Part shown: positions 1 through 64,000 of the stretch, piece by piece
Layout of the letters: every line of letters starts with the position of its first letter
Position numbering within the stretch: the first letter of the stretch is position 1
Source: Bryobacteraceae bacterium
Lineage (GTDB): Bacteria; Acidobacteriota; Terriglobia; Bryobacterales; Bryobacteraceae
NCBI GenBank assembly: GCA_023384675.1
Contig: JAHDVK010000006.1
Location: 186,001-250,000, forward strand
DNA length: 64,000 nucleotides
Direction: 5' to 3'
Made by a program: the position numbers and the translations under genes
The notes under the pieces: model-generated
Seen by the model: only the letters and a program-made list of their open reading frames with translations
Databases searched by the model: none
What the model was told of the DNA's origin: nothing

Positions 1-742
1 GCATATGCCGGCCAGTCGGAGAGAAGTACAAGCGGCCGGGGGAGGAAATCAACTGAGAGAAGCCAACCCGGGTAAACGGGGGCTTGCCGCTGTATTCCAG
101 CAGTTGGAACTGGCCGGTGATGAAGACCCGGCCGGTGGGCGAGACCGTGACGTTGTTCAAAACGCCAATATTCCCAAACTGGGCTTCCACGGCGGCGTTC
201 TGCAGATTCACGATCGTCAACAACCCGGAAGTAGCCACCCCTCCGCTGATGATGTAGGCGTAACTGCCGTCGGGGCTGATTCCGAAGTCCCGCGGGGTAC
301 CGCCGATCACAGCGGTTCCCGTCAAAAGCACGGTCTCCGTGATGAGGTCGACGGTGTAGAGGTTTCCAGGCTGCGACCCGGCGATGACATAGAGCCTCGT
401 GCCGTCGGGCGACACCAGGGCGCGCGTCGCAGGGCGGCCATCCAGTGTGAGCGTGCGAACCGTTCCAGTGATCTGGCCGCTCACGACCGAGATGAAGCTG
501 ACCGGACCCAACGGATTATTGGCGATGAAAATCGCTTTGTCGCCCTGTGGGGTCGAGAGAATCTGGGTGGTACCCGCGGGGGGCGTTACACTGCCGAGCT
601 GCAGCATTTGGGGCGTGTAGCCTTGAATCGTATTGGCTGTGGCGCCCGGCGGCGGCAGGACGAAGATGTTGTTGGCCAGGGCGGTACCCGCGAGAGCAAT
701 AAGCAGGATACCGGTCAGGAACGGAATCTGACGAAGATTCAT
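1..742 (-). CDS. Secreted beta-propeller repeat protein, 3' part outside the window
   Basis: The frame opens at ATG 742 and has no stop before base 1, so about 247 residues are visible and the C-terminus is missing. The first ~23 residues form a hydrophobic signal peptide ending in TALA. After it come repeated blades with SPDG-type turns (LVSPDGTRLYV, ISPDGSYAYI, VSPTGRVFI), the pattern of YVTN/lactonase-like beta-propellers. A GAGGTG lies just before the ATG. The substrate or partner cannot be read from the sequence. It lies downstream of another secreted protein but is separated from it by a strong terminator, so it probably has its own promoter. Confidence 0.75.
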   Translation of the reverse strand, partial: MNLRQIPFLTGILLIALAGTALANNIFVLPPPGATANTIQGYTPQMLQLGSVTPPAGTTQILSTPQGDKAIFIANNPLGPVSFISVVSGQITGTVRTLTLDGRPATRALVSPDGTRLYVIAGSQPGNLYTVDLITETVLLTGTAVIGGTPRDFGISPDGSYAYIISGGVATSGLLTIVNLQNAAVEAQFGNIGVLNNVTVSPTGRVFITGQFQLLEYSGKPPFTRVGFSQLISSPGRLYFSPTGRHM

Positions 743-838
743 GATCACCTCAAGAACGTGAGTAGAGAGACGGAGGGTAGGAACGCGGCGGGAACTCCTT
801 CAGAGTATAGCAGAGTTTGGCCGGGTATGGGGCAACGA

Positions 839-870
839 AAAACGGGGAAGGCCGAAGCCTTCCCCGTTTT
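839..870 (-). terminator. Rho-independent terminator with UUCG tetraloop
   Basis: On the minus strand a perfect 12-bp stem (AACGGGGAAGGC / GCCTTCCCCGTT) closes a TTCG loop, giving the extra-stable C(UUCG)G tetraloop. It is followed by a T-rich tail (TTTTTCGTT). It starts about 30 bases after the TAA of the secreted protein at 900-2690, so it ends that transcript. Confidence 0.9.
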
Positions 871-899
871 GAGTGGGTGGAACAATGTTCCGCCAGAGC

Positions 900-2690
900 T
901 TACTGGTTGAGAGTTTCGCTCTGAGCGCCCGTACGGGTGATGCCCGAGTAGGGGTTGAACATATCCTGGTCGAGGATCAGCGGGATGTAGCCCATTGCCA
1001 GACGCTGGGCGCCGAGGTCACTGATGAACCCGAAGCCGTGGCCGTACTGGAAGTTGCAACGAGCAATGACGTAGCCCTGGAAGCCCGGGGTGGCCGCAAC
1101 GTTGAGGTTGCCGCCGGCGGACAGGGTCCACACCAGCTGAGTGCCTTCGTTCACGGTACCGGAGGTCTGCGTCGCGGGAGCCGCGCCGCCGCCAGCCGTG
1201 GCGCCGTAGTAGTAGATGGTGCAAGGTCCACGCTGCGGAACCGTGCCGTAGGGGTCGAGCGAGGTGTTCGACACCACGAGGCCCGTGTCAAACCCGGCCT
1301 GGTTCGAAACGAACGGCCACAGGATGTTGGTCTGGCAGGGGTTGATGGTGAAGGTGGTCGCCGACTGCGGGTTATCCACGAAGCGAGGCACCGGAGCGGT
1401 GGTCGAAGCCGTGAACACCGTGGTGGTCGGAGCATAGTTGCCGGTCACCGTGGCGGTGCCGAGACCAGGCAGCGGGTTCGCACTGTAGGTCACGTTCACC
1501 GTGAAGGTGAGGGAGGAAATCGCACCGGGGTTGGACGAAACCACTTCCCAAACGGCCACGCCAGCGCCGCCGGCGAGAGCCACCGTCGTCGTGCCACTGG
1601 CAGCAGCCACCGGGAATGCGGTGTTGTTCCAGGTCGGATAGGTCACCGAGCCACCAGCGCCGTTGCTGTCATGGCCGGTCACGATGTTGGCAAAATCATT
1701 GGCGGTGTTCGATGAGCCATTGACAACCGAGAGGGTCACATTGGCCGGAACGTTGGAGAAGCGGGCGATCAGGCGCGTGCCTTGCGTCGCAACGCCAGCG
1801 TTCGCCAACAGTTCCTTGTTCGAGAACATCGACTCCGTGTTATAGATCTTGCCAGGGATCTGCTGATCCTGAACGCTCTGCTGGCCGGTCGGCTGGGTCA
1901 GATCCGAGTAGTTCGGGTTGTTGTGGCGGAATGCGGTACCGAACCGCTCCGCGAAGGTGATGTTGTACTGGTAGGTGCCGGGCTCGCACTGGTTGTAGTT
2001 GCCACCGGTAGCCGAGAAGGTCATGCCGGGCTGGACAAAAGCAACCGTCAGCTGCGGATTGGTGAGAGCCAGCGAACCCGTACCGGAGATCGAGATAAAC
2101 ATGTTGATCGAGGTCGGGATCAGGGTGGAGCTCACGCCGAGCTGGTTGGCGTTCGCGCGGACATTCACCAGGCGGATGATGCGGTTGCCCGCAGTGCCCG
2201 GGGGATCCACGGGAACACCCAGCCAGGTGACGCTGTTCGCGCCGGACGGAACGGCCTGGAACACATTGTGCAGCCCAGCTGCACCGGTGTAGTTGCCGGT
2301 ACCGTTGCCGACCTGCGCGGTCTGTCCGCAGTTGCCGGGCGCCGCACAAAGCAGCTGGGGCCGGGGGTTCACAGTGTCAAACTCATTGGGCTCGTCGATC
2401 AGAAGCAGGGCTTCCGAGGAAGAGCTGGTGAGCAGACGGCTGGTGACGTTGGTGTTCAGAAAGATCTGAACGTTCACGGTCGGGATGAGCGAGCCAGCGG
2501 GGGTGGGGTTGCCACCATTGCAGACGATCACAACCTGACCGACTTCTTCTGCCACGCCTTCGGCGCGGGCGAGCGGCGGCACACCGGCGTTCGCCACGCA
2601 CGACAGCGGGTTAAAAATCTGCGCACTGGCGATACCGGTCACGACGACCAGAAGCGCCATCAGCAGCAGGGATTTGCGAAAACTAACCAT
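900..2690 (-). CDS. Secreted surface protein, function unknown
   Basis: 596 residues. ATG 2690 is chosen because GGAGAAGGA stands directly before it and a textbook signal peptide follows (MVSFRKSLLLMALLVVVTG, cleavage near ASA-QI). A longer reading from about 2918 is possible but would put ~76 charged residues before the signal peptide. The mature part is rich in Thr, Ser, Asn, Gly and Val, with short beta-type repeats and few Cys, like an extracellular beta-sandwich or adhesin-like protein. No catalytic motif was recognised. It is a single-gene unit ending in the terminator at 839-870. It lies downstream of the secretion operon, so it could be a secreted client of that system, but only position suggests this. 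Confidence 0.75.
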   Translation of the reverse strand: MVSFRKSLLLMALLVVVTGIASAQIFNPLSCVANAGVPPLARAEGVAEEVGQVVIVCNGGNPTPAGSLIPTVNVQIFLNTNVTSRLLTSSSSEALLLIDEPNEFDTVNPRPQLLCAAPGNCGQTAQVGNGTGNYTGAAGLHNVFQAVPSGANSVTWLGVPVDPPGTAGNRIIRLVNVRANANQLGVSSTLIPTSINMFISISGTGSLALTNPQLTVAFVQPGMTFSATGGNYNQCEPGTYQYNITFAERFGTAFRHNNPNYSDLTQPTGQQSVQDQQIPGKIYNTESMFSNKELLANAGVATQGTRLIARFSNVPANVTLSVVNGSSNTANDFANIVTGHDSNGAGGSVTYPTWNNTAFPVAAASGTTTVALAGGAGVAVWEVVSSNPGAISSLTFTVNVTYSANPLPGLGTATVTGNYAPTTTVFTASTTAPVPRFVDNPQSATTFTINPCQTNILWPFVSNQAGFDTGLVVSNTSLDPYGTVPQRGPCTIYYYGATAGGGAAPATQTSGTVNEGTQLVWTLSAGGNLNVAATPGFQGYVIARCNFQYGHGFGFISDLGAQRLAMGYIPLILDQDMFNPYSGITRTGAQSETLNQ

Positions 2691-3093
2691 TTCCTTCTCC
2701 TTGTGAAGATGCGGATTCGAATTGATGAAGGGTCTCTTTAACCTGAGCCTCAGCGGAAGTGAAGAGCGGAATCTCGATGCTGGCCGGCAGGCTTTGCAGC
2801 GCCGGGACGCTGGTGCGTCCATCTTTCGCTGCGACTGCCGGCGCCGGTTTGCCTTGGCGGATTCCCATTTGTTCTTTGTAAACCTGTTACTCTGTGCCCG
2901 CAGGATTCTCGCTGGCACGAAGGCCTGACGGCTCCTCCCGGAGTGCAGACCAATTCATACCACCATTCCACGGCGCCCGTCAAGCTCATTCAGCCGGACA
3001 AGCGCACGCTTCAGGGCCACGATAAACCCCTACGTTGGAATTAAACCACGTAAGGGTGTCTCAGGTCAATAGTTTCCTTTACTTATGCGGGTA
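2691..3093. other. 403-base intergenic region, long leader of the secreted protein
   Basis: No convincing gene. On the minus strand it is the 5' region of the gene starting at 2690. A 61-codon open frame at 2868-2683 overlaps that start by a few bases, but it has no Shine-Dalgarno and no recognisable product. Near 3020-3055 there is an imperfect hairpin (CCCTTACGT paired with ACGTAGGGG, bulged) followed by GTTTATC on the minus strand. It could be a weak terminator for the gspD transcript. No clear -35/-10 pair was identified. Confidence 0.4.
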
Positions 3094-5469
3094 TTAGTTG
3101 CGCATCATGCGCTGCAGCCGTTTCATGCCCGACTTCAATTCTTCGGTCGCTTCGAGCATTTCGTTGGTATCGCGGATCACGCGCGGCGTGAGGAAGATCA
3201 CGAGTTCGGTGCGTTCGCGCGTATAGGCGCGGCTGCTGAAGAGCGCCCCGAAGCCGGGCACTCTCGTCAGGAACGGTACGCCCGTATTGGAATCGCCGCT
3301 GGATTCGTTGATGATGCCGCCGATGGCGATCATGTCATTGTCCTGGACTGTGATCTGGGTCTTGATCGTCCGCTGGCTGAACGACGGCGACTGAATCGCC
3401 GAGCCGGCCGGCGGCGGTTGCGGCGCGCTCACTTCCTGATCGATCTCGAGCGTGACGACGCCGCTGGGATTGACGCGCGCCACGATCGCGAGGCTGACGC
3501 CGGTCCGCCGGTTGGTGATGGTGTTGGCGAAAAGCGAGCTGCCATCCTGAATGCCGCCGGTGACGGCCTGCGACTGCAGCATGGGCACTTCGATGCCGAC
3601 GTTGATGGCGGCGGGAATCGAATCTGTGGCGATGACCGTCGGGGCTGAAATCACGCGCGCCCGGGTTCTGGTTTCGGCCGAAGTCAAGAAGGCCAGCAGT
3701 TCGCGGCTCTGGCCGATCAGCATGCCCGCCGAGAGCGACAGGCCATCGTTCATGGCGCCAACCACCTGGCGGGTGCCAGGGGTGCTGGCGGCGCCCGAGG
3801 CCTCACCGCGCCGGCGCAGGAAGGCCGCGATGCCGTTGCTGAGCGACCCCGTGAGCGCAACCTCATAGATCCGCGCCTCGATCAGCACCTGGCGGGGCGG
3901 AACATCCAGGTCGCGCAAGAGCTTCAGGATGGCCTGATATTCCTCGCCCGTGGCGAGGATGAGCAGGGAATTGTCCATGATGTTGGGGACCACGCGAGGC
4001 CCCTGCATCATGGGCATGCCGCCGTAGCCCGCAGCCGCGCCGTCGCCCAGGTATTCGCCTGTGCGGTCGCGGCGCCGGGTGGATTCGCCCGATCCCGCCT
4101 CGCCGGCCGCCGCCTGGGGGCGGGTCTGATAGGTGGGCCCCATCCACGAACCGGGCATCATCATCTGCGGATTCATCATGCCGGGCATCATTCCGCCCAT
4201 GCCCATGCCGCCCATCCCCATCTGGCCCATGCCCACGCCGCCCATGCCCATGCCGCCCATGCCCATTTGACCCATTCCGATCCCGCCCATGCCACCCATC
4301 CCGATTCCGCCCATGCCCATGCCGCCCATGCCCATGCCGCCGAATCCAAAGCCCCCCATGCCCATGCCGCCCATGCCCATCATGCCCATCCCGAAGCCGC
4401 CCATGCCTGGATTCATCGAGTAATACAGCGACATGATGGCGAAGGCGAGCATATCGGCGCGCCCGTAGCGCACGCGATAGACATAGGTATCCGTGCGGCC
4501 CACGGCGCTTTCGGCTTTCACGTCCAGTTTCGCCAGCCAGGTTTCCACCTCCTGAAAGACGCCGGGATTCGGAGCCACGGCGATGAGCAGGTTGATGCGG
4601 TCCACCGGCACGAAGCGGATGGAAGAAAGATCCTTGCCCATGGAAATGGACTTCATGAGGTCCTCGAGTTCGTCGGCGAGGTCGGAGGGGCGCGAATGCT
4701 TCACTTCAAACAACCGCACGCGCTGGCGCGCGAGAGCATCGCTGTCGAACATGGTGACGAGATCCATGGTGCGCTTCATGCTGCGGCGGCTGTCGAGGAT
4801 CAGAAGGAGATTGGCCGCCGGATAGCTCCAGGTGCGGCCTTCGGCGCCCAGGAATTCGTTGAGGAGCTTCGAGAGTTCCTCGGCGTTGGCGTACTTGAGG
4901 AACACGAGATTGAGCATGGCGCGGTCGTCTTCGGGGATGTCCGCGGCATCGACGCTGGGCCGGAGCGGCATGCTGTTGAGCTGGGCCAACGGGACGATCC
5001 GGTGGAGCGTGCCCATTTGAACCATCGCGTAGCCGTTGATGCGCAGGATGGTGTCCAGCAGTTCCCGGGGGTCGATGTCGCGCACCTCGCCGTAGGTATT
5101 CAGCGTGACCGAGCCTTTCACCTCGGGGTCGATGATGTAGTTCAGTTTCAACTCGCGCGCAAGATAGTCGATTACCTCCACGAGGCTGACGTTCTGCAAG
5201 TTCAGCCCGCCCAGGCTGGCCGCGGGCGCGGATACCGGCGCTCCGGCCGGGGGCTGTTGAGCCGCGGCGTCCGGCTCTCCGGGCTTCGGCTTCGGCGCCT
5301 GAGGTGCGGGCTGGGGCATTTGCTGCATTCCGCTCTGAGGACCGAAGCCCTGCGGCAACCCTTTCGGGATCGGCGGCAGGGGCGGCGGTTCCTGGCCCCA
5401 TCCATACGGGCCCGGCAGCAGCAAAAGTGTCAATCCCAACGCCAGCGGAGCTTCGATCGCGCGCATCAT
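3094..5469 (-). CDS. gspD: Type II secretion secretin GspD with Met/Gly-rich insert
   Basis: 791 residues from ATG 5469, which has AAAGGG eight bases upstream; TTG/ATG codons slightly further up are less likely. A signal peptide (ALGLTLLLLPG) leads into a Pro-rich linker. The N0 domain starts near residue 86 (NLQNVSLVEVIDYLARELKL), N-domain repeats follow, and the secretin pore domain covers about 526-791 with the diagnostic VPFLTRVPGFGALFSS and ERTELVIFLTPRVI segments. It would form the outer-membrane channel of the T2SS. Between an N-domain and the next (residues ~350-440) is a long run of GMGGMGMGG-type repeats that ordinary GspD proteins lack. It is the last gene of the gsp block. Confidence 0.93.
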   Translation of the reverse strand: MMRAIEAPLALGLTLLLLPGPYGWGQEPPPLPPIPKGLPQGFGPQSGMQQMPQPAPQAPKPKPGEPDAAAQQPPAGAPVSAPAASLGGLNLQNVSLVEVIDYLARELKLNYIIDPEVKGSVTLNTYGEVRDIDPRELLDTILRINGYAMVQMGTLHRIVPLAQLNSMPLRPSVDAADIPEDDRAMLNLVFLKYANAEELSKLLNEFLGAEGRTWSYPAANLLLILDSRRSMKRTMDLVTMFDSDALARQRVRLFEVKHSRPSDLADELEDLMKSISMGKDLSSIRFVPVDRINLLIAVAPNPGVFQEVETWLAKLDVKAESAVGRTDTYVYRVRYGRADMLAFAIMSLYYSMNPGMGGFGMGMMGMGGMGMGGFGFGGMGMGGMGMGGIGMGGMGGIGMGQMGMGGMGMGGVGMGQMGMGGMGMGGMMPGMMNPQMMMPGSWMGPTYQTRPQAAAGEAGSGESTRRRDRTGEYLGDGAAAGYGGMPMMQGPRVVPNIMDNSLLILATGEEYQAILKLLRDLDVPPRQVLIEARIYEVALTGSLSNGIAAFLRRRGEASGAASTPGTRQVVGAMNDGLSLSAGMLIGQSRELLAFLTSAETRTRARVISAPTVIATDSIPAAINVGIEVPMLQSQAVTGGIQDGSSLFANTITNRRTGVSLAIVARVNPSGVVTLEIDQEVSAPQPPPAGSAIQSPSFSQRTIKTQITVQDNDMIAIGGIINESSGDSNTGVPFLTRVPGFGALFSSRAYTRERTELVIFLTPRVIRDTNEMLEATEELKSGMKRLQRMMRN

Positions 5470-5493
5470 GACCGCACCCTTTCTCATTCGCAA

Positions 5494-5871
5494 CTACTTC
5501 CGGGCGGCGTCCACCGCCGCTTTTTCCGCATCGTCGAGCGCGGACAGCGCTTTGGTCCAACGGCTCTTGCCGAAGGGAGTGGCGCGCTGGAAGACAGCTT
5601 CTTTGTCGCGGATCTCGACCACTTCGAGTGGCGGTCCGGGATCTTTTTCCTTTATTTCGAGATTCTTCTCGGCGCCGCGGCTCCAGCCGAAGGGCGTGCG
5701 GGTATAGACCCAGACCTTGCCGGCGGAGTCCGTGTGTTTCCACTGGGTATCGTTGAGGCGTTCGGCGGCGGCGGGCGGGCCCACGGGCTTCGCCGCGGGC
5801 TTTCCGTCAGCGGCCGCCAGGCCCAGACTGAGCGCCAGCGATAAGAAAATTGTCTTCACCATATTGGTCAT
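5494..5871 (-). CDS. Small secreted protein with two TPFGxSR motifs
   Basis: 125 residues with a signal peptide (MVKTIFLSLALSLGLAAA). ATG 5871 has AAGGA upstream; ATG 5862 is an equally possible start with GAAGGA. The mature protein carries TPFGWSR (59-65) and TPFGKSRW (98-105), each after a short beta/charged segment, suggesting an internal duplication. The same TPFGKS motif ends the GspC-like protein encoded immediately upstream, so the two are probably related or cooperate at the secretin. The gene sits between the gspC-like gene and gspD in the same operon. No known family was recognised; a periplasmic accessory or pilotin-like role is inference only. Confidence 0.7.
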   Translation of the reverse strand: MTNMVKTIFLSLALSLGLAAADGKPAAKPVGPPAAAERLNDTQWKHTDSAGKVWVYTRTPFGWSRGAEKNLEIKEKDPGPPLEVVEIRDKEAVFQRATPFGKSRWTKALSALDDAEKAAVDAARK

Positions 5872-5883
5872 CCTTCGAGATCC

Positions 5884-6603
5884 TTATTCCACCTTTTCCC
5901 AACGGCAACTCTTGCCGAACGGGGTTTCGGTCACCAGCTTGCGGTAGCCGCCCACCACGGTGCCGGAGGGCGTCGAGTCGCCCTCCACGCAGCCTTTGAA
6001 GTTTCCGCCCAGATCCAGGCCCGGGCCTTTGGCGGCGTCGGCGCTGACGGTCTTCGCGGCGGCGGGCTTCGGCTGCGATTTCTCGGCCGCGGGCTTGCTG
6101 TTGCCCGCGGGGGCGGGCGGCGGGGTGTTGTCGCGAATGGCGTGGTAGGGGGTGGTGACCGTCTCGCCTTCCCAATCGAAGGTGAGACCCTCGCTCGCGA
6201 TGGCTTGGAGCGTGAAATCACCGACCCGGTCGCCGACCTGATAGGACTTCTGCTGCTGCCCGGCAGCCGCCGCGAGCACAACGCGCGGCGGACCGCCAAA
6301 ATTCATCACGCCGTAGTAGCGCGGCAGCGCGGGCCGCGGCTTGGGCGCGGGCGCTTCGACAATCACCTCCGGATTCCGCTCCGGGTGGAAGGGCAATTGG
6401 GCCGCGATCTCGAAGTACTCGGCGGGCCGCGCGGGCTCCGCTTTTTCGGGTAGCGCCACCAGCGGCGCGGGCGCCGCATCGATGGTACGGGCCAGGAACC
6501 GCCGCTCGGCTTCGGCGCGCTCCTGGGCCCGGGTGTACAAGCGCCAGCCTCCGGCCGCGATCAGCACCACGAGGAGCAGGTTGAGGGCCGTCAGCCGCTT
6601 CAT
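5884..6603 (-). CDS. GspC/PilP-like inner-membrane linker protein
   Basis: 239 residues. ATG 6603 overlaps the stop of the preceding gene as ATGA. It has one N-terminal transmembrane helix (residues ~5-20, LNLLLVVLIAAGGW) and then an Ala/Pro-rich linker. A beta-rich domain around 95-150 (YYGVMNFGGPPRVVL, YQVGDRVGDFTLQAI, LTFDWEGE) matches the homology-region fold of GspC/PilP that contacts the secretin N0 domain. A second Pro/Ala-rich linker leads to a C-terminal segment with two Cys and TPFGKS (227-232). It most likely links the inner-membrane platform to GspD. Similarity to classical GspC is weak, so the assignment rests on topology and operon position. Confidence 0.7.
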   Translation of the reverse strand: MKRLTALNLLLVVLIAAGGWRLYTRAQERAEAERRFLARTIDAAPAPLVALPEKAEPARPAEYFEIAAQLPFHPERNPEVIVEAPAPKPRPALPRYYGVMNFGGPPRVVLAAAAGQQQKSYQVGDRVGDFTLQAIASEGLTFDWEGETVTTPYHAIRDNTPPPAPAGNSKPAAEKSQPKPAAAKTVSADAAKGPGLDLGGNFKGCVEGDSTPSGTVVGGYRKLVTETPFGKSCRWEKVE

Positions 6604-7190
6604 GAGCCACCCCCTGCCGCTTTGTTGTCCGCATCCATCAGTTTCCGCGGGACCAGCGCGCCCACGGTGAGCCGCAGCGGAACGTTCTTCTGGGGATTCG
6701 TGGCCGCGCCGAACTGCAAATCCTGCGTTGCGATTAGCTCGGGCTGCGCGCCGAGGTCGGCCAGCAAATTGACGATCTGCTCGATGCCGCATTCGATCGT
6801 CAGCGTCACCGTACTGAGGACATAATGCTCTCCGGCCGGTTTCGGCTGGCCCATTTCACTCGCGCGGAAGCTGACCGCGGGCCGCTGCTCGCTCAACACG
6901 CGCCGCACGGCCTGCAGCATCCGGGCCTGCGCCTGCGCCATGGTCTCGGCCTCGATCACGCCTGCTTCGCGGGCCGCCAGCGCTTCGCGCACCTGTTCGC
7001 GCACCTTCTCGCGTTCGGGCAGGCCGGCCGCAATGCGGCGCAGGCTGGCCAGCCGCTTTTCGGCCTGCGCGGGCGTGAATGCGGCCACTTCTTCCGGGCG
7101 GCTTTCCGGCCAGAATTCGACCAGCGCGTAGACCAACAGCGCGGGAACCAGGATCATGAGTGCGCGGCGGTCGCGGGGCGTCAGGGTCAT
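6600..7190 (-). CDS. GspM/PilO-like assembly platform protein
   Basis: 196 residues. ATG 7190 overlaps the upstream stop as ATGA. A short cytoplasmic N-terminus (MTLTPRDRRALMI) precedes one transmembrane helix (~11-27). A coiled-coil segment follows (~38-100, rich in Glu/Arg/Ala), then a C-terminal ferredoxin-like part (residues ~120-185). This is the architecture of GspM and PilO, which pair with GspL/PilN in the inner-membrane platform. Sequence identity to named members is low; position between the gspL-like and gspC-like genes supports the call. Confidence 0.75.
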   Translation of the reverse strand: MTLTPRDRRALMILVPALLVYALVEFWPESRPEEVAAFTPAQAEKRLASLRRIAAGLPEREKVREQVREALAAREAGVIEAETMAQAQARMLQAVRRVLSEQRPAVSFRASEMGQPKPAGEHYVLSTVTLTIECGIEQIVNLLADLGAQPELIATQDLQFGAATNPQKNVPLRLTVGALVPRKLMDADNKAAGGGS

Positions 7191-8512
7191 TGCGGCATCC
7201 CTTCCCGCTGCGCCCGCAAGCGGAACATTTCGCCGTTCGCGCTACGCGTCAAGGGCATCGTGAAAGCAGCGCCGCGGAAGGCCGGGGATTCGTCGAACTT
7301 CTTGAGCAGCCCTTCGGCTTCGGGAGCCTCGCCGCCCACCTGCACGGTGTCGCGCGTGACCTGGAGTTGCTGAACCCAGCCGGGGGGCGGCAGCAGCCTG
7401 TTGACCTCCTTCAGCACATCCAGATCGGCGCGCGACTGCCGCCGGAACTCGTCGAGCAGACGGATGCGCTCCGCGAGTTCGGCCGTTTCGGCATCGAGGG
7501 CCTGCACGCGCGCCACGGCCGGTTCTGCTTTCTTGATCTCCTCCTGCAGGCGAGCCAGGTAAGCGCGGTCGAGCCACGCTTCCTGCGCCAGCACTGCAGT
7601 GCCGGTCAATCCCGCCACCACAGCCAGAATCAACGTGGGGATGTACCGGGCGCGCGAACTCACCGCGCGCTGGGCCTCGGGGAGCAGGTTCAGGGGTTCG
7701 GCCAGATGCGGGCAAGCCGCGGCGAGCGCCGCCGTCTGCGCAAGATGATCGGCCGCCGGCTGCGCATCGGACCCGTCCACTTCTTCTGAACCCGCGGGTG
7801 GCGGCCACGGAAGAAGCGATTCCAGGCTTCGGCACTCAACATCCTCGCCTGCGCGCAATTCCGCGCGCACCAGCGCCGCGGCGCGCTCCTCCGGCATATC
7901 GAAGCCGGCGGAAAAGAGCGGCCGCGCCTCGCTTTCGCCATAGAAATCCCAGGTTTGGTCCTCACCCGGCCAGGCCGCCAGCACCGCCGCGCCCGGCGCG
8001 CCCGCCACCCGCAGCGCCGCGTGCAGCACCGCGCCGGAGAAGGAAATGCCCGCCAGCCGCAGCCCCGCTTCGCTGAATATCGTTGCGTACTGGTCCACCA
8101 CGCGCTGCCCGGCAATCCCCACCGCGACTTGCGCCTGGTTCAGGCGCGCCCAGCCGCTCGCCACCTCGTCCTCGCCATAGGGGTGCAGCGTATCCAACTG
8201 GAAACGGACCGCCGCCGCGGTATCCTCTTCGTTCAGATTGGGCAAAGTCAGCAGCCGGAGAATCGCCTCGCGGCGGGGAAGAACGGCAACGGCCGCCTGC
8301 TTCTCCGCGCCGAACTGCTTCAAGAACGTCAATACCTCGGCGCCCCATTCCGCCGCGGGCCTGTCGCGGAAAGCCGTCACGCGATGCGTCCCCAGGGGAC
8401 GCGCCCCCGTGGGCCGCACCCGCACAACCGCCACTTCGAGATCCTGCTCGCCGATGCGCACGCCCACACCCGTGCCAAAACTCGCCGCGCGCCGCCAGAG
8501 AGGGACGTTCAT
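7187..8512 (-). CDS. GspL-like protein (PilM-type domain joined to PilN-type domain)
   Basis: 441 residues from ATG 8512, which overlaps the gspK stop as ATGA. Residues 1 to ~270 form an actin-like cytoplasmic domain of the PilM/GspL type (GVGVRIGEQDLEVAVV at the start, PRREAILRLLTLPN further on). A transmembrane helix at ~290-310 and a periplasmic coiled coil follow, then a PilN-like ferredoxin fold (LLPPPGWVQQLQVTRDTVQVGG). GspL recruits the GspE ATPase to the membrane platform. The gene lies between gspK and the gspM-like gene, the usual K-L-M order. Confidence 0.8.
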   Translation of the reverse strand: MNVPLWRRAASFGTGVGVRIGEQDLEVAVVRVRPTGARPLGTHRVTAFRDRPAAEWGAEVLTFLKQFGAEKQAAVAVLPRREAILRLLTLPNLNEEDTAAAVRFQLDTLHPYGEDEVASGWARLNQAQVAVGIAGQRVVDQYATIFSEAGLRLAGISFSGAVLHAALRVAGAPGAAVLAAWPGEDQTWDFYGESEARPLFSAGFDMPEERAAALVRAELRAGEDVECRSLESLLPWPPPAGSEEVDGSDAQPAADHLAQTAALAAACPHLAEPLNLLPEAQRAVSSRARYIPTLILAVVAGLTGTAVLAQEAWLDRAYLARLQEEIKKAEPAVARVQALDAETAELAERIRLLDEFRRQSRADLDVLKEVNRLLPPPGWVQQLQVTRDTVQVGGEAPEAEGLLKKFDESPAFRGAAFTMPLTRSANGEMFRLRAQREGMPQ

Positions 8513-9525
8513 TGCGGCCACACCTCGAAACGCATCCGCGCGCCCGGCGTGTTCTCGCGGTACTGCAGAACGCGCGTACCGGTGCTGGAGAAGCGCGAGT
8601 TCAGTTGCACGGTCATCGAAGCCGAACGCCGCAGGTCCGAGATCCGGCCATCGGGCCGCCGCGGCCGGGCGAAGGCTTGCAGCGTGTAAATCTTGTCTCC
8701 GCCAACCCGGAATCGCCCGGCGGTGGAACCCAGCACCGTGCTCGCCACGCGGAATTGCGCTTCCGTCAGCGGGCCCGCGCGGCGGTTGGCCACGATCATC
8801 TCGACCGCCGTGGGCATCGCGCCCAATGCCAGCATCACCTCGGGTTCCACGGAGTTGATGTCCAACGGCGTGTTGCCGCTGTACACCGACAGGCAGTCGC
8901 GCAGGCCCGCGCGCGCCACCAGCGTGCCGTCCGGCAGCCGGTCGTAGCGGCCGTGAAAAAGGTCGGGAGTGATGCCATGCACCGCCAAGAGTTCCTCGAT
9001 CTGTTCAAATGACGTGTGCGGGGCGCGAAAAGACGGAGCGCGGGTCATATAAATCCGGTCGAACAGGCTGCCCTCGGGTCCCTGGGGCCCGGCGCGCCAG
9101 TCCAGAATCGCCGCCGTGATCTCGCGCGCGCCCATCTCCGGCACCCCCAAGGCCACTATGAGCCGGAAGATCTCCTGCTCCGGCGCGAGGTTCACATTCA
9201 GCTTGGCGGACTCGGGAATGACCTCCACCACGGCTTCGCCCTCGGGGAAATTCATCAGCAACACCGGCATGCCGGGCTGCCAGAACCGGATGCGCCCGTC
9301 GGGCAGGCGCTGCCCCGCCCCGTAGAGCAGATAGTTATGCGCACGGTCGAGCGCACCCGTCGCGAGGTAATGCGCCCGCAGCCCTTCCACCGCGGTTTCG
9401 GTTCGCCCGATTTCGCCGCGCACCGTCATCGCCACGGCAAAAGCGATCGCCGAGAGCGCCGCCGACAGCCACAGCACGGCCAGCAGCGCGCCTCCGCGTT
9501 TCCACTTAATACTCGAAAGGTTCAT
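8509..9525 (-). CDS. gspK: Type II secretion minor pseudopilin GspK
   Basis: 338 residues. ATG 9525 lies 20 bases inside the end of gspJ. The N-terminus carries a prepilin peptidase site (KRGG-ALLAVLWLSAALS) with Val rather than Glu at +5, as is normal for GspK. The large GspK-specific helical insert follows (KLNVNLAPEQE, LDWRAGPQGPEG, TPLDINSVEPEVMLALG). GspK caps the pseudopilus tip with GspI and GspJ. All neighbours belong to the same system. Confidence 0.9.
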   Translation of the reverse strand: MNLSSIKWKRGGALLAVLWLSAALSAIAFAVAMTVRGEIGRTETAVEGLRAHYLATGALDRAHNYLLYGAGQRLPDGRIRFWQPGMPVLLMNFPEGEAVVEVIPESAKLNVNLAPEQEIFRLIVALGVPEMGAREITAAILDWRAGPQGPEGSLFDRIYMTRAPSFRAPHTSFEQIEELLAVHGITPDLFHGRYDRLPDGTLVARAGLRDCLSVYSGNTPLDINSVEPEVMLALGAMPTAVEMIVANRRAGPLTEAQFRVASTVLGSTAGRFRVGGDKIYTLQAFARPRRPDGRISDLRRSASMTVQLNSRFSSTGTRVLQYRENTPGARMRFEVWPQ

Positions 9526-10234
9526 CGGGCGTCCTGGTGATCCGCAGGCGCGTGGTCAGCGTTAGCGGCTGCACGCGCGAGCGGTCGTCTTCCAGCGGCG
9601 TAATTTCAATGCGCACCGCCGCGGGCCATACGTCGTTGCGCACCCAGACCGGCAGCCATTGCGCCGGCTGGCCTTCGAGCGACTGCTCGAAGAAGAAACG
9701 CGCCGAAGCCAGCCGGTCGGCCAGCACGAAACTGCGAGGCCCTGGGATCGCGGGCGCGAATACGGTTCTGGGAATGCCGCTCAGCGGATCCGGTGCGGGC
9801 GGCATGCATAGGAAGCCCGCTCCGACGGGACCGGTGTAAGGGATTTCGTTCACCAGCAGCCGCACCCCCCGGCCGCCTTCCCCCGGCACAACGAACAACT
9901 CCGCGATCACCGCATACCCGCGGTGCGCCCCCTCGAGCGAATAACTGGTGACGAACCGCATCACGGCCGGTTCGCCCTGGAAGAACATGGTAGGGTTCCC
10001 CTGCGTGCCTCCCGCCTGGCCGCAGCGCGCCCGCACCGGAAGGAACGCGCCCAACTGATTCTCAAGGATGCGATACGCCCCCGTCACTCGCCGGTTCTCG
10101 TTCACCCGCCGGCTCACTCCTTCGAGTGCGCCCAACCCGGTACGGATCGCGAACAACATCCCCGTGGACAACAGGCTCACCAGCGTGATGGCGATCAGCA
10201 ACTCGAGCAGCGTCACGCCGCGCCGCCCTCTCAT
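9506..10234 (-). CDS. gspJ: Type II secretion minor pseudopilin GspJ
   Basis: 242 residues from ATG 10234, which overlaps the gspI stop as ATGA. A longer upstream reading would put a Gly-rich stretch before the prepilin signal and is rejected. The signal is MRGRRG-VTLLELLIAITLVSLLS, with cleavage after Gly6 and Glu at +5. The remainder has the GspJ pattern of a long N-terminal helix (TGAYRILENQLGAFLPV) and beta-rich body (RSRVQPLTLTTRLRI near the end). It is a tip component of the pseudopilus. Confidence 0.85.
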   Translation of the reverse strand: MRGRRGVTLLELLIAITLVSLLSTGMLFAIRTGLGALEGVSRRVNENRRVTGAYRILENQLGAFLPVRARCGQAGGTQGNPTMFFQGEPAVMRFVTSYSLEGAHRGYAVIAELFVVPGEGGRGVRLLVNEIPYTGPVGAGFLCMPPAPDPLSGIPRTVFAPAIPGPRSFVLADRLASARFFFEQSLEGQPAQWLPVWVRNDVWPAAVRIEITPLEDDRSRVQPLTLTTRLRITRTPDEPFEY

Positions 10235-10692
10235 CGCCACACCTCCGCCGTAGCCTGCGGAAACAGCAGGACATCCTCCGCCGTAGCCTGCGCCCGGCGG
10301 TAAGCCGCAATGCGCATTGTCTTGGTACCGGCGCCCGCGGCCCACCAGATCTCCAACTCAATCCGAAGCAGGATCGGCGTTCCGGGCGCGGGGGGCGCGC
10401 CAAGCGGAGAGCCACTCTCGAACGGCATCACCCGCGCGCGCCATCCCGCCTTCACTCCCCCCGTCACCTCTGGAGCGTACGCGCCCTCGATGGGGATACC
10501 TTTGGGCAATCCTCGGGCCGCCAGCAACTCGTCCATTTGCCGCCGCGCCAGCAGCGCCGCACGGTCGTAGTCGGTCAGCCGCGCCGCGTTGCTGAGCGAG
10601 GTGCGCAGGCTCCCCAGCAGGCCCACCACCGCCACGGCCATCAGCGTCGTGGCCACCAGCACCTCGAGCAGCGTGAAGCCCCGTTCGCGCAT
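10231..10692 (-). CDS. gspI: Type II secretion minor pseudopilin GspI
   Basis: 153 residues with prepilin signal MRERG-FTLLEVLVATTLMAVAVVG (cleavage after Gly5, Glu at +5). The conserved ALLARRQMDELLAA helix end and the short beta-sheet typical of GspI are visible. It lies 6 bases after gspH and overlaps gspJ by four bases. GspI is predicted to nucleate the I-J-K tip complex. Confidence 0.87.
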   Translation of the reverse strand: MRERGFTLLEVLVATTLMAVAVVGLLGSLRTSLSNAARLTDYDRAALLARRQMDELLAARGLPKGIPIEGAYAPEVTGGVKAGWRARVMPFESGSPLGAPPAPGTPILLRIELEIWWAAGAGTKTMRIAAYRRAQATAEDVLLFPQATAEVWR

Positions 10693-10698
10693 CGCGCC

Positions 10699-11184
10699 CT
10701 ACTCTTGTTCCGCCTGTTCGGCTTCTTCCACCCGCGCCACGCCGGTCACCGGATCCACGCGCACCTGCCGCCGGTGCCCCCGCGAACTGGAGATAACCAG
10801 CGTCACTCTGGGAAACGTCGCGCCCGGAAAAACCAGCAGACTCCGCACCGCGGGCGGTTCGCCCGGCGGCTCCGGCAGCACACGCTCGATCGTGATTCCA
10901 TCGGGCATCCGGTACTCGCGTGCGAAGCCCGGCCGCAAACTCCGCACCGTCATCACGCCTTCGTCGCGCGCGATGGTCAACTCCACCGGCTCCTGCCGCC
11001 GCTCTACCTGCACCATGGCCTGCGCCAGCAGCCCGGCCACCGCGTCGGCGGCGGTCCGCATCCGGATCGAGTCCAGTCCCGAACTCACGCCCGGAAAAGT
11101 CAGCGCGGCCATCAGCGAGATCAGCAGCACCACCAGCATCATCTCCATCAGGGTGACGCCGCGGCGGCGGGAGCGAGGCTTCAT
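10699..11184 (-). CDS. gspH: Type II secretion minor pseudopilin GspH
   Basis: 161 residues. ATG 11184 overlaps the gspG stop (ATGA). The prepilin signal is KPRSRRRG-VTLMEMMLVVLLISLMA, with Glu at +5. The body is short and beta-rich (PVELTIARDEGVMTVRSL), as in GspH/FimT proteins. It is a minor pseudopilin between the GspG shaft and the I-J-K tip. FimT-type naming is the main alternative, but context favours GspH. Confidence 0.83.
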   Translation of the reverse strand: MKPRSRRRGVTLMEMMLVVLLISLMAALTFPGVSSGLDSIRMRTAADAVAGLLAQAMVQVERRQEPVELTIARDEGVMTVRSLRPGFAREYRMPDGITIERVLPEPPGEPPAVRSLLVFPGATFPRVTLVISSSRGHRRQVRVDPVTGVARVEEAEQAEQE

Positions 11185-11624
11185 TGCGATTTCCAGCTCA
11201 CGATGTCGGCGAGAATCCCCTCGCCGCCGGGCTGGCCGTCGGCGCCGTAGCAGATGATCTCAGGCTCGTCGCCCTGATCGCTGGGATACTTGTACACGTA
11301 CTCGTTGCCCCACGGGTCCTTCGGGATTTCCTGCGGCAGGTACGGCCCCTGCCACTGATTCACGCCCTGGGGCCGGTGCCGGAGCGCATTCAACCCCATT
11401 TCGGTGGTCGGATAGACGCCCGTATCGAGCTTGTAGGTGCCCAGCGCTGTCATGAACGAGTTGATCTGCGCCCGCGCGGCAGTCACGCGCGCGGTGTCGC
11501 TCTTATTCAGCAGGCGGGGCGCCACCAGAGCGGCGAACAGGGCGATGATCGTCATCACCACCAGCATTTCGATGAGCGTAACGCCGCGTTGTTTGCGGGT
11601 TTTTTGCGTGTTTTTTCGCGTCAT
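11181..11624 (-). CDS. gspG: Type II secretion major pseudopilin GspG
   Basis: 147 residues. Prepilin peptidase site at Gly14 (KQRG-VTLIEMLVVMTIIALF), Glu at +5. The GspG hallmark LDTGVYPTTEMGLNAL and the C-terminal calcium loop region (DPWGNEYVYKYP ... YGADGQPGGEG) are present. It forms the pseudopilus shaft. No prepilin peptidase (gspO) is in this window, so it must be encoded elsewhere. Confidence 0.94.
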   Translation of the reverse strand: MTRKNTQKTRKQRGVTLIEMLVVMTIIALFAALVAPRLLNKSDTARVTAARAQINSFMTALGTYKLDTGVYPTTEMGLNALRHRPQGVNQWQGPYLPQEIPKDPWGNEYVYKYPSDQGDEPEIICYGADGQPGGEGILADIVSWKSQ

Positions 11625-11641
11625 TTGGTCACTTTCCGGGG

Positions 11642-12853
11642 CTAAATCGCCACTTCGTTGATACTCGTGATCGCCAGCAGCATGCTCAGGATCAGGGCGC
11701 CGACCACGACGCCCAGCAGCAGGATGATCAGCGGTTCGAATAGCGCCGTGAAGCGCTTGATGGCCGTCCGGGTATCCGCGTCATAAATGTCCGCGGCGCG
11801 CAGGAACATCGCGTCGAGCCGCCCGGTCTCTTCTCCCACCGATAGCAGATGGCTGGCCAGCGGGGGGAATTCGCCCGTCCGCGCCAGCGGCGCCGAGAGG
11901 CCCTCGCCGCGCTTCACGCCCTGTGCCACCGGCTCCAGCGTGTCCGACATGCGCCGGTTGGTCATGATCGATCGCGCGATGCTCAGGCTCTGCACCAGCG
12001 GCACGCCATTCGCGACCAGCGTGCCCATCGCGCGCGAAAACTGCGCCGTTTGTGACTTGCGCAGAGCGTCGCCCAGCACCGGAATCTTCAGCAAGAATCC
12101 ATCCCACCACATCCGCCCCTCCGGCGAGCCAATGTAGACCTTCATCGCCGCAAGGAACGCCGCAATGCCGCCCAGAACCCACAGACCCCATTGCCGCACC
12201 CAGGAGCTCAGGTCCATCATGATGCGCGTCGGCGTGGGCATCGTCATTTGCGATTCGGCGAACACCTCGCCGAATTTCGGCACCACGTAGTACAGCAAAA
12301 CGAAGATCGACGCCGCGCCCACCAGCGACAGCAGCGCGGGGTAAACCATCGAACTGACGATGTAGCCGCGCAACTCGTCGCGCTGCTTCTCGTATTCGGA
12401 CAGGCGCTCGAAAATCTGCGCCAGCGAACCCGAAGCCTCGCCCGCGCGCACCATGTTGACGTAAAACTCGGGGAAATGAGACGGCTTCGTCGCCAGCGAA
12501 TCGGCCAGCGACCGCCCGCCCTTGAGCGTGCGCAGCACATCGCCCACCAGCGTTTTGAACTCTGTCCGCTCGCTCAGTTCGCTGGTGATCGACAGCGCCC
12601 GGTCGAGCGGGACCCCCGCCGAGAGCAGCGTCGAAAGCTCCTGCGTGAAGAACAGGACGTCCTTCCGCCGCCCCGGCTGCCAGGAGGGCATCTTGAATCC
12701 CGAGCGGCCGCCGGGTTGCGCGCCGACATAGAGCGGCGTCAGTCCCTGCCGACGCAACTCGGCCACGACGCGCCTCTCATCGTCGCCGGGCAGCGTGCCG
12801 GTGCGGACGCGCCCGTCCGCCGCCACCGCCCGGAAATGCCAGGTCGCCGCCAT
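11642..12853 (-). CDS. gspF: Type II secretion inner-membrane platform protein GspF
   Basis: 403 residues from ATG 12853, two bases after the gspE stop; a far longer upstream reading overlaps gspE and is rejected. Two repeated GspF domains are visible: FFTQELSTLLSAGVPLDRAL at ~65-85 and QFSRAMGTLVANGVPLVQSL at ~265-285. Transmembrane helices lie near 165-190, 215-235 and 375-398. GspF is the polytopic core to which GspE couples ATP hydrolysis. A 17-base gap separates it from gspG. Confidence 0.94.
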   Translation of the reverse strand: MAATWHFRAVAADGRVRTGTLPGDDERRVVAELRRQGLTPLYVGAQPGGRSGFKMPSWQPGRRKDVLFFTQELSTLLSAGVPLDRALSITSELSERTEFKTLVGDVLRTLKGGRSLADSLATKPSHFPEFYVNMVRAGEASGSLAQIFERLSEYEKQRDELRGYIVSSMVYPALLSLVGAASIFVLLYYVVPKFGEVFAESQMTMPTPTRIMMDLSSWVRQWGLWVLGGIAAFLAAMKVYIGSPEGRMWWDGFLLKIPVLGDALRKSQTAQFSRAMGTLVANGVPLVQSLSIARSIMTNRRMSDTLEPVAQGVKRGEGLSAPLARTGEFPPLASHLLSVGEETGRLDAMFLRAADIYDADTRTAIKRFTALFEPLIILLLGVVVGALILSMLLAITSINEVAI

Positions 12854-12855
12854 CG

Positions 12856-14493
12856 TTAGAACTCCTGCGTCACTCGCGTGACTTCGGCGGGCGTGGTGAC
12901 GCCGGTGGCCACCTTCAGCCAGCCATCCTCGCGCAAGTTGCGCATGCCGTTGCGGCGCGCCGCGACGGTCAGGTCCGCCGCGTCGGCGTCCTTCATGATC
13001 AGCTTGCGAATTTCGTCGTTCAGCTCCATCAGTTCGAAGATGCCCACGCGCCCGAGGAAGCCCGACCCGAAACACTGATCGCACCCTGCGCCGCGAAAGG
13101 CCGGCACCATCTCGCCGAAGGGATTCATCGCTTCGCCATCGGGCTGCCCGCAGTGCGGGCAGATGCGGCGCACCAGGCGCTGCGCCAGCACCGACACCAC
13201 CGACGAGGTGATCAGATAGTTCTCCACGCCCATGTCGGTCAAGCGCGTGATCGCGCTGGGGGCGTCGTTGGTATGCAGTGTCGAGTACACGAAGTGGCCG
13301 GTGAGCGCGGAGCGGATGGCCACTTCGGCCGTCTCGTAATCGCGGATTTCGCCCACCATGATGACGTCAGGATCCTGGCGCACGATGTGACGGAGGCCCG
13401 TGGCGAAGGTCAGCCCGATCTGCGTATTGACGTGGATCTGGTTGATGCCGTCCATCTGATACTCCACCGGATCCTCGATCGTGATGATCTTCTTGTCGGA
13501 CTGGTTGATGCGCTTGAGCGCCGAATAGAGCGTGGTGGACTTGCCCGAGCCGGTCGGCCCGGTGACCAGGAAGATGCCGTGCGGCAGCGACGTGTAGTGG
13601 TGCATCCGCGCCAGCATGTGCTCGTCGAAGCCGAGGCGCGACAGGTCGTAAAAATCGCCCGCGGAGCGGTCCAGCAGGCGCATCACGACGCTTTCGCCGT
13701 AGAGCGTCGGGAGCGTGGAGACGCGCAGGTCCACCTCGCGGCCGATGGTTTTGATTTTGATGCGGCCGTCCTGGGGCAGGCGCCGCTCGGCGATGTTCAG
13801 CTTCGCCATCAGCTTGACGCGGGAGATGATGGCCGCTTTCAGTTCGCGCGGCGGCGCTTCCTGGTCCTGCAGTACGCCGTCAACACGGAACCTGATTCTG
13901 AATTCTTTCTCGAACGGCTCGATGTGAATATCGCTGGCGCGCTTCTCCACCGCCTGGCCGATCATGGCGTTCACCAGCCGGATGACGGGCGCTTCGCTCG
14001 CCATGTCGCGCAGATGTTCGAGATCGCTGGCGGCCTCCTCGTTTTCGCGGCCGGTGAAGGTTTCGTCGCGCTCCTCGGCAACATAGTGCTTTTCGAGCGA
14101 GTCGTGAATCTCGGAATCGAGCGCCAGTTCGGCGCGCACCTTCAGCCCCGTAGCCGCCTGCGCGGCGTGGATCGTCTCGAAGTCGAGCGGGTCCGCCATC
14201 GCCAGGATCAGCGTGGAATCCTCGATCCGCAGCGGCACCGCGCGGGCCTGGCGCAGGAAGCGGGCGGGGAGACGTTCGGTCTCGGGCGTCACCGGCGGAG
14301 GTCCGTTGAACGACGCCACCGGGATCTCAAGCTGTTCGGAGAGCGCGTTCAGGACGTCGCGCTGCGCCACGAAGCCCAGGTCCACCAGGATGCGGCCCAA
14401 CTTGTCGCCGCGCTCCTTCTGGAGCTCAAGCGCACGATCGAGTTCCTCGGCCGTGAGTTGCCCGCGGCTTTGCAGGATCTGGCCCAGGCGCAT
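12856..14493 (-). CDS. gspE: Type II secretion ATPase GspE
   Basis: 545 residues. An N-terminal GspE/MshEN domain (LGQILQSRGQLTAEELDRAL) is followed by the second N domain. The ATPase core has Walker A GPTGSGKST near residue 309, the Asp box IITIEDPVEYQ, Walker B DVIMVGEIRD and the His box STLHTNDAP. A CPHC ... CDQC tetracysteine zinc motif lies at ~444-472. It is the hexameric cytoplasmic motor of pseudopilus assembly. It opens the gsp part of the operon, four bases after the small secreted protein. Confidence 0.96.
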   Translation of the reverse strand: MRLGQILQSRGQLTAEELDRALELQKERGDKLGRILVDLGFVAQRDVLNALSEQLEIPVASFNGPPPVTPETERLPARFLRQARAVPLRIEDSTLILAMADPLDFETIHAAQAATGLKVRAELALDSEIHDSLEKHYVAEERDETFTGRENEEAASDLEHLRDMASEAPVIRLVNAMIGQAVEKRASDIHIEPFEKEFRIRFRVDGVLQDQEAPPRELKAAIISRVKLMAKLNIAERRLPQDGRIKIKTIGREVDLRVSTLPTLYGESVVMRLLDRSAGDFYDLSRLGFDEHMLARMHHYTSLPHGIFLVTGPTGSGKSTTLYSALKRINQSDKKIITIEDPVEYQMDGINQIHVNTQIGLTFATGLRHIVRQDPDVIMVGEIRDYETAEVAIRSALTGHFVYSTLHTNDAPSAITRLTDMGVENYLITSSVVSVLAQRLVRRICPHCGQPDGEAMNPFGEMVPAFRGAGCDQCFGSGFLGRVGIFELMELNDEIRKLIMKDADAADLTVAARRNGMRNLREDGWLKVATGVTTPAEVTRVTQEF

Positions 14494-14496
14494 GCC

Positions 14497-15039
14497 TTAC
14501 TCCTCGCGTACCCGCAGCGCGGCGGTGAGCGTCTCCGGCGTGGCGCGCTTGGTGGCCACGTCCACCAGCGCCTGCCTCGGCGCCTGCATCGTAATCATCA
14601 GCGGCAAACCCTTGCGGTCCTCCCAGGAATGGTGCACCAGCACGAAGCCCAGCACCACCTGCTCGGTCATGGGCACGCGGTCGAGCGACGCCGCGCTATC
14701 GACGAGCATCTGGCGCATCATGCCGCGTACCGCGGGCAGGCGCTTCTGCTTGGCTTCGCGCACACGGGCGATCTCATCCGGACTGATCGCCGGGCGGAAC
14801 GGGCTGATGCCCGCCACCTGCACGATGTTGACCTCCGCGGTGAACACCGCGCCGTAGCCCGGCAGGTAAATGCCGCGCGGCAGTCCGAGCACGTCGATCG
14901 GCGCATTGATATCGAATCGGCGGAGCTTGTTGAACAGGCTCTCTTCCACCGCCGCGATTTCGCCGCGCGAAGGGAGCGCCCGCTGCGCGGGCAGCGGCGC
15001 CATGGCCAGCATCAGGAGACCCGCAAGCGCAAGACGCAT
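14497..15039 (-). CDS. Secreted protein of unknown function between anti-sigma gene and gspE
   Basis: 180 residues. ATG 15039 shares one base with the upstream stop (TGATG). A signal peptide (MRLALAGLLMLAMAPLPAQ) precedes a mixed alpha/beta body with YLPGYGAVFTAEVNIVQ, AKQKRLPAVRGMMRQML and EQVVLGFVLVHHSWED. No metal- or nucleotide-binding motif was recognised. Its place between the sigma/anti-sigma pair and gspE suggests it belongs to the same regulon and acts in the periplasm, possibly as a sensor or secretion accessory; this is inference. Confidence 0.75.
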   Translation of the reverse strand: MRLALAGLLMLAMAPLPAQRALPSRGEIAAVEESLFNKLRRFDINAPIDVLGLPRGIYLPGYGAVFTAEVNIVQVAGISPFRPAISPDEIARVREAKQKRLPAVRGMMRQMLVDSAASLDRVPMTEQVVLGFVLVHHSWEDRKGLPLMITMQAPRQALVDVATKRATPETLTAALRVREE

Positions 15040-15593
15040 CAGTCGCCTCCGTAGCGGACGGCCAACGATTGCGCCGTCGCCAGCCGTTTTTCCATCATCA
15101 CGAACGCTTCGCGGACCATCTCGAGGTCGGCCTGCCGCTGCGCTTGCGCCTGATCCAGGATTTCCGCTTTCACCTGCTCGAAGCGGACCTGTTCTTCGGT
15201 CCGGGCCGCCGCCACGGCTGCGTGCACTTCGGCGCGCACCTGCTCCGTTGTGATGCCCGTCCCGGCAGGCGCCGGTCCAGCCGCTTGCGGAACCAGGGCA
15301 TGCACTACGATCGCCACCGACAGCATCGCCGCTCCGGCGAAGGCCAGCCGCGGCCCGGAGGCCCAGAAACGCTGCCACCAGTTCGGCTCCAGCACGGGAT
15401 CAGAGACGAAGGCGATCCGACGCACGGGTTCGGCTTGCGGGAGCCGGCTCAGCGCGGTGAGCGTCATTTCCAGTTCTTCGACCTCGGCGCGGGCTTCGGG
15501 GTGAGCCGCCAGATAAGCGGCCGCCCTTTCGCGCTCCGCGGGCGGCATCTCCTTCAGTACATATGCGTTCCAGTCGAACTCGTGTTGCTTCAT
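15039..15593 (-). CDS. Membrane-bound anti-sigma factor-like protein
   Basis: 184 residues. ATG 15593 overlaps the sigma factor stop as ATGA, the usual arrangement of ECF sigma/anti-sigma pairs. An N-terminal ~75-residue cytoplasmic region (FDWNAYVLKEMPPAERERAAAYLAAHPEA) resembles the anti-sigma fold but lacks the HxxxCxxC zinc motif. One transmembrane helix lies at ~80-103, followed by a Pro/Ala stretch and a long periplasmic coiled coil (~118-175). It likely holds the ECF factor inactive until an envelope signal. The assignment rests on context and topology. Confidence 0.75.
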   Translation of the reverse strand: MKQHEFDWNAYVLKEMPPAERERAAAYLAAHPEARAEVEELEMTLTALSRLPQAEPVRRIAFVSDPVLEPNWWQRFWASGPRLAFAGAAMLSVAIVVHALVPQAAGPAPAGTGITTEQVRAEVHAAVAAARTEEQVRFEQVKAEILDQAQAQRQADLEMVREAFVMMEKRLATAQSLAVRYGGD

Positions 15594-16174
15594 GACCGCG
15601 CCTCCTTGCCCGCGCGCCCCGCGCCGGTGTGCGGCGCCAGCATCAACTTGAGCTGCTCGAGGCCCGTGTACACCCGCGACTTCACCGTCGATGCCGGACA
15701 GCCGAGAATCCCGGCGATCTCGTCGAACTTAAACCCCTCGTACACCTTCAGCAGCACCGCTTCGCGCTGTTCCGGCGTCAGCCGTCCGAGCGCCGTTTCC
15801 ACCGCCAGCGAAAGCTCGACGCCGGCGAGCGACCGCGGCGCGGCCATCGCCGCCATATCCACGTCCTCCGCCGGCCGGCGGCGGCGAATGAGGCTGATGG
15901 CTTCGTTATGGGCGATGCGGTAAAGCCAGGGACCGAACCGCGCCGGGTCATCCAGCCGCGCCAGGCTTTGATAGGCCTTCAAGAAGGCCTCCTGGCTGAC
16001 GTCCTGCGCGTCATCCGGCGAACCCACGATGCGCAATAGATAATTGAACACGCGTTTTTCCCATCGGGACACAAGCCGGTTGTACATCTGCACGTCGCCC
16101 TTGCGGGCGCCGCGGACGAGGTCCAAATCATCCACTTCGCGAAAGATCAAATCGGTTTCCAACCGCTCTTTCAC
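15590..16174 (-). CDS. RNA polymerase ECF sigma factor
   Basis: 194 residues from GTG 16174; no ATG lies upstream in frame and no strong ribosome site is visible. Region 2 is clear (VFNYLLRIVGSPDDAQDVSQEAFLKAY, then FGPWLYRIAHNEAISLIRRRR). Region 4 has LTPEQREAVLLKVYEGFKFDEIA and the helix-turn-helix CPASTVKSRVYTGL. It belongs to the RpoE-like ECF group. It is followed in the same direction by an anti-sigma-like protein and the whole gsp block, so it probably controls this operon. Confidence 0.92.
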   Translation of the reverse strand: MKERLETDLIFREVDDLDLVRGARKGDVQMYNRLVSRWEKRVFNYLLRIVGSPDDAQDVSQEAFLKAYQSLARLDDPARFGPWLYRIAHNEAISLIRRRRPAEDVDMAAMAAPRSLAGVELSLAVETALGRLTPEQREAVLLKVYEGFKFDEIAGILGCPASTVKSRVYTGLEQLKLMLAPHTGAGRAGKEARS

Positions 16175-16242
16175 TCACTATGACGCAGACCGGGACGGAA
16201 AAGACGGAGCGGATCGAAATACTTGCGCCCGGACCAGCCCGG

Positions 16243-17736
16243 TCAGGCGACAGCGCAAGGGGGGGTGGTGAGCACGCGTGCCAGGGTGGCCGCCAGTTCC
16301 CTCAAGTGGCAGGGCTTGCGCAGAGTGGCGGCGATCGGGTGGCCTACGGTGAGGGCGTGAATCGATTCCTCATCGTAGCCGCTCCACACGATGACCTGGA
16401 GGTCTGGCCGCTTGGAGCGGATCAGCTCGAGCAGGCCCTCGCCGCTAGCCCCCGGCAGCGCCAGATCGAGGATGACGGCGTCAAACTCCGCGGCGCGGCG
16501 GCGGAAGATCCGCTCGGCCTCGTCGCCGCTGCCTGCGGAGACCAATTGAAACCCGCTCTTTGCCAGCAGGTGCGCCGCCGCCTCGCGCAGCGCCGGCTCA
16601 TCCTCCACCAGTAGCACCGCGCCGCAAACGCCTGTGGGAGGCATCGGCAGCACAGCCACCGGCTGTGGGACGGGCGTGTCCTGCGCCGGAAAGTCGAGCC
16701 GGAACGTGGCGCCGCTGCCCGGCTGGCTGCTGACGGACACCTCGCCGCCGTGCGCTTCGACAATCGCACGAACGGCGGCCAGGCCCAACCCCCTTCCCGT
16801 CCGCTTAGTCGAGTAGAACGGCTCGAAGATCCGGCCTTGGATCTCCGGGGGGATGCCCGGCCCGGAGTCCGCAATTTCCAGCACGACTCTGGGCTCGCTG
16901 CGCTGCCGCGTCTGGCGGAGGCTGACTCGAATCACCCCTCCGCCCGGCGCCATTGCTTCGGAGGCGTTCAGCAGCAGGTTCAGCACCACCTGCCGCAACT
17001 GGCTCGCCGCGCCCGTCACAGGCGGAAGATCAGCCTCGATATGGTACTCCACACGGCAGAGCCTGGAGATTGACGCGCGCAGAATGTCTGCCATCTCCTC
17101 CACCAACTCGTCCAGGTGGACCGGCTCGAATCCGGGCGAGGGCCTTCCCGCAAGCGCCAGCATCTGCCGCGTCAGTTCGGCGGCGTGGCGCGAGGCGCGG
17201 TCGATCTGAGTCAGGCTGTATCTGGCAGAGTCGCCGAGATGCGGATCGAGCAACGCCACCTCCGCGTTGCCAAGAATCGCGGCGAGTACATTGTTGAAAT
17301 CGTGGGCGAGGCTTCCGGCCAGCGCGGAGATCGTCTCCACTCTCTGCGTGTCGGCTATCCTGAGCCTGAGTTCGCCGTTCACCCTCAAAGCGGAGTTCCG
17401 CAGAATCAGCAACCGCAGTTCCAATTCCTGCGTCTTGTAAGGGTGCGTCAAGTAATCTGTCGCGCCGGTGTTCAGAATCTCCCGCACCGCATCGCCGCCC
17501 GTCCAGCGGCCAATCGCCAGAACGGGGAGGCTCGGGGGCATGGTCTCCCGCCAGCGCCGCAACTGGGCGAGCGCTTCCGCGTGCCGGGGAGCCAACTGGA
17601 CCACGGCCAACTCCGCGCCTTCGGGCATCATCTCTCCCGGCCCCGCCACCACGTTGACCCGATGCCCAAAGGACTCGATTACGGCGGTCAGATCCGATCG
17701 CCCTCGCCGCCCTTCAGGGAAGAGACAGATAATCAT
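16243..17736 (-). CDS. Hybrid sensor histidine kinase with pseudo-receiver and receiver domains
   Basis: 497 residues. Residues 1 to ~115 have a receiver-like fold, but the phospho-Asp position reads AVVQLAP, so it is probably a pseudo-receiver. A HisKA helix follows with the phospho-accepting His in LAHDFNNVLAAILGNAE, then an HATPase domain with N-box LLNASEAM, G1 DSGPGIP and G2 GRGLGLAAVRAIVEAHGG. The C-terminal receiver (from ~370) keeps Asp in VILDLALPG and Lys in LRKPC. There are no membrane segments, so it is cytoplasmic. It precedes the ECF sigma gene by 68 bases on the same strand and shares a 74-base divergent promoter region with the gene at 17811. Confidence 0.9.
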   Translation of the reverse strand: MIICLFPEGRRGRSDLTAVIESFGHRVNVVAGPGEMMPEGAELAVVQLAPRHAEALAQLRRWRETMPPSLPVLAIGRWTGGDAVREILNTGATDYLTHPYKTQELELRLLILRNSALRVNGELRLRIADTQRVETISALAGSLAHDFNNVLAAILGNAEVALLDPHLGDSARYSLTQIDRASRHAAELTRQMLALAGRPSPGFEPVHLDELVEEMADILRASISRLCRVEYHIEADLPPVTGAASQLRQVVLNLLLNASEAMAPGGGVIRVSLRQTRQRSEPRVVLEIADSGPGIPPEIQGRIFEPFYSTKRTGRGLGLAAVRAIVEAHGGEVSVSSQPGSGATFRLDFPAQDTPVPQPVAVLPMPPTGVCGAVLLVEDEPALREAAAHLLAKSGFQLVSAGSGDEAERIFRRRAAEFDAVILDLALPGASGEGLLELIRSKRPDLQVIVWSGYDEESIHALTVGHPIAATLRKPCHLRELAATLARVLTTPPCAVA

Positions 17737-17784
17737 TTCGCGCCCGCAAGTCCAATGAAAGCAAAGATCGACCCAAGTCTAAAG

Positions 17785-17803
17785 TTTAGTATAGGATACT
17801 AAA
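17785..17803. promoter_or_regulatory. Palindromic operator candidate in divergent promoter region
   Basis: TTTAGTATAGGATACTAAA is a perfect 8-bp inverted repeat with a 3-base centre. It lies in the middle of the 74-base region between the divergent starts at 17736 and 17811. Its right half contains GATACT and the opposite strand reads TATACT, both -10-like, so a bound repressor would cover both promoters. The TAGTAT/ATACTA half-sites resemble BlaI/CopY-type operators in character; no such repressor gene lies nearby. Confidence 0.5.
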
Positions 17804-17810
17804 GTCTGAA

Positions 17811-18662
17811 ATGCTAATGTTTTTATCGCTCTTCCTGGCGCCGGTTTTGCTGACGGCCCAATTCACTCCCCCTGAAGCCAGCGCCGAGGCGATTGTCCGC
17901 CAATCCCTTGAACGCGACCGGATGAATTTCGACCGCGCCCGCGACTACACCTTCATCGAGACCACCGAGACGCGCCGTCTGGACGGCAAAGGCCGCATCA
18001 AGAAGACCGAATCCGAATCATTCGACGTGCTCATCCTCGGCGGCCGCCCCTACAAGAAATTGATCGAGAAGAACGGACGCCCGCTCTCCCCGCAAGAGGC
18101 CGTTAAAGCCGAGGCAGACTTCGAGAAAGAACTGCGCAAACGGCGGGGCGAATCCGAAAAACAGCGCGCCGCGCTCGCGGCGAAACAGGAAAAGGAACGG
18201 CGCGAATCTCGCAAGTTCCTGAATGACATCCCCGAAGCATTCACATTCCAGCTCGCCGGCGTCGAACAGTTCGACGGCCGGCCCGTCTGGGTCATCGACG
18301 CCGAACCGCGCCCGGGGTTCCGGCCCAAGGCCAGGCGCGCGGACCTGCTGAAGAAATTCCGCGGCCGCCTATGGATCGATCAGCAGCAATACCAATGGGT
18401 GCGCGTTGAGATGGAGACCATTGAAACCGTCAGTTTCGGCCTTTTCCTGGCCCGGCTCGGCCCGGGCGCGCGGCTTTCCTTCGAACAGGCGCGGGTGAAT
18501 GAGGAGGTCTGGCTGCCCCGCCGGGCCTCCACTCGGCTCACCGCCCGCCTGGGCCTCGTCGCCCGGCTCAACGCCGAAACTGACGTGGAGTGGAAGCAAT
18601 ACCGGAAGTTTCAGACCGACTCGCGCGTGACGGACGTGGGGGAGTTGACGCCGCTGCCCTAG
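17811..18662 (+). CDS. Secreted protein of unknown function, outer-membrane-lipoprotein-like fold
   Basis: 283 residues with a signal peptide (MLMFLSLFLAPVLLTAQ). ATG 17811 is used; ATG 17817 is an in-frame alternative, and no Shine-Dalgarno is visible. The mature part has a charged, Lys/Glu-rich helix (~90-140) and then strands such as WVIDAEPRPGF, GRLWIDQQQYQWVRVEMET and NAETDVEWKQYRKFQTDS. These look like the half-barrel of LolA/LolB-type periplasmic proteins. The substrate is unknown. Transcription probably starts at the palindromic region just upstream. Confidence 0.75.
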   Translation: MLMFLSLFLAPVLLTAQFTPPEASAEAIVRQSLERDRMNFDRARDYTFIETTETRRLDGKGRIKKTESESFDVLILGGRPYKKLIEKNGRPLSPQEAVKAEADFEKELRKRRGESEKQRAALAAKQEKERRESRKFLNDIPEAFTFQLAGVEQFDGRPVWVIDAEPRPGFRPKARRADLLKKFRGRLWIDQQQYQWVRVEMETIETVSFGLFLARLGPGARLSFEQARVNEEVWLPRRASTRLTARLGLVARLNAETDVEWKQYRKFQTDSRVTDVGELTPLP

Positions 18663-18782
18663 TTCCTCTTAGATAGTCTTCGGAGCCTGTCCGCGCGGGC
18701 TAATGGACGCGCCGGCGGCGGCCGATGTTTATCCAGGAGTTTTGCGTCCTCGGGCGGGCACGAATCCGAAGACCAACCCGAC

Positions 18783-19976
18783 ATGAGCCAGGGTCTAAAA
18801 GTCGATCGCGTCGCCAGCACTGTCATTAGCTGGCGCGCCCGCCGCATTGAGGACCCGGTCGCCCGCCTCCGCTTCCTGCGACGCACCATGGGCGACCGCT
18901 CCTGGCTCACCCTGCAGGCGCACGGCCAAACCCGCCGCTGGATTCGCCTCCGCCGGGGAGCGGTCCTGTGGAGCGTCGCGGCTCTCCTGCTCCTGCCCGC
19001 CGGGCACTTCGGCATCCGCCTTTCCCGCCTGTCCGAGCGGCCTCCCGTCCTCGTCGCAGCGAGTACGCCGCCCGCCGAACAGCCCCTCCCGCCCGTCTGG
19101 CTGGCCGAAAACCAGCCCGGCTTCGAGGTGTGGTCCAACGGGCTCCGGATCGAAAGGAAGTTCGAAACCCCGAACGAGCCCCGCCAGTACCACGCTTTCC
19201 CCCTCGGCCGGGAGGCGCCGGGCGCGGGTATCCCTTCCACCCGGCCCGCCGGCATCGTCTTCCATACCACCGAAAGCCATCAGGCCGATTTCGATGAGGA
19301 AAACACGCGGCGGCTCAAGTTCCTCGGCGAAGCCCTCCTGCGTTATGTCAAGGACAACCGCAGCTACCATTACGTGGTGGACCGCTTCGGGCGCGTCTGG
19401 CGCGTGGTGCGTGAAAGCGACTCGGCCAATCACGCCGGCTATTCCGTGTGGGCCGACGACCGGCATACCTACGTCAATCTGAATCGCTCTTTCCTCGGCG
19501 TCTCCGTGGAAGCCCAGTCCCGGCCCGGCGAGGACCGCAGGGTCGCCACCCCCGCCCAAGTCAACGCGCTCCGTCTGGTGACCGAGATGCTGCGCTCGAA
19601 ACACGCAATCCCCGCCATCAACTGCGTCACGCACGCCCAGGTCTCGGTGAACCCCTCCAACCGGCGCATCGGCTACCACACCGACTGGGCGGCAGGTTTC
19701 CCCTACGGCGGCCTCGGCCTGCCGGATAACTACGCCCGGCCGGTGGCCGCGCTCTGGGTGTTCGGATTCACCTACGACGCCCAACTCGCCGAAACCGCCG
19801 GAAACGGCTACCGCCAGGGTCTTCTGCTGGCCGAGGAGCAGTTGCGCCAGAACGCCACCGCCCACGGCCTCACCCCGGCTCAATGGCGCGCGCGGCTGCA
19901 GAACCGCTACCGCGGCATCCTCAAGGAACTGCAACAACAAAACGGCCCCGCCGGCCCGCTCACGGCGGGCGAATAA
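18783..19976 (+). CDS. Membrane-anchored N-acetylmuramoyl-L-alanine amidase (Amidase_2 type)
   Basis: 397 residues. A basic cytoplasmic N-terminus of ~58 residues and one transmembrane helix (~60-78) precede a periplasmic domain. The zinc-amidase fold is marked by GIVFHTTES (first His ligand), YHYVVDRFGRVWRV, NHAGYSVW, CVTHAQVSVNP (second His) and YHTDWAAGFPYGG. It should cleave the amide bond between MurNAc and the stem peptide, anchored at the inner membrane. It lies 27 bases before an actin-like ATPase on the same strand, which may mean a shared role in wall remodelling. Confidence 0.85.
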   Translation: MSQGLKVDRVASTVISWRARRIEDPVARLRFLRRTMGDRSWLTLQAHGQTRRWIRLRRGAVLWSVAALLLLPAGHFGIRLSRLSERPPVLVAASTPPAEQPLPPVWLAENQPGFEVWSNGLRIERKFETPNEPRQYHAFPLGREAPGAGIPSTRPAGIVFHTTESHQADFDEENTRRLKFLGEALLRYVKDNRSYHYVVDRFGRVWRVVRESDSANHAGYSVWADDRHTYVNLNRSFLGVSVEAQSRPGEDRRVATPAQVNALRLVTEMLRSKHAIPAINCVTHAQVSVNPSNRRIGYHTDWAAGFPYGGLGLPDNYARPVAALWVFGFTYDAQLAETAGNGYRQGLLLAEEQLRQNATAHGLTPAQWRARLQNRYRGILKELQQQNGPAGPLTAGE

Positions 19977-20003
19977 ACGGATTTTTATGCAAGGAGACGG
20001 AGA

Positions 20004-20999
20004 ATGAGCAAGAACCAGAACAACGTGATCGGCCTTGACATCGGCACCAGCCGCGTCGTGGCCGCCCAGCGCGCCGACGAAGGTGACCGGTTCGTCGCCC
20101 AGTTGAACGCCTTTGTCACTATCCCGCACACCAAACTCACCGAAAACAGCCTCAAGCGGGAGAACGTGCCCCACAGTGTCGCCGAGGGACAGATCTTGAT
20201 TTACGGCAACGAATCGGCGCGCATGGCCGACCTGCTGGGCAGGGAGGTCCGCCGGCCCATGACCCGCGGCGTCCTGAACGCCGACGAGCAGCAGAGCCTC
20301 GCCCAGATCGCCGAAATCGTGAAGACCACCCTCCCGGACAACCCCAAGGGCGCCAAGGTCTGCTTTAGCGTGCCCGCACCACCCCTCGGCCAGGAAGTGA
20401 ACCTCACGTACCACGAGGCCACCCTGCGCCAGATCATCGAACAACTCGGATATTCCGACGTCCGCAGTGTGAACGAGGGCGTCGCGGTCGTCTACAGCGA
20501 ACTCGAAGATACGAATTTTACGGGCATCGGCGTCAGTTGCGGCGGCGGGCTCTGCAATGTGGCGCTGGCCTACATGTCCGTACCCGTGCTCAGCTTCAGC
20601 ATCGCCAAGGGCGGCGATTTTATTGACTCAAGCGCCGCCTCGGTGACCGGAGAAATGGTCAACCGCATCCGCCTCATCAAGGAGGAGAGCTTCCACTTCA
20701 ATGGCCAGCCCAGCGACAAAGTAATGCAGGCGATCTCGGTCTATTACGACGACATGATCCACGCCCTGGTCCAGGGCCTGCGTTCCGCCCTGAGCGGCTC
20801 CCGCAATGTACCCCGGTTCGGACGGCCCGTGCCGCTGGTGCTCAGTGGCGGCGGCGTGCTGCCGCGCGGCTTCCGCGAACGCTTCGAGAAAGCCTTGCAG
20901 GCCACTCCGCTTTCGGTGCCGGTCTCCGAGATCCGCCTGGCGAACGATCCGCTCAACACCACCGCCCGGGGCGCGCTCGTGGCCGGGCTTAGCGAGTAG
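20004..20999 (+). CDS. Actin/Hsp70-fold ATPase, orphan
   Basis: 331 residues. ATG 20004 follows a clear AAGGAGACGGAG ribosome site. Phosphate-1 motif VIGLDIGTSRVVAA lies at the N-terminus, phosphate-2 GIGVSCGGGLCNVALA in the middle, and the adenosine motif LVLSGGGVLPRGF near the C-terminus: the three signatures of the actin superfamily. It is shorter than FtsA (~420) and lacks obvious MreB or FtsA subdomain markers and any C-terminal amphipathic helix. It could be a filament-forming or EutJ/PilM-like ATPase. The amidase gene directly upstream suggests an envelope role. It overlaps the convergent deacetylase gene by 11 bases. Confidence 0.8.
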   Translation: MSKNQNNVIGLDIGTSRVVAAQRADEGDRFVAQLNAFVTIPHTKLTENSLKRENVPHSVAEGQILIYGNESARMADLLGREVRRPMTRGVLNADEQQSLAQIAEIVKTTLPDNPKGAKVCFSVPAPPLGQEVNLTYHEATLRQIIEQLGYSDVRSVNEGVAVVYSELEDTNFTGIGVSCGGGLCNVALAYMSVPVLSFSIAKGGDFIDSSAASVTGEMVNRIRLIKEESFHFNGQPSDKVMQAISVYYDDMIHALVQGLRSALSGSRNVPRFGRPVPLVLSGGGVLPRGFRERFEKALQATPLSVPVSEIRLANDPLNTTARGALVAGLSE

Positions 21000-21822
21000 C
21001 CGGGCGCGGATAGCGCCATAGCTCGATCCCCCGCCGGGCCAGCGTCTCCCGCACGCGCGGATCGGTCAGCGCCCTCAATTCGCGTTCGCGGCTCTCCTTG
21101 AGCCGCGTCCGCGACGCCCGTAGTTCCTCCGTGCAGTACCCCGGATGCGCCATGAACTCCGTCCAGCCTTCCGGCAACTGTTCCAGCAGTTCAATCAGTT
21201 CCTCCGCTCCATAGCGCCCGGTCATGCGGAACCCGGCAAACCAGTCCGTCGTGCCGCAACCATGACGCGCGAGCGTTTTGTGAAACCGGCTCCGCACCCC
21301 CGTCATGGCTCTGCTGGCGGCCCTTACCGCCAGTGGCGCATGCGCGGGCGCGCCGTGCAACGGCAGGTCGAACGGCCGCCGGACCCACTGCACGCCGTAC
21401 TCTTTCGCCAGCCGCGCCACCGCGCTGAGCACCGGCGGCAGCAGATGCGTGTGCTTGTGCGTGTCGAAATGCGAGGGTCGAATGCCCGCGGCCACCACTT
21501 TCTCCGCCTGAGCGCGCAACTCCGCCTCCACGTCGAACCCGCCGCGCAGCATCACGCCGATCAACTCCGCCACCGTGCCCGGCAGCGGGCGTTCCGGCGC
21601 CCGTACGCTCCGGCCACCCACCAGTACGAAATGCACGCCCACATCCAGCGAGGGATGGGCCGCGGCCAGCGCCGCCGCGCCGTCGAACGCCTCCCCGTTG
21701 GCCATCAGCGTCGTGGCGGTGAGAATCCCATGAACGTGCGCCTCCACGATGCCCCGGTTCACGTCGTGCGTGTAGCCGAAATCGTCGGCGTTGACCGAAA
21801 GCCTGCGGACCGCGGCGCTCAT
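20989..21822 (-). CDS. ChbG/HpnK (YdjC) family carbohydrate deacetylase
   Basis: 277 residues. Metal-binding motifs of the family are present: NADDFGYTHDVNRGI at the N-terminus, VGVHFVLVGG, HFDTHKHTHLLP around 118-129 and MAHPGYCTEE near the end. Family members remove N-acetyl groups from chito-oligosaccharides or from hopanoid N-acetylglucosamine (HpnK). ATG 21822 shares its last base with the mlaD stop (TGATG), so it is translated with the lipid transport operon. A hopanoid or other glycolipid substrate is therefore a reasonable inference. Confidence 0.82.
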   Translation of the reverse strand: MSAAVRRLSVNADDFGYTHDVNRGIVEAHVHGILTATTLMANGEAFDGAAALAAAHPSLDVGVHFVLVGGRSVRAPERPLPGTVAELIGVMLRGGFDVEAELRAQAEKVVAAGIRPSHFDTHKHTHLLPPVLSAVARLAKEYGVQWVRRPFDLPLHGAPAHAPLAVRAASRAMTGVRSRFHKTLARHGCGTTDWFAGFRMTGRYGAEELIELLEQLPEGWTEFMAHPGYCTEELRASRTRLKESRERELRALTDPRVRETLARRGIELWRYPRPATR

Positions 21823-22895
21823 CAGAACAATTTCAATTGAATCGTCAGGAACTTCTTCGGATTCGCCCGGAAATCCTTCATCAACTGCTGCATTTCCGCG
21901 GTGGTGCCGGCGAGGTTCTCATACAGGGCCGGATTCACCATCAACTGGCCCAGCGTTCCCTTCCCGGAATTGACCTGGTCCATGGTCAGGTTCAGCCGGT
22001 CCAGCGTGCCCACCAGGCGGTCGTGCATCTCGGGGTCCTTCAGCAGCTTGCCGGCCGTGCCTTTGCCGGCATTGAGGTCCGCCATCAGAGTCCGGATCTC
22101 GGCTGAGGCCTGGCGCAATTCATCGTAAAGAGCCGGGTCCTTCAACAGCTTGCCCGCCGTGCCCTCGCCCCTTTGCAGTCCGGCCGCCACCGCATCCAGC
22201 CGCGCCAGCGTCTGGCGGATGTCGTCATAGAGCGCGTCGTCATACAAAAGTTGCCCGATGGTGCCTTCGCGGGTCGTCAGCGAGTGCGTCACCCTCTGCA
22301 TATCCGCGAGCACAGCGTTCACCCGGCGGTACAGCTCCTCGCTCACGACCAACTTGCCGATCGACCCCTCGCCACGCTCCACGATGGCCACGATCTTGTC
22401 GAGCCGGTTCAGAATCGTCTGCACCGACTCCAGCAGCGGCATCGCACTCTGGACGATTTCGAGAAAATCGCGGTCGTCCCTCGCGCGGATCTCTCCGCCA
22501 TCCTTTAACGTTTCGCCGGATTCGCCGCGACGGATATTCAGGAACTTCGCGCCCAGCACGCTCTCGGCGCTGAAGCCCAACTCCGAATCCGCCGGAATGC
22601 TGGCCAGGTATTCGCGCTCCACCTGCAGCTTCATACGGATGCTGCGGTCCAGGTCGGGATCGTTGGTCAGCCGGATCTCGCTCACCTTGCCGATCAAAAT
22701 GCCGTTCAAGCGTACGCCCGAGCCTTCGGTCATCGCCGCCGAATCCCGCAGGTAGGTATAGAGCGTCGCTTTGTCGGAGAAAGGATTGTCCGCCCCCGTC
22801 AGCAGGAACACAAGTGCGAACAGAATCACGAGCGCGAGCAAGGCCATCACGCCGACCTTCAGCTGGCTCCATGCGACTTTAGCGGTGCGGGGCAT
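21822..22895 (-). CDS. mlaD: MlaD/MCE-domain lipid transport protein with C-terminal repeats
   Basis: 357 residues. One N-terminal transmembrane helix (~13-33) precedes an MCE domain (GSGVRLNGILIGKVSEIRL, LGAKFLNIRRG). From ~165 to 340 the protein is helical and carries five copies of a ~20-residue unit of the form GxGTxGKLLxDPxLYDxL (for example EGTAGKLLKDPALYDEL, KGTAGKLLKDPEMHDRL). Typical MlaD is ~180 residues, so this belongs to the long-tailed form that may span the periplasm. It is the periplasmic substrate-binding subunit of the Mla-type ABC system, 27 bases after mlaF. Confidence 0.88.
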   Translation of the reverse strand: MPRTAKVAWSQLKVGVMALLALVILFALVFLLTGADNPFSDKATLYTYLRDSAAMTEGSGVRLNGILIGKVSEIRLTNDPDLDRSIRMKLQVEREYLASIPADSELGFSAESVLGAKFLNIRRGESGETLKDGGEIRARDDRDFLEIVQSAMPLLESVQTILNRLDKIVAIVERGEGSIGKLVVSEELYRRVNAVLADMQRVTHSLTTREGTIGQLLYDDALYDDIRQTLARLDAVAAGLQRGEGTAGKLLKDPALYDELRQASAEIRTLMADLNAGKGTAGKLLKDPEMHDRLVGTLDRLNLTMDQVNSGKGTLGQLMVNPALYENLAGTTAEMQQLMKDFRANPKKFLTIQLKLF

Positions 22896-22922
22896 GCGTG
22901 TCCTCTTAGATTGCCATATTCA

Positions 22923-23750
22923 TCAGGCGCCTTCCTCGCGCCTTACGAAGCGGCGGACATAGGGGTCGCGGGACGCCTCCAATTCCGTCGCCGATCCGTC
23001 GAACACCACCGCTCCTTCACGCAGCACCAGATAGTGGGTGCGGCCGGTCTCCCGCTGGCCGTTCACCGGCAGCAACTGTCCCGTGGCCTCGTCGTGATGA
23101 AAGCCCGCCAGAAGCTGCCCATCCTGGTACCGGTGGGTCACCATGAAGGTCGTGGCATGGCGCATGTCCCGGCCTTTGATGATCAGGGCGATGATCGTAT
23201 TCGCCGTGATGGGGTCCAGCCCCGCGGTGGGCGAATCGTAAAGCAATAGGTCCGGCTGCGTCACGATGGCCCGTGCAATCCCCACGCGCCGCCGCATGCC
23301 GCCCGACAATTCGCTCGGAAATTTCTCGAGCGTGTGTCCCAATTCCACAAAGTTCAGCGACTCCTGCACCCGCCGGATCACTTCCTCCTCCGGACAGGCC
23401 AGCCTCGGCTGATTCAACATCGGATAGGCGACATTCTCCTCGATCGTCAGCGAGTCGAACAGCCCGCCCTCCTGAAACAAAACGCCCACATGGCTGCGAC
23501 GCTCGTACCACGCCTGCTCATCCAGGCCCGTGACGTCCTCTCCGAACAATTCAATGCGCCCGCTCGTGGCCGTCAGCAGCCCCAGCGCCGTTTTCAGCAG
23601 CACGGTCTTGCCGCTGCCCGCCGCGCCCAGTACGATCATCGATTCGCCGCGCCGCATCGCGAACGACACTTCGCGCAACACGGTCTCCCCGCCGAAACTC
23701 AACGAAACCCGGTCAAACGCCAGCACCACTGGGGAGGAGGAATCCGGCAT
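22923..23750 (-). CDS. mlaF: MlaF-type ABC transporter ATP-binding protein
   Basis: 275 residues. Walker A is GAAGSGKTVLL, the signature is LSGGMRRRVGIARAI and the switch His is in VTHRYQDG. Walker B reads LLLYDSPTAGLDP: the residue after Asp, normally the catalytic Glu, is Ser. It would power phospholipid transfer through MlaE, with MlaD as substrate-binding subunit. It lies 7 bases after mlaE. The Ser may reflect a subfamily in which ATP hydrolysis is slow or another base is used. Confidence 0.9.
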   Translation of the reverse strand: MPDSSSPVVLAFDRVSLSFGGETVLREVSFAMRRGESMIVLGAAGSGKTVLLKTALGLLTATSGRIELFGEDVTGLDEQAWYERRSHVGVLFQEGGLFDSLTIEENVAYPMLNQPRLACPEEEVIRRVQESLNFVELGHTLEKFPSELSGGMRRRVGIARAIVTQPDLLLYDSPTAGLDPITANTIIALIIKGRDMRHATTFMVTHRYQDGQLLAGFHHDEATGQLLPVNGQRETGRTHYLVLREGAVVFDGSATELEASRDPYVRRFVRREEGA

Positions 23751-23757
23751 ACGCGCG

Positions 23758-24549
23758 TCACATCGATACGAAAATCCGGCCGATGATGAAAGTCAACACC
23801 ACCACCCACACCGAGGCCACCACCACGGCCTGGGTCGTCGAACGGCCCACGCCCTGCGTGCCGCCCGTCGTCCTCATGCCGTAATAGCAGCCCACTAAAC
23901 TGAGAACGATCGCGAAAACAAAAGGTTTCAACAATCCCTGGGTGATGTCGTTGTATTCCAGCGCCCGCCACGAGTTGCTCCAGTACTGCGCGCTCGTGGT
24001 GAGGCTGAGCAGCACGCACGCCACCAGCCATCCGCCCACGATGCCCACGAAATCGGCCAGGACCGTCAGCAGCGGCAGCACCACGCTCGTCGCCAGCACG
24101 CGCGGCTTCACCAGTTTCATCACCGGATCGGTCCCCAGCGCGCGCATCGCGTCGATCTGCTCGGTCACCTTCATCGAACCGAGTTCCGATGCCATGCCCG
24201 AGGCGTTGCGCCCCGCCACCATCAGCGCCGTCAGCACTGGCCCCATCTCGCGGACGAGTGTGATCGCAACAATCTGCCCCACCTGACTCGACGCGCCGTA
24301 GGTCTGTAGCGCGCGCGACATCTGCAGCGCCATCACCGCGCCGCTGAAAAACCCAGTCAGCAGCACCACCGGCAGGCTGCCGATCCCGATCAGGTCCATC
24401 TGCGTGAACACATCGTCCCAGTAATAGGGCTTGCGGAACACGCCGCGGATCGTCCGCCCGGCGAGGACGATGAACTCCTGGAAGGTGAGAATTGGGTTCT
24501 TTAGGAATTCGAGCAAAGGGCGGGACCCCTCGATCCCCGATGCTATCAT
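23758..24549 (-). CDS. mlaE: MlaE-type ABC transporter permease
   Basis: 263 residues with five or six membrane helices. The MlaE family centre is clear: TGFFSGAVMALQMSRAL, LVREMGPVLTALMVAGR, ASELGSMKVTEQIDAMRALGTDP and KPRVLATSVVLPLLT. It is the inner-membrane permease for lipid movement between the inner and outer membrane. It is the first gene of the mla-deacetylase operon and is divergent from a P1 peptidase with 44 bases between the starts. Confidence 0.93.
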   Translation of the reverse strand: MIASGIEGSRPLLEFLKNPILTFQEFIVLAGRTIRGVFRKPYYWDDVFTQMDLIGIGSLPVVLLTGFFSGAVMALQMSRALQTYGASSQVGQIVAITLVREMGPVLTALMVAGRNASGMASELGSMKVTEQIDAMRALGTDPVMKLVKPRVLATSVVLPLLTVLADFVGIVGGWLVACVLLSLTTSAQYWSNSWRALEYNDITQGLLKPFVFAIVLSLVGCYYGMRTTGGTQGVGRSTTQAVVVASVWVVVLTFIIGRIFVSM

Positions 24550-24593
24550 ACCGGGCCGCGCGCCCTGCCCGTCGCGGATGTCACAATGACCTC

Positions 24594-25544
24594 GTGCCAG
24601 GCATTACCGCGATTGAAGGCATCCGCGTGGGACACGCCACCGACCTGAAAGCGATCACCGGGTGCACCGTGATCCTCTGTGAACGCGGCGCCGTGGCCGG
24701 CGTGGACATCCGCGGCGGCGCCACCGGCAGCGAGGAACTCGACGTGATGAACCCGGCGCATATCACCCCTCACGTCCATGCCGTCATGCTCAGCGGTGGC
24801 AGCGCCTTCGGTCTCGAAGCCGCCAGCGGCGCCCGGCGCTGGCTTGAGCGCCGCGGCATCGGCTTCCGCACCGGAGCCGCCGTCGTGCCCATCGTCCCCG
24901 CCGCCATTCTCTATGACCTCGGCATCGGCGAGGCCGGCGTCCGGCCTACCCGCGAAATGGGCGAAGCCGCCTGCGAAGCCGCCACCTCCGGCGAGGTGGC
25001 CGAGGGAAACGCGGGCGCTGGCACGGGCGCCACCTGCGGTAAACTCTTCGGGCTGCGCCGCGCGATGAAAGCGGGGATTGGAACTTTTCTCGTCTCGGCG
25101 GGCGAGATCAAGGTCGGCGCGCTCGTCGCGGTAAACCCCGTTGGCGATGTGCTCGACCCCGAATCCGGCCGCATCCTCGCCGGTGCGCGCAAGGCCGCGG
25201 AATCATCCGAGTTCGCCGATAGCGCGGCCGCGATGCGCCGCGGCGCGACCGGCGCCGGTGCCGGCCGCTCCAACACCACACTTGCCGTTGTCGCCACCAA
25301 TGCGCGGCTGTCCAAGGTCCAGGCCAACCGGCTCGCCCAGTTCGCTCACCACGGCTTCATCCGCGCCATTCGCCCCGTCCATACTTCAATGGATGGCGAC
25401 CTTGCCATTGCGCTTTCATGCGGCCAGGCCGAAGCCTCCCTCGACATGCTCGGCCTGCTCGCCGCTGAAGCCGTGGTTTCCGCCATCGTCCGCGCCGTGC
25501 GCGCCGCCCGCACTCTCGGCGGCGTGCCCGGCCTCGCCGGCTGA
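24594..25544 (+). CDS. P1 family (DmpA/BapA-like) aminopeptidase
   Basis: 316 residues from GTG 24594, which follows CACAAT by exactly six bases and has no Shine-Dalgarno, so a leaderless start is likely; the upstream in-frame extension overlaps mlaE and is rejected. Family motifs are GGATGSEELDVMNP, MLSGGSAFGLEAA, GNAGAGTGATCGK and GRSNTTLAVVATNA. In DmpA/BapA the precursor cleaves itself before a Ser nucleophile, which fits Ser ~225 in GRSNTT. Substrates in the family are N-terminal D/L- or beta-amino acids. The gene ends four bases from a convergent gene. Confidence 0.88.
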   Translation: MPGITAIEGIRVGHATDLKAITGCTVILCERGAVAGVDIRGGATGSEELDVMNPAHITPHVHAVMLSGGSAFGLEAASGARRWLERRGIGFRTGAAVVPIVPAAILYDLGIGEAGVRPTREMGEAACEAATSGEVAEGNAGAGTGATCGKLFGLRRAMKAGIGTFLVSAGEIKVGALVAVNPVGDVLDPESGRILAGARKAAESSEFADSAAAMRRGATGAGAGRSNTTLAVVATNARLSKVQANRLAQFAHHGFIRAIRPVHTSMDGDLAIALSCGQAEASLDMLGLLAAEAVVSAIVRAVRAARTLGGVPGLAG

Positions 25545-25548
25545 GCCG

Positions 25549-27810
25549 CTATTCGCGGATGAATCCGTGGTAGAGGCCCATGTAATAGGGCAGCAGGAAC
25601 ACTGTGCCCGTGGCCAGCGTACGGCCCTGCCCCGCGAAGTCGAGCCGCCACGGATCGTGGTTCCAATGCTGCACAAACTGCTCGTCATACGGAATCACTT
25701 TGCCATTTACGCGATGGCCTAGACCTTTGCCGCCGGACTCCCGCAAGTGGTCCTGCAGCCGGACTACATCCAGCCGGTGACTGTGCCGGTAGCCCCAGTT
25801 GAAGCGGTCCGTGGGAATCCGGCGCAGCGTTTCCACCGCGTCTTCCAGCCACGCGGTGCCGGTGAGCGTGAGGTCCGTTGTACCGAAGTCGTCGGTGTAC
25901 GTCGTGCCCTTCAACGCCACGGCGGCCGTGAAATTGAAGAACGGATTCATCTCCGCCTCTTCCAGCAGCCGGTAACGATGAAGAGAATATGCCGCCATTT
26001 GCCGCAGTTTCGGATCGGTCTCGTACTTCAGCAGCAGGTAGTAGAGCATCATCGCCATCTCGTCGTCGCTTTGGTTGCCGCCGCCCGGACCGCTGGTAAA
26101 TTTCGGAGTCATCAGGTTCACGCCATAGCCGTGCCGGTCCACCAGGTGGCGCAGCGCCTGCTCGTAGCGTTCATGCCCGGTGATGTGATGGGCCGTGCGC
26201 AGGTAGGCCAGGATGCTCAACGAGTTCAGGCCGCGGTTCTCGAACCAGGTGGAATCCAGGTTCAGCGACTCGGGATCGAAGATGCCCCAGCGCGTCGGCA
26301 GTCCGTCGTGGTCCATCAGGCGGAACCCATGCCTGAGCAGATGGTCGGTGACCCCCGTGACATGATCGCGTACGCCTTGTTTTTCCGCTTCGGATTCGGC
26401 CACGAGGTCGTAGTAGAGCCCGTAGAGAAAGTAGTGCCCGTCGAGTTCATCGCTGCTCGTGTCGCTTTTCCAGTACCACTGGCCGTCCGCGCTCTTCGGC
26501 CAGCGCGGATTCATCACCTTCCAGCGGCCGTCGTGCTTGCGGCGGCGTTCGGCGTCGCGTTCCGGCGTGTAGGCGCTCGCGTTCGGGTCCGGTCCCGAAA
26601 CGGGCAGAATCGTGCGCGCCACGTAGCCCGGCGGCGCGGTGTGCGGGCCGCCTTGCGTCACCGTTCCAAGGAACCGCAGAGCTTCAAATGCCTTCCGCGC
26701 CCGCTCGCGCGCTTTCGGGTCCTTCGTCGCCGCGTAAGCGAAACACTCGCCCGCCCCGTACATGGCAGTCCACAGACCGTCGTTGTCGCTATCATGTTGC
26801 GTAAATTGGGACTTATCGCCCGGCCGTGCCAGCGCTACCTCGAGTACATATTCATACGGGGTGCGCCGGTGGTATTTGTCGATCTCATCCTCGAGATAGC
26901 GCGCCTTTTCCGCCAGCGTCGTCTGCGACGTGCGAATCACGCCCACGCCCTCAGCCGTCGCGAACCACGCCGCGCCATCCGGCGCCACCGCCACCCCGCG
27001 CAGATCGTCGTTCGGCAGGTACCGCAACCCCTGCCGGTAGCGAAAATCGCGGCCATCATAGCGGATCGCGCCGATGCGGGTGGCGAACCAGGGTTCGCGG
27101 GCGGCGGCGGCGAACGTGAAGTCGTTGTAGGGCAAGCCGTTAGCACCAGTAAAGAGGTTCCATTCGCCATCCGGCGTCTGCCGGGCGACGCCCGCCGGTG
27201 TGGCGATCCAGAGGGCGCCCTGGGCGTCGAAAGCGGCTGCGCGTGCGTCAAAAAGCGACCATTCTTGCGCAAAAATGCGCTTCCAGGAGCCGTTTTCGTG
27301 CAAAAAAACACCGTTTTGCGCGGCCGCAACCACCGCCCCGGAGGGCGAAATCGCGATCTGCCGCACCGGGCCGGGCGAACCGCGTTTGTGGATGAGCGTT
27401 TTGGCTATTTCATAAACCTCGCCCCGCACAGCCACCCAAAGGCGCCCCGGAGCGGCGGCGAGCGCCTGAGGCGCGGCTAACTCCATGATTCTGTTTGTCT
27501 TGCCTTCACCGTAATGGTAAAGCCCCTGGGCCGTCGTGTAGTACAGCGAGTCCCCGGCGGCAGCGAGATGGAGGGCCGTGGCGGGCGAAACGGTGGTCCA
27601 GCGGATGCCTTCAAAGCTCGCAATGCCCGCGGCGGTGGCGGCGTATACGACGCCGGAAGCGGTGACCGCAACCGCGCGCACATCGGCCGAAGGCAGACCG
27701 TCGGGAGCCCCAAAGAATTCGCATGATTCGACAAGAAATGGTGCCACCGTCAGTGTTTGAGCGGCGGCAATTGCGAATGCACAGGAGAAAAGCAGAGCAA
27801 TTCGAAACAT
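25549..27810 (-). CDS. Secreted two-domain protein: beta-propeller plus helical-barrel domain
   Basis: 753 residues from ATG 27810, preceded by GGGAAAG; signal peptide MFRIALLFSCAFAIAAAQ. Residues ~30-310 hold propeller blades like those of two-component regulator propellers (GLPSADVRAVAVTASGVVYAAT, GLPYNDFTFAAA, LPNDDLRGVAVAPDGAAWFAT). Residues ~320-750 are mostly helical with aromatic and acidic motifs (HDSDNDGLWTAMYGAGE, YWKSDTSSDELDGHYF, TRWGIFDPE, NRGLNSLSILAYL) resembling an (alpha/alpha)6 toroid of glycan-active enzymes. No catalytic pair is certain. It is probably a periplasmic or secreted carbohydrate-related protein. A -10-like TATATT precedes it on the minus strand. Confidence 0.75.
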   Translation of the reverse strand: MFRIALLFSCAFAIAAAQTLTVAPFLVESCEFFGAPDGLPSADVRAVAVTASGVVYAATAAGIASFEGIRWTTVSPATALHLAAAGDSLYYTTAQGLYHYGEGKTNRIMELAAPQALAAAPGRLWVAVRGEVYEIAKTLIHKRGSPGPVRQIAISPSGAVVAAAQNGVFLHENGSWKRIFAQEWSLFDARAAAFDAQGALWIATPAGVARQTPDGEWNLFTGANGLPYNDFTFAAAAREPWFATRIGAIRYDGRDFRYRQGLRYLPNDDLRGVAVAPDGAAWFATAEGVGVIRTSQTTLAEKARYLEDEIDKYHRRTPYEYVLEVALARPGDKSQFTQHDSDNDGLWTAMYGAGECFAYAATKDPKARERARKAFEALRFLGTVTQGGPHTAPPGYVARTILPVSGPDPNASAYTPERDAERRRKHDGRWKVMNPRWPKSADGQWYWKSDTSSDELDGHYFLYGLYYDLVAESEAEKQGVRDHVTGVTDHLLRHGFRLMDHDGLPTRWGIFDPESLNLDSTWFENRGLNSLSILAYLRTAHHITGHERYEQALRHLVDRHGYGVNLMTPKFTSGPGGGNQSDDEMAMMLYYLLLKYETDPKLRQMAAYSLHRYRLLEEAEMNPFFNFTAAVALKGTTYTDDFGTTDLTLTGTAWLEDAVETLRRIPTDRFNWGYRHSHRLDVVRLQDHLRESGGKGLGHRVNGKVIPYDEQFVQHWNHDPWRLDFAGQGRTLATGTVFLLPYYMGLYHGFIRE

Positions 27811-28032
27811 GGTTGGCTTTCCCAATAATATACGGTCGAACCGGCGGGACGCGCTACACTAGTAAAGTACGGCGGTTCGCTCTTTTCGATGATCGGCCGG
27901 GGTACGCCATTCCGCCACCGCCCCCGCCGGACGAGGTTCGCGGCCTTTGATCCGCACAGCCCCGAATAGTGGTTCGCGCACCACGCGGACCCTGTGCCCA
28001 CACCGGTTATTCGGGTATCAATCAAACCAGGC

Positions 28033-30807
28033 ATGACAGAAACCATTCGCAACAACATCCAGACACACGAAAAAGGTACGGGAGGAAATTCGATCGCGTG
28101 GCATAGTCTCCCGCAGGAGGATCTGACCCGGATTCTCGTGGCCAACATGAACGGTCTGAGCGCGCCTGACGTCGAAGAGCGCCTGCGCGAGTTCGGCAAG
28201 AACACGCTGCCGGCGCCGGAGCCGCCGACGCTGATCAAGATCATCCTCCATCAGTTTGCGAATCCTCTGATCTATATCCTGCTCATCGCCGGCGTGATCG
28301 CGGTGCTGATGGACGACCTGAAGGATGCCATCTTCATCTTCGCCGTCGTGATGCTCAACGCGCTGATCGGCACCTACCAGGAATGGCGGGCGGAGCAGAA
28401 GGCGCACGCGCTGCAAGTGTTGCTGAAGATCAAGGCCAAGGTCAAACGAGGCGGGCGCCAGCAGGTGGTGCCGGCCGAGGAGCTAGTGCCCGGCGATGTG
28501 GTGCTGTTCGAGTCGGGCGACAAAGTGCCCGCGGATGTCCGGCTGGCCCAAGCCAATAAGCTGTCGATCGACGAATCGTTCCTCACCGGTGAATCGCTTC
28601 CGGTGGAGAAGTCCGTCACCGAGGTGGATGCCTCCACGCCCGTGAGCGACCGCAAGAACATGGCCTTCGCAGGGGCGACGGTGATTACCGGCCGCGGCAT
28701 GGGCCTCGTGGTTTCCACCGGTCTGAAGACCGAAGTGGGCCGCATTGCCAGTTCCATCACCGAGACAGAAGGAGCGAAGCCGCCGCTGCTCATCCGCATG
28801 GAGCGCTTCGCTCACCAGATCAGCATCATTATTCTGACCGTGGCTACGCTGCTCGGCTCTTGGCTGTTCTACAAGGGCTATTCGCCCGGCGTTTCCGTCG
28901 CGGAACTCTTCCATGAAGTTTTCATGCTGATGGTGGCGATGGCGGTGTCGGCCATACCTGAGGGTCTTCCGGTGGCGATGACGGTGGCGCTGTCGATCGC
29001 CACCTCGCGCATGGCCTCACGGAACGTGGTGGTCCGCAAACTCATGGCGGTGGAGAGCCTGGGCAGCTGCACCACCATCGCCAGCGATAAGACCGGCACT
29101 CTGACCGTGAACCAGCAGACGGTGAAGAAGATCCTGCTGCCCGATGGCGCGCAGGTGGAAGTGGGCGGACAGGGCTACAACGACGAAGGCACACTGAGTA
29201 GCCCCGGTGGCGAAGAAATGGACGATGCGCTGCGGGCGCGGGTCCTCGAACTCGCCCGCGGGGGCGTATTCTGCAACGAATCCGCGCTGTCGAAGGAAGA
29301 GGGATCGTGGACGCACAGCGGCGATGCCATCGACGTCGCGCTGCTTTCGCTCGCTCTGAAGATGGGCATCGACCCCATCTCCGAGCGCTCGGGCTCGAAG
29401 ATCATCGGGGAAATCCCCTTCGAATCCGAGAAACGCTACGCGGCGGCGGCCTATGAAGACGAAGGCGGCGCGACGGTGGTGCTGAAAGGCGCGGTGGAAA
29501 ACGTCCTCACCTTCTGCAACCGGATGCGCACCGCGGACGGAGATCAGCCCCTGGACGCGGAGACCATGAACGCCAAAGCCGAGGAGATGGCCGAGAACGG
29601 CTATCGCGTGCTGGCGCTCGCGGCCGCCAACCGGCCTGACACCAGCGGTCTCGACCATCTCAACGAGGGCCATCTGGGGGATCTGACCTTGCTCGGCTTG
29701 ATCGGCTTCATCGATCCGCTGCGGCCAGAGGTCAAGGGCGCCGTGGATGAGGCCATCCGCTCCGGCGTGCGGGTGATCATGATCACGGGCGACCACCCGG
29801 CGACGGCGTTCGCAATCTCCAACGAACTTGGGATTGCAGGCTCGCGCAAGGAAGTGGTGACGGGAAGCGAACTGAGCGAATTCCCCAGCGACGAAACGCC
29901 CGAATACTTCGACCGCATCAAGCGCACCACCGTCTTCGCCCGCGTTACGCCGCAGCAGAAGCTGCAGATCGTCGACGCGCTGGTGAAGCTCGGCGAGTTC
30001 GTCGCCGTCACCGGCGACGGCGTCAACGACGCGCCGGCGCTGCGCCGCGCCAACATCAGCGTCGCAATGGGTTCGGGCTCGGACATCGCCAAGGATACTT
30101 CGCTCATCACCGTGGTGGACGACAACTTCGCCTCCATCGTGGCGGGGATCGAAGAAGGGCGCTACGCCTACGGCAACGTCCGCAAAGTGACGCTGCTGCT
30201 CATCTCCACCGGCGGCGCGGAACTGCTGCTGCTGGTGAGCGCGATTCTGATGGGCCTGCCCGCGCCGCTGATCGCGGTGCAGATCCTCTGGCTCAACCTG
30301 GTGACCAACGGCATTCAGGACGTCGCGCTGGCGTTCGAAGCCGGCGAGAAAAAGCTAATGCACCTGCCGCCGCGGCGGCCCACCGAAGGCATCTTCGACC
30401 GCAAGATGATCGAACAAGTGGTGACGGGCGGCATCGTGATGGGCCTCGTGTGCCTGGGCATGTGGATCTACTACATGAACACGGGCCTGGAGGTGAACGA
30501 AGCGCGCACCAACATCTTCACGCTGCTGGTGATCATGCAGTTCTACCACGTGTTCAACTGCCGCTCGGAATACAGCTCGGCCTTCCGGGTGCCGCTGCGC
30601 AACAACTGGATTCTGATGGCGGGCACGGCCACCGCGTTCGGCGTCCATTTGCTGGCGATGTACACGCCCTGGATGCAGGCGCTGCTGCGGACCAATCCGA
30701 TCAGCCTCGAGAAGTGGCTCACGCTGGGCGCGCTGGCCGGCTCGGTGATGGTGGCGATGGAAATCTATAAGTTCGTCCGCCGCGACGACACGCCGCAGCC
30801 GTCCTGA
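28033..30807 (+). CDS. P2-type cation-transporting ATPase
   Basis: 924 residues from ATG 28033; a GTG 39 bases upstream is in frame and possible. An N-terminal cation-ATPase domain (WHSLPQEDLTRIL) is followed by two membrane helices, an actuator domain with FLTGESLPVEK (~184), membrane helices 3-4 with AIPEGLP, phosphorylation motif SDKTGTLT (Asp ~351) and hinge TGDGVNDAPALRRA (~662). C-terminal helices follow. PEGLP in M4 is the Ca2+/Na+/K+ ATPase type. In M6 the usual NLVTDG reads NLVTNGIQD, so the ion cannot be named safely; Ca2+ is the default guess. It is a monocistronic or leading gene before der. Confidence 0.9.
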   Translation: MTETIRNNIQTHEKGTGGNSIAWHSLPQEDLTRILVANMNGLSAPDVEERLREFGKNTLPAPEPPTLIKIILHQFANPLIYILLIAGVIAVLMDDLKDAIFIFAVVMLNALIGTYQEWRAEQKAHALQVLLKIKAKVKRGGRQQVVPAEELVPGDVVLFESGDKVPADVRLAQANKLSIDESFLTGESLPVEKSVTEVDASTPVSDRKNMAFAGATVITGRGMGLVVSTGLKTEVGRIASSITETEGAKPPLLIRMERFAHQISIIILTVATLLGSWLFYKGYSPGVSVAELFHEVFMLMVAMAVSAIPEGLPVAMTVALSIATSRMASRNVVVRKLMAVESLGSCTTIASDKTGTLTVNQQTVKKILLPDGAQVEVGGQGYNDEGTLSSPGGEEMDDALRARVLELARGGVFCNESALSKEEGSWTHSGDAIDVALLSLALKMGIDPISERSGSKIIGEIPFESEKRYAAAAYEDEGGATVVLKGAVENVLTFCNRMRTADGDQPLDAETMNAKAEEMAENGYRVLALAAANRPDTSGLDHLNEGHLGDLTLLGLIGFIDPLRPEVKGAVDEAIRSGVRVIMITGDHPATAFAISNELGIAGSRKEVVTGSELSEFPSDETPEYFDRIKRTTVFARVTPQQKLQIVDALVKLGEFVAVTGDGVNDAPALRRANISVAMGSGSDIAKDTSLITVVDDNFASIVAGIEEGRYAYGNVRKVTLLLISTGGAELLLLVSAILMGLPAPLIAVQILWLNLVTNGIQDVALAFEAGEKKLMHLPPRRPTEGIFDRKMIEQVVTGGIVMGLVCLGMWIYYMNTGLEVNEARTNIFTLLVIMQFYHVFNCRSEYSSAFRVPLRNNWILMAGTATAFGVHLLAMYTPWMQALLRTNPISLEKWLTLGALAGSVMVAMEIYKFVRRDDTPQPS

Positions 30808-30827
30808 GCGGCTGGGTTGATAGACTT

Positions 30828-32192
30828 GTGAACGTGAAGCCTCCGCGCGCGGGCCTGCCCTCGCTGGTCATCGTGGGCCGGCCCAATGTCGGCAAGTCCA
30901 CGCTTTTCAACGCGATTCTCGGACAACGGCGCTCCATCGTGGGCGACGAACCCGGCATTACGCGCGACCGCATCCACGGCGTCGCCACCCACCGGCGGCG
31001 GCCGTTCGAGCTGATCGACACGGGCGGCATCGTGCCCGACGACCAGCAGTTGATCCCGGCTCAAATCCTGAAACAGGCCCGGGTAGCCTTCGACAGCGCC
31101 GCCAGGATTATCTTTCTCATCGACGGGCGTACCGAGATCACGCTGGCCGACCGAGAGCTCGCGCAGATCCTGCGCCGGTTGAAGAAGCCCGTCATTCTGG
31201 CGGTGAACAAGATCGACGACCCAAAGCGCGAAGCTCTCATCCACGAGTTCCGCGAGTTGGGATTCGAGACCGTACTCCCCGTGTCAGCCGAACACCGGCT
31301 GGGTTTGTACGAACTGCTTGACGCGGCCACCGAAGGCTTCCCGGAGGAGGCTCCGGACGAAGAGGACGAGGGGGCCCCGGCGAAGGACGAACGCCCGCCG
31401 GCCGTGCGCGTCGCCATCATCGGCCGGCCGAACGTCGGCAAGTCCACGCTGTTGAATGCCATGGTGGGCGCGGACCGCGCTATCGTCAGCCCTATCGCCG
31501 GCACCACGCGCGATTCCATCGACGAAACGGTGGAGGTGGACGGGCAGATGTACACGTTCGTCGATACCGCGGGCATCCGCCGCCGGGGCAAGACGCACGA
31601 AATGGCGGAAAAGCTGAGCGTCGTGATGGCGCGGCGCCACATTCGTATGTCCCACGTCGCCGTGCTGGTGGTGGACGCCACCGATGGTCCCGTCGCGTCG
31701 GACGCCACCATCGGCGGCTACGCCCACGAAGACGGCCGCGCGCTCATCATTGCCGTGAATAAGTGGGACCTGATTGACGACAAGAAACGCAAGGAGTTCG
31801 AACTGGCAATCAAGGACCAGTTCAAGTTCCTCGACTACGCGCCTATTGTCTTCCTCTCGGCCGAACAAGGCTTCGGCGTGAAGACCCTGTTCAGCCGGCT
31901 GGCCGCGGTGTGGGAGAACTACAACCGCCGCGCGGGCACGGGCGAATTGAACCGGCTGGCCGAGACGCTGAAACTCGACCGCGACCGGCGCATCTTTTAC
32001 ATGACGCAGCCTTCGGTGCGCCCGCCCACGTTCGTTCTCTTCCTGAACAACATGAAGCCACTGCATTTCTCTACGGAGCGTTCCATCGTCAACCGGCTGC
32101 GCAAGGAGTTCGACTTCAAGGGAACGCCGGTGGTGCTGAAATATCGTGCGCGCCGCGCCTCACCCGCTGAGCGGGGACGCGCCGGCCGCTAG
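30828..32192 (+). CDS. der: Ribosome assembly GTPase Der (EngA)
   Basis: 454 residues from GTG 30828 (GTG 30834 also possible). Two tandem GTPase domains are seen, each with GRPNVGKSTL (~17 and ~200), with DTGG and DTAG switch II motifs and NKID/NKWD base-recognition motifs. A C-terminal KH-like domain follows (FYMTQPSVRPPTFVLFLNN, GTPVVLKYRARR). The linker is acidic (EEAPDEEDEGAP). Der acts in 50S subunit maturation. It lies 20 bases after the P-type ATPase gene. Confidence 0.97.
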   Translation: MNVKPPRAGLPSLVIVGRPNVGKSTLFNAILGQRRSIVGDEPGITRDRIHGVATHRRRPFELIDTGGIVPDDQQLIPAQILKQARVAFDSAARIIFLIDGRTEITLADRELAQILRRLKKPVILAVNKIDDPKREALIHEFRELGFETVLPVSAEHRLGLYELLDAATEGFPEEAPDEEDEGAPAKDERPPAVRVAIIGRPNVGKSTLLNAMVGADRAIVSPIAGTTRDSIDETVEVDGQMYTFVDTAGIRRRGKTHEMAEKLSVVMARRHIRMSHVAVLVVDATDGPVASDATIGGYAHEDGRALIIAVNKWDLIDDKKRKEFELAIKDQFKFLDYAPIVFLSAEQGFGVKTLFSRLAAVWENYNRRAGTGELNRLAETLKLDRDRRIFYMTQPSVRPPTFVLFLNNMKPLHFSTERSIVNRLRKEFDFKGTPVVLKYRARRASPAERGRAGR

Positions 32193-32201
32193 GACGCAGG
32201 G

Positions 32202-33347
32202 ATGGAAATTGTCCGCCGATGGTTACCCTTGCTGGTCTACGCCGGTCTCGCGGTGGCCATGCAGTTGTACATTCTGCGCTGGCTGGCCGGGCGGGATTTC
32301 TTCGCCCGCCGCCCCTGGCGCCAGCGGCTGCTGCTCTGGACGGGCCGCACAGCGGCGATCGTGATCGCGCTCATCCCGGTGATCTACAGCGGCAATCTGC
32401 ACCGGCTGCTGCCTTCCACTGGCAGCGAATGGTTCCTGGCGGGCGCGCTGTTTTATGGCGCGCTGCTCATGACCGTGTTTCTACTCGCCTGGACCGGCGT
32501 CCACAAGACCGATCTGGCGCGGCGGCACAGCGTGAAAACCCTGCTCGGCGTGGCCTCGGCCCTGCCGTTGGGCATGGCGGGCACCGGCGTGATCGTCGCG
32601 CGGATGGGCATGCATCTGCGCGAGGTCGAGATCCGTGTGAAAGGGCTGCCGCGCGGTCTGGACGGCCTGCGCATCGCGCAGCTTACCGACCTGCACTTCG
32701 GCGTCTTCTTCGGTCCCGCCGAAGCGGAGCGCGCCGTGGCCATGGCGAATGAGACGCGACCGCACCTGGCGGTTTTCACCGGCGATCTCATCACCCAGCG
32801 CGGCGACAATCTCCGAGAGGCGCTGCGGATTCTGTCCCGGCTGAAGGCGGACGCGGGCGTCTATGGCTGCCACGGCAACCATGAAATCTACGCCCAGTGC
32901 GAAGAGGCCGCGACTTTGATCGGCTCCAGCTACGGCATCCGCTATCTGCGGCAGACGTTCGCGGACCTGCGTTTCGGCGATACGCAACTGCGGCTGACCG
33001 GCGTGGACTATCAGCGGCAGAGCGGCGCTTATCTGCGGCAGGTGAGGGCGGCGGCCCGGCCCGGCGCCTATAACGTTCTGCTTTCGCATAACCCCGATGT
33101 CTTCCCCGTGGCTTCGGCTCTGGGCTTCGATCTCACGCTCGCGGGCCACACACATGGCGGGCAGGTGAACGTCGAGATCCTCGAGGAAAATCTGAACGTC
33201 GCGCGGTTCTTCACGCCCTACACGAAGGGCCTCTACCGCCGCAGCCGCCATGCCGCCTACGTGTCGTCCGGCCTGGGCACCGTCGGTGTGCCGGTGCGGC
33301 TGGGCGCGCCGCCGGAGGTGACGCTGATACGCCTATGCGCCGTCTGA
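32202..33347 (+). CDS. Membrane metallophosphoesterase (YkuE-like)
   Basis: 381 residues. Four N-terminal membrane helices occupy about 1-125 (VYAGLAVAMQLYILRWL, AAIVIALIPVIY, FYGALLMTVFLLAW and one around residue 120). The calcineurin-like domain follows with the full metal set: QLTDLHFG, FTGDLI, CHGNHE, LLSHNPDVF and LAGHTHGGQ. It probably hydrolyses a phosphoester at the membrane, such as a lipid pyrophosphate in the YkuE/LpxH-like superfamily; the substrate is not visible. It starts 9 bases after der and overlaps the next gene by 13 bases. Confidence 0.88.
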   Translation: MEIVRRWLPLLVYAGLAVAMQLYILRWLAGRDFFARRPWRQRLLLWTGRTAAIVIALIPVIYSGNLHRLLPSTGSEWFLAGALFYGALLMTVFLLAWTGVHKTDLARRHSVKTLLGVASALPLGMAGTGVIVARMGMHLREVEIRVKGLPRGLDGLRIAQLTDLHFGVFFGPAEAERAVAMANETRPHLAVFTGDLITQRGDNLREALRILSRLKADAGVYGCHGNHEIYAQCEEAATLIGSSYGIRYLRQTFADLRFGDTQLRLTGVDYQRQSGAYLRQVRAAARPGAYNVLLSHNPDVFPVASALGFDLTLAGHTHGGQVNVEILEENLNVARFFTPYTKGLYRRSRHAAYVSSGLGTVGVPVRLGAPPEVTLIRLCAV

Positions 33348-34075
33348 TCGTTAGCGATATTCATGGGAACCTGGAGGCGCTCGAGGCCGTGCTCCGGGAC
33401 GCCCGCGGCGAGTGGGACCAGATGATCTGCCTGGGGGATCTGGTGGGCTACGGCGCATCGCCCCAGCAAGTGATCTCGATCGTCCGCGAACACGCGGCGG
33501 CTGTGGTGCGCGGCAACCACGACCGCGTGTGCGCGGGGCTGGACGACGATGACTGGTTCAACGCCGCCGCCCGCCTCGCCGTGCGCTGGACCCGCGCCGC
33601 TCTGGACGGGGAGAGCCTGCACTGGCTCAGCGAATTGCCCACGGGGCCGCTCTACTTTGAAGGGTTCGAAATCGCCCACGGCGCGCCGTACGACGAGGAT
33701 GAGTACCTGGTGAGCGACGACGACGTGGACTATGTGGCGGAGACGATGGAGAGGCCGCTTTGCTTCGTCGGACACACGCACTTGCAGCGGGTTTGGGACC
33801 TGTCCGGCGTGGAACCGCGGCGGCTTTCCGTACCCGGGACCGGCGAACGAGAGTCGCGGCTGACGATCGGCGCTGAATCCGTGTTGCTGGTGAACCCCGG
33901 CTCGGTGGGCCAGCCACGCGACCGCGACGCGCGCGCGGCATACGCGCTCTGGGACAGCGATGCGCGTGAGCTGATCCTGCGCCGCGTGGAATATGACATC
34001 GCCGGCGCACAGCGGCGCATTCGCGAAGCCGGGCTACCGGACTTTCTCGCCGCCCGGCTCGCCCACGGCCAGTGA
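33335..34075 (+). CDS. Cytoplasmic metallophosphoesterase
   Basis: 246 residues without membrane segments. Calcineurin-like motifs are LIVSDIHGN (start), LGDLVGYG, VRGNHD, IAHGAP and FVGHTHLQ, then LLVNPGSVGQPRD, which marks the MJ0936/YfcE-type phosphodiesterase group. It overlaps the preceding phosphoesterase by 13 bases and the convergent uvrC by 42 bases. The substrate is unknown. Confidence 0.88.
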   Translation: MRRLIVSDIHGNLEALEAVLRDARGEWDQMICLGDLVGYGASPQQVISIVREHAAAVVRGNHDRVCAGLDDDDWFNAAARLAVRWTRAALDGESLHWLSELPTGPLYFEGFEIAHGAPYDEDEYLVSDDDVDYVAETMERPLCFVGHTHLQRVWDLSGVEPRRLSVPGTGERESRLTIGAESVLLVNPGSVGQPRDRDARAAYALWDSDARELILRRVEYDIAGAQRRIREAGLPDFLAARLAHGQ

Positions 34076-35863
34076 GGCAAGGCCCGCGCGCAGTTTCGCG
34101 GCGGCCGCGGCGCCGACGGCCGCGCGGAGTTCGTCCTCCTCCGCCTGCTTCACCGCGGCAAGGCTGCCGAAGCGCTTCAACAGTTTTTCCACCGTGCGCG
34201 GCCCGATGCCCGGAATCGCGTTCAGTTCGCTGGTGAACGTGCGGGCGTCGCGCCGCGCGCGATGGAAGGTGACGGCGAAACGGTGCGCCTCGTCGCGGAT
34301 CATCTGCACAAGGTGGAGGACGGGATTGCGGTGGTCGAGAATGACGGGTTCGTCCTCCGCGCCATAGACGTAGAGGATCTCTTCGCGTTTGGCGATGGAA
34401 GCGAGGGGCATGTTGAGAATGCCGAGCGATTCCAGAGCCTGCGCCGCAGCATGGAGCTGCCCGATTCCGCCGTCGATCAGCACCAGCCCGGGCATCGGCT
34501 TGCCTTCGTCGCGAAGACGCCGATAGCGGCGCGTCACCACCTCGCGCATGGAGGCGAAATCGTCGTTGCCCGCGACGGTCTTGATGAGGAACTTGCGGTA
34601 GTCGGCCTTCTTCATCCGGCCGTTCTCCCACACCACCATTGAAGCCACTTGATCCGTGCCCTGCAGGTGAGAGATGTCGAAGCATTCGATGCGGCGGGGC
34701 GGCTCATCAAGTGCGAGGGCGTCCTGAAGGGCTCCGGCGATGGCGGCGGAGGTGGGCTTGAGCACGCGGAAGCGCTGTTCAAAGCTGTGGCGGGCGTTCG
34801 AGCCGACGAGCGCGAGCAGCGCTTTTTTCTGGCCGCGCTGCGGCGTGTGGATCTCCACCTTGCGGCCGCGGCGTTCCGCGAGCAGATCTTCCAGCGGCTC
34901 GCGCTCCTCGAGTTCCACGGGGAGGTGGATCACGGCGGGCACGGGCTGGCCCGCGGTATAGACCTGCATAAGCAGCGTGGTGAAGAATTCGCCGGGGTCA
35001 AACTCCTCGAGTTCCTCCCAGAAGAATTCGCGCCGGTCCACGATGCGCGCGCCGCGGAGATGGAAGAGATTGACGGCGACCAGCGGCGGTTCGGCGTGAA
35101 AGGAGTAGATGTCGGTGTCGTCGCCGGAGGTGGCGGCCATCTTCTGCTTCTGCTCCATCTCCTCGACGGTGCGGATCAGGTCGCGCAGCGCGGCGGCGCG
35201 TTCGAAGGCCATCTCCGCGGAGGCCTGCGCCATTTGCGCGCGGAGTTCGGCGGCGAGATCGCGGTGGCGGCCTTCGAGGAACTGCCGGACGAGGCGCACG
35301 CGCGCGCCGTGCGCTTCGGGCGTCGTCAGACCTTGCGCGCAAGGGCCGAGGCAGCGGTGGATATGGTATTCGAGGCAGGGATGGGTGTGGGTGCGGTTCA
35401 GGTCCACCTTGCAGGAGGGCACCTGGAAGTGGCGGTGGATGAAGCGTACGAGGCGGTAGGCGAGGTTGCCGGGGAAGTAGGGGCCGAAGTAGTGGGCGCC
35501 ATCCTTGCGCAGGCGGCGGGTGACATAGACGCGCGGGTAGGTTTCGCTGGTGAGCTTGATGTAGGGGTAGGTCTTGTCGTCGCGCAGGAGGACGTTGAAG
35601 CGCGGCTGGTATTGCTTGATGAGGTTGTTTTCGAGGGCGAGGGCTTCTTTTTCGTTGTCGACGAGGATGTAGTGGATGTCGGCGGCGTGCGCGATGAGCG
35701 AGGAGGTCTTGCGTTCGGCGAGCTTGTCCTCGCTGAAATAGCTGCGGACGCGGTGGCGAAGCGCCTTGGCCTTGCCGACGTAGAGCACCTTGCCTGCGGC
35801 GTCCTTGAACAGGTACACGCCGGGCTCGACAGGCAATTGGGCGGCGCGTTCACGGAGGTCCAT
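34034..35863 (-). CDS. uvrC: Excinuclease ABC subunit UvrC
   Basis: 609 residues. GIY-YIG nuclease domain at the N-terminus (PGVYLFKDAAGKVLYVGKAK), Cys-containing segment HPCLEYHIHRCLGPC, UVR motif ~204-240, RNase H-like nuclease domain (ECFDISHLQGTDQVASMVV, LVLIDGGIGQL, DEAHRFAVTFHR) and C-terminal helix-hairpin-helix (LNAIPGIGPRTVEKLL). It makes both incisions in nucleotide excision repair. No Shine-Dalgarno precedes ATG 35863. Its 3' end overlaps the convergent phosphoesterase gene. Confidence 0.97.
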   Translation of the reverse strand: MDLRERAAQLPVEPGVYLFKDAAGKVLYVGKAKALRHRVRSYFSEDKLAERKTSSLIAHAADIHYILVDNEKEALALENNLIKQYQPRFNVLLRDDKTYPYIKLTSETYPRVYVTRRLRKDGAHYFGPYFPGNLAYRLVRFIHRHFQVPSCKVDLNRTHTHPCLEYHIHRCLGPCAQGLTTPEAHGARVRLVRQFLEGRHRDLAAELRAQMAQASAEMAFERAAALRDLIRTVEEMEQKQKMAATSGDDTDIYSFHAEPPLVAVNLFHLRGARIVDRREFFWEELEEFDPGEFFTTLLMQVYTAGQPVPAVIHLPVELEEREPLEDLLAERRGRKVEIHTPQRGQKKALLALVGSNARHSFEQRFRVLKPTSAAIAGALQDALALDEPPRRIECFDISHLQGTDQVASMVVWENGRMKKADYRKFLIKTVAGNDDFASMREVVTRRYRRLRDEGKPMPGLVLIDGGIGQLHAAAQALESLGILNMPLASIAKREEILYVYGAEDEPVILDHRNPVLHLVQMIRDEAHRFAVTFHRARRDARTFTSELNAIPGIGPRTVEKLLKRFGSLAAVKQAEEDELRAAVGAAAAAKLRAGLASLAVGEPGGEKVR

Positions 35864-35876
35864 CGGCGGGGGCTTC

Positions 35877-35882
35877 TATAAT
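35877..35882 (+). promoter_or_regulatory. -10 box TATAAT, leaderless start candidate
   Basis: A perfect TATAAT ends six bases before GTG 35889, so transcription would begin at or next to the start codon. The divergent uvrC starts only 25 bases away. No good -35 sequence stands 16-18 bases upstream (the region is inside uvrC), so the call rests on the -10 hexamer and the lack of a Shine-Dalgarno. Confidence 0.5.
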
Positions 35883-35888
35883 TGAATT

Positions 35889-36317
35889 GTGACACGGCTT
35901 TTCGCAGCGCTTGTGTTGGTGGGGCTGTTTGCGGCGGCCCCGGCGCAGCCACCGCCGCGTCCCGCGCCCGAGGGCCCGCGCGAATCGGAGCTCAGGGAAG
36001 AGGACGAGAGCCTCAGCAAGCCCTCCGATTACGTCTTCAACCCGATTCAGGCGATGGAGGAGATCAAAGTCGGCGACTTCTATTGGAAGAAGGGCAGCCA
36101 CAAGGCGGCCGCGCTGCGGTATCTCGAAGCGACGCGCTGGAATCCGGGCCTGGGCGATGCGTGGCTGAAGCTGGGCGAGGCGCGCGAGAAGTTGAAAGAG
36201 ATCGACGAGGCGCGCGAGGCTTACGAGAAGTACCTCGAGGTGGAACCGGACGGAAGGAAGTCCGCTTCGATTCGCCGCAAGGTTGAGCGCTGGGAGAAGC
36301 AGGCGCGCAAGAAATAG
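35889..36317 (+). CDS. Secreted TPR protein
   Basis: 142 residues from GTG 35889. Signal peptide TRLFAALVLVGLFAAAPAQ, a Pro/Glu-rich linker, then two to three tetratricopeptide helices pairs (KVGDFYWKKGSHKAAALRYLEA, DAWLKLGEAREKLKEIDEAREAYEKYLE) and a basic C-terminus. This resembles a shortened BamD/YfiO-like periplasmic TPR protein, but no lipobox Cys is present. It ends five bases before the convergent ABC ATPase gene. The partner is unknown. Confidence 0.8.
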   Translation: MTRLFAALVLVGLFAAAPAQPPPRPAPEGPRESELREEDESLSKPSDYVFNPIQAMEEIKVGDFYWKKGSHKAAALRYLEATRWNPGLGDAWLKLGEAREKLKEIDEAREAYEKYLEVEPDGRKSASIRRKVERWEKQARKK

Positions 36318-36321
36318 CGGG

Positions 36322-36994
<673 letters not shown>

Positions 36995-37002
<8 letters not shown>

Positions 37003-38089
37003 AGGCAAGCGCCTCGATCGCATCCTGGCGCGCCGCCCGCATACCCGGATACACCGCCCCGAGCAGGCTGGCGACCACGGCGATCAGCAGCGCGATCGGC
37101 CACCAGTCCACGACGATCACCGATTGCAGGTTCGCGCGGATCAGACTGTTGATCAGCGCATTCGCGCCGAAGGAAAGCGCCAGCCCCGCGAGCCAGCCGC
37201 CGAAGGCCAGCAGCAGCGTTTCGCGTACGATGATCCTCAGGATATCGGGCGGCGACGCCCCCAGCGCCTTCAGAATGCCGATTTCGCGCGTCCGTTCGAG
37301 CACCGAAGTGTACATCGTCAGGCCGACGACTAGAAAACCGATGACGATCGACAGCCCGATGATGACGTAGATGAACGCCCGCAGTCCCGGGATGTTGTTG
37401 ACGTTGAACATTGAGACGAACTCTTCGATCGAGAGGATGGTGTAGTCCTCCAGGTTCTTCTTCAGTGCCGCGATGACGGCTTCGGTCTTCCCGGGGTCGC
37501 TCAATTTCAAATAAGCCTGGGAGATCTTGCCGGTATTGCCGGTCAATTCCTGCAGCGTCGTGATCGGCACGAACAGCCGGGCCAACTTGCCCGCTTCCAC
37601 GATGCCGCACACCCGGTAATCGTGGTTGAGAATGCTCACGATATCGCCCACCTTCTTCTTGGTTTGCTGGGCGTACCACTCGTCGATGATCAGATCGTCG
37701 GGACCGGCGAACGAACCGCCGGACAAGTATTTGAACTGGCCCGAAAGTGCGATGAATTGATCGAGGTCAATCCCGGTGACGGTCGATACTCCACCAATCG
37801 GAATGACGAGTGTGCCGGCGGCGCTTGTCACGTGCTCCTGTTTGCGGAAGTACTCGAGGATCTTCACCGGCATCGACGCGCCGGAGAGCGTGATCGCCGA
37901 GGCTCCCGGCGGCTTGATCCAGACATCGGCGCCGACGCCGCGCGCACGCGTTACGGAATCCTCGAGCATGCCGCGGGAAATGCCCACCACGGTGAGAATC
38001 ATCGTCACCTGAAAGCCGATGGAGAGCGCGCTAAGAAGAGTACGCAGGCGGCGGTGCTTCAGGTTTTCGAGTACAAGACGATTAATCAA
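36995..38089 (-). CDS. FtsX-fold ABC transporter permease (MacB/DevC type)
   Basis: 364 residues from TTG 38089, the only start that gives the usual [22 protein letters not shown]-terminus; AAGGAA lies about 13 bases upstream. One N-terminal membrane helix, a large periplasmic domain (~40-235) and three C-terminal helices ([54 protein letters not shown]) give the four-helix FtsX topology. [18 protein letters not shown] is the family signature. It pairs with the ATPase gene downstream. Confidence 0.88.
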
Positions 38090-38144
38090 ACCGGGCGCAT
38101 TCCTTCCCGTGTATGGGGTTCAAACCCCATTGTAACTCGCGGAC

Positions 38145-39167
38145 TCATTGAATTTCGATAAACAGCCTCAACGCCGCCTCTATTAGGTGAATCGTGAGCG
38201 CGGCGCCGCAGCCCGGCGCGCCATGCAAACCCAGGCCCAGATGCGGCTCCACACCCAGCGTGCTCAACAGCAGGCCGTGGGCCGCGTCGCCATTGTGCTG
38301 CGCGAAGATCGCGGCGTCGAGCGAATCGGGACTCAACGACCGCGCCAGCAGCGCCGCCACGCCTTCCACATAGCCGTCGACCACGACCGGCAAACGGTTG
38401 GCCGCCGCGCCCAGCAAAAAGCCGGTCATCGCGGCGATCTCCGCTCCACCCAGACAGCGGATTACGCCCACGGGCGTCACGGTTTCGGCCGAATGGCGGG
38501 CCAGCGCGGTGCGGACCGCGGCCACCGACCGGCGCCACGCGGCATCCGGCAGCGCCCGGGGCCGGGCCACAGTCTCTGCCGCGTCTCGCGCCGTGATCGC
38601 GGAAAATGCCGCCGCCGCCGCGACCGCCGCACCCGAACTGATCGACGACAAGCCCACGACGTCGAAACGGGCCGCGGCTTCCGCGGCCAGGGCAAGGCCC
38701 GTATCCATGGCTTGCGCTGCCTGTTGGGCAGTGAGCGCGGGCGCCTTGGTGATGTTCTGCGATCCCGGCGCGCACACCAATTCCAGGGCGCCGGGCGGAT
38801 GCGGCCCGGCCAGACCGGTATTCACCGTGACCGGGTCGATCGCATAGTGCCGGCACAGGATCGCCCCCGGCGCGCCGCCGCGAACGAATTGCGCCACCTC
38901 CCGGGCCGTGGCATCGGCCAACCCGCCCGTCACCCCTTCTTCCACCACCTGCTGGTCGCCGCAGAAAACGTACAGGCCCTTGCGGTGCAGCGCCGGCGCC
39001 GCCGTGCCACGCACCATCGCGTAGTGCAGCACCAGATCTTCCAGCCGGCCCAGCGCAGCCTCGGGCATCGGCAGCGCATCCCAGCGCCTCAGCACGCCCT
39101 CGGCCACGTCCCGGTTCAGCAGCGGAACGATCCGGTCCAGGGTATCGCGGAGTCGGGGACTGATCAT
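38145..39167 (-). CDS. CobT-like protein lacking the catalytic glutamates
   Basis: 340 residues that align along their length with CobT (nicotinate-nucleotide:dimethylbenzimidazole phosphoribosyltransferase): ALGRLEDLVLHYA, VFCGDQQVVEEGV, GGAEIAAMTGFLLGAA, PVVVDGYVEG and GVEPHLGLGL. Yet the catalytic motif RLGEGSGAAL of Salmonella CobT reads HGAPGCGAAL here, putting Pro318 where Glu317 belongs. GEMGIGNT reads SSISSGAA, so Glu174 becomes Ser, and DHG reads DQQ. Ordinary CobT activity is therefore doubtful. It is 25 bases after the CobU-like gene. It may bind a corrinoid-loop base or NaMN without the usual chemistry. Confidence 0.75.
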   Translation of the reverse strand: MISPRLRDTLDRIVPLLNRDVAEGVLRRWDALPMPEAALGRLEDLVLHYAMVRGTAAPALHRKGLYVFCGDQQVVEEGVTGGLADATAREVAQFVRGGAPGAILCRHYAIDPVTVNTGLAGPHPPGALELVCAPGSQNITKAPALTAQQAAQAMDTGLALAAEAAARFDVVGLSSISSGAAVAAAAAFSAITARDAAETVARPRALPDAAWRRSVAAVRTALARHSAETVTPVGVIRCLGGAEIAAMTGFLLGAAANRLPVVVDGYVEGVAALLARSLSPDSLDAAIFAQHNGDAAHGLLLSTLGVEPHLGLGLHGAPGCGAALTIHLIEAALRLFIEIQ

Positions 39168-39192
39168 GTGGATGTGGCCCTTCGCCGCCGGT

Positions 39193-39702
39193 TCAACGAA
39201 TCCGCTTCGGGACGCCGAAGACCATCCAGTACAGCCGCGCGCTCGCCTCGGCCACCTGCCGGTTGATGAGCCCGGCCATGCGCCGCATCGCCCGCGATTC
39301 CTCGCTGTCCACGGGAAAGCCGAAGTCCACGTCGGAGGTGACCACGACCAATTCGGCGGGGCAGGTTTTCGCTAACTCCAGCAGTTCGGCCGCCTCGGCT
39401 TCCGGATCGCGCCCGCCCGCCATCATGAGGTTGGCAACCCACACGGTCAGGTCGTCGATCACGATGGCGTCGTAGCGCGCTCCCTGGTCGCGCACCACCT
39501 GATTGATGTTGAGCGGCTCCTCGCTGGTCACGAAACCTCCGCCGCGGTCGGCCTGCGCCGCCGCCACCTTCTCGCGCGCTTCGTCATCGCCGGGGGTGAG
39601 CGTGGCAATGAAGCCCAGCCGCGCTCCATGAGAACGGGCGAGCGCCAGGGCATACCTGGACTTGCCGCTGCGGCGGCCGCCTCCTACCACTGCTAGAGCC
39701 AT
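39193..39702 (-). CDS. CobU-like protein without the guanylylated histidine
   Basis: 169 residues, the usual CobU length. P-loop GGGRRSGKSRYA is intact and IATLTPGDDEARE aligns with the CobU nucleotide region. The segment that in CobU carries the His that becomes guanylylated (RIARHRADRP type) reads KVAAAQADRG, placing Ala49 at the His position. DCLT reads DDLT and the NEVG motif reads SDVD. CobU normally phosphorylates adenosylcobinamide and attaches GMP; loss of the His argues against the second step. ATG 39702 lies 10 bases inside the end of btuC, so it is co-translated with the importer. Confidence 0.75.
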   Translation of the reverse strand: MALAVVGGGRRSGKSRYALALARSHGARLGFIATLTPGDDEAREKVAAAQADRGGGFVTSEEPLNINQVVRDQGARYDAIVIDDLTVWVANLMMAGGRDPEAEAAELLELAKTCPAELVVVTSDVDFGFPVDSEESRAMRRMAGLINRQVAEASARLYWMVFGVPKRIR

Positions 39703-40697
39703 AGACTTTTCTTCTTCCCTCTTAACAATGCGATGAAGAAGGGGCCGCCGACAAGCGCCGTCAGGACGCTCACCGGGATCTCGACAGTGAAGAGCGTCCT
39801 CGCCGCGGTGTCGCACACGATCAGAAACGCCGCCCCCATCAGAAACGACGCGGGCATCAGCAGGCGATGGTCCCCGCCCAGCCGCAACCGCAGCGCGTGG
39901 GGCACCAGAAGGCCCACGAAGCCGATCGGTCCGGTCACCGCCGTGACGGATGCGGTCAACAGCGAGCCGGCCAGGTAGCCGCCCAACAGAAGCCGGTTCG
40001 GCGAAGCGCCGCGCGTGGCGGCCCACTCCTCGCCCACCGCCAGCAGATTCCAGTGCCGGGCATAGGCGCAAAGCCCCAGCGTCACCGGCAGAATCACGGC
40101 GGCCATCGCCGCTAACGCCGCATAGGGCAGCGGCTCGATTCCGCCCATCAGCCAGTGGACGATCGCGAAGCTCTGCCCGGCGGTGGCCGTGCTGTGCAGC
40201 AGCATGATCGCCGACATGACGATCGCGTTGATCGTCACGCCCGACAACAGCAGCGTGAACGAAGAGAGCCTGCGCCCCTCGGCCGAAATCGAAATTACGA
40301 TTGCCAGCACCGCCGCCGCGCCGGCAAACGCCGCCACCCACAACGCGGGAAAGCCGGCCACGCTTTGCCACCCAAACACGATCGCCAGCACGGCGCCCAG
40401 CGAAGCCCCCGAGGACACACCCAGCGTGAACGGAGTGGCGAGGGCGTCCCGCAACAGCGCCTGAAACAGCACACCCGCGGTGGCCAGCGCCCCGCCCGCG
40501 AGCCCTGCCAACAGGGCGCGCGGCCAGCGCACCGCGAAATACACCTGCGCGTCGGGCCACTCGCCCGCCCAGGCCTTGCGCAGGTCCAACGGGGCCGGGC
40601 CGGCCAGCGGGGCAAGCGACAAGATCAGAAGCAGCGCCAGCGCGGCCAGCAGAAGCACGCGGGCGGTACGGGCGGGAGTGACAGGCGCGATCGTCAT
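39693..40697 (-). CDS. btuC: Cobalamin/iron-chelate ABC permease (FecCD/BtuC family)
   Basis: 334 residues from ATG 40697, overlapping the btuD stop as ATGA; a longer reading upstream is rejected. About ten membrane helices are visible. Family motifs are RWPRALLAGLAGGALATAGVLFQALLRDALATP, TLGVSSGASLGAVLA, LLSGVTINAIVMSAIMLL and GPIGFVGLLVPHALR. It forms the inner-membrane channel with BtuD and receives substrate from BtuF. A siderophore substrate is the alternative, but the neighbouring cob genes favour corrinoids. Confidence 0.88.
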   Translation of the reverse strand: MTIAPVTPARTARVLLLAALALLLILSLAPLAGPAPLDLRKAWAGEWPDAQVYFAVRWPRALLAGLAGGALATAGVLFQALLRDALATPFTLGVSSGASLGAVLAIVFGWQSVAGFPALWVAAFAGAAAVLAIVISISAEGRRLSSFTLLLSGVTINAIVMSAIMLLHSTATAGQSFAIVHWLMGGIEPLPYAALAAMAAVILPVTLGLCAYARHWNLLAVGEEWAATRGASPNRLLLGGYLAGSLLTASVTAVTGPIGFVGLLVPHALRLRLGGDHRLLMPASFLMGAAFLIVCDTAARTLFTVEIPVSVLTALVGGPFFIALLRGKKKSLWL

Positions 40698-41467
40698 GAG
40701 GAGAACGTGATCCAGGGCCGCCCGTCTGCTCGGGTCACCCATTCGGCCTCCACCTGGAAGATTTCGCGGATACGCGCGGCAGACAGAGCGTCGCATGGCA
40801 GCGCGTCGGCCATCAGCCGCCCGCGCTTCAAGGCCAGGACGCGGTGGGAAAAAGCCGCGGCCAGATTCAGATCGTGTGTCACAGCAATTACGAGCATCCG
40901 CTCTTCCTCGACGAGCGCGCGCAGCAGCCGGTAGATCGACAGTTGGTGCTCGAGATCGAGATAGGTCGTCGGTTCGTCCAGCAGCAGGGTTTCCGGCTCC
41001 TGCGCCAGCGCCGACGCGAGCACGACGCGCTGGCGCTCTCCGCCGCTCAGCGACCGGAAATCGCGGTGGCGGAATTCGAGCGTGCCCGTGAGCCGCAAGG
41101 CCCGCTCCACGGCGGCCCAGTCCGCGGAGGTTTCAAATAGTCCTCCCGCATAGGGCGTCCGCCCCATCAGCACCACCTGTTCGGCGGTGAACGGAAAGTC
41201 GAGCCGCAGCGCCTGGGGGACAAATGCCACGCTGCGCGCGAATGCCGCGCGGCGCCACCGGCTCACCGGCTTGCCACGGTACAGGCACTCGCCGGTAAAC
41301 CCTCGCCGCAAATTCGCCATGATGCCGAGAAGCGTCGATTTGCCCGCGCCGTTCGGCCCCGTCAGTGAGACCATCTCCGGGCCGGGGAAAGTGAGCGACA
41401 CGGACGACAGCACTTCGGCCGTGCCGTAGCGCATGGTCAGTGAGCGGGTCTCGAAGAACGGTTCCAT
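40694..41467 (-). CDS. btuD: Cobalamin/iron-chelate ABC ATPase (BtuD family)
   Basis: 257 residues. Walker A GPNGAGKST, Q-loop FVPQALRLDFPF, signature LSGGERQRVVLASAL, Walker B LLLDEPTTYLDL and switch His in VTHDLNLA are all intact. The QALRLDFPFTAEQVVLMGRTPY stretch is typical of the FepC/BtuD branch. It lies three bases after btuF and overlaps btuC. Confidence 0.9.
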   Translation of the reverse strand: MEPFFETRSLTMRYGTAEVLSSVSLTFPGPEMVSLTGPNGAGKSTLLGIMANLRRGFTGECLYRGKPVSRWRRAAFARSVAFVPQALRLDFPFTAEQVVLMGRTPYAGGLFETSADWAAVERALRLTGTLEFRHRDFRSLSGGERQRVVLASALAQEPETLLLDEPTTYLDLEHQLSIYRLLRALVEEERMLVIAVTHDLNLAAAFSHRVLALKRGRLMADALPCDALSAARIREIFQVEAEWVTRADGRPWITFSS

Positions 41468-41470
41468 CGG

Positions 41471-42340
41471 TTAACGGGACGCGGGATGCAGCATCCGGTG
41501 CAGCGCCCGGGCGGCTTCGGCCAGCCGGGGTCCGGGCGCGACGAACTGGTTCGAAGTCACATCGTACACCCGCTGATGCCGGACCGCCTTGAGATCCGGG
41601 AAATTCGCCCATAATTCGAGTTTCCGCCGCCGGGTTTCGGGCGTGGCAGGCCGGCCGTTCATATAGTCGCCCATGTCGAAGATCACGTCGGGATCCGCCG
41701 CCAGCACCTGTTCGAGCGAAATCTTCGGAAACGTGCCGCCACCGGCCGGGGCGGCGTTCCGTCCGCCCGCGGCGGTCAGTAACTCATCGAGATACGAGCC
41801 GTGGCCGGCTGCGAACATGCCCTGGAGAGTGCCGGGGGTCCGGTCGATGATGAACAGGGCAGAGACCGGCGGGCGTCCGGCAGTGGCTTTTCGCAGTTCC
41901 TCGAGTTCGGCCGCCAGCCGCCGAGCCAGGCGCACGCCTTCCTCCGTGGCGCCAGCGGCCCTGCCCGCCTTCCGGATCGAGGCAAGGATCTCCGCAACCG
42001 TATCGAGCTCCAGTTCTTCCACCTGCAACCCCACGCGGCGCAACTTCGCACCCAAATCGACCGGATTCCGGATGATGAACACGAGGTCCGGCCGCTGCGC
42101 CAGGATGCGCTCGAAATCGGGCTGGACAAACGTGCCGATCTTGGGCTTGGACTCCGCCTCGGGCGGGTAGCGGCAGAAGGTAGTGACGCCCACGACCTTC
42201 GGACCAAGCCCCAGCGCGTAGAGGATCTCCGTCACGCCCGGCGCCGTCGAAACGAGCCGTGCCGGCTGCGCCGAGGCCAGACCTGCCGCCGACAAAGTAA
42301 AGAAGAGAGCGCAGGACGCCAATTTCCCAGCCAAGGGCAT
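41471..42340 (-). CDS. btuF: Periplasmic corrinoid-binding protein (BtuF family)
   Basis: 289 residues from ATG 42340, with AGAGGTG directly upstream. Signal peptide (LASCALFFTLSAAGLASAQ). BtuF-type motifs are RLVSTAPGVTEILYALGLGPKVVGVTTFCRYP, KIGTFVQPDFERILAQRPDLVF, VDGL-like helix and ISLEQVLAADPDVIFDMGD. The two-lobed fold joined by one long helix binds cobalamin or cobinamide in family members. It follows cobD by five bases. Confidence 0.88.
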   Translation of the reverse strand: MPLAGKLASCALFFTLSAAGLASAQPARLVSTAPGVTEILYALGLGPKVVGVTTFCRYPPEAESKPKIGTFVQPDFERILAQRPDLVFIIRNPVDLGAKLRRVGLQVEELELDTVAEILASIRKAGRAAGATEEGVRLARRLAAELEELRKATAGRPPVSALFIIDRTPGTLQGMFAAGHGSYLDELLTAAGGRNAAPAGGGTFPKISLEQVLAADPDVIFDMGDYMNGRPATPETRRRKLELWANFPDLKAVRHQRVYDVTSNQFVAPGPRLAEAARALHRMLHPASR

Positions 42341-42345
42341 CACCT

Positions 42346-43362
42346 CTAGTCCCCGGCCTGGAAGAACTCCCTCGCCGCCTCGAGAAAGCGCTCGTTCTCC
42401 GGCCTGGTGCGAACCGCAAACCGGATCGCTTCTCCTTCCACGCCGGGCAGTCCCGTGCAGTCCCGCAGCAGGATCTTCCTGTCCAGAAACCAATCGCAGA
42501 TGGTGGCCGCGGGCCGGTCCGTCTGTGCGAACAGGAAGTTCGCCGTGGCTGGAAGGAAGCGCAAGCCGTCCAGCGGCTCGAACTGCTCCAGCAGGAACGA
42601 CCTTTCCGTTTCAATGAGTTCCCGGGTTCGTTCCGCGTGTTCCGGGTCCGCGAGCGCAGCGCGCGCCGCCGCTTCGGCGAGCGCGTTCACCTGCCAGGGC
42701 TCCCGTTTGCGCCGGAGCCGCTGCATCCAGTCGCCCGAGCCGACCAGCGCACCGATGCGCAGTCCCGGCAGGGCGTGGAATTTGGAGAGAGACCGCAACA
42801 CCAGCACATTCGGATGCGTCGCGCAGGAAGTCACTGCCGATGGGAGCCGCGTAAATTCAATGAAGCTCTCGTCGATCAGCACCGGCCCTTCCCTGGCGGC
42901 GATGGTCCGCCGGATCACCTCCTCGGGAAACGCTTCGCCGGTCGGATTCACCGGCTGCGATAAGACCAGCAGGCCCCGGCTGGGCCAACCCTCCGGATCG
43001 TCCAGACTCAACCTGAGCGCATGGGGAAACGCGCGGTAGAACTCGCTCCACACCGGCGTCACCAGCGACACCGGCCCCTGCCAGCCGGCGCGCGCCACGA
43101 AATGAACCAGTTCGGTCGCGCCCGAACCCGCCAAGACGGCGCTCGCATCCACTTTCCACGCCCCCCCCAAAGCCTCTTCCAGCCCGGAAGGCTCTTGACC
43201 CGGATAGTGGGCAATCCGGTCTAATGCCGCATCCAAAGCGGGGCGCACCGCCGGAGAAGGGCCGAGCGGATTAATGCTTGCGCTCAGGTCGAGCAGTTCC
43301 CGCCAATCCCATCCGCGCTCCTGGGCGACCGCAAACAGGTTCCCACCATGCTTAATGATCAA
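42346..43362 (-). CDS. cobD: CobD-like PLP-dependent decarboxylase/aminotransferase
   Basis: 338 residues from TTG 43362, supported by GGAGG six bases upstream. HGGNL near the N-terminus and ASINPLGPSPAV are typical of CobD/CobC, the L-threonine-O-3-phosphate decarboxylase that makes aminopropanol phosphate for the nucleotide loop. PLP residues look intact: QPVNPTGE, VLIDESFIEF and RSLSKFHALPGLRIG with the Schiff-base Lys. Histidinol-phosphate aminotransferase is the close relative, but the cluster favours CobD. It is 108 bases downstream of the CobQ-like gene. Confidence 0.85.
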   Translation of the reverse strand: MIIKHGGNLFAVAQERGWDWRELLDLSASINPLGPSPAVRPALDAALDRIAHYPGQEPSGLEEALGGAWKVDASAVLAGSGATELVHFVARAGWQGPVSLVTPVWSEFYRAFPHALRLSLDDPEGWPSRGLLVLSQPVNPTGEAFPEEVIRRTIAAREGPVLIDESFIEFTRLPSAVTSCATHPNVLVLRSLSKFHALPGLRIGALVGSGDWMQRLRRKREPWQVNALAEAAARAALADPEHAERTRELIETERSFLLEQFEPLDGLRFLPATANFLFAQTDRPAATICDWFLDRKILLRDCTGLPGVEGEAIRFAVRTRPENERFLEAAREFFQAGD

Positions 43363-43470
43363 CCGATGCCTCCACGAAGTGGCCGGCGCGGGCGGCGGCG
43401 CATCGGAGGCGCGGCAGCCGGCGCGGCATGGCGGCGCACGGTGAGCCCGCGCGCCATCCTGTTCCTCATC

Positions 43471-44331
43471 CTACACGAAACTCGAGGTTTCCGAAGTCAG
43501 CCAGTCCATGACCGCCTCCGCCGCCTCAGACCCGTCCCACCAGTCCGCAAGCGCCTCCAGGACTTCGTCCTGCGGCATCGGCGGCGACAAACGCACCCCC
43601 AGGAGAGCCGACAATTCCTCGCCCGACAGCAGCGTCTCGCGCGGCAGGTTGCGCGTGTGCGCGGTCACCGGCTCGCCTGTTGAATACAGAACGCACCCCA
43701 TCGCCCTCTGCGTAAAGAGCCACTCGTCCAGCCCCTGCAGGGCCAGCCACTCCCGGTCGCTGGCCGGATTACTCGTCAAGGGGAAGAAGATCGCATCGAA
43801 GCGGCCCGGCATGGGCGCGGCCACCCATTCAGCCGCGCGGAGCATCGCATAGTCGCTGAAATGCACCAGATGTGGCAGCGATACCACGCCATAGCGCGGC
43901 ACGCCCACCCGATACAAGGGCAGCGCAGCCACCTCCGGCGGGTATTCCGGCAGCAGCGGATCAATCCTCGGGTGGGGGAACGAGACGTCCCTATTCCCGG
44001 GCAGCGTAACGTCCAGGCCCAGGTCATCACGGCGCACCGTGAGCCGCGCCGCTGCTCCGTGAGGCGAAGCCAGGGCCACGGTAATATCGGCTTTGTGGCA
44101 GATTCCGGGCGGGGCCTCGCCCGGCTCGGCAAAGTCTTCATCGGGAAACAGGCGGCAGGCGTCTGCAAGAATCGCCAACTTCCTCGATGCCTGCTCCATC
44201 TGGCCTGCCTGGCCCGGGCTTGGGCACCAGGGCATCACATCAAATCCCTGCCTGGTCAGTGCGCGCGCGACCCCTGAAGCAACCTGCAGAGTGGCCTCAG
44301 CGTCCGGACCGGTGATGTAGAGAGGTTTCAC
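43471..44331 (-). CDS. Degenerate CobQ/CbiP-like protein
   Basis: 286 residues from GTG 44331. It resembles cobyric acid synthase shortened and stripped of its active sites. Residues 3-37 align with the CobQ P-loop region but GTxSDAGKST reads GPDAEATLQ, while VARALTRQGFDVMPWCP keeps the following helix and strand. SLPHLVHFSDYAML (151-164) matches the RLPxISNFTDFDPL segment. DAIFFPLTSNPASDREWLALQG (179-200) matches the start of the glutamine amidotransferase domain. GGKVLGICGGYQ reads MGCVLYSTGEPV, with Thr218 in place of the catalytic Cys. Neither ATP-driven synthase nor glutaminase activity is expected. Relationship to CobQ is my motif-level alignment. Confidence 0.6.
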   Translation of the reverse strand: MKPLYITGPDAEATLQVASGVARALTRQGFDVMPWCPSPGQAGQMEQASRKLAILADACRLFPDEDFAEPGEAPPGICHKADITVALASPHGAAARLTVRRDDLGLDVTLPGNRDVSFPHPRIDPLLPEYPPEVAALPLYRVGVPRYGVVSLPHLVHFSDYAMLRAAEWVAAPMPGRFDAIFFPLTSNPASDREWLALQGLDEWLFTQRAMGCVLYSTGEPVTAHTRNLPRETLLSGEELSALLGVRLSPPMPQDEVLEALADWWDGSEAAEAVMDWLTSETSSFV

Positions 44332-44350
44332 TGTTACCTATTGTGCGGGA

Positions 44351-45277
44351 TCACAAGCCCGCTTCGCGCAGTAGCGCTGCGGCGAAGGCGCGGACATCCA
44401 CCGGCGGGGCCGCCGGATCCTTGCGCGCCGCGATCTCGTACTGTTCCAAATCTCCGGAAATTCTTGCGACCAGTTCGAAAGGAAATCGATTCTCCAACCG
44501 CGTGAGGGAGCGCATCAGACCAGGCATCCGGTCGAGTACGTCCAGGGATACAACGATGCCTGCCTCCTGAGGAGGGAACGCCTTCCGGTCGTCCACTAAC
44601 TGGATGAAGGCCGGATTTCGCGCGCCCGCGTCCAGAACCTCGCCGGCGATCAGCGTCACCTGACCAATCTCGAGCGCCTGGTAAAGCTGATCCGAATCGA
44701 ATACCTGCACTGCGCCGGCCAGGGGCAGTTTATAGGCGCTCATCAGAAGCGGAAGTCCATCAGGCCGGCTCATGAACTCGCGCGTCGCACCCATTCGCCA
44801 TGGGCCTTTCCGCTTGGCCGCCGCTCCGAGCGTTGCTCCGCCGTCCGGTCCGGCTCGCTCCTTTGTGGTCAGCAGCACGGGCGGGTTGGCGAAGCCCAGC
44901 GGCGCCACCCATTCGCACCGGAACTGGATTCGGTAGTTCGTCTGCACCTGCTCCCGGACATTGGCGGCGTCCGAGGAGGGCGGCAGACCCAGGACGGTGG
45001 TCAACGCCACCCCCGAGTACTCCGGGTAGAGGTCGATCTGACGCGCCAGCAGGGTCTCGTGCGCCATTGCCGTGCCGCCCAAGGACGGACGCAATTCCAC
45101 CGCTTCAACCCCGTAGATGGATTCCAGATGGAGAGCAATCGCCGCCGAAATCAGCGCCTGCCCGGCGCCGGTTTTCGCGCCTACCTGAACCTGAGCCTCG
45201 GGCGCTCGGCGGCACCCCACCGCGGCGGCGGCCAGACACAGTGTTCGCAATAATCCGCGACGGCTTGGCGTGCGCAT
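44351..45277 (-). CDS. Tat-lipoprotein, glycine-betaine-type ABC binding protein
   Basis: 308 residues. The N-terminus has a twin-arginine motif (SRRGLLR) and a lipobox ending at Cys22 (AAVGC), so it is probably a Tat-exported lipoprotein. The mature domain is of the OpuAC/ProX/OsmF type (VGAKTGAGQALISAAIALHLE, ARQIDLYPEYSGVALTTVLG, QALEIGQVTLIAGEVLDAG, VVSLDVLDRMPGL). No permease or ATPase of the quaternary-amine class is adjacent. It ends 19 bases before the CobQ-like gene, so it may deliver a ligand relevant to the corrinoid locus, or serve a transporter encoded elsewhere. Confidence 0.78.
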   Translation of the reverse strand: MRTPSRRGLLRTLCLAAAAVGCRRAPEAQVQVGAKTGAGQALISAAIALHLESIYGVEAVELRPSLGGTAMAHETLLARQIDLYPEYSGVALTTVLGLPPSSDAANVREQVQTNYRIQFRCEWVAPLGFANPPVLLTTKERAGPDGGATLGAAAKRKGPWRMGATREFMSRPDGLPLLMSAYKLPLAGAVQVFDSDQLYQALEIGQVTLIAGEVLDAGARNPAFIQLVDDRKAFPPQEAGIVVSLDVLDRMPGLMRSLTRLENRFPFELVARISGDLEQYEIAARKDPAAPPVDVRAFAAALLREAGL

Positions 45278-45336
45278 CGCCTACAAGCGTAACGCTTCTC
45301 GGGCGCACATGCGCCGGCGAAACCGCCGGATGCCTG

Positions 45337-45825
45337 TCAAACCACCCGTTCCGCGGACGGCGCCTCGGGCTGCATCACCGAGCGTTCGCGCAGAAACACG
45401 CTCATCTCCGCTTCCGTCCGCAGCAGATCCCGCAGCGTGGTCCGCGTCAGGATGGTGTCGAGCGTCTTTTGCACGTTGCTCCACAGCAGCCGCAGCGAAC
45501 AGTCCGCCGCGTGCGCACAGGAACGCTCCAGCCCGGCGTGCCGGTCGCAGAAATGCGGCCCGAAGAAACTGCCTCCGAGCAGCGAGAGCACTTCGGCAAT
45601 CGTCACCTGGTCCGACGGCTTCGATAACGTATAGCCACCGGCTTGGCCGCGCACGCTCGCCACCAGCCCGCCGAGCCTCAAAATGCGCATCAACTTGGCT
45701 ACATTTGGCACCGAGAGGCCTTCCGCCCGGCTGATCTCCGGGATACTATGACTCTTCTCTTCGCCGTGCCTTGTCATGTACAGAAGACACCGCAGTCCGT
45801 ACTCTTCTTGGGCGCTCAGCTTCAT
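45337..45825 (-). CDS. Rrf2-family transcription regulator with cluster-type cysteines
   Basis: 162 residues. The winged helix-turn-helix is typical (MKLSAQEEYGLRCLLYM, IPEISRAEGLSVPNVAKLMRIL, VRGQAGGYTLSKPSDQVTIAEVL). Cys93, Cys103 and Cys109 lie in the position where IscR, NsrR and RirA hold an Fe-S cluster, spaced C-x9-C-x5-C. It therefore probably senses iron, NO, oxygen or Fe-S supply. ATG 45825 lies six bases after TACAAT with TAGACT 17 bases further up, which points to a leaderless transcript. It is divergent from glgP. Confidence 0.88.
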   Translation of the reverse strand: MKLSAQEEYGLRCLLYMTRHGEEKSHSIPEISRAEGLSVPNVAKLMRILRLGGLVASVRGQAGGYTLSKPSDQVTIAEVLSLLGGSFFGPHFCDRHAGLERSCAHAADCSLRLLWSNVQKTLDTILTRTTLRDLLRTEAEMSVFLRERSVMQPEAPSAERVV

Positions 45826-46027
45826 ACCAGCATTGTAAGTCCTTTTGAATCAAAAGTCTAAAGAAGATTTAGTTATACGGAAACTATTAATCAAAGCGTA
45901 CTAGATTTCGGAGTCAAGACTCCCGATTTAGCGATCTGGTATATTAGCGTTGGTTGAGTGCGTGATTCCCTCCGAGTTCGAGTCCCGCTGATGACAGTCG
46001 CCCACCCCTGGAGTAAACGTTAAGACT
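45826..46027. promoter_or_regulatory. Divergent promoter region between Rrf2 gene and glgP
   Basis: This 202-base AT-richer region holds TAGACT-N17-TACAAT on the minus strand for the Rrf2 gene, with the palindrome CTTTTGAATCAAAAG (45842-45856) inside the spacer as a possible autoregulatory site. A second inverted repeat GGAGTCAAGACTCC (45910-45923) lies centrally. TATATT at 45940-45945 is a -10-like box for glgP without a clear -35. AAGTCTAAAG at 45854-45863 also occurs beside the palindrome at 17785. Confidence 0.5.
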
Positions 46028-48580
46028 ATGGCTTTTCAGATTCGGCCCGTGAAGGAATTCCTGGTAAGTCCGGCCCTTCCTCCGGCGCTTTCGCGACTCA
46101 GTGAAATGGCGAACAACCTGCTTTGGAGTTGGGAACCTGCCATGCGGCAACTGTTCCGCCGCCTCGATCCCAATCTCTGGAGGCAGTGCCATTTCAATCC
46201 TGTCCTGATGCTGGCGCGCATTCCTCAGGAGACGCTCGAAAAGGCGGCGGCGGACGCCCGGTTCGTCGCAGTCTACCAACAAGCTTGCGCGAGCTATGAC
46301 CAGTACCTCGTCAAGGGGCGGTTCGATCTCACGCGAAAAGACCCGATGCTGGTGGCCTACCTCTCCATGGAGTATGGCCTGCTTGAATCGCTGACTATTT
46401 ACTCTGGTGGCTTGGGCATTCTCTCAGGCGACCACCTGAAAGCAGCCAGCGATGCCGGGCTTTCGCTCGTCGGGGTCGGCCTGATGTATCAGACTGGCTA
46501 CTTCCAGCAGCGCCTGAATCCCGACGGCTGGCAGGTGGAACGCTACCCGGTGAACGACTTCTACACCTGGCCGGTGCAACCCGCGCTGGACGCCGCCGGC
46601 ACCGAGATTCGGGTGAAGCTCTGGATGCCCTCCGGCATTGTCACGATCAAGGTGTGGCGCGTGCGCGTCGGCCGCGTCGATCTGCTGCTGCTGGACACCA
46701 ATATCCCCGAGAACCAGGTTCCCGAGCTGCGGGAAATCACCAGCCAGCTCTATGGCGGCGACACCGCCGTGCGCATCCGCCAGGAACTCGTTCTCGGCGT
46801 CGGGGGCTTGCGCGCGCTCAAAGCTCTGGGTCTCGACCCCACCGTCTATCACATGAACGAGGGGCATTCCGCGTTTCTCGCCCTGGAGCGAATCGGGCTG
46901 ATGATGCGCGAACACGGGCTCGAATTCGAGGAAGCCCTCGACGCCGTCCGAGCGAACAACGTCTTCACCACGCACACCCCCGTGCCCGCGGGCATCGATC
47001 AGTTCGACCCCCACCTTGTGTACGAATACACGCACAAGCTTTGCGAGGAGTCCGGCATGCCGTTCGAGAAGGTTCTCGACCTGGGCCGCCGCCACCCGCA
47101 GGACCGCTTCTCCATGGCCGTACTCGCCATACGCACCTCGTGCTACCGCAACGCGGTCAGCTTGCTGCACGGTGAGGTTTCACAGGCCATGTTTCACGAC
47201 CTGTGGCCAAACCTGCCCGTCCACGAAGTGCCGATCACGCCGATCACCAATGGCGTCCACCTGCCAACCTGGCTCAATGGCGATCTGGGGCAGATTTACG
47301 ACAACTACCTCCAGCCCGACTGGCGTGAGCGGTACCCCGAGGAGTCCGTCTGGGAGCAGATCAACGACATCCCTGACAGCGAACTCTGGGAAATGCGCCG
47401 CCGCCGCAAACGCCGGCTGGTCACCTTCATCCGGGAGCGGCTCACCCGCCGGGCGATCGAGCGCCACGCCTCCGGAGGAGAGATGAGGCGCATCGGCGAT
47501 CTATTCGACGCCGACGTCTTCACGATCGGCTTCGCCCGCCGTTTCGCAACTTATAAGCGCGCCACGCTCCTGTTCCGGGATGTCGAACGCCTGCGGCGCA
47601 TTCTTACCAACCCGGAGATGCCGGTCCAATTGATCATCGCCGGCAAGGCGCATCCCAAGGACAACCCCGGCAAGCAACTCATCCGGGAAATCTACCAGTT
47701 CACACGCGATCCCCACCTCAGCCGCCACATCGTCTTCATCGAGGACTACGACATCCAGGTGGGCCGCGAACTTGTGCAGGGTGTCGACCTCTGGCTGAAT
47801 AATCCCCGGCGCGGGGAAGAAGCCTGCGGCACCAGCGGCATGAAGGCGGCCATCAACGGCACTTTGAATCTGTCCATCCTGGACGGCTGGTTCGACGAAG
47901 CCTACGAGGAATCCGGCGGCTGGGCCATCGGCGACCGCGATGATTACACCGACGAGATGGACGACCTGCACGCCACCACGATCTACTCGTTGCTCGAAAA
48001 CGAAATCGTCCCGCTGTATTACCGGGATCGCGAGGACGGCGTGCCAGGGGCCTGGATGCAGCGCGTGAAAACCTCGCTCCGGAACCTGAGTCCCGCTTTC
48101 AACTGTCAGCGCATGATCCGGCAGTACACCACCCGGCTCTACGAGCCCGCTCATGCCTCCCACCTCCGGCTTTGCGAGGACAGCTTCGCCGCCGTCCGCG
48201 AGAAGTGGGAATGGCAGAAGAAGGTGGACGCCGCCTGGCCACGCGTTCAAATCAAGGATGCGATTTCCACGCTCGACCCATGCCACCTCAGCGGGACGCC
48301 CCTCGTGGTCCGCGCTGCCGTCCACCTCGCCGGACTGGAACCCGGCGATGTGCGTGTGGAAGCCGTCCTTGGCCGTGTCGGACCCGATGGCGACCTCGAG
48401 GACACCAGCGTCCTCACCTTACAGCCGACGGGGGAGAACAACGGCCAGCAGATCTTCGAACGCGAGTTCCTCCCCCACCAGACCGGCCGTCTCGGCTACA
48501 CGCTGCGCATCTGGCCGAACCACTGCGACGACCCCTTGGCGCGCCCCTGCTACGCCCAACTGAAATGGGCCGGGGAGTAA
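46028..48580 (+). CDS. glgP: Alpha-glucan (glycogen/maltodextrin) phosphorylase
   Basis: 850 residues. It is of the AlgP-type GT35 phosphorylases that carry an N-terminal DUF3417 domain (LPPALSRLSEMANNLLWSWEP). Conserved parts are YLSMEYGLLESLTIYSGGLGILSGDHLKAASD, YHMNEGHSAFLALER, FTTHTPVPAG, TNGVHLPTW, FARRFATYKRATLL and NPRRGEEACGTSGMKAAINGTLNLS, where the PLP Lys lies near residue 606. It releases glucose 1-phosphate from glycogen-like polymers in the cytoplasm. The last ~120 residues form an extra beta-sandwich. A GGAG lies 13 bases upstream of ATG. Confidence 0.93.
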   Translation: MAFQIRPVKEFLVSPALPPALSRLSEMANNLLWSWEPAMRQLFRRLDPNLWRQCHFNPVLMLARIPQETLEKAAADARFVAVYQQACASYDQYLVKGRFDLTRKDPMLVAYLSMEYGLLESLTIYSGGLGILSGDHLKAASDAGLSLVGVGLMYQTGYFQQRLNPDGWQVERYPVNDFYTWPVQPALDAAGTEIRVKLWMPSGIVTIKVWRVRVGRVDLLLLDTNIPENQVPELREITSQLYGGDTAVRIRQELVLGVGGLRALKALGLDPTVYHMNEGHSAFLALERIGLMMREHGLEFEEALDAVRANNVFTTHTPVPAGIDQFDPHLVYEYTHKLCEESGMPFEKVLDLGRRHPQDRFSMAVLAIRTSCYRNAVSLLHGEVSQAMFHDLWPNLPVHEVPITPITNGVHLPTWLNGDLGQIYDNYLQPDWRERYPEESVWEQINDIPDSELWEMRRRRKRRLVTFIRERLTRRAIERHASGGEMRRIGDLFDADVFTIGFARRFATYKRATLLFRDVERLRRILTNPEMPVQLIIAGKAHPKDNPGKQLIREIYQFTRDPHLSRHIVFIEDYDIQVGRELVQGVDLWLNNPRRGEEACGTSGMKAAINGTLNLSILDGWFDEAYEESGGWAIGDRDDYTDEMDDLHATTIYSLLENEIVPLYYRDREDGVPGAWMQRVKTSLRNLSPAFNCQRMIRQYTTRLYEPAHASHLRLCEDSFAAVREKWEWQKKVDAAWPRVQIKDAISTLDPCHLSGTPLVVRAAVHLAGLEPGDVRVEAVLGRVGPDGDLEDTSVLTLQPTGENNGQQIFEREFLPHQTGRLGYTLRIWPNHCDDPLARPCYAQLKWAGE

Positions 48581-48730
48581 GCTCCGCCGCCCGCCGGGAT
48601 CCGCCACAGGAATAGGACCTCGCCGGTCAAGGAATGCCGGGCCCGCGGCCCAGCCGCCGGCGCCGGAGTGCGCGGAAACCGCCTAAAAACCGGAAATAGG
48701 CCCCACTCCAATAAAATCTCGATTCTTCGC

Positions 48731-48759
48731 TTGTATTTCTCCAAAAATCCAGATATGCT
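48731..48759 (+). promoter_or_regulatory. Sigma70-type promoter of the TonB receptor gene
   Basis: TTGTAT (48731-48736), a 17-base spacer and TATGCT (48754-48759) give a well-spaced -35/-10 pair. Transcription would begin near 48766, leaving a ~23-base leader that holds the GGAGG ribosome site before ATG 48789. Confidence 0.65.
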
Positions 48760-48788
48760 TCCTCCACCAAGTTCACTTTGGAGGTCGC

Positions 48789-51700
48789 ATGCAACGTTGG
48801 CACTCCTTCATCCTGGCAGCGGTGTGCTGCCTGGCTCTACCCGCCGGCCGGTTGGCCGGGCAGGGATTAACGGGACAGATTTCGGGGACGGTCACCGACC
48901 AGACGGGCAGCGGCGTGCCCGGCGCGACGGTCACCCTTACGAATGTCGAAACATCGCAGCCGCGCGAAGTCACGACCGGATCCACCGGTGATTTCGTGTT
49001 TCCGCAGTTGCTGCGTGGAACTTACCGCCTGACAGTCACCGCGCAGGGCTTTAAGCGCTTCGAACGGGAGACCGTCGAGTTGACCGCCACGGAGCGCGTT
49101 GTGCTCCCGGCGGTTCAAATGGAGTTGGGCGAGATCACACAAACCGTCACCGTCACGGGGGAGGCCGCGCGCATCCAGACGCAAAGCGCGGAGCGCTCGG
49201 GCCTGATCAACACCCAGCAGATGCAGCAGATCTCGATGAAGGGCCGGGATTATCTGGGCCTCGTGAAACTGCTTCCGGGTGTCACCGACACGCGCAACCG
49301 GGAGTCCCCGGGCTGGAACAACCTGGGCGGCATCAACATCAACGGGAACCGGTCAGGCACCATCAACCTGACGCTCGACGGCATCTCGTCGCTGGACACT
49401 GGATCCATGGGCGGCCCCTATCTGGCCCCCTCGATTGACGCCGTGGCCGAAGTCAAAGTGCTTCTCACCAACTATCAGGCCGAGTACGGCCGCTCCTCCG
49501 GCGGCACCATTAACGCCGTGATCAAGTCCGGCACGCGGGACTTCCGGGGTGGAGCATACTATTTCCTGCGCAATGAAGCGCTGAACGCGAACGAGTTCTT
49601 CCGCAACCGCGATGGTCTGGCGCGCCCGCAATATCGCTTCAATTATCCCGGCTACTTTATCGGGGGGCCGGTGTTGACGCCGGGAGGCTTCAACCGCAAC
49701 CGAGACAAGCTCTTCTTCTTCTGGTCTCAGGAGTTTTTGCCGCGCAACTATCCGACCGCTCTCACCCGGCGCACGTTTCCCACCCAGCTTGAGCGGCAGG
49801 GCAACTTTTCGGAAACTCTGGACACCAACCAACGGCTGATCCCGATCTGGGATCCCCTGAATAACCGAACGCCCTTCGCGGGCAACATCGTCCCGGCAAA
49901 CCGAATCGACGCGAACGGGCAGAAACTGCTGAACATCTTCCCGCTTCCGGATAATTTCGACCCGGCACGGACCTTCAATTCCGTCTTCCAGGCGCCGGTG
50001 GATCAACCCCGGCGCGAACAGATCCTGAGATTGGACTACAACCTCAGCCCCAACACCACCTTCTACTGGCGCGGCATCCGCAACTATGAAGCGTTCCGGG
50101 GCGATTTCGGATTTGTGCTGGCATCGGGCTCCTGGCCGCAATTGCCGATCGACTACCAGATCCGGAGCGCCGGCATGGTTTCGACCCTGATTCACACGTT
50201 CTCGCCCAACCTGATCAACGAATTCACCTTCGGCGTGAACCGGGCTCTCCAAACCGTCGATCCAAGAACCGAGGAGGGCTTGCAGCGCAACGTCCGCTCG
50301 GCCATCGGCCTGAACCTGCCGCAGTTCTACCCGCAGGCGAATCCGCGGAACCTGATCCCGAACGCCAACTTTGGCGGCGTACCGAACGCGGGCGTCCTCA
50401 ACATCGAGCAGCGGTTCCCGTTTTTCGGCACCAACAACATCTGGAACTGGTCGAACAACCTGTCGTGGATCAAGAGCGCGCACAACGTGAAGCTCGGCAT
50501 TTATGTCGAACGGACAACCCGCAATGCGCAGCGCGGCTCCGCCTTCAACGGCACATTCAACTTCAACCGCGATGTAAACAACCCGCTGGAAACTAATTTC
50601 GCGTATTCCAACGCGATCCTCGGCAGCGTGCAGACCTACACGGAGTCGATCAACCACCCGCACGGCCACGGCCGCTACCTGAACGTGGAGTGGTTCGTGC
50701 AGGATACCTGGAAGGTCACCCGGCGGTTCACCATCGACGCCGGGGTCCGCTTCTATTTCATCCAACCCACCTGGAGCGCCGGCGACGAGCTGGCCGCCTG
50801 GGATGCTTCGGTCTACGACCGGACCAAGCAGCCGCCGCTCATCCAGCCGATTCGCAATGCTGCGAACCAGCGCGTCGGCTTCGATCCGGTAACCCAGCAG
50901 TTCGTTCCCGCCGCCGTGATCGGACAGTTCGCCGCCAGCCCGCTGGCCCCCTTCCAGGGCATGAACGTCTTCCAGGAACGCATCATGGATACCCCGGGCA
51001 TTCAACTCGGGCCGCGGCTCGGCTTCGCCTACGATGTCTTCGGCAACGGCAAGACCGCCATCCGCGGCGGCGCCGGCATCTTCTATGACCGCTTCAACGA
51101 CGACCAGATCATCCAGCTCCGCGAACAGCCGCCCAACACCATCACCAACACGGCCACCTACGTCACGATGGCCGACCTGCTCTCGAGCCCGATGCGCACT
51201 TCACCTCCCGGGACTTTCTCCATCGAGCGGAGTTTCCAGCCGCCCACCGTCTATAACTGGAGCTTCGGCATCCAGCATAGCCTCGGTTGGGGCACCGTGC
51301 TCGACGTGGCCTATGTCGGCAATGTCGGCCGGCACCTGCTGCACCGCCGCAGCCTGAACGCCACACCCTACGGCACCAACTTCCTGCCTTCCTCGATCGA
51401 CCCGACCACCGGCACCACACCGCTGCCGGTCAACTTCCTGCGGCCCATCCCCGGCTATGCCGATATCCAGTACATCGAGATGGCATCGAGCTCGAACTAC
51501 CACTCGATGCAAACGCAGTTCAACAAGCGGTTCGGCAAGGATCTGACCTTTGGCGCCGCCTGGACCTGGTCGAAAGCGATGAACCTGGTGGACGGCAATA
51601 ACAACGCCGTGAACCCGTACCTCGACTTCCGGATGCGCAACTACGGCAAGGCCGGGTTCGACCGCACGCACAACCTCGTGTTCAATTACATCTATTCCAT

Positions 51701-52244
51701 CCCGAAGATGACCAAGATCTGGGACAACCCGTTTGCCAAATGGGTACTCGACGATTGGGAACTGTCGGGATTGTCGACCTTCACCTCGGGTGCGCCCATG
51801 GGGCTGGGCTACTCGCTCGTGGTGGCGCAGGATCTCACCGGCGCCTCCGGGGCGGGCATCGACTCGCGCGTGGTGCTGACGGGCAATCCCAATCTGCCGA
51901 AGAGCCAGCGCACAATCGATCGCCACTTCGACACCTCGGTCACCCGCCCGCCCACACGTGCCGACTTCGGCATCGGCAATGCGCCGAAGGACCCGATTCG
52001 CGGCCCGGGCCTGCAGGTCTGGGATGTCTCGGTGTTCAAGAATATCCCCTTCGACGCCGAAGGCCAGCGGCGGCTTCAGTTGCGCTTTGAGTTCTACAAC
52101 TTCTTCAACAAAGCCAACTTCAACTCGGTGGACACCACGTCGCGCTTTGACGCCGCCGGCAACCAGGTGAACGGCCGGCTCGGCCAATACCTGAATACGC
52201 TCGACGCCCGCAGAATCGTGCTCGGCGCGAAACTCTACTTCTAA
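48789..52244 (+). CDS. TonB-dependent receptor with carboxypeptidase-regulatory domain (Oar-like)
   Basis: 1151 residues; GGAGG precedes ATG. Signal peptide (ILAAVCCLALPAGRLAGQ), then a carboxypeptidase-regulatory-like beta-sandwich (~25-110: GTVTDQTGSGVPGATVTLTN, FPQLLRGTYRLTVTAQGF). A plug domain follows (ISMKGRDYLGLVKLLPGV, GININGNRSGTINLTLDGI, EVKVLLTNYQAEYGRSSGGTINAVIKSG). The large beta-barrel ends in an aromatic residue (LGAKLYF). This is the Oar/OmpA-related family that is greatly expanded in Solibacter-like acidobacteria, usually linked to uptake of large glycans or peptides. No SusD-like partner is adjacent. Confidence 0.93.
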   Translation: MQRWHSFILAAVCCLALPAGRLAGQGLTGQISGTVTDQTGSGVPGATVTLTNVETSQPREVTTGSTGDFVFPQLLRGTYRLTVTAQGFKRFERETVELTATERVVLPAVQMELGEITQTVTVTGEAARIQTQSAERSGLINTQQMQQISMKGRDYLGLVKLLPGVTDTRNRESPGWNNLGGININGNRSGTINLTLDGISSLDTGSMGGPYLAPSIDAVAEVKVLLTNYQAEYGRSSGGTINAVIKSGTRDFRGGAYYFLRNEALNANEFFRNRDGLARPQYRFNYPGYFIGGPVLTPGGFNRNRDKLFFFWSQEFLPRNYPTALTRRTFPTQLERQGNFSETLDTNQRLIPIWDPLNNRTPFAGNIVPANRIDANGQKLLNIFPLPDNFDPARTFNSVFQAPVDQPRREQILRLDYNLSPNTTFYWRGIRNYEAFRGDFGFVLASGSWPQLPIDYQIRSAGMVSTLIHTFSPNLINEFTFGVNRALQTVDPRTEEGLQRNVRSAIGLNLPQFYPQANPRNLIPNANFGGVPNAGVLNIEQRFPFFGTNNIWNWSNNLSWIKSAHNVKLGIYVERTTRNAQRGSAFNGTFNFNRDVNNPLETNFAYSNAILGSVQTYTESINHPHGHGRYLNVEWFVQDTWKVTRRFTIDAGVRFYFIQPTWSAGDELAAWDASVYDRTKQPPLIQPIRNAANQRVGFDPVTQQFVPAAVIGQFAASPLAPFQGMNVFQERIMDTPGIQLGPRLGFAYDVFGNGKTAIRGGAGIFYDRFNDDQIIQLREQPPNTITNTATYVTMADLLSSPMRTSPPGTFSIERSFQPPTVYNWSFGIQHSLGWGTVLDVAYVGNVGRHLLHRRSLNATPYGTNFLPSSIDPTTGTTPLPVNFLRPIPGYADIQYIEMASSSNYHSMQTQFNKRFGKDLTFGAAWTWSKAMNLVDGNNNAVNPYLDFRMRNYGKAGFDRTHNLVFNYIYSIPKMTKIWDNPFAKWVLDDWELSGLSTFTSGAPMGLGYSLVVAQDLTGASGAGIDSRVVLTGNPNLPKSQRTIDRHFDTSVTRPPTRADFGIGNAPKDPIRGPGLQVWDVSVFKNIPFDAEGQRRLQLRFEFYNFFNKANFNSVDTTSRFDAAGNQVNGRLGQYLNTLDARRIVLGAKLYF

Positions 52245-52578
52245 GCTCCGCTCCGGGGGCCGGGACCATCAGGCTCCGGTCCCCTCCCCACTGCCCGCCC
52301 GCCCAGTACGATTCCGGGCTGGAATTAGGACTATTGACAGGGTAGCGCCTCACCGCTATTCGTGATATGTATGGGTTAGCCAGCAAGCGGCGGCGTAGCG
52401 CGGGAACCGCTAGACGTTCCCGGCCCCAAGCCCCGCCGGCCGGTTGCCAGCCCTGCTTTCCACAGTGTGCTGAAAGCGATCCCCGGACGATTCCTCCCAA
52501 CCAGCGGATTCTCCAGGAAGCGGGCCTGCCAACCCGATCCCGACCGCAACGTAACCTCCAAAGGAGCAGGTTCTCTTC
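52245..52578 (+). other. 334-base intergenic region with promoter and structured leader
   Basis: Just after the receptor gene a GC-rich hairpin (GGGACC ... GGTCCC, about 52261-52285) without a T-tract may act as a weak terminator. TTGACA at 52334-52339 with TATTCG 17 bases later is a plausible promoter for the zinc protein gene, giving a leader of about 200 bases. Within that leader CGGGAAC/GTTCCCG forms a 7-bp hairpin near 52399-52420. AAAGGAG lies 12 bases before ATG 52579. No gene is apparent. Confidence 0.4.
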
Positions 52579-53067
52579 ATGGACGGCGACCGCAAATACA
52601 AACAGCGCGGCTACATGGATACCGATGCGCCCTCGACCGGCACACCCCGCGAGGACCGCTTCCGGCCTAAGGGCCCGCGTCCTCCGATCGACATCACCGG
52701 ACCGCGCCTGCCGCGCATGGTCGAAACGGTGACGGCGTCGCGGTGCTATAACTGCGCCACGCCGCTGCCGCCGGGCTTCGATTTCGAGTCCGAGTGCCCG
52801 AAGTGTAAGGCGGCGCTGCATTGCTGCAAGCAATGCACGTTTTTCGAGCCCTCCACACGCTTCCAATGCACGAAGCCGATCCCGGAGCGCATCGCCTACA
52901 AGGATAAGGCCAACGAGTGCACTTTCTTTCGCGCCCGCGTTACGGTGGCCCGCGACGCCGCACCTTCCGCCCGCGGATTGGCGGGCGCGCCCATGGCTGC
53001 GGGTACTCCCGCGCCGAAGAATGTTGACGACGCCCGCGCCGCTTTTGATAATCTCTTCAAGAAGTAG
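52579..53067 (+). CDS. Cys-rich zinc-binding protein of unknown function
   Basis: 162 residues without signal peptide. A disordered N-terminus rich in Arg, Pro and Asp is followed by nine Cys at 56, 59, 73, 76, 82, 83, 86, 97 and 114. CYNC ... CPKC looks like one zinc ribbon, and CCKQC ... C ... C may form a second site. The C-terminus is Ala/Pro-rich and ends in DDARAAFDNLFKK. Family function is unknown to me; a nucleic acid or protein-binding scaffold is possible. The next secreted protein starts 39 bases later on the same strand. Confidence 0.75.
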   Translation: MDGDRKYKQRGYMDTDAPSTGTPREDRFRPKGPRPPIDITGPRLPRMVETVTASRCYNCATPLPPGFDFESECPKCKAALHCCKQCTFFEPSTRFQCTKPIPERIAYKDKANECTFFRARVTVARDAAPSARGLAGAPMAAGTPAPKNVDDARAAFDNLFKK

Positions 53068-53106
53068 CCGCGTCCGCCAGGAAGCGGGCGCGCCCAGGAG
53101 ATTTCC

Positions 53107-53979
53107 ATGCGAGCACTTGGCGGTTGCCTGTGTCTCTGGCTGGCGGCGGTTAGCCCGTTAGCCGCTATTGAAGTCAGCACCGGCTTCCTGATCGGCGCCA
53201 GTTACGATCCGCGCGCTTTCTACGTGAGGTCCGGTCCGGGGGACCAGTGGCGCAAGACGAATTCCGGGCCGGAGTTCCGGAAGACCGCGCACGGCAAACT
53301 GGTGGGGATTCCGCTCACCGCGAGCGGTCCCATCGAGGATGCTCTCGGGCCAGGCATCGGCCTGATCTCGCTCGCGCTGCAAAGCGCCACGTTCACCGCC
53401 TTCGATTCCCGCGGCGCTATTCATCCGGATATGTTGCGCGACCTGGGCGCGAAGTTATCCGCGGCAAACGATGCGGGTGTGGTGGTGGAGCTGATCCTGT
53501 TCGATCCGGCGCGCGACGAGGAGTTCTTTTCACCGGACTCGATCCTGGACGCCGCGAGCAATCTCACGGACTGGCTGATCGATGAGAATCACCGCAACGT
53601 CCTGGTCAACTTCGCCGCCGACTGGACCGCGCCCGGCTGGGATTTCGGCAACTGGATTCCGCTGCACTTCGAGCAGTTGGCCGAGACTGTGCGGATGCGG
53701 TTTCAGGACAAGCGCGCGGGCTATACGGCTCCGATCGCGTTGTCGGTGCCCGTCCGCTTGCGCGAGGATGCCCCGCTGATCGATGCGGCCGACCTGCTGC
53801 TGATCAGCGGGGAAGCGCTAGCGCTGGATCTGCGCAAGATCGAACGGCCCGCTGTTGTAGTTGAGGCCGGCCGCTGCGGCCGGATCGTGACGCACGCGGC
53901 GGGGTGCATGCTCGAATCGTCCGGGGATGCGAGCCAGGCGGTGTCGCTGCTGTTCAGCAAACCTCCCGCCGTGCGCTGA
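53107..53979 (+). CDS. Secreted protein of unknown function, possible TIM-barrel fold
   Basis: 290 residues; AGGAGA lies upstream of ATG 53107. Signal peptide MRALGGCLCLWLAAVSPLAA. Alternating strands and helices (GIGLISLALQSATFTAF, HPDMLRDLGAKLSAANDAGVVVELILFDP, SNLTDWLIDENHRNVLVNFAADW, PIALSVPVRLR) suggest a TIM-barrel like those of glycoside hydrolases. Asp/Glu candidates are present, but a catalytic pair cannot be fixed. It is followed 15 bases later by the alcohol dehydrogenase. Confidence 0.7.
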   Translation: MRALGGCLCLWLAAVSPLAAIEVSTGFLIGASYDPRAFYVRSGPGDQWRKTNSGPEFRKTAHGKLVGIPLTASGPIEDALGPGIGLISLALQSATFTAFDSRGAIHPDMLRDLGAKLSAANDAGVVVELILFDPARDEEFFSPDSILDAASNLTDWLIDENHRNVLVNFAADWTAPGWDFGNWIPLHFEQLAETVRMRFQDKRAGYTAPIALSVPVRLREDAPLIDAADLLLISGEALALDLRKIERPAVVVEAGRCGRIVTHAAGCMLESSGDASQAVSLLFSKPPAVR

Positions 53980-53994
53980 ACGACAATAGAAGGC

Positions 53995-55026
53995 ATGGCC
54001 GTCGCCGAATTAGTCTCGTACCGGAGCTTCCGTCTCCGTGAGGATACGCCCGTTCCGCCCGCGTTTGGAGAAGTCCAGGTCCGCGTCGAGGCTGTGGGCA
54101 TCTGCGGAAGCGACCTCCACTTTTTCCTGGACGGCCACATCGGCGACATCCCGGCCGCGTACCCACAAGTGATGGGGCATGAGCCCGCCGGGGTGATCAC
54201 CGCGCTGGGCGAAGGCGTTTCGGGCTGGAGCGTGGGCGACCGCGTGGCGCTCGAGCCGCCCATCTACTGCTACCACTGCGAATGGTGCATGAGCGGCCGC
54301 CACAACCTCTGCGAGAGCGTGCGTTTCTTCAGCTCGCCGGGCGAACCCGGCTTCTTCCGCGATCACGCCAACGTGCCCGCGGCCAATCTGCTGGCGCTGC
54401 CCGCCAGCCTGAGTTTCGACGAAGGCTCGCTGTTCGAGCCGATTTCGATCATCCTCCATTCGTTCCGCTTCGGACAGCCGCGTATGGGCGAAACCGCGGC
54501 TGTGCTTGGCGCCGGTCCCATCGGCCTTTGCACGATCGCGTGCCTGCGGCTTGCGGGGGTGAAGCGCATTTACAGCGTCGAGCCCGTGCCGGAGCGGCGG
54601 GAGATGGCCGTGCGGCTCGGCGCGGATGCGTCGATCGATCCCCGCGAAGCCGACCCGGTGAAAGCGGTTCTGCGCGAGACCGGCGGGCGCGGCGTGGATG
54701 TCACCTTCGACTGCGCCACGCAGGACGACACCGTAAATCAGGCGCTATACATGACCGCCCCCGGGGGCCGCGCCGTCATCACCGGCGTCCCGCAAGTGCA
54801 TCGGGTGGCGCTCGACTTCCATCACATGCGCCGCAAGGAACTCGGGTTCTTCAGTGTCCGCCGCGCGAATCATACGGGGGACGCGGCCGTCCGGCTGCTG
54901 GAAGAGCACCCGCGCGCGTTCACGCCCATGATCACGCACACCTTCCCGCTGACCGGCGTGCAACGCGCATTCGAGATGCTCGGCGCGTATCAGGATGGCG
55001 TGACGAAGATCGTGCTGCGGCCGTAG
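53995..55026 (+). CDS. Zinc-dependent medium-chain alcohol/polyol dehydrogenase
   Basis: 343 residues. Catalytic zinc ligands are in GICGSD and MGHEPAG; the structural zinc motif is CYHCEWCMSGRHNLC with four Cys; the NAD-binding Rossmann motif is AAVLGAGPIGLCTIACLRL. It is closest in pattern to sorbitol, L-idonate or threonine dehydrogenases. It should oxidise a secondary alcohol of a sugar or polyol in the cytoplasm. ATG 53995 follows GACAAT by seven bases without a good Shine-Dalgarno. Confidence 0.88.
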   Translation: MAVAELVSYRSFRLREDTPVPPAFGEVQVRVEAVGICGSDLHFFLDGHIGDIPAAYPQVMGHEPAGVITALGEGVSGWSVGDRVALEPPIYCYHCEWCMSGRHNLCESVRFFSSPGEPGFFRDHANVPAANLLALPASLSFDEGSLFEPISIILHSFRFGQPRMGETAAVLGAGPIGLCTIACLRLAGVKRIYSVEPVPERREMAVRLGADASIDPREADPVKAVLRETGGRGVDVTFDCATQDDTVNQALYMTAPGGRAVITGVPQVHRVALDFHHMRRKELGFFSVRRANHTGDAAVRLLEEHPRAFTPMITHTFPLTGVQRAFEMLGAYQDGVTKIVLRP

Positions 55027-55146
55027 CGGGGGTGTGAAATTATCCCGGGTGGCAGTGTTTGTGTGCCGGCGCATGCACGCCCCGAACGTGAGGGTCTGTG
55101 ATGAAATCAACCGCTTCTCGCCAGTCGCCCACCGCTTCGAGCTCTA

Positions 55147-55207
55147 CCTGACGGTGGAGGCTCGGAACATATTGAAAAGAAGTCGTTTATGAGCCACCAC
55201 CGTCAGG
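55147..55207. repeat. 17-bp inverted repeat with 27-base spacer
   Basis: CCTGACGGTGGAGGCTC (55147-55163) is matched by GAGCCACCACCGTCAGG (55191-55207) at 16 of 17 positions. The spacer GGAACATATTGAAAAGAAGTCGTTTAT is AT-rich. The arms are too long and the spacer too long for a standard terminator. It could be a mobile-element end, a regulatory hairpin or a remnant. Confidence 0.75.
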
Positions 55208-55345
55208 CGGGGGTAGGCGGCTATGCCAAGGGGATCAGAGGGTTCCCCGCGCAAGCGGCCTGCTTACCCCGAAGTGACTTAGGGAGACTTCTCGGTCCCG
55301 TCTCTTGTAGGATCTTCTTAAGATAACATTTTAGTTAAAGTATAC

Positions 55346-55374
55346 TTGTACTATAGTTCATAATTTGGTAGATT
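55346..55374 (+). promoter_or_regulatory. Promoter of the AAA ATPase gene, leaderless geometry
   Basis: TTGTAC (55346-55351), a 17-base spacer and TAGATT (55369-55374) form a good -35/-10 pair. The -10 ends exactly six bases before GTG 55381, and no Shine-Dalgarno is present, so the mRNA probably starts at the start codon. Confidence 0.65.
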
Positions 55375-55380
55375 TGACTT

Positions 55381-56814
55381 GTGCAGGTATCGTCTGAAGA
55401 ACTCGCATCTGTTTTGGGGCAGTTCAACCCCTGGTGGCGTGATCAGCCGATTCCCGATTTGCCTCAATGGCGCCGCGCGGCCTTTCGCGAGTTCCAGGAA
55501 TGGATTGTGCAGCCGCCTGTACACCGGGCGGTGCTGCTTTCCGGAGCGCGTCAGGTAGGCAAGACCACCCTGCTGCAGCAGTCGATTGCGGGCCTGCTTG
55601 AGCGGAATGTCCCTGCCGCGAACATCCTCTACGCCACATTCGACCATCCGCTTCTGAAGCTAGCCGGCATCGACGCCGTCCTTGATGCCTGGCGTCATCG
55701 CGAGCCGCGGGCAGCGGGTCCAGAGTATCTGTTCCTGGACGAGGCGCAGTTCATCCGGGATTGGGGCACGTGGATCAAGCATCAGATCGACTTTTCGAAG
55801 GACCGGCGCATCATTTTTACTGGTTCCGCCATGCCCCTGCTGGGAACGGATCAGGAATCGGGAGTCGGGCGCTGGCACGGAATCCGGCTGACAACGCTTT
55901 CCTTTTACGAGTATCTGCAGATCAAGGGGATCGAATTACCGCCGCTTCCGCGCGTGGGCAGCCTCAAGGATTTGTTCGCCTTCCCGGCCAGGGAACTGCG
56001 GCATATCAGCGAAACGGCACGGCCATACATCGGACATTTTCACGAGTTCCTGGTTCGAGGCGGATTTCCCCAAACCGCTCAAGTGGAGAGCATCACGCAG
56101 GCGCAACGCCTGCTGAGAGAAGACATCATCGACAAAGTGCTCAAGCGGGATATGACGGCCTTGTTCGGAGTTCGCCGTGTTCTCGATCTGGAGCAGACGT
56201 TCCTCTACCTGTGCATGCACGACGGCGGCCTGCTGGACATGCCCGCACTGTGCAGCAATCTCAATGTGAAGCGGCCCACGGCCCAGAATTTTATCGGCTT
56301 GCTCGAAGCCGCGCACCTGATCTACCGGCTGCCCCCTTTTGGCTACGGCAAGGAGGTGCTCCGGGGCCGGTACAAAATCTACCTTGCCGACGCGGCCATG
56401 GCGCCGGCCTTGATGCTGAAAGGCAAAGCCATCCTGGAAGACGCTGCCGCGCTGGGTATCGCGACCGAAACCGCTGTTTTCAAGCACCTGTTTGCGCGGT
56501 ACTATTCCCAAAACGTCCGATTCACCTACTGGCGGGGAAAGCGGAATCACGAAGTGGATCTGGTCGCTGAACTTGGGAGCGAACTCATCCCGTTCGAAGT
56601 CAAGTACCGCGCTGAACACACCGGCGCCCGCGAGTTAAAAGGACTCCTCGAGCTGTGCAAGGATCGGCGGGTGGACCGCGCCTACGTTGTGACCAAGGCC
56701 CTGGATGACTTCGGTCAACTCGTGATCGGGGATGAGCCCGCCGCCCGGATTATGCGCATCCCCGCTCCCCTGCTCTGCTATTGGATGGGCGAATCCGAAA
56801 CGCACTCCGGTTGA
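55381..56814 (+). CDS. AAA_14/DUF4143 ATP-binding protein
   Basis: 477 residues from GTG 55381. Walker A GARQVGKTT (~55-63), Walker B YLFLDEAQF (~115-123) and sensor IIFTGSAMPLL form an archaeal-type AAA domain. A winged-helix segment (LDMPALCSNLNVKRPTAQNFIGLLEAAHLIYRL) and the DUF4143 C-terminal domain with a PD-(D/E)xK-like motif (EVDLVAE ... FEVKYR) follow. These proteins are common orphan genes that spread horizontally, and their role is unknown. The AT-rich leader and inverted repeat upstream fit acquisition from elsewhere. Confidence 0.87.
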   Translation: MQVSSEELASVLGQFNPWWRDQPIPDLPQWRRAAFREFQEWIVQPPVHRAVLLSGARQVGKTTLLQQSIAGLLERNVPAANILYATFDHPLLKLAGIDAVLDAWRHREPRAAGPEYLFLDEAQFIRDWGTWIKHQIDFSKDRRIIFTGSAMPLLGTDQESGVGRWHGIRLTTLSFYEYLQIKGIELPPLPRVGSLKDLFAFPARELRHISETARPYIGHFHEFLVRGGFPQTAQVESITQAQRLLREDIIDKVLKRDMTALFGVRRVLDLEQTFLYLCMHDGGLLDMPALCSNLNVKRPTAQNFIGLLEAAHLIYRLPPFGYGKEVLRGRYKIYLADAAMAPALMLKGKAILEDAAALGIATETAVFKHLFARYYSQNVRFTYWRGKRNHEVDLVAELGSELIPFEVKYRAEHTGARELKGLLELCKDRRVDRAYVVTKALDDFGQLVIGDEPAARIMRIPAPLLCYWMGESETHSG

Positions 56815-56877
56815 GGTACGCGCCGCGGCGCCCGGCTCGCTCACCCGTCTGATAAGATCACCGCGGAACCAACCTCC

Positions 56878-58245
56878 ATGAGACGCCGTGATCTGCTCGC
56901 ACTTTCATCGCTTCCGTTCGCCCGCGCCGCGCTTGGCCAGCGGAAGGAGACCCGGCCGAACTTCATCTTCATGATGGCCGACGACATGGGCCGGAACGAA
57001 CTGGGCTGTTACGGCCAGAAGCTGATTCAAACACCCCACATGGACCGGCTCGCCGCCGAGGGCATGCGCTTCACCGACTGCTACGCCGGCGCTTCGGTCT
57101 GCGCCCCCGCGCGCAGCGTCCTGATGACCGGCCAGCACACGGGGCACACCACAGTCCGCTCCAACTCCTCCCGCCGCACCGGTGGGCGGGTGCCGCTCAA
57201 AGCCGATGATAAGACGGTCGCCTCCATCCTCAAAGGCCCCGAATGGCGCGGCGCCTTCGACGAAGACCGCGCCTACGCCACGGGCATTTTCGGCAAATGG
57301 GGCCTCGGCGAACCGGGCACAACCGGCCTGCCCAACGACCACGGGTTCGATGAATGGTATGGCTTCCTGAATCAGCAGCACGCCCATCATCACTACCCGC
57401 AATACCTCTGGCGGAACAAGATGCGCGAGCCCATCAAAGGCAATTACCACGATGCGAATCGCGAATACGCCTCCGATCTGTTCCTCCGCGAGGCGCTCTA
57501 TTTCATCGACCGCCACCGCTACGAACCTTTCTTTCTCTACTTCACGCCCACCGTGCCGCACGCCGCCTTCGACTGCCCCGAACTCGGCGCCTATGCGAAT
57601 CAACCCTGGCCGGAGCCGCACAAACACTACGCCGCCATGGTCACCCGCTTCGATTCCTATGTGGGCCGGATCATGGCCAGACTGAAGGAGACCGGTCTGG
57701 ATGACAACACGCTCGTGTTCGTGACCAGCGACAACGGCGGGGCCTCGAATTTCGAACCATTCAACTCGATGGGGCCGCTGCGCGGCCGCAAGGGCGCGAT
57801 CAGCGAAGGCGGGCTGCGCGTGCCGATGCTGGCCCGCTGGCCCGGCAGGATCAAGCCCGGCAGCGTGAGCGAGATGCCCTGGAGTTTCCAGGATGTGCTG
57901 CCGACGATCGCCGATCTCGCGGACGCCCGCGGGATTCCGGCGAATGTGGACGGCATCTCGATCGCACCGACGCTTTTAGGCAAGACCCAGAATCCCGACC
58001 GCCCGCTGTACTGGGAGCAGTACTCAGGCCCGGGCTTCCAACAGGCGGTTCGCATGGGCCGCTGGAAGGGCGTCCGGCAGGGATTGTCCGCGCCGCTGGC
58101 TCTGTACGATCTGGCCGCGGATATCGGAGAAAGCAAGGATGTGGCCGACGCCAACCCGCAAGTTGTCCGCCGGATGGAGGAGTATCTCGCCACCTGCCGC
58201 ACGGACTCGCCCGAATACCCTGTGGAGTTGCCGCCGCGCGGCTAA
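56878..58245 (+). CDS. Tat-exported arylsulfatase-family sulfatase
   Basis: 455 residues. The N-terminus MRRRDLLALSS is a short Tat-type signal. Metal ligands ADDMG (Asp35, Asp36) and the sulfatase signature CAPAR at Cys75-Arg79 with SVLMTGQ after it are intact, so Cys75 can be converted to formylglycine. TGIFGKWGLGEPG, PTVPHAAF and VTSDNGGASNFEPF complete the S1 family active site. It probably desulfates glycans or steroids outside the cytoplasm. The matching formylglycine-generating or anaerobic maturase gene is not in the window. Confidence 0.92.
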   Translation: MRRRDLLALSSLPFARAALGQRKETRPNFIFMMADDMGRNELGCYGQKLIQTPHMDRLAAEGMRFTDCYAGASVCAPARSVLMTGQHTGHTTVRSNSSRRTGGRVPLKADDKTVASILKGPEWRGAFDEDRAYATGIFGKWGLGEPGTTGLPNDHGFDEWYGFLNQQHAHHHYPQYLWRNKMREPIKGNYHDANREYASDLFLREALYFIDRHRYEPFFLYFTPTVPHAAFDCPELGAYANQPWPEPHKHYAAMVTRFDSYVGRIMARLKETGLDDNTLVFVTSDNGGASNFEPFNSMGPLRGRKGAISEGGLRVPMLARWPGRIKPGSVSEMPWSFQDVLPTIADLADARGIPANVDGISIAPTLLGKTQNPDRPLYWEQYSGPGFQQAVRMGRWKGVRQGLSAPLALYDLAADIGESKDVADANPQVVRRMEEYLATCRTDSPEYPVELPPRG

Positions 58246-58464
58246 CTGCCGGGTGGCCGGATCACCGTACTGTAACGAAACCTCCTCGTGGCCGCTCCAC
58301 TTCGACTTCCATCGTGGCCCGCGCGGAGCGCAGTGACACGATTAAGCAACAAATTTTCTTGCGGTAAGTGATTGTTCAGCGAGCACTTGCAGAAGCAAGA
58401 TGCGATTCCTTGGTTCGACTGATGACGCCCGCCGCTCGAAATTGAGGCTTGGGGGAAGACACTT

Positions 58465-59376
58465 GTGTCCAATTTAGCGCGCAACCTGATTTTGCTCGAT
58501 GACGAGGCTCGCCTTGCAGCCATGGGCGTAGGCCGTTTCCACACCGTCAAGCCCGGTGACACACTCACCGCCATCGCCCGCCGTCTGGGAGTCCCGCTCC
58601 ACCTGCTCATCGAGGTCAACCAGATCAGTGACCCCAACCGGATTCGCCCCGGACAAGTCCTCACCGTCCCTGGCATGACCACCGACACCGCCGAGCACCC
58701 CGAACCGCCCGCTGCTCCCGCGCCCGTACCCGCGCCGCTCGTCATCGACCGCGAACGCTTCCGTCTTCCGCCCTCGCAATACATGCACGAGGAGACCGAA
58801 AAGGACCTCATCATCCTTCACTTTACGGCCGGCTCCACCGCCTCGGGCGCTTTCGCTTCATGGATGTCCACGGAAGCCCGCGTCGCCACCGCCTACATCC
58901 TCGACCTCGACGGCACCATTTACGAGTTGTTCGACCCGCGCTATTGGGCTTTCCACCTCGGTATTCGCGGCGCCGCAAGCCAGAATTTCCGTCACGACGG
59001 CCGCTCCGTCGGCATCGAAATTGTCAACGTCGGGCCTTTGCGCGAACGCGATCGCGCGCTTTTCTGGTGGCCGAACGACTTTCGCACCCGCTGGTGCGGC
59101 CTCGACGAATCGTCGCGCTACGTCCGCCGCACCTACCGCGGCTTCCATCACTTCGCTGCCTTTACCCCGGCGCAATTCGCCGCGCTGCCCCCGCTCATCG
59201 CTTATCTGCGACAGAGGTTTCCGGTGCCCAAGCGGCTTCCGTCTCAGGCCCAGCGCGAAGCCGCCGATGCCGCCGGCTACTTCCGCGACTACCGCGGCAT
59301 CGCCGCCCACCAGAATTACCGCGCCGACAAATTCGACATCGGCCCCGCCTTCGACTGGGACTCCGTGGGCATCTGA
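58465..59376 (+). CDS. LysM plus Amidase_2 protein without visible signal peptide
   Basis: 303 residues from GTG 58465, with GGGGGA eight bases upstream. A LysM domain (~25-69: FHTVKPGDTLTAIARRLGVP, NRIRPGQVLTVPG) is joined by a Pro/Ala linker to an amidase domain (~113-303) with LHFTAGST, DGTIYELFDPRYWAFHLG, SVGIEIVN and AHQNYRADKFDIGPAFDW; the His and Asp zinc ligands look intact. It would bind and cleave peptidoglycan, but no export signal precedes the LysM domain. It resembles phage endolysins or AmpD-like recycling enzymes in layout. It converges on uxaC. Confidence 0.85.
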   Translation: MSNLARNLILLDDEARLAAMGVGRFHTVKPGDTLTAIARRLGVPLHLLIEVNQISDPNRIRPGQVLTVPGMTTDTAEHPEPPAAPAPVPAPLVIDRERFRLPPSQYMHEETEKDLIILHFTAGSTASGAFASWMSTEARVATAYILDLDGTIYELFDPRYWAFHLGIRGAASQNFRHDGRSVGIEIVNVGPLRERDRALFWWPNDFRTRWCGLDESSRYVRRTYRGFHHFAAFTPAQFAALPPLIAYLRQRFPVPKRLPSQAQREAADAAGYFRDYRGIAAHQNYRADKFDIGPAFDWDSVGI

Positions 59377-59415
59377 TCCCCGCCGCACCCGCCTCCCGCT
59401 CGTGGAGAGGCGCAA

Positions 59416-60822
59416 TCACTCCAGCGGCAAGCCCAGCAACTCCCGCGCATTGCCATGACAAATGCCCTGCACCAGCGGCGCCAGCAGTTCGTCCGAATCG
59501 GGCAGCAGGCCCTTTTCGACATCGCTGCCGAGCAGGTTGCAGAGCGTGCGGCGGAAGTACTCATGACGCGGATAGGACATGAACGAGCGCGAATCGGTCA
59601 GCATGCCCACGAAACGCGAAAGCAATCCGCAATTCGATAGCGCGTTCATCTGCCACTCCATCGCTTCCTTCTGGTCGAGGAACCACCAGCCGCTGCCGAA
59701 CTGGATTTTGCCCCCAATGCGGCCGTCCTGGAAATTGCCCACCATCGTGGCGATGGCGTAGTTATCCGCCGGATTCAGGTTGTAGATCACCATCTTGGGC
59801 AGCGCATTCTCGCTGTCGAGCAGGTCGAGATAATCGCCCAAGGCATCGATCTGCGGCCAGTCGCCGATGGAATCGAAGCCGGTATCGGGTCCGAGTTGCG
59901 CGAACATCCGCGAATTGTTGTTGCGCCGCGCGCCCAGGTGCAGTTGCTTGGTCCAGCCCTTCCCGGCGTCGAGGCGGCCGAAATAGAGCATGAGGAATGA
60001 TGCGAACTTGCGGTGCTCTTCTGGTGAGGCGGGCTGGCAGGAGCGCGCTTCCTCGAAGATGGCGGAGGCCTCATCCTGCGTACAGGGGTCGGCATAGCAG
60101 ACGTTCAGGCCGTGATCGCTCAAGCGCCCGCCCAGGCTGTGGAAGTAGTCGTGGCGCTGCTTGAGGGCGTCGAGAAAGTCCTGGAAGGAGCTGATGTCGA
60201 TGCTGGCGGCGGCGGCGAGCTTACCCACCCAGTCGTTAAACAGGTCCGGCTGCGAAACGAGCAGAGCCTTGTCGGGCCGGAAGGTGGGAAAGACCTTCGT
60301 CTTCAGGCCGGAAGCGGCGATCTGGCGGTGGTATTCGAGATCATCGGTGGGATCGTCTGTCGTGCAGACGGCCACGACGCCAAACTTGCCGAGGATGCCG
60401 TGGGCGCGCAGCGCCTCGCCGGCCAATTGTTCGTTTGCGCGCTGCCAGACCATGTCCGCGGTGGATTCATCGAGCAGTTCATCGATGCCGAAATAGCGCG
60501 CCAGTTCGAGATGAGTCCAGTGATAGAGCGGGTTGCGCAAAGTGGCCGGCACCGTGCGCGCCCAGGCGAGGAACTTGTCATAAGGATCGGCGCCGCCGGT
60601 CACCAGGCGTTCGTCCACGCCGTTGGCGCGCATGGCGCGCCACTTATAGTGGTCGCCTTCGAGCCAGATCTCGAAGAGATTGTTGAACCGGCGGTTTTCT
60701 GCAACGTCCTTGGGGGACAAATGACAGTGGTAGTCGAGGATGGGCTCCGCCGCGGCGTGTTGATGGTAGAGACGGCGCGCAGCGGCGCTTTCAAGCAGGA
60801 AGTCGTCGTGGATGAAGGCCAT
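59416..60822 (-). CDS. uxaC: Glucuronate/galacturonate isomerase
   Basis: 468 residues. GGAG lies eight bases before ATG. UxaC landmarks are LDYHCHLSPKDVAENRRF (metal site), WRAMRANGVDERLVTGGADPYDKFLAWA, VVAVCTTDDPTDDLEYH, HLGARRNNNSRMF, GWWFLDQKEAMEWQMNALSN and MLTDSRSFMSYPRHEYFRR. It isomerises D-glucuronate to D-fructuronate and D-galacturonate to D-tagaturonate. The rest of the hexuronate pathway is not in this window. Confidence 0.96.
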   Translation of the reverse strand: MAFIHDDFLLESAAARRLYHQHAAAEPILDYHCHLSPKDVAENRRFNNLFEIWLEGDHYKWRAMRANGVDERLVTGGADPYDKFLAWARTVPATLRNPLYHWTHLELARYFGIDELLDESTADMVWQRANEQLAGEALRAHGILGKFGVVAVCTTDDPTDDLEYHRQIAASGLKTKVFPTFRPDKALLVSQPDLFNDWVGKLAAAASIDISSFQDFLDALKQRHDYFHSLGGRLSDHGLNVCYADPCTQDEASAIFEEARSCQPASPEEHRKFASFLMLYFGRLDAGKGWTKQLHLGARRNNNSRMFAQLGPDTGFDSIGDWPQIDALGDYLDLLDSENALPKMVIYNLNPADNYAIATMVGNFQDGRIGGKIQFGSGWWFLDQKEAMEWQMNALSNCGLLSRFVGMLTDSRSFMSYPRHEYFRRTLCNLLGSDVEKGLLPDSDELLAPLVQGICHGNARELLGLPLE

Positions 60823-60938
60823 AGTTTATACTCCAGCACAAGCCGCCGCGCGGGAACGCGCGAGCCATCCGGAGATGGCGATCTCATTGTCTGCCAGGGC
60901 AACGGGAGACGGCAAGCGCGATATTCTGGAGGACATCC

Positions 60939-61730
60939 ATGCCACAGACGCGACGCAGCCTGTTGTTGGCGCCGCTGGCGCTCAAAGCCACCGGCCCCGC
61001 CGAATTGCGCTTTCGGGCGCGCACTCGCGTACAGGAACCTCCTTCGGATGAATGGCGCGTGGTGGAGTTCGCCGCCACCTGCCCGCCCGGCCAGACGGCG
61101 GTGGTGGTCTGCGACATGTGGGACCGTCACTGGTGCCGCGGCGCGAATGAGCGCGTCGCTCAAATGCTCCCGCGCATGGTCGAAACGCTGGCCGCGCTCC
61201 GCCGGCGCGGGGTGCTGATCGTGCATGCGCCCTCGGAAACGATGGAGTTCTACCGCGATGCGCCCCAGCGCAAGGCGATCCTCGCGCTGCCCCGCGTGGC
61301 GCCGCCCCCGCTCAAGCCCTGGCCCGATCCGCCACTGCCCATCGACGATTCCGACGAAGGCTGCGACACGCCCGGCGACAAGCCCCGCCGCGCCTGGAAG
61401 CGCCAGCACCCGGCGATCCCGATCGAACCCGCCGACTTCATCTCCGACAACGGCGAGGAGATCTACAGCGCCCTTGCCGCGCGCCGCGCTACTCACCTCT
61501 TTATCCTGGGCGTGCACACGAACATGTGCATCCTCAACCGCAGCTTCGCCATCAAGCGCATGACGCGCTGGGGCGTGCGCTGTTTTCTGGTCCGCGACCT
61601 CACCGATTCGATGTATAACCCCGCGAGCGCCCCCTTCGTCTCTCACGAGCGCGGCACCGAACTCGTCGTGGAATACATCGAGCGGCACTGGTGCCCCACC
61701 ACCACCTCCGAAAGCCTGATCAACGCCTGA
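60939..61730 (+). CDS. Isochorismatase-family cysteine hydrolase with export signal
   Basis: 263 residues; GGAGG lies six bases before ATG 60939. The N-terminus PQTRRSLLLAPLALKATG looks like a weak Tat-type signal. The alpha/beta hydrolase core has VVVCDMWDRHWC with the catalytic Asp and LGVHTNMCILNRSF with the nucleophilic Cys (~197). Family members hydrolyse isochorismate, nicotinamide or N-carbamoyl compounds. An insert of ~45 residues rich in Pro (110-160) is unusual. It begins 116 bases from the divergent uxaC and ends three bases before the DUF1080 gene. Confidence 0.85.
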   Translation: MPQTRRSLLLAPLALKATGPAELRFRARTRVQEPPSDEWRVVEFAATCPPGQTAVVVCDMWDRHWCRGANERVAQMLPRMVETLAALRRRGVLIVHAPSETMEFYRDAPQRKAILALPRVAPPPLKPWPDPPLPIDDSDEGCDTPGDKPRRAWKRQHPAIPIEPADFISDNGEEIYSALAARRATHLFILGVHTNMCILNRSFAIKRMTRWGVRCFLVRDLTDSMYNPASAPFVSHERGTELVVEYIERHWCPTTTSESLINA

Positions 61731-61733
61731 CCT

Positions 61734-62345
61734 ATGCCTCTTGTTTTGCTTCTCCTCCTCGCCGCCGCCGCGCCCGCCGCGGACTGGCAGACATTATTTG
61801 ACGGGCGCTCGACCGCGCACTTCCGCTCCATCAACGGCGGCCCTTTCCATAGCCAAAGCTGGACCGTGAAGGACGCATGCCTCTGCGCGCAGCGCTCCAC
61901 CGGCGCCCGCCAGGACCTGCGCACCCTTGCCGAGTTCGAGGCCTTCGAGTTCGAATTTGATTGGCGCACGCCGCCCAAGGGCAATTCCGGCGTCAAGTAC
62001 CTGATCGAGCGCGTCGAGGACTTTCCTCATGCCAGCGGCGAAGGCCGTCACGCCCGCGCCCGCGGCAAGGAATACCAGTTAGGCGACGACTCCATCTTCC
62101 CTCAGCCGGAACGCCGCGCCGCCGCCCTCTACGGGGCCATCGCCCCCAGCAAAGCCGCCGCGCGCGCCATCGGCGAATGGAACCAGAGCCGCATCGTCGT
62201 GAAACCCTCGGGCGAAGTGGAACACTGGCTCAATGGCGAGCGCGTCTTGACTTACCGCGGCGAGTTGCGCCGTAGTCCTGTCTCGCTCCAGAACCACAAC
62301 TCGGAAGTGTGCTTCCGCAATCTGCGGATCCGCGCGCTACCGTAA
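61734..62345 (+). CDS. Secreted DUF1080 (3-keto-disaccharide hydrolase) domain protein
   Basis: 203 residues. Short signal peptide (LVLLLLLAAAAPAA), then the concanavalin-like fold of DUF1080: WQTLFDGRSTAHFRSI, FEFEFDWRTPPKGNSGVKYLI, GKEYQLGDDS and GEWNQSRIVVKPSGEVEHWLNGE. Characterised members cleave 3-keto-glucosides. The Gfo/Idh oxidoreductase encoded next could make or reduce the 3-keto sugar, so the pair may act together. Confidence 0.87.
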   Translation: MPLVLLLLLAAAAPAADWQTLFDGRSTAHFRSINGGPFHSQSWTVKDACLCAQRSTGARQDLRTLAEFEAFEFEFDWRTPPKGNSGVKYLIERVEDFPHASGEGRHARARGKEYQLGDDSIFPQPERRAAALYGAIAPSKAAARAIGEWNQSRIVVKPSGEVEHWLNGERVLTYRGELRRSPVSLQNHNSEVCFRNLRIRALP

Positions 62346-62429
62346 CCTTCGTTCTGACTTGGGCGTCAGAATTGTGATATCCCTGTCTGTAATTATCAGG
62401 CAGTGATCCACGAGGAGCATTACACAGAC

Positions 62430-63710
<1,281 letters not shown>

Positions 63711-63739
63711 TCCCCTCCTCTCAGACCTTCACACCGCGA

Positions 63740-63768
63740 GGGCGGCCCAAGCCGGGCCGCCCTTCTCT
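63740..63768 (+). terminator. Rho-independent terminator after the oxidoreductase gene
   Basis: GGGCGGCCC (63740-63748), loop AAGCC and GGGCCGCCC (63754-63762) form a perfect 9-bp stem followed by TTCTCTC. The tail is only moderately T-rich, but position and stem strength support termination. Confidence 0.75.
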
Positions 63769-63792
63769 CATCCTCGTCCGGGGAATCTCCCC

Positions 63793-64000
63793 TCAGTCCC
63801 GGATCTTGCGCCCCGCCTTCCCGATCCCCTCGCCCGTCTTTTCGAGTACTGTGCCCGTCCCGCTCGCCACGGCCTTCGCGCCTTTCCCGATCGCCCCGCC
63901 CGCAGCTTTCACCCCATGGGCTGTGCCCCGTCCCACTGCCTTTGTTCCATCGACGGCCGCACTCCTGGCATCGGAGAGCGCTTCTACCGTTGCCTCGGCA
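63793..64000 (-). CDS. C-terminal part of a Gly/Ala/Lys-rich protein
   Basis: The stop TGA is at 63795-63793 and the frame stays open to the window end, giving 69 residues. The sequence is low complexity with small residues, Lys and a regular amphipathic pattern (AVGRGTAHGVKAAGGAIGKGAKAVAS, then GTGTVLEKTGEGIGKAGRKIRD in approximate 11-residue steps). It could be a membrane-interacting or LEA-like tail. The N-terminus is outside the window. It is convergent with the oxidoreductase gene. Confidence 0.6.
   Translation of the reverse strand, partial: AEATVEALSDARSAAVDGTKAVGRGTAHGVKAAGGAIGKGAKAVASGTGTVLEKTGEGIGKAGRKIRD

Follow-up and report, generated by a model that had tools for sequence, protein, structure and literature searches.

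A clade of CobU homologs lacking the guanylylated histidine in B12 importer operons of Bryobacteraceae

RESULTS

The window, meaning the whole 64,000-nucleotide stretch of Bryobacteraceae DNA analyzed here, carries a B12 operon on its minus strand. Read in the direction of transcription, an Rrf2-type regulator (45337–45825) and an OpuAC-type substrate-binding protein (44351–45277) lie upstream, followed by a shrunken remnant of the cobyric acid synthase gene cobQ/cbiP (43471–44331; 286 aa, without the glutaminase region) and by a strongly conserved cobD, encoding a threonine-phosphate decarboxylase-like protein (42346–43362). The importer genes come next: btuF for the periplasmic binding protein (41471–42340), btuD for the ABC ATPase (40694–41467), and btuC for the FecCD permease (39693–40796), the only FecCD match in the genome. 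The listed open reading frame of btuF reaches 42493, and the ATG at 42338–42340, with its signal-peptide-like start, is the probable initiation codon. After btuC come a variant cobU (39193–39702) and, 25 bases further on, a variant cobT (38145–39167). The conserved downstream neighbors are an FtsX/MacB-type permease (36995–38089) and an ABC ATPase (36322–37023), the latter assigned to the LolD type without a family search.

The product of cobU, a protein of 169 aa, had been described in a first-pass annotation as a CobU homolog that lost the guanylylated histidine and retained the kinase P-loop. We found the family assignment to be sound, as the protein scored 127.6 bits against PF02283 (gathering cut-off, 27). 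Its AlphaFold2 model (pLDDT 91.2) has a predicted CobU fold, matching 9vit_A with a Z score of 25.2 (1.7 Å over 165 residues) and Salmonella CobU (1c9k) with a Z score of 22.6. The P-loop is indeed intact: codons 7–15 (39658–39684) read GGGRRSGKS, fitting GxxxxGKS, and the equivalents of Gly13 and Lys14 were present in all 45 rows of our alignment. Ordinary CobU phosphorylates cobinamide and then transfers GMP via a histidine. Going by the title of a 1999–2000 study, His46 of Salmonella CobU is reportedly the guanylylated residue. At this site, the window protein has alanine (codon 49, 39556–39558), as had been read from its KVAAAQADRG context; in the profile alignment, the second histidine of Salmonella RIQHHKDGR pairs with Ala49 of KVAAAQADR. 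A family alignment around this position, proposed earlier as a check, gave His in 33 rows, Ala in 11, and Gly in 1. A chance alignment shift at this column was ruled out by the variant, 45-row, and Salmonella profile alignments. The reported replacement of NEVG by SDVD was also confirmed, at codons 123–126 (39325–39336), and the FRD that follows the NEVG position reads MRR.

The NCBIfam equivalog NF004469 has a cut-off of 161 bits, which the window CobU missed with 110 bits and the variant of locus L033 with 123.4 bits; the ordinary relatives scanned all passed (4/4, 162.1–184.6 bits). Family and fold place the protein in CobU; its two altered signature motifs and its score below the curated threshold keep it out of the bifunctional enzyme. 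A second, ordinary CobU doing the work in the same genome was ruled out, as the variant is its single PF02283 match (genome 97.4% complete).

We examined how widely this type of CobU is distributed. An order-level search of 200 genomes found it in 10, the window's genome included (80 rows, with 13 weak matches left out as partial or below the family cut-off). Across 237 Bryobacteraceae genomes, there were 11 carriers scoring 301–336 bits; the CobU of genome G625 came next at 209 bits, and ordinary CobU reached at most 173 bits. A search of the phylum (396 genomes), compared by score, gave 301 bits for the window's own gene versus 109–128 bits for the eight other genomes with matches. The carriers fall within two genera of Bryobacteraceae (g1 and g11) and are few in number, living in soil and groundwater. 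A scan of named genome records located eight variant loci, all of them from Bryobacteraceae, Bryobacterales, Candidatus Solibacter, Paludibaculum, or unplaced Acidobacteria MAGs. Occurrence in 11 genomes rules out a sequencing error or single-genome oddity.

The 45-row tree, with 10 of the variants in it, groups these as a single clade (support 100/100). Its stem is long, at 0.86 changes per column, and its sister is the G625 protein, which bears the histidine (98/92). Ala49, Ser123, Asp124, Asp126, Arg141, and Arg148 are invariant in 11/11 variants, and column 84 holds Asp in 10 and Glu in one. Among the 28 ordinary rows, Asn123, Glu124, Gly126, Asp141, and Cys84 are found in all, with His at position 49 in 27. 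Because Ala49 is fixed throughout the variants and SDVDFGF is likewise invariant across the 10 aligned, Ala49 is not a chance substitution. The loss is wider than one residue, being a clade-wide fixed change of about ten conserved residues.

Gene order is also shared. Where the contigs reach, the variant loci read cobD-btuF-btuD-btuC-cobU-cobT-ftsX-lolD (the L042 contig stops short of lolD), and CobS gave no match in the 10 variant loci fetched. Upstream, the Rrf2-type regulator is present in 7 of these 10 loci and in the window, and the OpuAC-type gene in 4 of the 10 and the window (5/11 in all). The 286-aa protein encoded at 43471–44331 had no Pfam or NCBIfam match; its family, compared with three ordinary cobyric acid synthases, matched them with a probability of 99.8 and an E value of 1.8e-29. 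The middle part and the glutaminase region are missing from this family, and the P-loop, still present in the g11 rows, has been lost from the window protein. Seven of the 10 fetched variant loci have the remnant, as does the window; L034 ends early, and the window's genus has two further loci, L040 and L041, that lack the remnant despite more than 5 kb of upstream sequence.

As side observations on these loci, the FtsX/MacB-type permease and LolD-type ATPase pair (36322–38089) follows cobT in the variant loci with enough contig and in L127, the locus of G625, and was seen in no other ordinary locus fetched. An OpuAC/OsmF-like binding protein recurs beside B12 operons of the family, variant and ordinary (L160, L165, L166), and might import a precursor. 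At L036:8451-9373 (G196), btuC is split over two frames with its FecCD pieces six bases apart, by a frameshift or sequencing error.

The 10-base overlap of cobU with btuC, pointed out in the first-pass annotation, is real, running from the cobU start (39702) to the btuC end (39693). Its reading as translational coupling that hints at partnership with the importer did not survive comparison. A start codon at −10 relative to the btuC end occurs in 10/10 variant loci and also in 12/25 ordinary, His-bearing loci, among them L127, so the overlap is an inherited, ancestral arrangement that shows nothing special.

The sister locus L127 shows what the ancestor may have looked like. On an 8.4-kb contig of a genome that is 82% complete, it reads cobD-btuF-btuD-btuC-cobU-cobS-cobT-ftsX-lolD. 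The G625 CobU keeps its histidine and has NEVGCGIVP, its CobT keeps GEMGIGNTT and GEGTGAA, and both proteins pass the NCBIfam cut-offs. Given this ordinary, cobS-bearing operon with its catalytic residues, the variant operon arose from one of that kind.

To compare the genes of the operon, we counted columns at least 90% conserved among ordinary sequences. For CobU, 30 of 49 such columns are kept in the variants, 10 carry a new fixed residue, 4 are lost and variable, and 5 are in between; for CobT, 39 of 102 are kept, 2 are newly fixed, 18 are lost and variable, and 43 are in between. These counts (10/49 versus 2/102 newly fixed) suggest a switch in CobU and, for CobT, relaxation at the sites that used to be conserved. 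The importer proteins retain 56/58 (BtuD), 67/73 (BtuC), and 37/50 (BtuF) columns, and CobD retains 86/99, with 6 newly fixed, among them Phe to Trp105 and His to Tyr109. Median dN/dS for cobU was 0.171 among variants (20 pairs) versus 0.137 among ordinary genes (10 pairs), and for cobT, 0.14 (5 pairs) versus 0.156 (25 pairs); these medians come from simple counting over non-independent pairs that share at least 70% identity, and dS was often close to 1. Single values for more distant pairs reached 0.44 for cobT and 0.39 for the cobQ remnant. The variant cobU is under purifying selection, with dN/dS like that of ordinary cobU, and a new job for its product is probable because the histidine was lost yet selection is strong.

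These data bear on whether cobU, cobT, and cobQ are a decaying relic, persisting merely by sharing an operon with an essential importer. Such decay would fit the loss of cobS, cbiB, and the riboswitch (see below), the CobT and CobQ remnants without catalytic parts, and the absence of the cobQ remnant from the G043 and G065 loci. For cobU, however, all 11 frames are stop-free, Ala49, SDVD, Arg141, and Arg148 never vary, and dN/dS matches that of the working gene. The new fixed residues in particular disfavor decay, which we consider unlikely.

The neighboring CobT has changed as well. By chain count in Salmonella CobT (SeCobT), Glu174 lies within GVGEMG and Glu317 within RLGEGSG; the window protein has Ser175 and Pro318 instead of these catalytic glutamates. 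The 11 CobT variants have Gln, His, or Ser at the first column and Ala, Ser, Gly, Pro, or Thr at the second, and ordinary rows have Glu in 22/23 and 23/23, respectively. The window CobT missed both NCBIfam cut-offs (NF000996, 234.8 versus 306; TIGR03160, 223.2 versus 319.3), and the L033 variant just reached the first (306.2) and missed the second (294.3); all three ordinary relatives scanned passed both. The window CobT is nonetheless predicted to fold well (pLDDT 90.7). Glu317 of SeCobT is the general base and Glu174 holds the ribose, and archaeal MjCobT, which lacks Glu317, works with Asp52 and retains a counterpart of Glu174 (PMC9561151). Loss of Glu317 alone would therefore not prove a CobT inactive. 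A Glu two residues before the Glu317 column in 8 of the 11 variants (the window CobT has no such Glu), along with the MjCobT example, speaks against a simple verdict that these proteins are dead.

We then considered B12 metabolism across the genomes. CobS (PF02654) was missing in 8 of 10 variant genomes (the search left out G641), including that of the window and G104, which consists of two contigs and is given as 100% complete; it was present in variant genomes G060 and G069 and in 12/12 comparators with ordinary CobU. CbiB was absent from 9/10 variant genomes, the exception being G060, and present in 8/12 comparators. G060 has a separate ordinary CobU besides the variant, plus its own cobS/cbiB cluster. 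CbiC was absent from all 21 genomes, variant and ordinary. A PduO-type adenosyltransferase was found in 21/21 genomes and a BtuR-type in none of the 21, and the window's genome has eight matches to the B12-binding domain. For the FecCD permease, 9 of 11 variant genomes have one match, G196 has one gene in two pieces, and G060 has two matches, making the btuC of the variant operon the sole FecCD permease locus in 10/11.

Cobalamin riboswitches occur somewhere in 24/25 genomes. An Rfam scan of the window and eight variant loci (L034 and L128 left out) gave no match of any kind, and so no cobalamin riboswitch, versus 4 of 7 comparison loci with one (the seven include the His-less L037). In variant genomes G000, G065, G026, G104, G155, and G182, the riboswitch instead precedes a TonB-type receptor elsewhere. 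These genomes look like those of cells that use B12, lack the means to finish it, and import it. As a separate observation, G191, from the window's genus, has B12-binding domains and a cobalamin riboswitch and no match to CobU, CobS, CbiB, or FecCD; its operon may be unassembled or lost, since the genome is 84% complete.

Two other readings each keep one of the CobU reactions. If the variant were a cobinamide kinase only, it would phosphorylate adenosylcobinamide so that incomplete corrinoids are trapped or buffered after import. The intact P-loop and retained fold are in keeping with this, and the fold tolerates a His-to-Ala change, as the H49A CobU of Akkermansia was crystallized (according to the entry title). 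Yet Cys84, the NEVG loop, and Asp141 were altered along with the histidine, and the cobinamide-phosphate product would lead nowhere in the absence of CobS; we regard this reading as very unlikely. That the variant is still a guanylyltransferase, with another nucleophile, is close to implausible: His25 is invariant in the clade, but the alignment contains no replacement histidine or other direct support, both NEVG and the FRD aspartate have changed, and most variant genomes have no CobS to use GDP-cobinamide.

CobD suggests a different use. The CobU variant could be a kinase of a non-corrinoid substrate, phosphorylating an amino alcohol or hydroxy amino acid whose product CobD decarboxylates or transaminates for a purpose other than cobamide assembly. 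CobD has kept most of its conserved columns, with new fixed residues, though CbiB, which is known to use the CobD product, is mostly gone; in three ordinary loci without CbiB (G066 = L049, G013 = L046, and G028 = L163), blastp found no cobD in the fetched stretch. There may also be a precedent, by analogy, in the L-Thr kinases PduX and BluE, which feed CobD-type enzymes (PMC6249242). The genes nevertheless remain beside a B12-type importer, and on balance we think this explanation rather improbable.

DISCUSSION

The closest characterized proteins are the bifunctional CobU enzymes of Salmonella (1c9k), Methylocapsa (8yes), and Akkermansia (9vis, and the H49A mutant 9vit). The variant shares with them the Pfam family, the whole-length fold (Z scores of 20–25), the P-loop, and the operon position between btuC and cobT. 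It differs in the replacement of His by Ala, Cys84 by Asp, NEVG by SDVD, the FRD Asp by Arg, and the NQ Gln by Arg, in falling below the NCBIfam equivalog cut-off, and in having no CobS to take its product. We found no description of a natural His-less CobU clade in the open-access literature (most subscription papers were outside this scope), nor, in the same literature, a paper accompanying PDB entries 9vit and 8yk8.

The ordinary salvage operon of Bryobacteraceae (L047, L169, L177, and the sister L127) reads cobQ-cobD-btuF-btuD-btuC-cobU-cobS-cobT, with cobD or cobQ missing in some, and L127 resembles the variant loci further in having ftsX and lolD downstream. In contrast, cobS is missing from the variant operon, no riboswitch was found ahead of it, its cobQ is shrunken, and its CobT lacks Glu174 and Glu317. 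The CobT-like protein has the fold and family of SeCobT, MjCobT, and ArsAB (the last compared in outline), with both SeCobT glutamates replaced in the window. Cobinamide salvagers have been described as a class (PMC6461909); the ordinary relatives fit that class and the variant clade does not.

We lean toward reading the CobU variant as a neofunctionalized P-loop kinase or NTPase that handles corrinoid in cells dependent on the import of complete cobamides. An operon for cobinamide salvage (cobQ, cobD, btuFDC, cobU, cobS, cobT) was remodeled once, in the ancestor of two Bryobacteraceae genera, through loss of cobS, of the cobalamin riboswitch in front, and of the CobT catalytic glutamates, with shrinkage of CobQ. 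CobU lost its guanylylated histidine and gained new charged residues, now fixed, near the nucleotide/corrinoid site. Import of complete cobamides appears necessary because the nucleotide loop cannot be built, though B12-binding proteins and an adenosyltransferase are present, and entry is most likely through the operon-encoded BtuFCD.

Production of GDP-cobinamide by the known histidine mechanism would be impossible for this protein, and the second reaction seems both unlikely and useless, as there is no His, no NEVG loop, and mostly no CobS. A positive function is argued by the strong constraint together with the new charged residues. The protein most likely binds an NTP at its P-loop, and it may act as a kinase or an NTP-driven accessory protein on an imported corrinoid or related small molecule, alongside CobD and the CobT-like protein; contact with the importer is conceivable. 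Between NTP-driven corrinoid handling and a changed kinase working with CobD, sequence cannot choose. Counting against the reading we favor, the CobT columns look like relaxation rather than a switch, some dN/dS values of cobT and the cobQ remnant are as high as 0.39–0.44, the btuC overlap is ancestral, and G060 and G069 still have CobS. The conservation of CobD lacks explanation under a pure import model.

A bolder proposal, which we put forward tentatively and as something short of an even prospect, is that a B12 nucleotide-loop operon was converted enzyme by enzyme. A CobU kinase or NTP-driven protein of new specificity, the retained CobD, and a non-catalytic CobT-like protein would capture, deliver, or modify the cargo of the sole BtuFCD. 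If this were true, a corrinoid-handling module would have been built from former biosynthetic enzymes.

The hand-over of imported B12 from transporter to enzymes is poorly known, and residual synthesis genes in B12 importers are often written off as leftovers; here, they are under purifying selection with new fixed active-site residues. This makes the reuse of biosynthetic enzymes in uptake or trafficking open to test, with a natural CobU that bears the His-to-Ala substitution also made in a laboratory mutant. For annotation, the Pfam level would mislabel the window's genome as a partial cobinamide salvager.

Finally, a different genus of Bryobacteraceae holds a lineage of His-less CobU of its own, separate from the first (L037:9614-10857 in G119 and L032:705-1211 in G178), with Ala and Gly at the His column and TEVG for NEVG. 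G178 has no CobS match, and the sister genome G010 is ordinary. In G119, the CobS-like neighbor reads YREAGLASITDA where ordinary rows have LHEDGLADxxDx (rows L053, L054, L055, L057, L058, and L060 were left out of this motif comparison), and since this motif stands beside a His-less CobU, both proteins look altered.
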